Of a DNA stretch of 32,557 bases, positions 1 to 32,557 are shown in pieces. The notes beneath the pieces were generated by a model that saw only the letters and a list, made by a program, of their open reading frames with translations, did not search any database and was not told where the DNA came from. A program made the translations under genes and the position numbers. Numbering within the stretch: the first letter of the stretch is position 1; the number at the start of each line of letters is the position of its first letter. Source of the stretch: Planctomycetota bacterium (GTDB lineage: Bacteria > Planctomycetota > Planctomycetia > JALXBF01); assembly GCA_026991575.1 (NCBI GenBank), contig JALXBF010000190.1:1-32557 (forward strand), in the 5' to 3' direction.

Positions 1-316
1 CCAGCGTTGCCTGGTTTGCTTCCAGGATCGTCTCACGCACGTTGCGCAGCAGGTCGGCCACGTCGCGAAGCGTGTCGACCGTGAGGTTCAGCGTGGTGCG
101 TGCTTCCTCAAGGTTCGCCAGATGTGCGTCGATCCGGGCAATGTCGGCCGCAAGGAATTGTCCGAGCGCGTGTTCGGCCGGTGCGTCCGACGGCTTGCGC
201 ACTCGCATGCCGGTGGCGGCCTGGATCTGCAGGTCCGTAATCCGGCCGTAGTACCGCTGGACCGTCCGGATCGTTTGCTTCAGGAAAAACGTCGGCGTGA
301 TACGAACCAGCGACAT
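1..316 (-). CDS. flgL: Flagellar hook-filament junction protein FlgL, N-terminal part (runs off left edge)
   Basis: The minus strand is open from an ATG at 316 to the window edge, giving about 105 residues beginning MSLVRITPTFF. The N-terminus has the flagellin/HAP pattern: a short hydrophobic start, then a helix resembling the flagellin N-terminal coiled coil, with the phrases RKPSDAPAEHALGQFLA and LNLTVDTLRDVADLLRNVRE. FlgL (HAP3) joins the hook-associated ring to the filament outside the cell. It lies 172 nt downstream of flgK in the same direction, the usual flgK-flgL order, and an AGGA lies about 8 nt before the ATG. The spacer 317-488 holds no gene; it contains a short GCGGC-AA-GCCGC hairpin (452-463). 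The C-terminal flagellin-like helix would lie to the left of the window. The family call rests on N-terminal similarity and gene order. Confidence 0.88.
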   Translation of the reverse strand, partial: MSLVRITPTFFLKQTIRTVQRYYGRITDLQIQAATGMRVRKPSDAPAEHALGQFLAADIARIDAHLANLEEARTTLNLTVDTLRDVADLLRNVRETILEANQATL

Positions 317-488
317 GGCTGTTGTCCTCACGGACCAGAGTCCTCTCTGCACCTGAATCCGGCAGAGCCGGGCAGCTCGACATGCGGCAGCATCACCATC
401 TGTTGCATGGCGCACCGGCGGCTCACCACGTGACTGTCGATCGGGCCGCCAGCGGCTTGCCGCACGCCGCTAGGGAACAGCTCTTCCC

Positions 489-2459
489 TTACAGCACATT
501 CATCAGCTCATCGAGTGCGTCGTTCACGACACGCACCAGCTGAGCGGATGCTTCGAAGGCACGCTGGTACTGGCTCATCCTGATCACCTCCTCTTCGATG
601 TCCACGCCGGAGGCGCTTTGTCGTTCGAACTCAAGCTGCTCCAGCAACAGCTGCTCATGGGTCAATTGGCCGTCCAATTCGCTGACCGTCGCACCGATAT
701 CCGTCAGCAGCGTCAGGAAGTATCCGGACATCGACAGCGTGCCACCGGCCATGGTGAGTTGCTCACGTAACGTGCCCAGCTGCCGGGCGAGCAGGCCATC
801 GCCGGGCTCCCCCGTTCGACCGGCCGCTAGTGACGCTGGATCAGCCACCAGCTCAGGCCGCACCTTGATGTCACCGGCACCGCTACCGCGGAACAATGAG
901 TTCAGGCCGAGTGCAGCGAGCACGCCAGTCTCGTCCGGTCGGCCGACCACGTCGAGCGTGATGACATCGCCGTCGTTAAGCGTGCCCGGACCGACGCTCA
1001 GCACGATCCCCTGCCCCAGCGACAGCTCATCCCCAGGCGCGTACCCGGCACCGACGTTGAATTCGCCGAGCACCTCGCCTGCTCCGTTCGTCACACGCAG
1101 CAACAGGCCATCCGTCACGCCGACCTCCCCCGATCCGACCACCGTGACGGTGAGCGTGTCGTTGTTCTGGCCCGTGTAGACGCCGTCGACGGTAAACCGA
1201 GCGGTACCGCTGACGCCCGAGTGGTCGGGCACGGCAGGCATTCGGCCGGTGAAGTCGAAGCGGTAGCCCGGTACGGCCGCGATGGCGATGGTGTTCGTTG
1301 CGGCATTCACCACGGCGGTGACGTTCGGCAGGGCCGTGATGGCTGCGGCAAGGTCCTGGAGGCTCATCGTGGCCGGGTCGATCGCCACGCGATGCAACGC
1401 TCGCTGGCCCGTTGCCGTGTCAGTCACAGTGATGTAGAGATCTCCGGCCTGGACCGGAAACGCACCTACGGCCTGGGACAAGGGGACCGTGCTGTCGGAG
1501 ACAGGCCGAACGCTTGTCAGACGCGTGTAGCTGCCGTTCAGCCCGAGTCCGGTTGCGTGCAGACCGTCGACTTGGGCCATGACGGTGGTTGCCAGAAGGT
1601 CGAGCCGTTGTCGGATATCGGCAAAGACCGAATCGTGCAGTTCGATCAGTCCGGCTAGCTTGCCGGCTGTGACTTGGACGGCGCCGGGAATGCCCTGCAT
1701 CCGGACCGTCGTCTGGGCCAGCCCCTCGAACTCGACCGACAACGGGCTGGCCACCCCTTCGCCAACAAGCATGTACCCGCCCACGAGGATGTTTACCCGG
1801 CCGTAGTCCTGTTCGATCACCTGGATGTCGACCAACTCGGCCAGCTTCTCCAGCAGCAGATCCCGGCGATCGCGCAGGCTGTTGGCCTGCTTGCCGCTGA
1901 GCTCCGCGGCACCGATGCGGACGTTGAGTTCGGCAAGCTGCTCCGCGTAGCGGTTGATGGTCTCGATCGTGCCGCGGATCTCGGTCTCGACCACCTCGCG
2001 AAAACGGGTGAGCTGGTCGCTAATGCCGTTGAACTGATCTGCCAGTGCGACGGCCTGGTTCAGCACGCTGCGGCGCAAGGTCATATCGTCCGGCCGGCCG
2101 CTCAGCTCGTCAAACGCGAGAAAGAACCGGTCCAACAACTCGTTGATCTTGCCTTCTTCCGGTGCGAGGATGGTCTCCAGGCGGCGTGTGAACGTTAGCA
2201 GCACGTCGAGGCGGCCGCGTCGTTCCAGCCCCGCCTGGATCGACTCTTCCACCACGGCGTCCCGGATCCGGCGGATCGCCAGGATATCGACCCCCGTGCC
2301 CAGCAGGATCGCCCCCCGCTCCAGGTCCGGACGCGGGGCCAACATGATCTCCTGGCGGTGGTAGCCTGGCGTGTTTGCATTGGCCACATTCTGGCCGATG
2401 ACTTCTAGTGCCAGGCGGTTCGCGCGCAGGCCACTTAACGCTGTCTGCAAGCTGATCAT
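489..2459 (-). CDS. flgK: Flagellar hook-associated protein 1 (FlgK/HAP1)
   Basis: This 656-residue protein starts at an ATG at 2459. Residues 1-40 carry the flagellar rod/hook signature (LQTALSGLRANRLAL, then GQNVANANTPGYHRQE), and the last 40 end in the matching helix (EEEVIRMSQYQRAFEASAQLVRV). Those two ends form the coiled coil found in all axial proteins. Between them is a long helical region to about residue 230, then a beta-rich middle, longer than in enteric FlgK (about 550 residues) but common outside the enterics. FlgK is exported through the flagellar secretion apparatus and forms the first hook-filament junction ring. It starts 4 nt after the flgN stop and is followed by flgL, so chaperone and both clients are cotranscribed. 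No damage is visible. Confidence 0.96.
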   Translation of the reverse strand: MISLQTALSGLRANRLALEVIGQNVANANTPGYHRQEIMLAPRPDLERGAILLGTGVDILAIRRIRDAVVEESIQAGLERRGRLDVLLTFTRRLETILAPEEGKINELLDRFFLAFDELSGRPDDMTLRRSVLNQAVALADQFNGISDQLTRFREVVETEIRGTIETINRYAEQLAELNVRIGAAELSGKQANSLRDRRDLLLEKLAELVDIQVIEQDYGRVNILVGGYMLVGEGVASPLSVEFEGLAQTTVRMQGIPGAVQVTAGKLAGLIELHDSVFADIRQRLDLLATTVMAQVDGLHATGLGLNGSYTRLTSVRPVSDSTVPLSQAVGAFPVQAGDLYITVTDTATGQRALHRVAIDPATMSLQDLAAAITALPNVTAVVNAATNTIAIAAVPGYRFDFTGRMPAVPDHSGVSGTARFTVDGVYTGQNNDTLTVTVVGSGEVGVTDGLLLRVTNGAGEVLGEFNVGAGYAPGDELSLGQGIVLSVGPGTLNDGDVITLDVVGRPDETGVLAALGLNSLFRGSGAGDIKVRPELVADPASLAAGRTGEPGDGLLARQLGTLREQLTMAGGTLSMSGYFLTLLTDIGATVSELDGQLTHEQLLLEQLEFERQSASGVDIEEEVIRMSQYQRAFEASAQLVRVVNDALDELMNVL

Positions 2460-2463
2460 CGGA

Positions 2464-2985
2464 CTACCCCACCGTACGCACGATCGCTCCGTCGCAAGGT
2501 GCGTCTACCTCGCCACCCGGTCCGTAGAGTGTTCCGGCCGTGGGCTCGCCCACCAGGGTGTGCAGCACGCGGCGGAGCAACTCGACGTGGTGGCGCAGCA
2601 ACAGCGCGTTGCCCTCATTGGTCCGGCGGACACGCTGCACGAGTTGCCGCAGGGCCGCGGCCCGCTCCATGAGCTGGTCCCGCCGTTGCCGGTCCAGGGC
2701 CTGGGCAATTCGACCGATCGTTAGCCCTCTGCTGTCGGGCACCCTCAGCGCCACGGCGGCTTCGGCCAGCAGGTCGTGCCGTTCGCGTTCCATTTCGCGT
2801 GCCACCCGCTGCAGGTCCTGGCTATCGCGCACCACTGCCTGCAGTCGCGCCAGGTCCCCTTGCACCAGGCACTGCCGCACGGTCTGCAGCACCTCCAGCA
2901 GCTGCGTCTGGTACGCTTCTTCACGCTCCAGGTAAGCAAGGCACAGCGTGTAGAGTCGGTCGGTGAGTTCGCGTCCTGCGGTCAC
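2464..2985 (-). CDS. flgN: FlgN-family flagellar export chaperone
   Basis: This is a highly helical, charged protein of about 173 residues (RELTDRLYTLCLAYLER, later RQLVQRVRRTNEGNALLL and HVELLRRVL). The length and all-helical heptad-like pattern fit FlgN, the cytosolic chaperone for FlgK and FlgL, and the gene lies directly upstream of flgK. The frame is open further, to an ATG at 3057, but I prefer the GTG at 2985: a GGAGG lies 6 nt before it, and the 24 extra residues of the longer version are basic and proline-rich with no good ribosome site. The conserved NxxLL stretch near the C-terminus (NEGNALLLRHH) matches the client-binding helix of the family. Sequence similarity in FlgN is weak in general, so context carries much of the call. 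Confidence 0.82.
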   Translation of the reverse strand: MTAGRELTDRLYTLCLAYLEREEAYQTQLLEVLQTVRQCLVQGDLARLQAVVRDSQDLQRVAREMERERHDLLAEAAVALRVPDSRGLTIGRIAQALDRQRRDQLMERAAALRQLVQRVRRTNEGNALLLRHHVELLRRVLHTLVGEPTAGTLYGPGGEVDAPCDGAIVRTVG

Positions 2986-3267
2986 CGCTTGCCTCCGGTG
3001 GGCCAGCAAGAGGGAAAGGAATGGCAAAGGCAGGTCACGTCCGCGGCCGTAGGCCACCTATGGGATCGTCACGACGGGTCTGTCCGGTTCGACCCAATGG
3101 GGCCGCCACGGGCAGCACAGACCGCAGAACCGGTAGATCATGGCGACGGGGACCAGCCACACCGTGCCGGTCCGAAAGTCCGCACCCCACAGGAAATGCC
3201 GTGCGGCTCTGAGGCTCCCCGGCTCCAGAACGGCAGCGAAAAGAGTCGGGTTGGTGGTGAGATCGCT
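2986..3267. other. flgJ-flgN spacer with no recognisable gene
   Basis: These 282 nt separate the rod-binding gene from the preferred flgN start. I looked for a small FlgM-like anti-sigma gene on the minus strand, because FlgM often precedes FlgN, and did not find one: no frame gives the DRVAxLKxxI type of motif. The flgN ribosome site (GGAGG) is at the left end. The stretch may hold a promoter for flgN-flgK-flgL, but no sigma-28 or sigma-54 pattern is clear. Confidence 0.5.
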
Positions 3268-3654
3268 TCAGTGCCCCCGGCCAGCCATTTCCGCGTGTGC
3301 GGCAGGCGCTGTGCTCTGTTGCGCTCGACTAGCGTCGGCCTGCTCGCGTCGTTCCAGATAGCGCTCGATCATGCGCGCAACACCAAGCGAGCTGTGCTCG
3401 GCCAGGTAGTCGGCCAGGAACATGTCGAAGAGGGCACCATACGCGTCGGCTTGGTCACCGGGGAACAACCCCTCTTCGGTCATCGCGGTGCGCAGCCGGT
3501 TGATGACCATGGACCAGAACATCGCTTCAAACTTTCGCGCCACCGTTCGGGCATCGACGTTGCGTGACAGCCCGAGCTGTTCGGCAAGCGTGCGTGGGTT
3601 GCCGAGGAGGCTGCTGGCATCAGGCATAGGCACTGCAGAACCGGCATCCACCAT
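3268..3654 (-). CDS. flgJ: Single-domain FlgJ-type rod-binding protein
   Basis: This 128-residue protein matches the rod-binding domain of FlgJ (PF10135 type): ARKFEAMFWSMVINRLRTAM followed by a GDQADAYGALFDMFLADYLA stretch, the usual 'FEamll..mlk..r' then 'y...ld..la..la' layout, at residues about 40-100. The C-terminal muramidase domain of enteric FlgJ is absent, so wall opening for rod passage must use another enzyme; this short form is common outside gamma-proteobacteria. The start is well supported by GGAGG 7 nt before the ATG at 3654. It lies 15 nt after flgI, the standard flgI-flgJ order. The tail (from about residue 108) is alanine-rich and poorly conserved in character. Confidence 0.88.
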   Translation of the reverse strand: MVDAGSAVPMPDASSLLGNPRTLAEQLGLSRNVDARTVARKFEAMFWSMVINRLRTAMTEEGLFPGDQADAYGALFDMFLADYLAEHSSLGVARMIERYLERREQADASRAQQSTAPAAHAEMAGRGH

Positions 3655-3669
3655 GGCCTGGCCTCCGAA

Positions 3670-4779
3670 TCACATGATCACCAACTCGGCGTGCAGGGCT
3701 CCGGCCTGCTTCAGCGCCTGGAAGATGGCCACGATGTCTCGGGGGGTGACGCCCAAAGCGTTCAGGGCTCGGGCCAATTCCCCAACCGTAACGCTTGGTC
3801 CGATCGGGTGCAGCGTGCCCCCTTCTTCGGTGACGTCAATCTGCGTTCGCGGCACGACGGTGGTTTGCCCCTGGCTCAGCGGCGCCGGCTGCGAGACCAT
3901 CGGGGTCTCTGACGTGACGATCGCCAGGTTGGCATGTGCGATCGCAACCGCGGAGATCGCCACGTGCTCACCGGCCACGATGGTCCCGGTACGTTCGTTG
4001 ATGACGACACGGGCCGGCACATCCGGCTTGATCTTCAACTCACCGATCTCAGCCAGGAAAGCAACCGGGTCACGGTCGGCCTCATCTGGCAGCGTGATCT
4101 GCACCGTGCCGGCATCGAGTGCCACGGCCGTGTTCGGGTAGCGTCGGTTGATCACCCGTGCCATCGCCGTTGCGGTTGAGAAGTCGGGCTGCCGCAACAG
4201 CAGCCGCACGAAACCGCCGTGCACGAAGTCGGTTGGCAGCGTTTGTTCGACGACCGCGCCACCGGGGATGCGGCCCACGGTGGGGTGATTCTTCTGAGCC
4301 TGAGCCGCTTGACCAGAGAACACAAACCCCCCGACCGACAGTGGCCCTTGGGCGACGGCGTACACTTCCCCGTCCGCGCCCCGCAGCGGCGTAAGTAGCA
4401 GTACCCCCCCTTGCAGACTCTTCGCGTCGTCGATCGCAGAGACCGTCACGTCGATCCGGCTACCCTCGACCGCAAACGGCGGCAGTTCTGCCGTCACCAT
4501 CACCGCCGCAATCGTCTTGGTGTCGAAGTCCGACAGGCCGGTCACAAAGTTCAGGCGGCGGAGCATCTCAACGGCAAGCTGCCGGGTGAAGTTGCTGCGA
4601 CCACCGGTGTTGTCCAGCCCGACGACCAGTCCGAGGCCATAGAGCTGGTTGGCCCGCACTCCCTCGACGTCGACCACATCCTTGATGCGCACCTGGGCCA
4701 CCGCCCCCGGGGCCAGCACCAGATGCACCGCGATGGCAACGGCGCAGAGGCATGCTCGTCTAAAACGGCCAGATCGCAT
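3670..4779 (-). CDS. flgI: Flagellar P-ring protein FlgI
   Basis: FlgI forms the periplasmic P-ring around the flagellar rod. The mature N-terminus AQVRIKDVVDVEGVRANQLY, followed by GLGLVVGLDNTGG, is the family signature; later come GEHVAISAVAIAHANLAI and the C-terminal SVTVGELARALNALGVTPRD. I start it at the ATG at 4779 (369 residues), so that residues 1-29 form a Sec signal peptide (basic MRSGRFRR, hydrophobic core, APGAVAQ cleavage region). An in-frame start at 4839 would add 20 residues before the signal peptide and is unlikely. The gene overlaps the end of flgH by 20 nt, which suggests translational coupling. Length is normal for the family. Confidence 0.96.
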   Translation of the reverse strand: MRSGRFRRACLCAVAIAVHLVLAPGAVAQVRIKDVVDVEGVRANQLYGLGLVVGLDNTGGRSNFTRQLAVEMLRRLNFVTGLSDFDTKTIAAVMVTAELPPFAVEGSRIDVTVSAIDDAKSLQGGVLLLTPLRGADGEVYAVAQGPLSVGGFVFSGQAAQAQKNHPTVGRIPGGAVVEQTLPTDFVHGGFVRLLLRQPDFSTATAMARVINRRYPNTAVALDAGTVQITLPDEADRDPVAFLAEIGELKIKPDVPARVVINERTGTIVAGEHVAISAVAIAHANLAIVTSETPMVSQPAPLSQGQTTVVPRTQIDVTEEGGTLHPIGPSVTVGELARALNALGVTPRDIVAIFQALKQAGALHAELVIM

Positions 4780-5383
4780 TGAGAATCCGTCCGACGATGC
4801 CAGGATTGACAAAGTGCGACTCAACACCCCGTCCCTCATACCAGATCGTGAAATCGGCGATACGGTCCGAACGCACTAGGTTGCCGTCCAGGATGTCGAT
4901 CGGGCGCACGATTCCTGAGACATGGATCGTGCGTTCCTCGCCGGCAATCACCCTCCGCCGGGTTCCTTCGATTACCAGGTTGCCATTCGGCAGCACTTCG
5001 ACGACCTTCACCGACATCCGGTCCACGAAGTCCCGCTCAGCCCGGTAGCGCGCGTTGCCGTCCAGCGTGCGGGCGCTGTCCCAACCGAGCACGCTCTCAA
5101 GCGAGGCGGTCCGAGATGTCGTGGCCCCTTTCGTTTCCCCCTCGAAGGCAGTGTTGACCTTTGACTCCGTCTCCTTCTCGAGCTGTCGGATCTCGCGGTT
5201 CTCGATGTTCGTGCTTTCGGTCACGATGATCGTCAGAATGTCGCCGACGCGCCGGGCACGGGTATCCTCAAAGAGGTAGGCCCATTTTGCCCGGCGTCGC
5301 TTCCAGATCGAATCGGCCTGGGCCAGGTCAGCGGCAGCGACCGACCCGATCAGTGCGATCAAGAGTAATCGCAGGGTTTTCAT
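4760..5383 (-). CDS. flgH: Flagellar L-ring protein FlgH
   Basis: FlgH forms the outer-membrane L-ring. Family features are RVGDILTIIVTESTNIENRE (about residues 46-65), SVKVVEVLPNGNLVIEGTRR and the C-terminal GIVGRILNAIWPF. I place the start at the ATG at 5383 (207 residues) because it begins a clean signal peptide (MKTLRLLLIALIGS) with AGGGG upstream; the frame is open to 5503 but that adds a hydrophilic, non-conserved leader. The signal peptide has no lipobox cysteine, whereas enterobacterial FlgH is a lipoprotein; the mature protein would begin near ADSIWKRR. It sits between flgA and flgI in the expected order, after a 220-nt spacer that holds a strong hairpin. Confidence 0.95.
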   Translation of the reverse strand: MKTLRLLLIALIGSVAAADLAQADSIWKRRRAKWAYLFEDTRARRVGDILTIIVTESTNIENREIRQLEKETESKVNTAFEGETKGATTSRTASLESVLGWDSARTLDGNARYRAERDFVDRMSVKVVEVLPNGNLVIEGTRRRVIAGEERTIHVSGIVRPIDILDGNLVRSDRIADFTIWYEGRGVESHFVNPGIVGRILNAIWPF

Positions 5384-5486
5384 GGCTTGCAACCCCTGTT
5401 GTCCGGTCTCAGGCAGGGTTATCAAAGGTCGTTGAGAGATCGTCATGCATGCAGAGGAACGCAAAGCTTGAGCCAGCTGCCGGGCG

Positions 5487-5518
5487 GACGGCCACCATGG
5501 CACGTGGCCATGGCCGTC
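5487..5518. repeat. Strong inverted repeat in the flgA-flgH spacer
   Basis: GACGGCCA (5487-5494) pairs with TGGCCGTC (5511-5518). Inside it TGGC pairs with GCCA around an ACGTG loop, leaving a 3-nt bulge on one side. No T-run follows on either strand, so it is not a standard intrinsic terminator. In the flagellar mRNA it would lie about 100 nt before the flgH start, so an RNA-processing, mRNA-stability or attenuation role is possible. Confidence 0.6.
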
Positions 5519-5603
5519 GGCACCGGGAGTAACTGCTGCGCCGGCGGCTTGATCAGACGCTGCTGACGCGGCCGGCTTCGTGGTCGCCCACTCGGCCTAC
5601 CAG

Positions 5604-6509
5604 TCAGAAGATCACCTCCACCACCCCTCGGTCCACCACGCGGCCGACGACGACGCGCTGGGACTTCAAGTTCCGCACCCGGATGAACTGCCCCAGGCGG
5701 CCGTCCTGGAGTGCCTGACCGGTGGCCGTGACCGTGAAGAAACGGCTCCGCGCGACCAGACGCACCACGTCGCGGCGGTGCACGAGTATGGGGCGTGATC
5801 GGGCCGCCTCGGGCAAGTCACCACCCGCTTCAAAGCCGACCTGAACGATGCCCGATCCCTCTCCGTCACGCCGCTGTTCCAGGTAGACCGGCAGCGTGGC
5901 AACCAGTCGATCGCCGGCGTACACGGAGACGTCCACCCGAAGTCGGTCCCCTCGGAAGGGGGCACCGGCCAGCAGAGCCGGTTCCAGTCGGACGACGCCG
6001 TAGTGGCGGGGCACGTACAGCGGTCGACGGAGGTAGGACCGCAGCTGCGTGCCGGCCACACGAAGCAATTCGGGGAAATGCCGCTGCAGCCAGCCGGCCA
6101 CGGCCCGCTGCAAGTCCTCGGCCGTCACCGTTTCGACGTCGACAGTCAGGTAGATCCTGTCCGGCCCGTCGACTCGCCAGTCGTAGGCACGGGCACGACG
6201 TAACCGCTGGAGTACTTCGTCGCGGGTCCAGATGGCGACGCGCCCCGGCGCGGGCGCCCGTCCGAGAATTAGCCGTCTCAGCACCGGCTCCTCGCTACCT
6301 GCCCCCCGCAGCTCTTCGGCCACATCGCCTAAACGAACCACCTCGGCACGCAAGCAACCGGCCGGCCGCAATCGGACCAGGATTGTCCGCTGCTGCACTG
6401 GTTCGTCAGGCTGCAGCTCGGCTGTCACTCGAACCGCCGGCCCGGCCGCCAGGAGCAGCAGCCCGAGCAGCACAGCCACGGTTAGTTTCGCCGACCGCTT
6501 CTCCGCCAT
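5604..6509 (-). CDS. flgA: Flagellar P-ring assembly chaperone FlgA
   Basis: FlgA is the periplasmic chaperone for P-ring assembly. The start at the ATG at 6509 gives 301 residues with a signal peptide (MAEKRSAKLTVAVLLGLLLL). The C-terminal third has the SAF/ChapFlgA pattern: RDVVRLVARSRFFTVTATGQALQDG, then LGQFIRVRN and the final RVVVGRVVDRGVVEV, corresponding to the family's 'G.v...G.AledG..Gd.IrVrN..S.rvv.g.V...g.v'. The N-terminal half is longer than in enteric FlgA and less recognisable. The frame is open upstream to 6593 inside flgG, but the leader is not signal-like. The gene begins 13 nt after the flgG stop. Confidence 0.93.
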   Translation of the reverse strand: MAEKRSAKLTVAVLLGLLLLAAGPAVRVTAELQPDEPVQQRTILVRLRPAGCLRAEVVRLGDVAEELRGAGSEEPVLRRLILGRAPAPGRVAIWTRDEVLQRLRRARAYDWRVDGPDRIYLTVDVETVTAEDLQRAVAGWLQRHFPELLRVAGTQLRSYLRRPLYVPRHYGVVRLEPALLAGAPFRGDRLRVDVSVYAGDRLVATLPVYLEQRRDGEGSGIVQVGFEAGGDLPEAARSRPILVHRRDVVRLVARSRFFTVTATGQALQDGRLGQFIRVRNLKSQRVVVGRVVDRGVVEVIF

Positions 6510-6522
6510 CACGCTCTCATGC

Positions 6523-7314
6523 CTACCGGCTGAGCTGGTTGGCCGTTTCAAGCATCGCGTCGCCAGCCCGGATCGCCCTCGAGTTGATCTCATAGGCCCT
6601 CTGGGCCAGGATCAGGGTCACGAGCTCGGTGACGACCTCAACGTTGGATTCCTCGATGAATTCGCCCAGAAGCGTGCCGGCGCCGTTCTGCCCCGGGATG
6701 CTGAGGATCGGCGGGCCGGATGCGGGAGTTTCCGAGTACAGGTTGTGGCCTTCGGAACGAAGCCCTGCCGGATTCGCGAACAACGCAATCTGGATGTTGC
6801 CCACGACAGTTGCGGTAGTCGGTGCGCCAGCCGTGATCACGGACACGGTGCCGTCGCGCGAAACGCTGATCTGAATAGCATCCTGCGGGATGGTGATTGC
6901 CGGTTCCAATGGGTATCCTTCAGGCGTGACGATCTGGCGATTCTGATCCAGGCGAAAGTGACCGGCGCGCGTGTAGCGGATCTCGCCGGATGGCATCAGG
7001 ATCTGAAAGAAGCCGTCACCTTCGATGGCTATGTCCAGAGAGTTACCTGTGTGCCGCAGCGGCCCCATGGTGAATTGCTTCATCGTGGAGGAGACGGCAA
7101 CGCCGCTGCCGATCTCCAGTCCCGTCGGGATCATGTTGCCCTGGGCATCCTGAGTCCCGGGTGGCTGCTCGTTCACGTAGACCAGGTCCTTGAACGAAAC
7201 CAGGGACCGTTTGAAGCCGGCAGTATTGAGGTTCGCCAGGTTGTTGGCCGTGACGTCGATAACTTTCTCCTCGGCCTTCATTCCGGAGGCGCTGGTGTAG
7301 AGCGCGCGGATCAT
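6523..7314 (-). CDS. flgG: Flagellar distal rod protein FlgG
   Basis: FlgG is the main distal-rod subunit. This 263-residue protein, the standard length, starts MIRALYTSASGMKAEEK and continues TANNLANLNTAGFKR (rod-protein signature). It has the typical TGNSLDIAIEGDGFFQI and RYTRAGHFRLDQ stretches near residues 90-125 and ends with ESNVEVVTELVTLILAQRAYE and NSRAIRAGDAMLE. These features distinguish FlgG from FlgE and FlgF. A GAGGG lies about 6 nt before the ATG. The gene starts 21 nt after the flgF stop. Confidence 0.97.
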   Translation of the reverse strand: MIRALYTSASGMKAEEKVIDVTANNLANLNTAGFKRSLVSFKDLVYVNEQPPGTQDAQGNMIPTGLEIGSGVAVSSTMKQFTMGPLRHTGNSLDIAIEGDGFFQILMPSGEIRYTRAGHFRLDQNRQIVTPEGYPLEPAITIPQDAIQISVSRDGTVSVITAGAPTTATVVGNIQIALFANPAGLRSEGHNLYSETPASGPPILSIPGQNGAGTLLGEFIEESNVEVVTELVTLILAQRAYEINSRAIRAGDAMLETANQLSR

Positions 7315-7335
7315 GCTCGTCCCTCGTTGCTCGTG

Positions 7336-8034
7336 CTAGAGCAGTTCGTTGGTTGCAGTCTGAATGAGGACCGAATAGCCCTGCAATGCCCTCTGGGATG
7401 CCTCATAGAAACGCGTGGCCAGGATCAACTGAACCAGGTCAATAATCGGTTCGACATTGCTGCCTTCGCGGGTCCCGGGCACCAGCCGCGGGTTCTCCAC
7501 CGGCTCAGCGCTGGCCTGACCAGGATCCTCAAACAGCGATGGGCCAACCGGCCGAAGTTGATCGACGTTTTGGAACCTGACCACACGCAGCTGGCCAACC
7601 GGTTGCCCCCCCGCGGTGACCGTTCCGTCTTCCAGGATCCGTACCGCACCCGCCTGAAGCGGCACCGTAATCGGCCCACCAGTCCCAGTCACCTGGTAAC
7701 CGGACGGGGTAACCAGCCGCCCGGTCGAGTCCACCAAGAAGATGCCGGCGCGCGTATACAGCGGCCCCGTGGGGCCTTCGAGAACGAAGAAGCCATCGTC
7801 GGCGATGGCTACGTCGAGCGGGTTTCCCGTCTGTTGATAGCTGCCGGGAGAAAAATCGATCCTTGGCTCCCCCGCCATCGCGATACCGCCGGACGGACCC
7901 GGCTCCAGCACGATCTGCACGGCCCGTCGGCGGTAACCGTGTACCCGCAGGTTCGCCAGGTTCTGGGCCGCGACCTCGTACAGCCGCTGGGCAGCGACCA
8001 TACCGGCTGCGGTGTCGTACAGTCCGTCCGGCAT
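7336..8034 (-). CDS. flgF: Flagellar proximal rod/basal-body protein FlgF
   Basis: This 232-residue member of the rod-protein family begins MPDGLYDTAAGMVAAQ and continues AAQNLANLRVHGYRRRAV, where the usual ANNlANvnT.Gfk is diverged. It has TGNPLDVAIADDGFFVLEG and LYTRAGIFLVDSTG, and the C-terminal GSNVEPIIDLVQLILATRFYE. It is shorter and more diverged than FlgG, and the position just before flgG fits FlgF. A GGGAGGAGCG precedes the ATG, a strong ribosome site. It is the first gene of the minus-strand flagellar run, so the operon promoter should lie in 8035-8225. Confidence 0.93.
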   Translation of the reverse strand: MPDGLYDTAAGMVAAQRLYEVAAQNLANLRVHGYRRRAVQIVLEPGPSGGIAMAGEPRIDFSPGSYQQTGNPLDVAIADDGFFVLEGPTGPLYTRAGIFLVDSTGRLVTPSGYQVTGTGGPITVPLQAGAVRILEDGTVTAGGQPVGQLRVVRFQNVDQLRPVGPSLFEDPGQASAEPVENPRLVPGTREGSNVEPIIDLVQLILATRFYEASQRALQGYSVLIQTATNELL

Positions 8035-8085
8035 CGCTCCTCCCGGAAAGTTGGTCTTTTTCCGCTATTGCTGTTGATCGGCAAA

Positions 8086-8152
8086 CGCGCCACGCGAAGT
8101 GAAGTTGGAACGGCCCGCAGCACCGGCGCAAACGGTCCAACCCGCGCCACGC
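8086..8152. repeat. Direct repeat of CGCGCCACGC upstream of flgF
   Basis: The 10-mer CGCGCCACGC occurs at 8086-8095 and again at 8143-8152, each with a GCAAAC beside it (before the first copy, overlapping the end of the second). Both copies are 50-120 nt upstream of the flgF start, where the flagellar operon promoter must be. They could be regulator sites or chance in GC-rich DNA. I see no clean sigma-28 or sigma-54 promoter in the same interval. Confidence 0.35.
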
Positions 8153-8225
8153 AAACGGACGCCGTGACGTGTCACCCCGCCAGCCTTCCCCCAAGCCGCC
8201 GACGGGCGGCCGACGGTCTATGGAG

Positions 8226-9005
8226 CTAGCGCGCGTCTACGTTCCGGCGGCGGCGCCAGAGAACCAGCCCGGCTCCGCCGGCCATAAGTAGCAGGCTGGT
8301 CGGTTCAGGGGCCGGCTGGAACGACCAACTCAACACCTGGTGCGCTGCAGCGGCACCTCCGGTCGAAGCCGTGAATCCAACGTACGCGTAGCTGGTGCCG
8401 AGTAGCGCTGGGATGTCGACGGCGTGGGCAAGCGTCGTAACGAGGGTGCTGCCACGGTACAGCCTAGTCGTCAGGGTGCCGCCGGCGTAGTCAATCGTTG
8501 CCGTCCACGTCTGGCCGTCCTGGAGCAAATAGCCCGCAGGGATGTTCGTTGTGGCAACCGAGACGACCGAACCGTTCGTGTTGACTCCGATGTGATTGGC
8601 CGAAGGGTCGAAAAGTGGAAAGTTGTAATAGATGTCGAACTCGACAGCGACACTCGGGCTAATACCTGCGTAGCCGAGCCCGCCACCGCTGCCGCCCAAC
8701 TCGCCCGGTCCGGTAGGCTGGATCGTAAACGTCAATCCGTCGGCACCACCGCCGATCAGGTCCACAAACCGAAACCGGAACGTGGTGGTGAACTCACCGA
8801 CGAAAACATCGGTCGTGCGAAACACGCTACCACGACGATACATGTTCGCGGACACGACCGTCAGGATGCCGCCGCTGGCGGACGCGTCGCCGTTGAGTTG
8901 CAGCCCGGCTGTGCTGGAGAAATCCGCATAGTTGAAGCCGCCAGCCTTGACGACCGAAACCGCCAGCAACGTGACCGCAGCCGCCCATACGGCTTTCATT
9001 CGCAT
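8226..9005 (-). CDS. Secreted L-type lectin-like protein with PEP-CTERM sorting signal
   Basis: This protein has 259-260 residues from the ATG at 9005 (AAGGGACG directly before it); the frame is open to 9125, but the extra leader is not signal-like. Residues 1-22 are a signal peptide. Residues 23-225 resemble the legume/L-type lectin fold: FNYADFSSTAGLQLNGDA, later GADGLTFTIQ (88-96), GGGLGYAGI (108-115), VEFDIYYN (121-128) and DPSANHIGVN (133-142), the positions of the sugar- and metal-site loops. The C-terminus has a PEP motif at about residue 234, a hydrophobic segment and RRRR, the PEP-CTERM signal recognised by an exosortase. It is likely an exported or surface carbohydrate-binding protein. 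It lies 190 nt upstream of flgF on the same strand; no functional link to flagella is evident. Confidence 0.85.
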   Translation of the reverse strand: MRMKAVWAAAVTLLAVSVVKAGGFNYADFSSTAGLQLNGDASASGGILTVVSANMYRRGSVFRTTDVFVGEFTTTFRFRFVDLIGGGADGLTFTIQPTGPGELGGSGGGLGYAGISPSVAVEFDIYYNFPLFDPSANHIGVNTNGSVVSVATTNIPAGYLLQDGQTWTATIDYAGGTLTTRLYRGSTLVTTLAHAVDIPALLGTSYAYVGFTASTGGAAAAHQVLSWSFQPAPEPTSLLLMAGGAGLVLWRRRRNVDAR

Positions 9006-9236
9006 CGTCCCTTGCCCCCCGGAATACGGTCCTCCCATTGCATGCACCCACTGGCGCCTCACCGAACCAAACTCCCGTGCGAACCAGCAACAAAGCCGAC
9101 AACCGAGTGCTATGCGCTGGTCCAACCTTGGCTGCCGGGTCCGCCGGCGTACGCGGCCGAGCCTTGCCCCCGGAACTACCCCCGTTTTCGCGCTACGATG
9201 CTAGCTGATGGAGCCGCGCCAGGTCAAGCAGGTTGA

Positions 9237-9254
9237 AGCTGGCCACGGCCAGCT
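9237..9254. repeat. Perfect hairpin in the 9006-9390 intergenic region
   Basis: AGCTGGC (9237-9243) and GCCAGCT (9248-9254) form a 7-bp stem with a CACG loop. A second, longer-range pairing (GCCGTTG 9289-9295 with CAACGGC 9330-9336) lies just before the next gene. The 385-nt stretch 9006-9390 separates two divergent genes, so it must hold promoters for both; I see no gene in it and cannot assign the hairpins a role. Confidence 0.45.
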
Positions 9255-9390
9255 ACGCTCGCCGCCCAGGTGATCTCTGCCAGTGTTCGCCGTTGCCGGA
9301 CGGCAGCTGCTTTGTCGAACTGCTTTTGACAACGGCAGCGGAAATGGCTATTTCCTACTGGCGGCGTCTGAAGATAACAGGAGCTGTCCG

Positions 9391-10398
9391 ATGAGCCGCT
9401 ATCGGCTATTCGATCGAAGCCGTCTGCAGGTGCGGCCGCTGAGCGAGCGGCGGAGCCTGGTGAGTTGGGGCGACCTGATCTATCCGGACATCACGCCGCC
9501 GGAGGCTTCCTGCCCAGGAGGACTGCCCGAGGTAGCAGCTGCCGTCCTGGAGGCGCGCCGGCGCGGCCGGCCAGTGATCCTGTTCTTCGGCGGACATGTC
9601 ATCAAGCAAGGTCTTGGCCCCGTCCTCGCCGACCTCGTCCGCCGTGGTTTCGTCACGCACCTGGCCACGAACGGCTCCGGTCTTATCCATGACTTTGAGC
9701 TCGCACGGCACGGGGCAACGAGCGAGCCGGTGCCGGAGACGATCCGCGATGGTCGCTTCGGCCTGTGGCTGGAAACGTCAGAACTGAACCGGATCGTTCG
9801 CTCGGCTGCATCCGAAGGCGAAGGCGTCGGTGAAGCGGTGGGGCGTGAGATTGCGATGGGCAGCATGCCATACCCGCACCTGAGCGTGTTCGCCGCGGCG
9901 TGGCAGGAGGGGGTACCGGCGACGGTTCATGTGGCCATTGGCCAGGACATTGTTCATGAGCATCCGAACTGCGACGGGGCAGCGTGGGGAGCCGCGTCGT
10001 ACGTGGACTTCTTGATCTTTGCCGCTGCCGTTGAACGGCTGGAGGGAGGCGTGTTCCTCAATGTTGGCTCAGCTGTAGCCGGTCCGGAGGTCTACCTGAA
10101 AGCTCTGGCCATGGCGCGCAACGCGGCAGCCCAACAGGGACGCTCTATCGCGCGGTTCACAACGGCCGTGTTTGACATCATCCCCCTGGCGGAGAACTGG
10201 CGCGAGGGCACACCGCCGCCGGACCAACCCGGCTACTACTTCCGGCCATGGAAGACGATCCTCGTGCGAACGGTAGCGGACGGTGGCCGGAGCTACTACG
10301 TACAGGGTGAACACCGGGTCACGCTACCGTGGCTGGACTTCCTGCTCAGGCAGCGCGACGGAGTTCAGGAAGACCACCACGGCGCACAAGCTGCCTGA
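9391..10398 (+). CDS. Conserved protein, possibly deoxyhypusine-synthase-like
   Basis: This is a 335-residue soluble protein with no signal peptide. I start it at the ATG at 9391 (AGGAG 7 nt before) rather than the in-frame 9283. Conserved-looking, glycine-rich stretches alternate with hydrophobic strands as in Rossmann-type NAD folds: PVILFFGGHVIKQGL (61-75), THLATNGSGLIHDFELARHG (89-108), GQDIVHEHPNCDGAAWG (184-200) and GGVFLNVGSAVAGPEVYLKA (219-238). The GSGLIHD and NVGSAVAGPE motifs remind me of deoxyhypusine/homospermidine synthase-like proteins, where a similar G-rich HD stretch binds NAD. I could not confirm the catalytic lysine region, so the assignment is tentative. The 3' end overlaps convergent lpxK by 53 nt, and the neighbourhood is LPS synthesis. 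Confidence 0.5.
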   Translation: MSRYRLFDRSRLQVRPLSERRSLVSWGDLIYPDITPPEASCPGGLPEVAAAVLEARRRGRPVILFFGGHVIKQGLGPVLADLVRRGFVTHLATNGSGLIHDFELARHGATSEPVPETIRDGRFGLWLETSELNRIVRSAASEGEGVGEAVGREIAMGSMPYPHLSVFAAAWQEGVPATVHVAIGQDIVHEHPNCDGAAWGAASYVDFLIFAAAVERLEGGVFLNVGSAVAGPEVYLKALAMARNAAAQQGRSIARFTTAVFDIIPLAENWREGTPPPDQPGYYFRPWKTILVRTVADGGRSYYVQGEHRVTLPWLDFLLRQRDGVQEDHHGAQAA

Positions 10399-11452
10399 GC
10401 GCCGCATGCAAGAGCTTCGCCCCGCTACCTAGCCTCAGTTCGATCCGCAGCGCATACAGCGGTAGCTCGCCCAGAGCACGCGGTGGCAACTTGACCAGGT
10501 CCTTTTCCGTGGTCACCGCGCAGTCCGCGCTGACATCGGAAGCCAGGCGGGCCAGGTGGGTCAGGTCCGCACGACCATAGCGATAGTGGTCGGGGAAGAC
10601 AACCTTCTCTACCACGCGGCAGCCGATCTCTTCGAGCTGCTGGAAGAACGCCCTGGGATTGCCGATTCCGCAGAAGGCAAGGACCCGACGGTACTGCTTC
10701 ACTTCGGCCACGGCCAGGTGCGGGCCACCACCGGCAGGCACCCATCCCAGCGGTTCCACGGCCGCCTCCACCAGCGGCTTGTTGCCCGACAGGCGGCTGA
10801 GCTGCTGACGCAGTTCGAACCGGCGGCGCGTGGTCACCTGCTCGCCACGCGTCAGCACAACGAAGTCGGCTCGCCGCAGAGCGGTGGCCGGCTCGCGCAA
10901 GAGCCCCCTCGGCAGCAGTGCCCCGTGACCGAATGGATTCGTGGCATCCACCACGACGATGTCCAGATCACGATGCAGTCGACGATGCTGAAAGCCGTCG
11001 TCCAACAGCAGGACGGCCGGTGCGAAGTGTTCCTCGGCATACTGCGCCAGCGCGACGCGATCACGGCCCTGGAGTTGAACGGCCGACGGCGCCAGTCGTT
11101 TGAGCACCTGACCTTCGTCGTTCAGTTTCCCGTCGCGGCCCCCACCATAGCCCCGACTCAACACCACCGGTCGTATCCCGTGCCGCCACAGCCAGCGGGC
11201 GAGGTAAGCGACCAGCGGCGTCTTGCCTGTGCCCCCAGTCGTGATGTTCCCCACACTCACCACCGGCAGGCCGGCCCGGTACATTCCCTTGAAGCCATGG
11301 TCGTAGAGCCAGTTGCGGACCGCCACGCCCGACCGGTAGCCCACCGACAGGGCACTGAGAAGACCGTGCGCAAGCCGTTTCGCTGAGCCCGGCGCCGGAT
11401 CGCTGACCAGCTTCAGATACCCGCGACGCAATGCTGGGAAGCGGCTCGACAT
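10346..11452 (-). CDS. lpxK: Tetraacyldisaccharide 4'-kinase LpxK
   Basis: LpxK phosphorylates the 4' position of the lipid A disaccharide using ATP at the inner membrane. The 368-residue protein has a P-loop at residues 68-79 (GNITTGGTGKTP), the family-specific SRGYGG (99-104), and DDGFQHRRLHRDLDIVVVDA at 151-170 followed by NPFG. All are hallmark LpxK motifs. An N-terminal hydrophobic/amphipathic segment before the P-loop (about 30-60) fits membrane association. It is transcribed away from hldE, across a 189-nt divergent promoter region. Its last 53 nt overlap the convergent 9391-10398 gene. It implies that the organism makes lipid A. Confidence 0.95.
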   Translation of the reverse strand: MSSRFPALRRGYLKLVSDPAPGSAKRLAHGLLSALSVGYRSGVAVRNWLYDHGFKGMYRAGLPVVSVGNITTGGTGKTPLVAYLARWLWRHGIRPVVLSRGYGGGRDGKLNDEGQVLKRLAPSAVQLQGRDRVALAQYAEEHFAPAVLLLDDGFQHRRLHRDLDIVVVDATNPFGHGALLPRGLLREPATALRRADFVVLTRGEQVTTRRRFELRQQLSRLSGNKPLVEAAVEPLGWVPAGGGPHLAVAEVKQYRRVLAFCGIGNPRAFFQQLEEIGCRVVEKVVFPDHYRYGRADLTHLARLASDVSADCAVTTEKDLVKLPPRALGELPLYALRIELRLGSGAKLLHAALRQLVRRGGLPELRRAA

Positions 11453-11540
11453 CTGGCCTCCGTCCCACGAACGCTCCCGCGGTCCCTTCCTTAGGATCGG
11501 TCTCCACTTCTATCGGACACCGGTCTGCTTGTAAAGAGGG

Positions 11541-11575
11541 GGTCAGATCGCAGACTCGACCGATCTGCGTTGACC
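11541..11575. repeat. Imperfect inverted repeat in the lpxK/hldE divergent promoter region
   Basis: GGTCA-GAT-CGCAGA (11541-11554) faces TCTGCG-T-TGACC (11564-11575): 11 paired positions around a 9-nt loop, interrupted by a 3-nt versus 1-nt internal bulge. It lies between the divergent lpxK (start 11452) and hldE (start 11642). It could be an operator serving both lipid A and core genes, or an RNA hairpin in the hldE leader. Confidence 0.5.
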
Positions 11576-11641
11576 AACTCAGGCCGACCGGCTAGATCAG
11601 AGCCGGAGCCCTTTGGCAAACCTTGAGCAACCGGTATCGCA

Positions 11642-13138
11642 ATGAGCCAGCATCGATTGCTTCGGTCACTTGAGCAGCTTGGTCGACCCCGCGTTTTGGT
11701 CGTGGGCGATCTGATCCTGGACCGTTACACCTGGGGCAACGCAGAGCGTGTCTCTCAGGAGGCCCCGGTCGTCGTACTTCGTGTCGACGATCATGAGTGC
11801 CGCCCGGGCGGCGCAGCCAACGTCGCCCAGATGGTTGCCGCCCTGGGCTGCACGCGCGTGACGGCCGTCGGCGTCATCGGCGATGACGGGGACGGCGACA
11901 CGTTAGAGCGATTGCTCTTGGCTCGAGGCATCGACGCTCAGCTTGTCCGTGATCGCAGCCGGCCAACTACGGTGAAGGAACGGTTCATCGGCAAAGCCCA
12001 ATCACGCCACCCTCACCAGATTCTGCGCGTCGACCGCGAGTGTACCGAGCCGGTGGCCGGCGCGATTGAGGACGCCTTACTGCAGCGTCTGGAACCGGCC
12101 GTCCGCAGCCACGACGTGGTGCTGGTCTCCGATTACCGCAAGGGGGTATGCACGTCCCGGCTGCTGGCCCATCTGATCAGCACCGCTCGGGATCAGGGCA
12201 TCCCGGTCCTGGTTGACCCGGGCCGTGGTGCGGCCCCGGACTTGTATCGGGGTTGCAGTTTGCTGAAGCCGAATCGATCCGAAACGGCAGCGGTTCTGGG
12301 GCGGGCGATTGCTTCGATCGAAGACGCAAAACAGGCGGCATCGGAACTGGTGCGCGCGCTCGAGCTGGACGCGGCCGTTGTGACGCTCGATCGGGACGGC
12401 ATGGTGCTCGCCACGAACTCCGGCGAGCTGACCCATTTTCCCACCAGAACCCGAAACGTCTATGACATTACCGGCGCAGGCGACATGGTCCTGGCTGCGC
12501 TTGGTGTGTTCTTTTCAGGGGGGGCATCACTGGCCGACGCCGTGCAGCTGGCTAACGTTGCGGCCGGCATCGAGGTGGAGAAGATTGGGGTTGTGCCTGT
12601 GGTGCGCGAGGAGATTGCGGCCGAGCTTGCGCGCCGAACGGCACACAGCGGCAGGAAGCTCGTCGATCTAGCAGAGCTCAAAGAAGAGGTAGCCCGGCGC
12701 CGTCAGGCCGGACAGCGCATTGTGTTCACCAATGGCTGCTTCGACCTGCTTCACGTGGGACATTTGCAATACCTCCAGGCTGCGCGCGCCCTTGGTGACT
12801 GCCTGATCGTTGCGATCAATTCCGACCGCAGCGTACGTCGGCTCAAGGGTCCGGACCGGCCTGTGATCGGAGAGCGGGACCGGGCTCAGCTTCTGGCCGG
12901 TCTGGAGTGTGTCGACTACGTGGTCGTCTTCGACGAAGAGACCCCTCACCGGCTGTTGCGTGAGCTGCGGCCAGACGTGCTGGTCAAAGGGGGCACTTAC
13001 CGTGAGGACCAGGTTGTGGGCCGTGAGGTCGTGCTGGGTTACGGGGGAGAGGTCGTCGTGGGACCGGTGATACCAGGATTGTCAACCACGGCGATCGTGG
13101 AACGGATTCGCTCGAGCAACCGGCGCCGCGTCGCCTGA
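11642..13138 (+). CDS. hldE: Bifunctional heptose-7-phosphate kinase / heptose-1-phosphate adenylyltransferase HldE
   Basis: HldE makes ADP-heptose precursors for the LPS inner core. The 498-residue protein has two domains. Residues about 15-330 are a PfkB/ribokinase-type kinase: RPGGAANVA (54-62), VDPGRG (191-196), LKPNRSE (208-214) and TGAGD (277-281), where D281 is the expected catalytic base. Residues about 345-498 are a nucleotidyltransferase: VFTNGCFDLLHVGHLQYL with the HxGH motif at 371-374, then NSDRSVRRLKGPDRPV and VKGGTY, ending LSTTAIVERI. Both active sites look intact. It starts the five-gene plus-strand run; waaF begins 23 nt after its stop. No obvious Shine-Dalgarno precedes the ATG. 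Confidence 0.96.
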   Translation: MSQHRLLRSLEQLGRPRVLVVGDLILDRYTWGNAERVSQEAPVVVLRVDDHECRPGGAANVAQMVAALGCTRVTAVGVIGDDGDGDTLERLLLARGIDAQLVRDRSRPTTVKERFIGKAQSRHPHQILRVDRECTEPVAGAIEDALLQRLEPAVRSHDVVLVSDYRKGVCTSRLLAHLISTARDQGIPVLVDPGRGAAPDLYRGCSLLKPNRSETAAVLGRAIASIEDAKQAASELVRALELDAAVVTLDRDGMVLATNSGELTHFPTRTRNVYDITGAGDMVLAALGVFFSGGASLADAVQLANVAAGIEVEKIGVVPVVREEIAAELARRTAHSGRKLVDLAELKEEVARRRQAGQRIVFTNGCFDLLHVGHLQYLQAARALGDCLIVAINSDRSVRRLKGPDRPVIGERDRAQLLAGLECVDYVVVFDEETPHRLLRELRPDVLVKGGTYREDQVVGREVVLGYGGEVVVGPVIPGLSTTAIVERIRSSNRRRVA

Positions 13139-13161
13139 GCGGTTCAACATGGGCAGCATCG

Positions 13162-14226
13162 ATGAAGATAGCCGTCTTTTGCCCGAACTGGGTCGGTGAT
13201 GCAGTCATGGCAACGCCGGCCCTGCGCGCGCTGCGAAACAGTTTCCGCAACGCGTGGATCATCGGCGTGATGCGTCCGGTCGTGGCCGACGTGCTGGAGG
13301 GTTTGCCGTACTTCGACGCCCGTGTGCTGTGGCATCCGAAGTCGTCCGCCGCGCATTGCCGCACGATGCGCACCTGGCGTGTGTTGCGCAGCATGCGACC
13401 CGACGTTGCGCTGCTGCTAACCAACTCTTGCCGCTCAGCCCTGCTGGCCGCTGCCGCCGGGATCCGCCGCCGCATCGGCTATGCCCGGGACGGCCGTAGC
13501 TGGTTGCTCACGGAACGACTGCACGCACCACGCGAACGAGGCCGCTGGCTGCCAATCCCCCAGGTCGAATACTACCTCCGCATCACCGATCGGCTCGGCT
13601 GCCGCCGCTTTGGGCTACGGCTAGAGCTGCGCACGACGGCACGAGATGAGGCAGAAGCGGACGAACTCTGGCGACGCGAACGACTGGAACGCGCTGCCAA
13701 TGTGGTCGTCTTCAATCCCGGATCGGCCTATGGCCCGGCCAAGCGCTGGCCGGAACGGTACTTCGCAGAACTGGCACGGATGTTCGTCAAGCGGCACCAC
13801 GTCCACGTCCTGGTGCTGTGCGGGCCACAGGAAAGGGACCTTGCGCGGGCGATCGTGCGCGCAGCCGACCACCCAGCCGTCCGCTCGCTGGCCAACTACA
13901 CCCCCAGGATCGGCCTTTCCAAGGCATGCGTCCGCCGCGCGGCCCTGATGATCACGACCGACTCCGGACCACGCCACTTCGCCGCCGCCTTCGACGTCCC
14001 AGTCGTGACCCTCTTCGGCCCAACGCACATCCAGTGGACCGAAACGTTCTACGACAAGGCGCTCCACCTGCAGCGCGAGGTGCCCTGCGGACCGTGCCAG
14101 CTGCGCGACTGTCCTCTGGACCACCGCTGCATGCGTGAGCTGGAGCCGGCCACCGTATTCAAACTGGCTAGCCGATTCTGGCTCCAAACGCAGTATAAGC
14201 TTCAGAGGAAGCGAATGACTGCATGA
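13162..14226 (+). CDS. waaF: LPS heptosyltransferase II (GT9 family)
   Basis: This 354-residue glycosyltransferase of the ADP-heptose family transfers heptose to the growing LPS inner core in the cytoplasm. It opens with IAVFCPNWVGDAVMATPALR, the GT9 start with the general-base aspartate at D13. The C-terminal nucleotide-sugar domain has VVFNPGSAYGPAKRWP (182-197), TTDSGPRHFAAAF (266-278) and TLFGPTHIQWTE (283-294). These last phrases are closest to WaaF. The cysteine cluster PCGPCQLRDCPLDHRC (308-323) is also typical of WaaF-like enzymes. Together with HldE it points to a heptose-containing core. The next gene starts 31 nt later. Confidence 0.93.
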   Translation: MKIAVFCPNWVGDAVMATPALRALRNSFRNAWIIGVMRPVVADVLEGLPYFDARVLWHPKSSAAHCRTMRTWRVLRSMRPDVALLLTNSCRSALLAAAAGIRRRIGYARDGRSWLLTERLHAPRERGRWLPIPQVEYYLRITDRLGCRRFGLRLELRTTARDEAEADELWRRERLERAANVVVFNPGSAYGPAKRWPERYFAELARMFVKRHHVHVLVLCGPQERDLARAIVRAADHPAVRSLANYTPRIGLSKACVRRAALMITTDSGPRHFAAAFDVPVVTLFGPTHIQWTETFYDKALHLQREVPCGPCQLRDCPLDHRCMRELEPATVFKLASRFWLQTQYKLQRKRMTA

Positions 14227-14257
14227 TGTCCTAAGCAGCTCGGATGGAACGCGCCAC

Positions 14258-15208
14258 ATGGTAACGCTTACCCTGGTTCGCTACGGCGACCTCCCGTACA
14301 ACATCGACTACAACCCGATTACCGGCGACCTGCTCTTCGTACACGCCAAGGTCCTGGAACAGCTTCTGCTGCGTGGCTGGACGACGATCGACCGGGTCTT
14401 TCGGATCCCGGCCACGTTGATCCAGGCCGGCCATGGTCAACGTGACCTGGCTCGCCTGACCCTGCCGGAACTGAAGGAACGTGCCTACCTGAAGCGCGAG
14501 CTGGGAACCTACCGCAAGGACCGTCTGAGCGCGTTCGTGCTGGCCGGCCGATACACGACGAAGTGCGTCCAGGAGTTTGTGGCTCTGCGTCACCTCCGGC
14601 GCCATGGCGTGACCGTGCCCAGCCCCCTGGCACTGTGGTTGCATCGTAACGGCAGCCGCGTGCAGGCAGCGTTGCTGTTGGAGGAGCTTCGCGATTACGA
14701 GCCACTGGACCTCGAGCTTGCGCGGGCCCGGAGAGCGTTGCGGGAACGTCCGGAACAGCTCGATCGCATCGCGTGCGCACTGGCGGAGTTCGTCGCGCGT
14801 GTGCACGATGCTCTGGTTCACGATCCGGACCTGTTCGCCTGGCATGTGCTGGTGCGCGCCTCGCGGCTCGGCGATGATTCGATCTGCCCCGACGACTTCG
14901 CGCTCATCGACCTGCAACGCGCACTGGTCCTTGCCTGGAAACCGTGCTGCGTGCGGCGGGCGCGCGATATCGCCGCGCTGTTCGCCTCCATTGACGACGA
15001 CTGCTTTCCCGCCGAAAGCCGCCGCCGTTTCCTGGCACACTACTTCGAAACGGCTCGCCCCAGAGACCCCTGGCGCCCCATCTTCCCGCGCGTGCTCGCT
15101 CGACGCATCGCACGCTGGCGCAGCCGTCGCAAGGTCCGCGAGGCCCTCCAGCTGCAGCAAGACATCGCCCAAGAGGTCAGCGAACCATCCGTAACCCAGG
15201 CGTCATGA
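14258..15208 (+). CDS. WaaP/Kdo-kinase-family LPS core kinase (first of two)
   Basis: This 316-residue protein has the lipopolysaccharide-kinase fold (PF06293 type, a small protein-kinase-like family). YLKRELGTYRKDR (77-89) supplies the ATP-site lysine region, LLLEELRDYEPL (139-150) the hinge, DLFAWHVLV (191-199) the catalytic loop (D191, with H196 in the metal-binding position as in WaaP) and FALIDLQRAL (214-223) the second metal aspartate (D218). The catalytic loop has one more residue between the preceding His and Asp than usual. The likely reaction is phosphorylation of a core heptose or Kdo on the cytoplasmic side. It lies in the hldE-waaF operon, 10 nt before a second member of the same family. 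Confidence 0.82.
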   Translation: MVTLTLVRYGDLPYNIDYNPITGDLLFVHAKVLEQLLLRGWTTIDRVFRIPATLIQAGHGQRDLARLTLPELKERAYLKRELGTYRKDRLSAFVLAGRYTTKCVQEFVALRHLRRHGVTVPSPLALWLHRNGSRVQAALLLEELRDYEPLDLELARARRALRERPEQLDRIACALAEFVARVHDALVHDPDLFAWHVLVRASRLGDDSICPDDFALIDLQRALVLAWKPCCVRRARDIAALFASIDDDCFPAESRRRFLAHYFETARPRDPWRPIFPRVLARRIARWRSRRKVREALQLQQDIAQEVSEPSVTQAS

Positions 15209-15218
15209 TGGGCCGAGC

Positions 15219-16157
15219 ATGGAAGCACGGCCAATGCTTGAAGCAACTGGCCAAAGCGACTGCCCCACCGAAGCGCCGCGGCCGTTCGCGGCCTTGCGCC
15301 ACCCGGTCGACGTGTTCCGTTTGCCCTTCGGATGCCAGCCACCCCGCTGGCTCAATCGCCAGCTCATGGCACTGCCTCTTGCCGACCGTTATCACGCCAA
15401 GCAGGGGCGATCGACCGCTGCCTGGGTCACGCCGGACAGCGGCAGACGCGTGTTCGTGAAACGCCACTATCGGTTCCCACTCTCGATCCGTGCCCTGGCG
15501 GTCGCCGCCCCGCAACGCGCCTGGTCGCCCGCCTTCAGGGAGTGGTCGGGACTGCTGCTGGCCGCCTGCGCCGGTGTGCGTGTACCGGCACCGGTGGCTG
15601 CAGCACAGTTTGTCGGTCCGGGGCTGCGCCTGCAGAGCGTGTTGGTGGTTGAGGAACTGCATGGCTACCTACCGGCGCACGAGTGGCTGGTCGAAGCACG
15701 CAGCCGGCTCAGCTTGGAACGCTGGCACGATCTGGCTGAGCAGCTGATGGCCGCGGCGGGCCGGACAGCAGCCAGGCTGCATCGGGCGCGGCTCTTCCAC
15801 AAGGACCTCTACCTTTGCCACTTCTTTGTGCCCGAGACCCGGCTGGCGCATGGTTGGATCGCCCCCGCCGATATCGTGCTGATCGACTTCCATCGCCTCA
15901 GCCGCCACCGCACTGGCTATCTACACTGGCTGATCAAGGACCTTGCCCAGTTGTTGTATTCGGCACGTGAAGCCGGGGTGCCCGGCCATGCCATCGAGCG
16001 TTTCTTCGACACGTACTGGCCCGCAGCGGGCTGGCCGGCATCGTCTCGGCCCGTACTGCGCTACCTGGCCGAACGGAAAGCCCGCCGGTACTGGGCACAT
16101 AACGAAAAACACGGCACGCTTTGGCGGCCGCCCGACCTGGCGAAGGATGCGGCCTGA
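15219..16157 (+). CDS. WaaP/Kdo-kinase-family LPS core kinase (second of two)
   Basis: This 312-residue kinase-fold protein belongs to the same family as its upstream neighbour but is clearly diverged. VFVKRHYRFP (78-87, K81 for ATP), LVVEELHGY (142-150), LFHKDLYLCHFFV (192-204, catalytic D196 and metal-ligand-type H201) and DIVLIDFHRLSRH (218-230, D223) follow the WaaP pattern H-x-D-x-Y-x-C-H-F closely. Residues 1-30 look unconserved; a start at the ATG at 15234, with GGAAG 8 nt before it, is possible instead. The tandem pair suggests two different core positions are phosphorylated, as WaaP and WaaY do in enterics; which sugar each uses cannot be read from sequence. Confidence 0.83.
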   Translation: MEARPMLEATGQSDCPTEAPRPFAALRHPVDVFRLPFGCQPPRWLNRQLMALPLADRYHAKQGRSTAAWVTPDSGRRVFVKRHYRFPLSIRALAVAAPQRAWSPAFREWSGLLLAACAGVRVPAPVAAAQFVGPGLRLQSVLVVEELHGYLPAHEWLVEARSRLSLERWHDLAEQLMAAAGRTAARLHRARLFHKDLYLCHFFVPETRLAHGWIAPADIVLIDFHRLSRHRTGYLHWLIKDLAQLLYSAREAGVPGHAIERFFDTYWPAAGWPASSRPVLRYLAERKARRYWAHNEKHGTLWRPPDLAKDAA

Positions 16158-16180
16158 GCAGATCGTGCGGGAGCAAGCCG

Positions 16181-17350
16181 ATGAGAGTGGCCATCGTGAT
16201 ACGCAGGCTGGATCCCGGTCGAGGGGGGGCTGAGGTCTGGACCGCTCAGCTCGTCCGTTCCCTGCTTGCCGACGGCCACAGCGTGACGGTCATCTCCGAG
16301 CAGCTCGCGTTGGAGCCAGCGCAGCGCCTGGAGTTTCTCCGGATCCGCTTAACCCGCAGGACGCACGACGGCCGCCGGTTGGAGTTCGCAGCTAAGGCGG
16401 CGGCGGCCGCCCGGCGGCTCGCAGCCGATGTCACACACGATCAGGGAGATGGCTGGTACGGCGATCTGTTTCAGCCGCACGGTGGCACTCGGAAGGCGTC
16501 GCTTGAGCACAGCCTGCGCCGGCTTCCTCCGATGCTGCGCCCCTGGAAGCGGGCCGCCGTGGCTGTGCTGCCTCGGTACCGTGTCCATCGCTATCTGGAA
16601 GCACGCCAATACGCGCAGGCCGAGACGATCTATGTCGCGGTCTCCGAGCTGGTCGCACAGCGGATGGTGGCCGACTACGGCATCGATCCTGACCGGATCC
16701 GGGTAGTTTACAACGGCGTGGATACCAGGCGGTTCTGTCCCGGTGTCATGGCCACGGCCGGCACGGAGCTGCGTGCCCGGATCGGTGCCGGACCACGGAC
16801 CACCGTCTTTGCGCTGGTGGCCACCAACTTCGCGCTGAAAGGCGGACCACAGCTCATCGAAGCGTTCGCCCGTCTGCTACGTCGCGGTCACGACGCGCGT
16901 CTGATCGTTGCCGGTACCTGTCCAGCGCTTCCACAACGATGGCTCTACTGGCGGCGCGGTCTGCTTCGCCATGTCTTCTTCACCGGTCCGCTGGTAGACC
17001 CGCGTCCGATCTACGCAGCAGCCGACGTGTACGTCCATCCCACGTTTGGCGACGCGTGCAGCCTGGTGGTTCTGGAGGCGATGGCGATGGGGCTGCCCGT
17101 GATCACGACGTCGGCCAACGGAGCAGCGAAGCTGGTGGAGCGGTTCGAAGCCGGCGCGGTACTGCGTGACCCTGCCGACATCGACGCACTGGCTCGCGTC
17201 CTGGAACTGGCGTGTCGGTGGGAGTGGCGTTTTGCGCACGCAGCGGCTGCCAGAGCCGCCAGGCCCTGGCTCGACTGGCAGCGCAACTACCGCGCTATCA
17301 TCTCGCTCTACGAACAGGTCGTACGCCGCAAGCAACGGTTGGCCGGCTAG
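16181..17350 (+). CDS. GT4-family glycosyltransferase, probably LPS core
   Basis: This 389-residue group-1 glycosyltransferase has the GT-B layout. The N-terminal acceptor domain starts VAIVIRRLDPGRGGAE with the glycine-rich loop, and the C-terminal donor domain has VVYNGVDTRRF (175-185), TNFALKGGPQLIEAF (215-229), VYVHPTFGDACSLVVLEAMA (283-302) and GLPVITTSANGAAKLV (304-319). The E-x7-E-type region is replaced by DACSLVVLE, similar to WaaG. The start at the ATG at 16181 has GGGAG 7 nt before it; the open frame to 16121 overlaps the kinase gene and is unlikely. It is the last gene of the hldE operon, so a role in adding a hexose to the heptose core (WaaG-like) is the best guess. Its stop shares the palindrome CTAG with the convergent plsY stop. 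Confidence 0.88.
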   Translation: MRVAIVIRRLDPGRGGAEVWTAQLVRSLLADGHSVTVISEQLALEPAQRLEFLRIRLTRRTHDGRRLEFAAKAAAAARRLAADVTHDQGDGWYGDLFQPHGGTRKASLEHSLRRLPPMLRPWKRAAVAVLPRYRVHRYLEARQYAQAETIYVAVSELVAQRMVADYGIDPDRIRVVYNGVDTRRFCPGVMATAGTELRARIGAGPRTTVFALVATNFALKGGPQLIEAFARLLRRGHDARLIVAGTCPALPQRWLYWRRGLLRHVFFTGPLVDPRPIYAAADVYVHPTFGDACSLVVLEAMAMGLPVITTSANGAAKLVERFEAGAVLRDPADIDALARVLELACRWEWRFAHAAAARAARPWLDWQRNYRAIISLYEQVVRRKQRLAG

Positions 17351-18009
17351 CTGCGGCCACGGCCGAACTCGAGCCGGTGCTCCGCACCACTCAAGAGCCG
17401 GCGGATGTTGTGGCGATGCTTGTACAGGATAAGCACCGCCGCGAAGAACAGGAACCAGGTCACGGTGCGGTGTTCGCGTGCGAAGGGTGAAGGCGTGAAG
17501 AACAGGTAGCTTGCGATGTAACCGGCCGTGCCCGTGAGGGTCCCGAGGCTGGAGTAGCGGGTGACAGCGACGACGAGGACGTAGCAGACCGCCGCCACCA
17601 GCACCGCCTTCGGTGCCAGCACGGCCCCAACCCCCAAGCCTGTTGCACCTCCCTTTCCCCCCCTGAACCGCAGCCACACCGGGAACATGTGCCCGAGGAT
17701 CGCGCTCAGTGCCACCAGTACCGGCAAATCCGCCTGGGCAAACACCCCAACGGAAGGCACCAGCCGGAGCACAAGCCAGGGCAGAGCAAGCGTGGGCACC
17801 GCCCCTTTCAGCGCATCAATGGCAAGCACCGCCACGCCCCATCGCCAGCCGCAGACACGGGCAACGTTGGTAGCTCCGATGTTCCCGCTAGCATACTGGC
17901 GCAGATCAACGCCTGCGACTGCGCGAGCAACGAGCAGACCGGTCGGTACGCTGCCGCACAGGTAGCCCACCGCACAACAGCCGATTGTAAGCCAGATCAG
18001 CTCCGTCAT
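17347..18009 (-). CDS. plsY: Acyl-phosphate:glycerol-3-phosphate acyltransferase PlsY
   Basis: PlsY is the integral-membrane enzyme that acylates glycerol-3-phosphate with acyl-phosphate, the first step of phospholipid synthesis in most bacteria. The 220-residue protein has several membrane segments and the three conserved blocks: GSVPTG (19-24), SGNIGATNV (41-49) and GHMFPVWLRFRGGKGGATGLG (106-126). Length is standard. The charged C-terminal tail (KHRHNIRRLLSG) is typical. It is transcribed towards the glycosyltransferase gene; the two stop codons overlap at 17347-17350. A divergent promoter region of about 150 nt separates it from the ggt-like gene. Confidence 0.95.
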   Translation of the reverse strand: MTELIWLTIGCCAVGYLCGSVPTGLLVARAVAGVDLRQYASGNIGATNVARVCGWRWGVAVLAIDALKGAVPTLALPWLVLRLVPSVGVFAQADLPVLVALSAILGHMFPVWLRFRGGKGGATGLGVGAVLAPKAVLVAAVCYVLVVAVTRYSSLGTLTGTAGYIASYLFFTPSPFAREHRTVTWFLFFAAVLILYKHRHNIRRLLSGAEHRLEFGRGRS

Positions 18010-18162
18010 GGCATGGCAACGTTCTGTTAGACTCTTGGCCGGTACCCTTTATCCTACTGTCTCCCCAAGCAACCGCTGGAGTCGCTTCCCTGGGCGGTGA
18101 CAAGAACTCGGCGGCATCGGCGAGCCACAGCGTGTGTGTGCGACTGAGTGAGGCAGGTATCG

Positions 18163-19872
18163 ATGCGTGGTCATTCCCTGTGCTTGCTCTGCTTCGTGTG
18201 TGCTGCAGGAGCAGCTTCGGTGAGTTCTGCCCAAGAGGTAAGCCTCAGGTTCCGGTCGACCCGAGAGCTGCCGGCCGTTGCACGCAACGGTATGGTAGCC
18301 ACCAGTGAACCGCTTGCTGTCGAGACGGGCCTCGCCGTGCTCAAAGCTGGCGGCAATGCGATCGATGCAGCCATCGCCGCAGGGGCCATGATCGGGCTGA
18401 CCGAACCGATGAGCTGCGGCATCGGCGGTGACCTATTCGCCATCATCTGGAGTGCGCGTGATCAGAAGCTGTACGGGCTGAACGCCAGCGGACGTGCGCC
18501 GAAAGCGGCAACAATCGAGCGTCTTCGCAAGCTCGGCTACGAACACATGCCCGTGCGCGGGCCGTTGAGCTGGACCGTTCCCGGCTGCGTGGACGGTTGG
18601 GCAGAGATGCACCGTCGGTTCGGATCGATGAAATGGTCGGAGCTGTTTCAGCCGGCGATCCGAGCCGCAGAGCAAGGCTTTGTCGTCCGGCCCGTGATCG
18701 CACGCTACTGGCGTAACGCGGAACGACTGCTCAGCCGCTGGCCCTCATCAGCCCGCACGTACCTGGTCGACGGCAAGGCCCCGCGTGCGGGTGATCTGTT
18801 TCGCAATCCTGACCTGGCGCGCACCTACCGGCTGATCGCCGAGCATGGTCCGGAGGCGTTCTACCGCGGGCCGATCGCCCAGCAGATCGCAGCCACCGCC
18901 CGGCAACTCGGCGGCCTGATGACGGTCGCGGACCTAGAAGCTCACCGTTCCACGTGGGTCGAACCGGTTAGCACAACCTACCGTGGCTACACGGTCTGGG
19001 AGTTACCGCCAAACGGCCAGGGCATCGCCGTGCTCCAGATGCTCAACATCCTAGAGGGATTCGATCTGAAACAACTCGGGCACAACAGCGCCGAGTACCT
19101 GCATCTGCTGATCGAAACGAAGAAAATCGTTTTCGAAGATCGGGCACGGTACTACGCTGACCCGGAGTTTGCCGATGTGCCGCTGCAGGCACTCATCTCA
19201 AAACGCTACGCTGCTCACCGCCGCAGGCTGATTGATCCCAGGCGTGCTCGACGCTCGGTCCCGCTAGAGGATCCGCGACTGGTTGTCAGCGACACGATCT
19301 ACATGACCGTTGTGGACAAGGATCGAAACTGTGTGTCGTACATCCAGAGCAACTACTACGGGTTCGGCTCGGGTATTGTGCCCGAGGGGCTGGGCTTCGC
19401 GATGCAAAACCGCGGCGCCCTCTTTGCTCTGGATCCTGAGCACCCAAACCGGCTCGAGCCGGGAAAGCGGCCGTTTCACACGATCATCCCGGCGTTTGTC
19501 ACTAAGGACGGCAAGCCGTGGTTCTGTTTCGGCGTGATGGGCGGCGACATGCAGCCGCAGGGGCAGGTGCAGGTGTTGCTGAACATCATCGAATTCGGTA
19601 TGGATCCGCAGAAGGCGGGCGCCGCACCACGGTTCCGCCACTTCGGCTCCTCGACGCCGCGGGCCGATCATGTGATGACCGACGGCGGCCGCGTGGGCCT
19701 GGAGCGGGGCATTCCCGCCGAGGTTCGCCGCAAACTCGAGGCAATGGGCCATCGGCTCTTGCCCCCCGGCGGCGCATTCGGCGGCTACCAGGGCATCCTC
19801 ATCGACCATGAGCGGGGATTGCTCATCGGAGGCTCGGAGGTTCGTAAGGACGGTCTGGCGCTGGGGTACTGA
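18163..19872 (+). CDS. ggt: Gamma-glutamyltransferase-family Ntn-hydrolase
   Basis: This exported protein of 569 residues starts at the ATG at 18163 with a signal peptide ending near SVSSAQE. It follows the GGT fold: GMVATSEPLAVETGLAVLKA and GGNAIDAAIAAG, then the self-cleavage/nucleophile region VVSDTIYMTVVDKD, where T378 aligns with the catalytic threonine that becomes the small-subunit N-terminus. NYYGFGSGIV and RPFHTIIPAF follow. The oxyanion region reads MGGDMQPQGQVQ rather than the classical GSPGG, which is usual in the YwrD-like/cephalosporin-acylase-like branch, so glutathione may not be its substrate. A gamma-glutamyl peptide or another amide is possible. The redoxin lipoprotein starts 121 nt downstream; a TAGAAT box (19914-19919) in that gap is a possible separate promoter but lacks a good -35. 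Confidence 0.9.
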   Translation: MRGHSLCLLCFVCAAGAASVSSAQEVSLRFRSTRELPAVARNGMVATSEPLAVETGLAVLKAGGNAIDAAIAAGAMIGLTEPMSCGIGGDLFAIIWSARDQKLYGLNASGRAPKAATIERLRKLGYEHMPVRGPLSWTVPGCVDGWAEMHRRFGSMKWSELFQPAIRAAEQGFVVRPVIARYWRNAERLLSRWPSSARTYLVDGKAPRAGDLFRNPDLARTYRLIAEHGPEAFYRGPIAQQIAATARQLGGLMTVADLEAHRSTWVEPVSTTYRGYTVWELPPNGQGIAVLQMLNILEGFDLKQLGHNSAEYLHLLIETKKIVFEDRARYYADPEFADVPLQALISKRYAAHRRRLIDPRRARRSVPLEDPRLVVSDTIYMTVVDKDRNCVSYIQSNYYGFGSGIVPEGLGFAMQNRGALFALDPEHPNRLEPGKRPFHTIIPAFVTKDGKPWFCFGVMGGDMQPQGQVQVLLNIIEFGMDPQKAGAAPRFRHFGSSTPRADHVMTDGGRVGLERGIPAEVRRKLEAMGHRLLPPGGAFGGYQGILIDHERGLLIGGSEVRKDGLALGY

Positions 19873-19993
19873 ACCACCTGGCACGCGCCCGACGCAACGT
19901 GGGCTCGCTCCGCTAGAATCAAACGACAGCAGAGGATCCGTCATTACGGGCCAGGGCTATACCGGGCACCACCAACAGGGGAGGACTCACAGC

Positions 19994-20533
19994 ATGCGTG
20001 CGCGTCGCTACAGCCGTCGTGCCTTCCTGGGTACGCTCGCGGCCGTGGCCGTCAGTGGCTGTGCCGGCTCGAGTGGGCGGATGTTCAACTCTTACCTCGG
20101 CAAAACACCGCCGACACTCCAGGGCCAGTTTACCACCTGGCTCAACGGCGAACCGACCGACTGGCCGGAGCTGAAAGGCAAGGTGGTATTCATCACGTTC
20201 AGCTTCTTGCAGTGAGGGGGGTGCCGCATGTTGCGGCCCCACCTGGTCAGGTGGCACAAGGAATTCTCCAAACAGGGTCTGGTGGTCATCGAAGTCGAAG
20301 ACGGTCGGATCAATAGCCTCTCAGAAGTCCAGAGCCACGCCCAGGAGAATGAGCTCCCGTACGTGATCATCCACGACGGGAACGGGGAGATAACTGCTCG
20401 GTTCGGCATCATGGCTTATCCGTCCGCGTACGTGGTGGACCGTTCGGGGAAGGTGATCTGGGAAGGACATCCGGGCGCGGACCAGGCCGAAAGAGCGATT
20501 CGGCGTGCCCTGCAGGAAGGCACGTCAGGATAG
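19994..20533 (+). CDS. Selenocysteine-containing thioredoxin-fold lipoprotein (in-frame TGA at 20213-20215)
   Basis: Read through one TGA, this is a single 179-residue protein. Residues 1-23 are a Tat-type lipoprotein signal: SRRAFLG (7-13), a hydrophobic core and lipobox AVSGC with C23 as the lipidated residue. Residues 40-175 are a TlpA/ResA-like thioredoxin fold: LKGKVVFITFSFLQ leads straight into the active site U74-G-G-C77, then RPHLVRWHKEF, LVVIEVE, a central strand with the cis-proline motif (AYP, P143) and AYVVDRSGKVIWEGHPG. The TGA replaces the codon of the attacking cysteine of the CxxC motif, exactly where selenocysteine occurs in known redox selenoproteins. GGGGAGGA lies 8 nt before the ATG at 19994. 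Neither half alone makes a complete fold: the first stops one residue before the active site and the second would begin right after it. A bSECIS-like hairpin follows the TGA. The alternative is a nonsense-mutated pseudogene, but no other damage is seen. No sel genes are in this window. Confidence 0.82.
20239..20254 (+). promoter_or_regulatory. Candidate bacterial SECIS element
   Basis: CCACCT (20239-20244) and AGGTGG (20249-20254) form a perfect 6-bp stem closed on a GGTC loop (20245-20248). The loop begins 29 nt after the TGA at 20213-20215. Bacterial SECIS hairpins lie in the coding sequence just after the UGA (loop roughly 16-37 nt away) with a G among the first loop bases; E. coli fdhF uses the same GGUC loop. 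A second hairpin, GCCGCA-TGT-TGCGGC (20223-20237), stands between the TGA and this one and may stack below it. Confidence 0.72.
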
Positions 20534-20710
20534 CAGCACCGGACCGGGACCGGTCAGGATCCGCCACCCCCCCTCTCGCACTGGCAGCACTACCGCACCG
20601 CTGCGCGTCGCAAAGAACCACGGCCGCGATCCGCGCCCGGCCGTAACACTGGTGGATACTTGCCGGTTGTCGGACCAAGCGATGTGTTCACCGCCGACCA
20701 ACGGGAGCGG

Positions 20711-21595
20711 ATGATGCTGGTTGTGTTACCGTGTCTGGATTCAGACGAGATGGCCGCGCAGCGGCGGCGCGAGCTGTGCATCTCGCGCGAGCTGGCAGCC
20801 CACCTCGGCCGCACCGCACTGCAGGCCATCAAGAACGGTTACTACATAACTGACAGCGGTGACCGCGTGGACTGGCACGAGGAGATCGCCAATGCGCGCG
20901 CTCGCAAGATCAGCATTCCGCCCGACGAAGAGCTGCCACCGCCCCCCGGCCACACGTTCGCGGAGACAACCGTGCAGGTCAGCAACGAAACGACCCTCGG
21001 AGCAGCTCGGCGTCTGGTGGACCGAGGGCTGCGCCCGCTCGCGTTGAACTTTGCCAACGGCATCCATCCCGGAGGGGGATTCCTCACGGGTGCACGAGCT
21101 CAAGAGGAAACGCTCTGTCGTTCTAGTGCTCTGTATGCGACACTGGTTGGCGACCCAATGTACGAGGCCCACCGGCAGAGGCCATTGCCGGATTCCACCG
21201 ACTGGGCAATCTACTCGCCCGACGTCCCAGTCTTTCGAACGGATGACGGCAGGACACTGCCACGACCGTGGCTATTGAGTTTTATCACGTGTGCTGCCCC
21301 GTACGCGCCGACCGTCGGTCAGCCCAGGTCAGCGAATCTGCTCAGACAACGGATACACCGCGTCCTGACCATCGCCCGAGCCTACGGGCATGAGACGCTC
21401 GTGCTGGGTGCGTGGGGCTGCGGTGCGTTCGGCAATGACCCGGTGCGCACGGCGCGTGACTTCCGCGCAGCGCTGGAAGGTCCATTCGACGGTGCGTTCT
21501 CCGAGGTCGTCTTTGCAATTGCCGACTGGTCACCCGAGCGGCGCCGCCTCGGTCCGTTCCGGGATGTGTTCGCCCAGCCGGCCGGCAAGCACTGA
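20711..21595 (+). CDS. TIGR02452/DUF2263-family protein (microbial-type poly(ADP-ribose) glycohydrolase-like)
   Basis: This is a cytosolic protein of about 294 residues. The key stretch is LNFANGIHPGGGFLTGARAQ followed by EETLCRSSALYATL: GGG at 121-123, seven residues, then QEE at 131-133, which matches the PARG signature GGG-x(6-8)-QEE with both catalytic glutamates. Flanking blocks (SNETTLGAAR near 91-100, LSFITCAAPYAP at 189-200, VLGAWGCGAFGNDP further on) are standard for the TIGR02452 family. It probably removes ADP-ribose from proteins or nucleic acids. I chose the ATG at 20711 (GGGAG close before); an ATG at 20714 or 20750 is possible and would be nearer the family's usual N-terminus. 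A GGTGCA/TGCACC hairpin (21674-21691) lies about 80 nt after the stop, without a T-run. Confidence 0.85.
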   Translation: MMLVVLPCLDSDEMAAQRRRELCISRELAAHLGRTALQAIKNGYYITDSGDRVDWHEEIANARARKISIPPDEELPPPPGHTFAETTVQVSNETTLGAARRLVDRGLRPLALNFANGIHPGGGFLTGARAQEETLCRSSALYATLVGDPMYEAHRQRPLPDSTDWAIYSPDVPVFRTDDGRTLPRPWLLSFITCAAPYAPTVGQPRSANLLRQRIHRVLTIARAYGHETLVLGAWGCGAFGNDPVRTARDFRAALEGPFDGAFSEVVFAIADWSPERRRLGPFRDVFAQPAGKH

Positions 21596-22958
21596 CCCTC
21601 CTTGAGACGCGGTGGCCAACCGCTGCCTGTGCCCGGCCACCCGGACCGGCCACCATCCCGCTGCATCAGAGCTGGTGCACTTCGTTGCACCCGACGCGGT
21701 GCAGTTAACAGGGAGGTCGAAAGAGGGACGGTGCTCCGACAACCGTTCTTGAGGCCCCATCGCAGCGTGCTCCCTGTCCTCCGCCGCAGAGTTCTCTTCG
21801 GGCCGTATCGCCAGGCGGAGCATCGCCTCTGGCCGACCTTCGACACCGGGGCGTCATCGCCGCGCAGGTTGTCGCGGAACAGTCCCAGCAACGCGGATGC
21901 CAACGCACCATGGCGGGGGAAGCATCTCCGGGGCGATCGAAGCCCCCGCCGGCCGTCGACCTTTGCCGGTTTTCGTGGGCTCCGTGCGAGCCCTTGGACC
22001 ACTTCCCCGCGACAACGCGCGGCTCGTCGCGGAGCGGTCACGCGGTGGTTTTTTTCCCGTGGCGTGTGACGCACCACTAGTAGCGGCGCGGTGCGCCACA
22101 ACCGCCGGGCCAAGCGCGAAGCGGGACCCCAGGCCGCGCCACGTGCGGCGCGCCCGTAGTCCGCCACACCGGGACGCTCCCGGCAGCACGACCCGCCCGT
22201 CGCCAGGCCGGCTCATCCGCCTCCCCCGGACGGCCACCTTGGCAGCGCGTGCTGGTTAGGACCGGGATGGTTCTGACGGGTGTAATCGTCGGAGAGCTTC
22301 TGCACATCCTCTGCTCGAAAGCTTCGGACGGGCAACGATCGAACTTGCCCGAACTCCGTCCGGGTTGACTCGCGTTGCCCGATCTGTCCGCCGGCAACGC
22401 GCACCGCGACAGGGCGGACGGAACAATCGCACTGCTACCTCGAGGGGCAACGAGCACGCCCGGAATCTGCGCCGGGTCCGACCCCGCTGCTACGTTCCAG
22501 CGTCGCCTGCTGCCGGCCCGCCGCGCGGTTCGAATCCAGTTCGCCTGCGGCCGGGCTGCTGGCCAGGTCCTGACCAGCCGGCGAGGTGGGCTGACCAGCA
22601 GGTGCGACGCCCTGAAGCGACTCGCAATACCGGGGCAGCATCCCCGCTCGCGGCTGCAACCCTGTCGACGACCGGGTACCGCTGGCCGTTTCGAGCGCCG
22701 GAATCGACCAGCCGAAAGGATTGGCCGTACTGTATGTCCGTCCGATCGGCACGATCCGTCGTGCTGCTGATTAGAGGCTAGCGGAGGGGGGTAGTTTGCT
22801 CTTGCGGGGCTGCGGGCCGAAAGCTAGACTTCGGGTGAGAGCATTTCGGGGATTCAGCCGACGGCGTGCACGTACCGACCAACACCCGTTGACAAGAACC
22901 ACAACACCGGGTGCGCCATAGGGTTACCCCGGGCTGGTCCACGTCGTGAGGCTAGACG
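21596..22958. other. 1.36-kb stretch without a convincing gene
   Basis: Several open frames of 60-155 codons exist on both strands, but none has a recognisable family, a good ribosome site plus conserved-looking composition, or the codon pattern of the neighbours. Inverted repeats are frequent: GGTGCA/TGCACC (21674-21691), CCGCGAC/GTCGCGG (22007-22032, with a T7 run 16 nt later at 22049-22055), the nested set at 22325-22401, CGGGG/CCCCG (22631-22646), and a direct repeat of CTGACCAGC (22570-22578, 22591-22599). It may be decayed coding sequence, a structured RNA locus, or plain intergenic DNA. The promoter of the DUF4954 gene should be at its right end. Confidence 0.6.
22325..22401. repeat. 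Cluster of nested and mutually exclusive hairpins built on GGCAACG
   Basis: CGGACG-GGCAA (22325-22335) pairs with TTGCC (22345-22349) and CGTCCG (22357-22362), leaving a 7-nt bulge. CGCGTTGCC (22371-22379) pairs perfectly over 9 bp with GGCAACGCG (22393-22401) around a 13-nt loop. In addition GGGCAACG (22330-22337) could pair instead with CGTTGCCC (22373-22380), so alternative folds compete. A further GGGCAACG copy is at 22445-22452. No protein gene explains it. Confidence 0.5.
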
Positions 22959-24911
22959 ATGGCCGATGCTTCTCTGCTGTTCAGGCGTCTGCGCGCGTTG
23001 TTGTCGACCTCACCACTGATCCGATCCGTCGGCGAACTGCATCACCGCGGCAAAGTCTTCTGGGCCTACGGTCCGGACGTCAGGCTCCGACCGCTGACCG
23101 ATGAGGAAATCGGCCAGCTCCGTGCTCAAGGTAATGTTGCCGAAGACTGGAAGGCCATCTGGGTGCATCCAAGTTTTCGTCCCGATCGTATCCACCAGTG
23201 CCGGATCCTGGGTTGGGCGGTGTTCGGCCCGTTGCGCGGCACGGTTGCTGTTGACGGCGTCCCGCTGCCCACTGGGGTGTATCGGACCACGCTGCGCGAC
23301 TGTGTCCTTGGTCCGGACGTCCTCGTTCAGGACGTGGCGCTGGCTGCCCGCTGCGTACTTGCGCGGCAGGCCGTGTTGTTTCGCTGTGGCACCGTGGTGG
23401 GCGGCTCGGGTAGCTTCGGCAACGGGGCGGTCGTCCATGTGGGATTGACGGCCGGAGGCCGTGAGCTGCCGCTGGTGGCCGAAGCACCGTTCGACGAGCT
23501 AGCGGCTGCAGCTCTGGACGGCAACCGCTCGGCACACGATGAACTGCTGGCACTTGGACGTGAGTATGCCACCCATCTGCGCGCCGACTGCACCGTGCTC
23601 TTGCCTCGCGCCGCTATCCTGCGCAGCGATAAGGTAGAGAACGTGCTACTCGGACCCGGTGCTGTGATCGACGGAGCAGCCCACGTCGCCTCGACAACAC
23701 TACTAGCCGACGAGCACCTGGTTGCGCGCATCGGGCCCGGCTGTATCGTGAGGGAATCGGTTCTGCAGTGGGGTGCACGCGTGACAGACGGAGCCATCGT
23801 CGAGCGGACCCTGGTGGGCGAAGCAGCGACCGTTGCGCGGCTGGCTCGCGTCTGCCACGCCATCATTGGTCCAAACAGCACGCTGCAACAGGGGGAGGCT
23901 ACGTCGGTACTGGTGGGACCCTTCACTGCCATGAACCACGAAGCCCTCCTGATCGCCGCCCTCTGGCCGGACGGCCGCGGTAATGTCAGTGCCGGTGCAC
24001 GGATTGGTTCAAACCACACTGGGAAAGCACCCGATCAAGAGGCCTTTCTGGGTGAGGGGTTGTTCGTGGGGCTGGGTTGCGCGGTGAAGTTCCCGGTGGA
24101 CTTCTCGAAAGCGGCGTATACCCTGGTGGCTGCTGGGGCCTGTCTGCTCCCGCAGCGGGTCGGCTATCCATTCTCACTGATCCTGCCTCCCAAGCACCGG
24201 CCAGCCGGCGTGGCCGAAGGCCTGAACGAGATCATCCCGGGTTGGCTACTGTACGCCAGCCCGTACACCGTGCTGCGCAATGAGCTGAAGTATGCTGGTC
24301 GGAACCGAGCAGTGCACCAGGCGGTTCGGACCGAGCTCTTCGACCTGCGCCTGCTCCGAGCAATGAACGATGCCGTCCGAAGGCTTACGGACTTGGACCG
24401 TGTGCAGGCGGACTACTACACGGAGAAGCATGATCCACTGCTGGGCAAGAACTTCCTCGTTGAAGCGAACCGGCCGCTTGCGGTTGCCGCTTACCGCACC
24501 TGGGTTCGGCGCGCCGCGCTGCGGGCGTTGTGGCAGCTGCTGAAACAGTCATCGGGCTCGGATCTCCAGCAAGTGCTTCTCCGGGCCGCGGCCGATCCGA
24601 CCGTGTCCTGGGCGCTGGAACACGGCTACGTGGATCGGACCATGCTCAGCCGCGATGGACTGGCAGCGGCCCTTCAGGAACTGCTGCGGATCGAACACGA
24701 GATTGCGGTCGCGGTGGAGCAGAGTAAGAGCCGAGAGTATCGCCGAGGCTGCCGTATTATGCCGGACCTGTACGAACAAGTGCACCCGCTGCCTTCCGAC
24801 GACGGTGTGGTGCGGCACTGTTGGCAGCGGGTCCATGAGCTCAGCGACGACGTGACACGTTTCCTGCTCACTCACGGGCTGGCCACGCCCGGCCTGCGCC
24901 AGCGGCGCTGA
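22959..24911 (+). CDS. DUF4954-family left-handed beta-helix protein
   Basis: This 650-residue protein matches the DUF4954 pattern as I know it. An N-terminal region has RPLTDEEIGQLRAQGNVAED followed by WKAIWVHPSFRPDRIHQC. A long series of short hydrophobic repeats follows, typical of hexapeptide/left-handed beta-helix proteins (roughly residues 90-345, for example VLLGPGAVIDGAAHV, RIGPGCIVRESVLQWGARV, IGPNSTLQQGEAT). Then come IGSNHTGKAPDQEAFLGEGLF and a helical C-terminal third (about 420-650). Related folds occur in nucleotidyl- and acyltransferases, so an enzymatic role in envelope or sugar metabolism is possible, but no catalytic residues are assigned. GAGG lies 7 nt before the ATG. It is followed by the amino-sugar gene group. 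Confidence 0.8.
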   Translation: MADASLLFRRLRALLSTSPLIRSVGELHHRGKVFWAYGPDVRLRPLTDEEIGQLRAQGNVAEDWKAIWVHPSFRPDRIHQCRILGWAVFGPLRGTVAVDGVPLPTGVYRTTLRDCVLGPDVLVQDVALAARCVLARQAVLFRCGTVVGGSGSFGNGAVVHVGLTAGGRELPLVAEAPFDELAAAALDGNRSAHDELLALGREYATHLRADCTVLLPRAAILRSDKVENVLLGPGAVIDGAAHVASTTLLADEHLVARIGPGCIVRESVLQWGARVTDGAIVERTLVGEAATVARLARVCHAIIGPNSTLQQGEATSVLVGPFTAMNHEALLIAALWPDGRGNVSAGARIGSNHTGKAPDQEAFLGEGLFVGLGCAVKFPVDFSKAAYTLVAAGACLLPQRVGYPFSLILPPKHRPAGVAEGLNEIIPGWLLYASPYTVLRNELKYAGRNRAVHQAVRTELFDLRLLRAMNDAVRRLTDLDRVQADYYTEKHDPLLGKNFLVEANRPLAVAAYRTWVRRAALRALWQLLKQSSGSDLQQVLLRAAADPTVSWALEHGYVDRTMLSRDGLAAALQELLRIEHEIAVAVEQSKSREYRRGCRIMPDLYEQVHPLPSDDGVVRHCWQRVHELSDDVTRFLLTHGLATPGLRQRR

Positions 24912-25085
24912 GCGGCCAGGTTAGCCTGCGCGACGACGTGTTCTGATCGCCCGGGAGTGTGCCCCCTCGGCGGCCGGCCTGTGCGTGCCGGCACCGTTCA
25001 GCATCCCCCCTGGGGTAGAATTAACACGATTCCCACATGTTTCGCAGGCCTGGTTTCCGCGCAGCGACTGGGAGCGACCGAACCG

Positions 25086-26984
25086 ATGCCTTTGACGACG
25101 CTGCCTGTCACGAAGGAATTCCTTGACATGCGTTTGACTAAGGTGCCGACGCGGGTCTTCCGCGCCAGCACCGCAGCCAGCCGCTACGTTGCCCGGCTCA
25201 TTGCCGACTTGATCCGAGAGCGGCAGGCTGAGGGACGGCCCTGTGTGCTGGGCCTCGCCACCGGCTCCACCCCCGTGGGCGTCTACCGCGAACTGATTCG
25301 GATGCACCGCGAGGAGGGTTTAGACTTCTCCAACGTGATCACCTTCAACCTGGACGAGTACTATCCGATGGATCCGTCGCGGTTGCAGAGCTATCGCAAC
25401 TGGATGGATCGCGTTTTCTTCAACCACGTGAACATTCGCCCCGAGAACACGCACGTGCCCGATGGTTCGATCCCGCCGGACCAGGTCGAGGAGTACTGCG
25501 AGCGGTACGAGCAGATGATCCAGGAGGCCGGCGGGCTTGATCTTCAGCTGCTGGGCATTGGCCGCACCGGGCACATCGGCTTTAACGAACCAGGTTCCAC
25601 CGTCGACAGCCGGACCAGGCTGGTTACGCTCGATCCGGTAACTCGCAAGGATGCCGCCAGCGACTTCTTTGGTGAAGACAACGTGCCGTTGCAAGGAATC
25701 ACGATGGGCGTGGGCACGATCCTGTCGGCCGGCAAGATCGTGCTGATGGCTTTTGGCGAGCACAAGGCCGCGATCGTCCAGCAAGCGGTGGAGGGGCCAG
25801 TGACCGAGAGTGTGCCGGCCAGCTTCCTGCAGACGCACCCTGACGCTCAGTTCGTGTTGGATGAAGCGGCTGCCGCAAAGCTGACCGAGATCGATACCCC
25901 GTGGCTGGTGGGCTCTGTGGAATGGACTCCGACGCTGGTCAAGAAGGCGATGATCTGGTTGTGTATGCGGGTGAACAAAGCGCTGTTGAAACTGGAGGAT
26001 GACGACCTCCGTAATCACGGCCTTCATGAACTGCTCCGCGAATACGGCCCGGCTCAGCGAATCGCCCAGGACGTGTTCCAGCAGATGATGGCTACGGTCT
26101 GTTTCACGCCGTCCGGTTCGGACCGGCGGCGCATCGTGGTGTTCAGCCCGCACCCGGACGACGACGTCATTAGCATGGGCGGCACGCTGTTGCACCTGAC
26201 GCGGGTCGGGCATGACGTGCACGTTGCGTACATGACCAGCGGGAACATTGCGGTTTTCGACCACGATGTCGAGCGGTACGTGGACTTCGTGCTTCGTTTT
26301 CTCCGTGTCTTTGAGATCCCGGACAAGCGAGCCGCGGAGTTAGCCCGTGACGTGCGTCGGTTCATCGCCCGCAAGAAGCCGGGCGACGTGGACAGCTACG
26401 AGGTCCGGGAGATCAAGACCCTGATCCGGGAGATCGAAGCACGTGCGGCTGCCATGCATCTGGGCGTGCCCGATGAGAACCTGCATTTCCTCCGGCTGCC
26501 GTTCTACGAGACCGGAGCGATTGAGAAGAACCCGGTCACGGAAGCGGACATCGAGATCATCGAGCGGCTGCTTTCCGAGGTGCAGCCCCATGACATCTAC
26601 CTCGCCGGTGACCTTTCCGACCCGCACGGCACGCACCGAGTCTGTGCCGACGCAATCCTGACCGCAGTACGCCGCGGCCGCTACGGGCCTCAGCCACTGA
26701 ACGTCTGGCTCTACCGTGGTGCCTGGCAGGAGTGGGCACCGCACGAGATCGACAAGGCAGTGCCGTTGACGCCCGAGGACCTGCGTCAAAAGCGCAAGGC
26801 TATCTTCATGCACGAAAGCCAGAAGGATGAGGCGATGTTCCCGGGCCCGTATGACGAGCGGGAGTTCTGGGAGCGAGCCGAGGACCGCAATCGGCACACG
26901 GCCGACCTGTACAACCGGCTCGGCTTGCCCGAGTATTACGCCATGGAAGGGTTCGTCCGCTGGACGCCGGACGACGTCCTCTGA
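25086..26984 (+). CDS. nagB: NagB-like glucosamine-6-phosphate deaminase fused to a PIG-L (LmbE) deacetylase domain
   Basis: The protein has 632 residues from the ATG at 25086; the ATG at 25128 is also possible. Residues about 20-275 form a NagB/6-phosphogluconolactonase-type sugar isomerase: LGLATGSTPVGVYREL (55-70), FNLDEYYPM (87-95) and LLGIGRTGHIGFNEPGS (155-171), with catalytic H163 and E168. A linker of about 75 residues follows (includes SVEWTPTLVKKAMIWL). Residues about 348-632 are a PIG-L deacetylase: VVFSPHPDDDVISMGGTL with the zinc-binding HPDD at 356-359, and the later DLSDPHGTHRVCADA supplying another His ligand. NagB deaminates glucosamine-6-phosphate to fructose-6-phosphate; PIG-L enzymes deacetylate GlcNAc-type groups, so one chain may do both steps. 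This architecture is known in Bacteroidetes and planctomycetes. A TAGAAT box at 25016-25021 could be its -10. Confidence 0.9.
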   Translation: MPLTTLPVTKEFLDMRLTKVPTRVFRASTAASRYVARLIADLIRERQAEGRPCVLGLATGSTPVGVYRELIRMHREEGLDFSNVITFNLDEYYPMDPSRLQSYRNWMDRVFFNHVNIRPENTHVPDGSIPPDQVEEYCERYEQMIQEAGGLDLQLLGIGRTGHIGFNEPGSTVDSRTRLVTLDPVTRKDAASDFFGEDNVPLQGITMGVGTILSAGKIVLMAFGEHKAAIVQQAVEGPVTESVPASFLQTHPDAQFVLDEAAAAKLTEIDTPWLVGSVEWTPTLVKKAMIWLCMRVNKALLKLEDDDLRNHGLHELLREYGPAQRIAQDVFQQMMATVCFTPSGSDRRRIVVFSPHPDDDVISMGGTLLHLTRVGHDVHVAYMTSGNIAVFDHDVERYVDFVLRFLRVFEIPDKRAAELARDVRRFIARKKPGDVDSYEVREIKTLIREIEARAAAMHLGVPDENLHFLRLPFYETGAIEKNPVTEADIEIIERLLSEVQPHDIYLAGDLSDPHGTHRVCADAILTAVRRGRYGPQPLNVWLYRGAWQEWAPHEIDKAVPLTPEDLRQKRKAIFMHESQKDEAMFPGPYDEREFWERAEDRNRHTADLYNRLGLPEYYAMEGFVRWTPDDVL

Positions 26985-27098
26985 GGCGCAGCGACCACCG
27001 GCATAGGATCGGGCATCGACCCGAGTAAGCCACCGATAGCTCGCAGCCCGAGCAGCGCCGGTGGTATGGATTGCTGGCCTCGGCGGCGACCGCACCAG

Positions 27099-27944
27099 CT
27101 AGCTGGATCGCCCGGCGAACGGTACGACGTTGACCGATTGTCCCGCACCATGGCTGCGTGCGTGGCGCTGCTGTAGCTCTCTGGTCAACTGCTCGACGTG
27201 GCGGTAGTAGTCGGCTTGTTGCAACTCGGCAGCCGCCGCAGCATCCAGGAGAAAGATCACATCCGGGTGAAGCTGAAGCGCGGACGCAGGGCAAGCGGCC
27301 GTGACCGGTCCTTCGATGGCACGGGCCACGGCTTCGGCTTTGTTCGGGCCGCTTGCCAGCAGCAGGATCCGTCGTGCTTCCAGGATGGTACCGATGCCCA
27401 TCGTTAGTGCGTACCGCGGCACGTCTGCAGGTGAATCGAAAAAGCGTGCGTTGTCGCGGATTGTCTCGGCTCGGAGCACCACCGGACGGGTGCGACTGGC
27501 CAGCGACGACCCCGGCTCGTTGAATCCGATGTGGCCGTTGCGGCCGATACCGAGTACTTGTAGGTCGATACCCCCGGCGGCACGGATCTGCTGCTCGTAC
27601 GCTTCGGCTGCCGCCAGCGGGTCGTCGGGCTGAGCCGGTGGAATGTGTGTGGCCCGCGGTCGCTCGCGCAAGCGGCCGAAGAGATGCTCCTCCATGAAGT
27701 GGTGGTAGCTCTGCGGGTGATCCTCCGGAATGCCCAAATACTCATCCAGATTGAACGTGACCACCTGCGAGAAGTCTAACTCCCCGTCGTTCTCCAGCCG
27801 CACCAGCTCATCATAAAGCCCGACGGGCGTGCTACCGGTAGCCAATCCGAGCACGAGGTTGGGCTTCGCGCACAAGGCCTGCGCCACGAACTCGGCAGCC
27901 CGCTGGCTCAGCTCCGCGTAGTCGTCGGTGATGATGATTCGCAT
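27099..27944 (-). CDS. nagB: Glucosamine-6-phosphate deaminase NagB (stand-alone)
   Basis: This protein has 281 residues from the ATG at 27944, which has GAGGG 6 nt before it; the open frame extends to 28187 but its leader is low-complexity and unconserved. It has the complete NagB pattern: VLGLATGSTPVGLYDEL (31-47), FNLDEYLGI (64-72), LGIGRNGHIGFNEPGSSLAS (131-150) and TMGIGTILEARRILLLASG. The GRNGHIGFNE form is that of Bacillus-type NagB. The C-terminus reaches about residue 245 in family terms, then an unconserved tail. It is convergent with the fusion gene (113 nt apart) and divergent from the PIG-L gene (190 nt), so each probably has its own control. It is more similar in length to typical NagB than the fused copy is. 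Confidence 0.94.
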   Translation of the reverse strand: MRIIITDDYAELSQRAAEFVAQALCAKPNLVLGLATGSTPVGLYDELVRLENDGELDFSQVVTFNLDEYLGIPEDHPQSYHHFMEEHLFGRLRERPRATHIPPAQPDDPLAAAEAYEQQIRAAGGIDLQVLGIGRNGHIGFNEPGSSLASRTRPVVLRAETIRDNARFFDSPADVPRYALTMGIGTILEARRILLLASGPNKAEAVARAIEGPVTAACPASALQLHPDVIFLLDAAAAAELQQADYYRHVEQLTRELQQRHARSHGAGQSVNVVPFAGRSS

Positions 27945-28134
27945 TGGTAGCCCTCGCGTCGCTGCAACGCCATTGCCCCCGCGGGGGCATGTGCGGACCG
28001 TGTGTGGGCCGATCGGTTCAGTACTGTTGCAACCGCCGTCCACCCCTCGGTCTGTTCTATTATTGGTGCCGGAACCGGCCCCAGCAGCGCGTGTGTCTGG
28101 AGGGGAGGTCCGCCGGTGCGTGGAGGTAAGACCG

Positions 28135-28935
28135 ATGCCTAAGGAATCCGCGAGCAAGTCACCCAGCGAGTTGCGTGTCTTGGCCATCCATGCTCATCCG
28201 GATGACGTGGAGTTTCAATGCGCCGGTACGCTGGCGCTGTTAAAGCAACTCGGCTGCCAGATCACGATTGCGACCATGACGCCGGGTGATTGCGGCTCGG
28301 ACGAACTTGGTCCGGATGAGATTGCCGCGGTGCGCCGCGCGGAAGCGCGGCGGTCCGCCCAGTTGCTGGGAGCTGCGTACGTGTGCCTTGAATTCCGCGA
28401 CCTTCAGATCGACATCAACACTGACGCGCGCCGCCGTGTGGTCGAGGCGCTGCGCCGCACCCGCCCCGACATCATCTTCACGGCCCCTCCCGTTGACTAC
28501 ATGACCGACCACGAACACACGAGCCGCCTGGTGCGCGACGCAGCTTTCATCGCATCTATCCGCAACTACGCCACGCATGAGTGGGATCCGGCCCCCCCGC
28601 TGGACCACATTCCGTACCTGTACTACGTCGACCCCGTCGAGGGTGTGGATTGGTTCGGGCAGCGTATCGAGCCGCACTTCTACGTCGATATCACGGACAT
28701 GTTCGAGCTGAAACGCCAGATGCTCGCCTGCCACGAGAGCCAGCGGGCCTGGCTGCTGAAGCAGCATGGTATTGACGAGTACCTGAACGCTCAGGAGCAG
28801 TGGTCGGCGCAGCGGGGCTCGGAGGTGGGCGTCAAGTACGCCGAGGCGTTCCGTCAGCATGTGGGCCACCCGTACCCGAAGGACAATATTCTAAGCCGGC
28901 TGCTGGGCAGCCGTGTCCGTGTGCGCACACAATAG
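28135..28935 (+). CDS. PIG-L (LmbE) family GlcNAc-type deacetylase, BshB-like
   Basis: This is a 266-residue zinc deacetylase. VLAIHAHPDDVEFQCAGTLA (15-34) has the AHPDD metal site (H21, D23-D24), and DYMTDHEHTSRLVRDAAF (120-137) the second site (H125 and H127, with D124). Substrates of the family are N-acetylglucosamine conjugates, including GlcNAc-malate in bacillithiol synthesis (BshB) and GlcNAc-inositol (MshB). The overall layout is nearest BshB1, but bshA and bshC are not nearby, so I do not use that name. The ATG at 28135 has GGAGG 8 nt before it, and the longer frame from 27928 overlaps the opposite-strand nagB. Its neighbours suggest a role in amino-sugar recycling. Confidence 0.87.
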   Translation: MPKESASKSPSELRVLAIHAHPDDVEFQCAGTLALLKQLGCQITIATMTPGDCGSDELGPDEIAAVRRAEARRSAQLLGAAYVCLEFRDLQIDINTDARRRVVEALRRTRPDIIFTAPPVDYMTDHEHTSRLVRDAAFIASIRNYATHEWDPAPPLDHIPYLYYVDPVEGVDWFGQRIEPHFYVDITDMFELKRQMLACHESQRAWLLKQHGIDEYLNAQEQWSAQRGSEVGVKYAEAFRQHVGHPYPKDNILSRLLGSRVRVRTQ

Positions 28936-29066
28936 CCGCGTCAGCCGGCCGGCACCCCAGGGTTCCTGGAGCACGCTGCGTCGGTCGATTCGCCAGACGG
29001 CGGCAGGATCGGTCGCTGTCGAGATGATCACCTGACCGGCTGCCTGGCGTGCAGCTGGCGTTGGAT

Positions 29067-29096
29067 TTGACCTGAGCCGCTGTACGTTTGTACACT
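29067..29096 (+). promoter_or_regulatory. lexA promoter (sigma-70 type)
   Basis: TTGACC (29067-29072) is separated by 18 nt from TACACT (29091-29096), reasonable matches to TTGACA and TATAAT. Transcription would begin near 29103, about 50 nt before the lexA ATG. The palindrome at 29081-29094 covers the spacer and most of the -10. Confidence 0.55.
29081..29094. promoter_or_regulatory. Probable LexA operator
   Basis: TGTAC-GTTT-GTACA is a perfect 5-4-5 palindrome 59 nt before the lexA ATG and overlaps the -10 box of the predicted promoter. LexA genes are commonly autoregulated through palindromes of this shape (GAAC-N4-GTTC in Gram-positives and TGTTC-N4-GAACA in Verrucomicrobia), so this is most likely the SOS box of this lineage. 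Confidence 0.7.
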
Positions 29097-29152
29097 ACAG
29101 TGCGCAGCGTACCGAGGCCTTAGCGGACCGCGTGTTCAGTGGAGCTCGTGGC

Positions 29153-29767
29153 ATGATGCCAGCAGACCCCGATGCTCTGACCCCGCGTCAGCGTGAGATC
29201 TACGAGTTCATCCGCTCCTATGTGGCCGCAACCGGCTACGCCCCGTCGGTGCGCGAGATTTGTGAGGCCGTCAAGATCCGCTCGCCAAACGGGGTCCTCG
29301 GCCACTTGCGCGTCCTGGAACGCAAGCGGCTCATTGAACGGGAGCCACGCAAGTCCCGCAGCATTCGCCTGAAGCAAGACCCGCCGCTGACGCCTCGGCT
29401 GCCGATCGCTGGCGTGATCGCTGCGGGTCTGCCCGTGGAGGCGGTCGAGGACCTGGAGATGATCGACTTCAGTGATCTGTTTAACCAGCCGAACCTCTTT
29501 GTGCTTCGGGTGCGGGGCGACTCGATGATCGAGGACCAGATCGCGGACGGAGACTACGTTATCGTGCGCCGCCAGCCGATGGCGCGCAACGGGCAGGTGG
29601 TCGTGGCTTTGGTAGACAACCAGGATGCCACCCTGAAGCGCTTCTATCGCGAGCGGAACACGGTACGACTGGAACCGGCCAACAGTCAGATGGAACCGAT
29701 TGTTCGCCACGCCCGGGACGTGGAGATCATCGGTGTGGTCATCGGTGTGATTCGCCGCTATGAGTAG
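29153..29767 (+). CDS. lexA: SOS repressor LexA
   Basis: LexA represses DNA-damage genes and cleaves itself when RecA filaments form. The 204-residue protein has an N-terminal winged helix (LTPRQREIYEFIRSY at 9-23, GYAPSVREICEAVKIRSPNG at 28-47) and a C-terminal S24 peptidase domain. The self-cleavage site is A91-G92 (GVIAAGLPVEA), the nucleophile S124 (RGDSMIEDQIADGDYVIV) and the general base K162 (VALVDNQDATLKRF), all intact. I start at the ATG at 29153 because GGAG lies 8 nt before it; the frame is also open from a GTG at 29132. A palindromic operator lies over its promoter. The following reductase gene starts 6 nt after the stop and may be cotranscribed. Confidence 0.96.
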   Translation: MMPADPDALTPRQREIYEFIRSYVAATGYAPSVREICEAVKIRSPNGVLGHLRVLERKRLIEREPRKSRSIRLKQDPPLTPRLPIAGVIAAGLPVEAVEDLEMIDFSDLFNQPNLFVLRVRGDSMIEDQIADGDYVIVRRQPMARNGQVVVALVDNQDATLKRFYRERNTVRLEPANSQMEPIVRHARDVEIIGVVIGVIRRYE

Positions 29768-29773
29768 GCACCT

Positions 29774-30745
29774 ATGGCAGGACGCGCTCGGATCCTGGTT
29801 TACGGCGCCGGAGCAGTGGGCAGTCTGCTGGGCGGCTTTCTGGCCAAAGCCGGGCATGCCGTCACGCTGCTGGGCCGCCCCCAGCGGATGCAGGCGGTCC
29901 GTGAGTACGGCCTCAAGATCGACGGCATCTGGGGTACTCATCACGTCTCCGAAGGGCTCGATCCGGTCGCCTCGCCCGAAGCGCTGAGGGGGCGGTGCTT
30001 CGACTTCGTGCTCGTGACGGTCAAAGCGTACGACACGGCCGAAGTGGCCGACGTACTGGCCCGGGCGCCTTTCGAGTATCGGATCGCGGTCAGTGTTCAG
30101 AACGGGTACGGCAACGTAGAGACGCTGGCCGACCGGATCGGCAGGGCGAGAGTGTTGGGCGGTCGGATCATCACGGGTGTGGCGACAATCTCAGCAACGC
30201 ACGTGCGTGTGACGGTCAGTGCCGATGCTCTGCGTATCGGGCCTGCGTTCGACGATGACCAGTCGACATGGCCGGCCGCCGTGGAGATCGCCGGCACGCT
30301 TGCTGCCGCGGGCATCCCTGCCGAGCCGACGCGCAGCTACCGTCAATACCTCTGGGACAAGATCCTCTACAACGCTGCGCTGAATCCACTCGGTGCGCTG
30401 CTGCACGCGACCTATGGGCAGCTGGCCGAGCATCCCGGTGTCCGGGCCATCATGGATTGCATCATCCGAGAGGCGTACGCGGTGATGGACGCGCTGGACA
30501 TACCACGGTTCCTTGCTACGGCCGACGAGTATCTGGCGCAGTTCTACGGCAGGCTGGTCCCGGCCACCGCAGACCATTACCCCTCGATGCTGCAGGATCT
30601 TCGCCAGCGGGCTCGTACGGAGATCGACGCCCTTAACGGCGCAATCGCGCAACTGGCAGCCCAGGCAAACGTGCCGGCCCCGGTCAACGAAATGCTCACC
30701 GCCATGATCCACGTGCGGGAGCGCACGCGGCGAAGCGAGCTGTAG
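29774..30745 (+). CDS. panE: 2-dehydropantoate 2-reductase (PanE/ApbA family)
   Basis: This 323-residue NADPH-dependent reductase of the PanE/ApbA family catalyses ketopantoate reduction to pantoate, a step towards coenzyme A. The Rossmann start RILVYGAGAVGSLLGGFLAK has the GxGxxG motif at residues 11-16, and VTVKAYDT comes later. The catalytic-lysine block YLWDKILYNAALNPLGALLH has K196. C-terminal LQDLRQRARTEIDALNG matches the family's hydroxyl-binding serine/aspartate region only loosely, so a related ketoacid reductase is possible. It starts 6 nt after lexA with no clear separate promoter, so it may be SOS-coupled by readthrough. It converges on lspA. Confidence 0.87.
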   Translation: MAGRARILVYGAGAVGSLLGGFLAKAGHAVTLLGRPQRMQAVREYGLKIDGIWGTHHVSEGLDPVASPEALRGRCFDFVLVTVKAYDTAEVADVLARAPFEYRIAVSVQNGYGNVETLADRIGRARVLGGRIITGVATISATHVRVTVSADALRIGPAFDDDQSTWPAAVEIAGTLAAAGIPAEPTRSYRQYLWDKILYNAALNPLGALLHATYGQLAEHPGVRAIMDCIIREAYAVMDALDIPRFLATADEYLAQFYGRLVPATADHYPSMLQDLRQRARTEIDALNGAIAQLAAQANVPAPVNEMLTAMIHVRERTRRSEL

Positions 30746-30796
30746 CGGTGCGAGCCTCTCAGCGGCCGGCGCCATATGTCCTGGTCACGTCACGGC

Positions 30797-30812
30797 CCAG
30801 GTCATCACCTGG
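30797..30812. terminator. Hairpin between convergent panE and lspA
   Basis: CCAGGT (30797-30802) pairs with ACCTGG (30807-30812) around CATC. It lies 51 nt after the panE stop and covers the lspA stop codon (30805-30807). No T-run follows on either strand, so it may work as a bidirectional terminator only with help or merely block transcript ends. Confidence 0.4.
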
Positions 30813-31356
30813 CAGGTCCCGACGGTCCGGCCTGGCTGCGGTCGGGTTCGTCGTCCGGCGACAGGAACGCGTGCGCGGCCAGCAACAGGGCACCGACGAC
30901 CAGCGCGCTGTCGGCCAGATTGAAGATTGGCCAGTCGTAGACCACGAGCCGCACGTCCAGGAAGTCGCGCACGTGTCCGTGCACAACCCGGTCAAAGCCG
31001 TTGCCCAGGCTACCTCCCAACACCAGGCCCAGGGCCAGCGCTGGCCAGGCCCCCAGCGCGCTGCCCCGGCAAAACACCCAGTAGCTGATGGCCAGCGCCG
31101 CCACCACGCTGAAGGCACCAAACATGTAGGGGGCGTACGGCCACGCTCGGCCCAGGCCCCAGAGCGCCCCTGTGTTGTAGCTGGTCGTCAGGTAAAAGAA
31201 GCCCTCGATTACCGCCACCGACGACCGCCGTCCGTACGGGTCTGGTTCACCGAGCAGGTAGAACACCAGCTCCTTCGTGGCCAGGTCCAACACCACGACC
31301 AGAAAGGCGACCGCAAGGAACAACCGCCAATGAGGTGACGGGTTGCAACGTGCCAT
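30805..31356 (-). CDS. lspA: Lipoprotein signal peptidase LspA (signal peptidase II)
   Basis: LspA cleaves signal peptides of lipidated prolipoproteins in the inner membrane. The 183-residue protein has four hydrophobic segments and the family motifs LDLATKELV (23-31), NTGALWGL (61-68), GGSLGNGFDRVVHGHVRDFLD (114-134) and WPIFNLADSALVVG (142-155). The two catalytic aspartates correspond to D131 (VRDFLD) and D149 (NLADS). The C-terminal tail is proline- and charge-rich. It would mature lipoproteins such as the redoxin at 19994. The start at the ATG at 31356 has only a distant GGAG. It lies 71 nt downstream of the partial gene on the same strand. Confidence 0.95.
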   Translation of the reverse strand: MARCNPSPHWRLFLAVAFLVVVLDLATKELVFYLLGEPDPYGRRSSVAVIEGFFYLTTSYNTGALWGLGRAWPYAPYMFGAFSVVAALAISYWVFCRGSALGAWPALALGLVLGGSLGNGFDRVVHGHVRDFLDVRLVVYDWPIFNLADSALVVGALLLAAHAFLSPDDEPDRSQAGPSGPAR

Positions 31357-31427
31357 CGATCAACACCGCTCCACAACTTCCTCACGTAGGCCGGCTCCAG
31401 CCACCATGCTCATTTTCCCGTCAATTG

Positions 31428-32557
31428 CTACGGACGGCCCTTATCACCGTGACCGCCACAACGCTCCGCTGCGGCACCGGCGCCTGCTGCCGTATCCGGG
31501 CCGTCGGGCTGTGAGCCAGGGCGGGCCCCACCCCCTCCTTGCGCATCGCCGGCACCAAGCATGATGCCAGCCAAGTAGCCGACCACGTCCCCGTCCTCGC
31601 GTGCGATCGAACACAGTAGCTTCGGGTCTCCTGCCAGGGCACACAGCTGCTGGACCGTCGGGCAGTACAACCGGTTCAGCGGCACAGCGGACAAGTATCG
31701 CCGAAACGTCTGAACTGCTTCCTGATACCGTCCCAGCCGGCACAGCAAGTTCACCTTGACCTGGGCGGCGATGTGGTCGGTCAACTCGGCGTTCTCATGC
31801 TGCGCTTTCTGCTCCAGCAATGCCAGCGCCGGTTCCGGATCCTCACCGGCCAGTGCCTTCAGGTAGGCCAGGCAGTCGTTGTACACGTCTTCAAACGGGA
31901 CGAAGCCACGGTATTGCAGCATCGGTGACAGGCGTCGGCCGTACTCGCACAGTTCGATCGCCCGGCGGATCGTGTCTGGATCGTCCGACTCGGTGGCGAA
32001 CCGGACGGTGGCCGAGAGGTGGGAGGTATCCACGAAGTAGGTGTTGTCTGCGAACAGCCAGTCCCGGCCTTCGATCAGCTCCATGAGCCCGTCCTGGGAG
32101 CAGTCGCGACCTTCTCGTTGGGCGACGGCATATCGGAGCGCCTCGAGGAGCTCGCCGTGGAGATGGGCCACCAACATGGCGATGCATTCGCGGCGGCCCT
32201 TGCTACCGGCGTACTGTTCCAGAGCGGTCACTGCCGCGCAGGTACCCAGCGTGTCCAGGATCATGCGGAAGCCCTTTGTCGGGTTCACCTGCTCGTGAAA
32301 GGCGATCTGGATGATCTCCTCCGGGGCCCCGTCGGTGGGCAAGGCCTCGATAGCCTGAGCCACCGGCTCGGGTTCATCGATGGCACGGAAGTATGGCCAG
32401 GCGGACGGGATGTCACCGGCATCCAGATAAAGCCGGCCGACTTCGCGGCATGCTGCGACGTACGCGTCTTCGTAGGCCTGCCGGACGTGATCGGGGAGGT
32501 TCTCCAAGGCGTCGCTGTGGATGAGCGGTAGGCCGAGGCGATGGCGTGCGGCTAGAA
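31428..32557 (-). CDS. Unidentified helical-repeat protein, C-terminal part (start lies beyond the right edge)
   Basis: The frame is open from the right edge to the stop at 31428, so this is at least 376 residues. A TTG at 32507 could be read as a start, but the frame continues upstream without a stop (AARHRLGLPLIHSDALENLP), so the true start is probably outside. The visible part is rich in paired amphipathic helices of TPR-like spacing (RQAYEDAYVAACREVGRLYL, later NLLCRLGRYQEAVQTFRRYL), suggesting a protein-interaction scaffold. There is no signal peptide or membrane segment in view. The last about 40 residues are glycine/alanine-rich and low in complexity. I do not recognise the family; such proteins are frequent in planctomycetes. 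It is upstream of lspA on the same strand. Confidence 0.7.
   Translation of the reverse strand, partial: LAARHRLGLPLIHSDALENLPDHVRQAYEDAYVAACREVGRLYLDAGDIPSAWPYFRAIDEPEPVAQAIEALPTDGAPEEIIQIAFHEQVNPTKGFRMILDTLGTCAAVTALEQYAGSKGRRECIAMLVAHLHGELLEALRYAVAQREGRDCSQDGLMELIEGRDWLFADNTYFVDTSHLSATVRFATESDDPDTIRRAIELCEYGRRLSPMLQYRGFVPFEDVYNDCLAYLKALAGEDPEPALALLEQKAQHENAELTDHIAAQVKVNLLCRLGRYQEAVQTFRRYLSAVPLNRLYCPTVQQLCALAGDPKLLCSIAREDGDVVGYLAGIMLGAGDAQGGGGARPGSQPDGPDTAAGAGAAAERCGGHGDKGRP

Follow-up and report, generated by a model that had tools for sequence, protein, structure and literature searches.

A conserved in-frame UGA points to a new subfamily of putatively exported thioredoxin-fold selenoproteins in Planctomycetota

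A gene for a putative exported ResA/TlpA-like oxidoreductase in a Planctomycetota bacterium (JALXBF01, assembly GCA_026991575.1) is very likely a genuine selenoprotein gene. It lies within a window, i.e. the whole stretch of DNA analyzed, that comprises positions 1–32,557 of contig JALXBF010000190.1. On the plus strand at 19994–20533, the frame is open from an ATG (19994) to a TAG (20531–20533) except for a single TGA (20213–20215). This codon corresponds to residue 74 of 179 and takes the place of the first cysteine in the CxxC motif of the thioredoxin fold, giving U74-G-G-C77, with the resolving cysteine encoded at 20222–20224. Comparative sequence evidence strongly supports the decoding of this UGA as selenocysteine (Sec), which we regard as nearly certain.

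A Shine-Dalgarno-like GGGGAGGA (19978–19985, plus strand) precedes the ATG at 19994. The first-pass annotation of this DNA had described two open reading frames in one frame, split by one TGA and forming U74-G-G-C77 when joined; the reading frame and a PF00578 match that runs across the TGA bear this out. It had also anticipated that standard pipelines would split the gene, and gene finders would indeed cut it in two, with 20228–20533 (plus strand) emerging as a separate 101-aa ORF. It went too far in granting a ribosome site to the first part alone, because an SD-like GAGGGGGG lies 7–14 nt 5′ of ATG 20228, the start of the downstream fragment. The neighboring genes encode a gamma-glutamyltranspeptidase (ggt, PF01019; 18148–19872, plus strand), which ends in a TGA at 19870–19872, and a microbial-type PARG (PF10021; 20714–21592, plus strand). 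Elsewhere, the window encodes a fused glucosamine-isomerase/PIG-L protein (24957–26984, plus strand) beside separate glucosamine-isomerase and PIG-L proteins (27099–28187, minus strand; 28072–28935, plus strand), and a legume-lectin-domain protein with a PEP-CTERM-like tail that adjoins flagellar genes (8226–9125, minus strand). Promoter and Rfam scans returned nothing relevant.

Searches of genome contigs and of genomes from the class (398) and the phylum (392) recovered a coherent group of homologues with the signature SFxU(G/P/R)xC...PHLVRW; an order-wide search (one genome of the order) yielded nothing new. The TGA occupies the same codon in the window gene and in 16 planctomycete homologues that are 34–48% identical to it where aligned (L024, L025, L029, L030, L031, L060, L061, L062, L064, L065, L068, L070, L071, L088, L089, and L106); each of the 16 retains the downstream frame. 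A Sec/Cys column, which the first-pass annotation had proposed to look for, is present: among 21 members it holds TGA in 17, Cys in three (L063, L066, and L090), and Ser in one (L067), and the homologues continue past the TGA rather than ending at it. C77 is invariant in family alignments A1 and A3. L106 (L106:1756–1809, minus strand) carries two TGAs, the second in place of C77, forming a UxxU motif (UDTU) followed by the same PHLVRW hairpin. In L067, Ser (AGC) replaces Sec and the SECIS element is lost, with the PHLVRW peptide unchanged and selA still in the genome. The flanking genes scanned in the homologues included no common partner, and these neighbors differ from the PARG and ggt genes of the window.

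The published model of bacterial SECIS elements specifies a loop of 3–9 nt with a G in the first two positions, a stem of 4–16 bp, a UGA-to-loop distance of 16–37 nt, and a minimum free energy (MFE) of at most −7.5 kcal/mol (PMC13188914). The hairpin CCACCU-GGUC-AGGUGG at 20239–20254 (plus strand; loop GGUC at 20245–20248) conforms to this model, with a 4-nt loop, a 6-bp stem, a distance of 29 nt from the UGA, and −8.4 kcal/mol. It is kept in 17/17 TGA genes with 97.1% of alignment cells paired, compared with at most 57% for slid versions, and RNAalifold predicted the same hairpin from the alignment; in some TGA genes, the hairpin alone is weaker than −7.5 kcal/mol. All four non-TGA genes have a degraded hairpin: none was found in L066 and L090, L063 retains a weak relic, and L067 lacks it, encoding the PHLVRW peptide by other codons (CAT CTC GTG CGA TGG). 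Of the 14 Arg codons at the Arg column of the hairpin in the TGA genes, 12 are AGG, whereas AGG accounts for 4.7% of the Arg codons in genes sampled from the source genome; the chance of this precise coding is ~0.6% given the peptide HLVRW. Covariation is confined to one stem pair, where A-U stands in place of C-G in three related genes and the protein is altered (His to Gln, Arg to Ser); the double change is compensatory at the RNA level and probably stems from a single evolutionary event.

The first-pass annotation had noted a SECIS-like hairpin in the right place. The SECIS is the conserved element at 20239–20254 and not the stronger hairpin upstream of it (20223–20237), which we considered and rejected: it is more stable but lacks conservation, with 62% of cells paired against 97% for the element at 20239–20254. 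On its own, the 50-nt MFE fold of 20213–20262 is not more stable than shuffled sequences (z −0.8 to −1.0) and favors an alternative, unconserved structure. No second exact copy of the hairpin turned up when the whole genome was scanned, and near matches were as numerous as in a reversed control; the hairpin sequence is therefore no marker for further selenoprotein genes of this genome.

The source genome (4.96 Mb, 97.8% complete) contains the selenocysteine machinery that the first-pass annotation had suggested searching for, arranged as a compact selD-selB-selA-selC(UCA) cluster. On contig C184, selB (383 bits) and selA (559 bits) lie side by side with a tRNA-Sec (selC, anticodon UCA, 73.3 bits), and selD (L017:6999–8051) is located directly upstream. 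This selD has an in-frame TGA of its own (L017:7050) at the catalytic position, and the ORF caller starts after it. Read from the ATG at L017:6999 with the TGA as Sec, the protein contains ...NYASCAG-U-AGKLP..., the SelD catalytic loop, and the match to the SelD profile TIGR00476 scores 365 bits and starts at profile position 1, against 345 bits and a start at position 30 for the ORF as called. The selD gene thus appears, by sequence, to be a second, independent selenoprotein candidate. Across the family, selA exceeded the cut-off in 15/17 genomes, with a partial match at a contig edge in one more; no selA was found in the TGA-bearing genome G597 (77% complete).

These observations bear on other ways of reading the TGA. 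If translation stopped there and restarted at ATG 20228, two proteins would result; the purine-rich, SD-like GAGGGGGG ahead of this ATG and the frequency of Met at or beside its position across the family speak for such a restart. However, the same Met is found in the stop-free Cys forms (L063, L066, and L090), the restart product would begin too late to contain the first strand, the catalytic residue, or a complete active-site helix, and the Sec/Cys column, the hairpin, and the sel cluster would be left unexplained, so that we consider a restart very improbable. The TGA is one substitution away from TGC or TGT, as expected of a Cys codon altered by sequencing error or in a pseudogene, but its recurrence at the same codon in 16 divergent homologues from different genomes, each with a conserved downstream frame, indicates that it is not due to chance or sequencing error and reduces the probability of this explanation to a negligible level. 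If this organism generally translated UGA as Trp or Cys, like any sense codon, a UGA would equally be found in frame, yet the neighboring ggt terminates at TGA, the genome encodes a dedicated tRNA-Sec with anticodon UCA together with selA, selB, and selD, and the presence of the hairpin is linked to the TGA; such a reassignment is scarcely credible.

Under the favored Sec decoding, SelB and Sec-tRNA(UCA) would read the UGA at 20213–20215 with the aid of the hairpin at 20239–20254, producing a 179-residue exported protein with a UGGC active site. Profile and structural comparisons agree with the earlier view that the joined frames form one thioredoxin-fold protein. The joined protein matches AhpC-TSA (PF00578) at 55.3 bits (gathering cut-off 26, 8e-15) over residues 51–156, spanning the TGA, and Redoxin (PF08534) at 42.8 bits; PF00578 was also matched by all 20 rows of family alignment A3 (E 0.001 or better). 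An AlphaFold model computed with an alignment of five sequences shows a thioredoxin fold (mean pLDDT 84, >90 across most of the core, low confidence in the signal region), with the UGGC site located at the N-terminus of the fold's first helix. The closest solved structures identified with Foldseek were the C-terminal domain of DipZ and ResA, and DsbE/TlpA-type proteins were also near when a profile search was included. None of the NCBIfam models reached its own cut-off on the 179-aa protein, including ResA (NF002854, 44.3 bits, curated cut-off 170) and the WAxxUGC selenoprotein model (NF041054, 18.1 bits, cut-off 300).

The N-terminal signal region MRARRYSRRAFLGTLAAVAVSGCAGS (19994–20071, plus strand) combines a twin-arginine motif (SRRAFL) with a lipobox-like VSGC. 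The first-pass annotation had read it as a signal for Tat export and lipid anchoring; both motifs are present, but the window protein scores below the cut-offs of the TAT model (TIGR01409, 13.9 versus 16.7 bits) and the lipoprotein model (LPAM_1, 13.3 versus 20), and the lipobox is not family-wide. The RR/lipobox pattern recurs in L025, L030, and L031; in L024, L060, and L061, the leader is simply hydrophobic and has no lipobox Cys. A signal peptidase II (SPase II) gene is located within the window. A Tat/lipoprotein signal is plausible from the sequence, and we infer export and membrane anchoring.

The fold, the export signal, and two DsbD_TM proteins encoded in the source genome suggest a membrane-anchored reductase of the ResA/TlpA type, and an extracytoplasmic thiol-disulfide oxidoreductase role is probable by analogy with these proteins. 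In the mechanism we propose, the Sec74 selenolate would attack a substrate disulfide or oxidized thiol, the mixed selenide-sulfide would be resolved by Cys77, and a DsbD/CcdA-type membrane protein would re-reduce the Sec74/Cys77 pair. The reaction direction, substrate, and electron donor assumed here are somewhat favored over other choices. The catalytic Glu80 of ResA is absent at the corresponding place in the window protein, and the scanned flanks of the homologues contained no conserved gene neighbor hinting at a substrate. Instead of a ResA-like reductase, the selenoprotein might be a peroxidase or a disulfide oxidase/isomerase working outside the cytoplasm: peroxiredoxins also belong to PF00578, Sec lends itself well to reactions with peroxides, and the GG dipeptide differs from the CEPC of ResA. 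Its motif is nevertheless UxxC, as opposed to the TxxU of Sec peroxiredoxins, and both the closest structures (DipZ, ResA, and DsbE/TlpA-type) and the DsbD_TM partners point to the reductase, which makes a peroxidase or oxidase role a less likely, though serious, contender.

UxxC selenoproteins of the PF00578 (Prx-like), PF08534 (Redoxin), and TlpA types are already catalogued (PMC13188914, Table 1). The designation "undescribed" in the first-pass annotation is therefore limited to the subfamily, which is apparently unlisted. Prx-like thiol:disulfide oxidoreductase selenoproteins (PMC13188914, Table 1; PMC1088965; PMC2398784) belong to the same Pfam family and have UxxC or UxxU motifs, the latter seen here in L106, whereas the window family has an export signal and the SFxU(G/P/R)xC...PHLVRW signature. 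The Redoxin selenoproteins (UxxC) and the thiol-disulfide isomerase-like/UGC TlpA selenoproteins (cd02966) are alike in fold and redox motif; in contrast to the UGC of the latter, the window protein has UGGC and falls far under the NF041054 cut-off. ResA/StoA/DsbE (CcmG) proteins, which gave the best NCBIfam match and are among the best PDB matches, share the extracytoplasmic membrane-tethered design, but the window protein has Sec for the first Cys, lies far below the family cut-offs, and is without the Glu80 of ResA. We found no account of the subfamily in our literature search on selenocysteine in Planctomycetota and on selenoproteins resembling ResA. By sequence and by published descriptions of the Prx-like and Redoxin UxxC families, which come from metagenome surveys of 2005–2008, it is a new subfamily within a known kind of selenoprotein; as the known families were compared by description, it may be part of an already listed PF00578/PF08534/TlpA-type family.

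In the family tree (midpoint-rooted, L106 left out), 20 members fall on one side of a branch with support 96/78, and the non-Sec members occupy three separate places. This suggests that Sec is ancestral in the family but falls short of proving it because of the midpoint root and some modest supports. A separate set of TlpA-like UGPC/UPPC proteins of other Planctomycetota (L072, L075, L076, L077, L078, L080, L084, L085, and L086) has TGA at the same active-site codon; these differ in their WATWU(G/P)PC-type motif and downstream sequence, lie on the opposite side of the tree, and are intermixed there with Cys forms. For the family itself, we hypothesize that Sec was the ancestral residue in a clade of exported, ResA-like proteins of Planctomycetota and gave way to Cys or Ser on three or more occasions, each loss being accompanied by decay of the SECIS hairpin; we see the balance for and against this history as even.

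Planctomycetota selenoproteins are little studied, with one earlier genome paper found (PMC4807772), and the bacterial selenoproteome gains here a subfamily that is clearly delimited and apparently unlisted. The family includes Sec, Cys, and Ser versions, the Ser one having the same peptide without the hairpin, and therefore offers a direct natural comparison for lost Sec decoding. If Sec is ancestral and was repeatedly lost, these genes would form a natural series for the study of selenocysteine loss.
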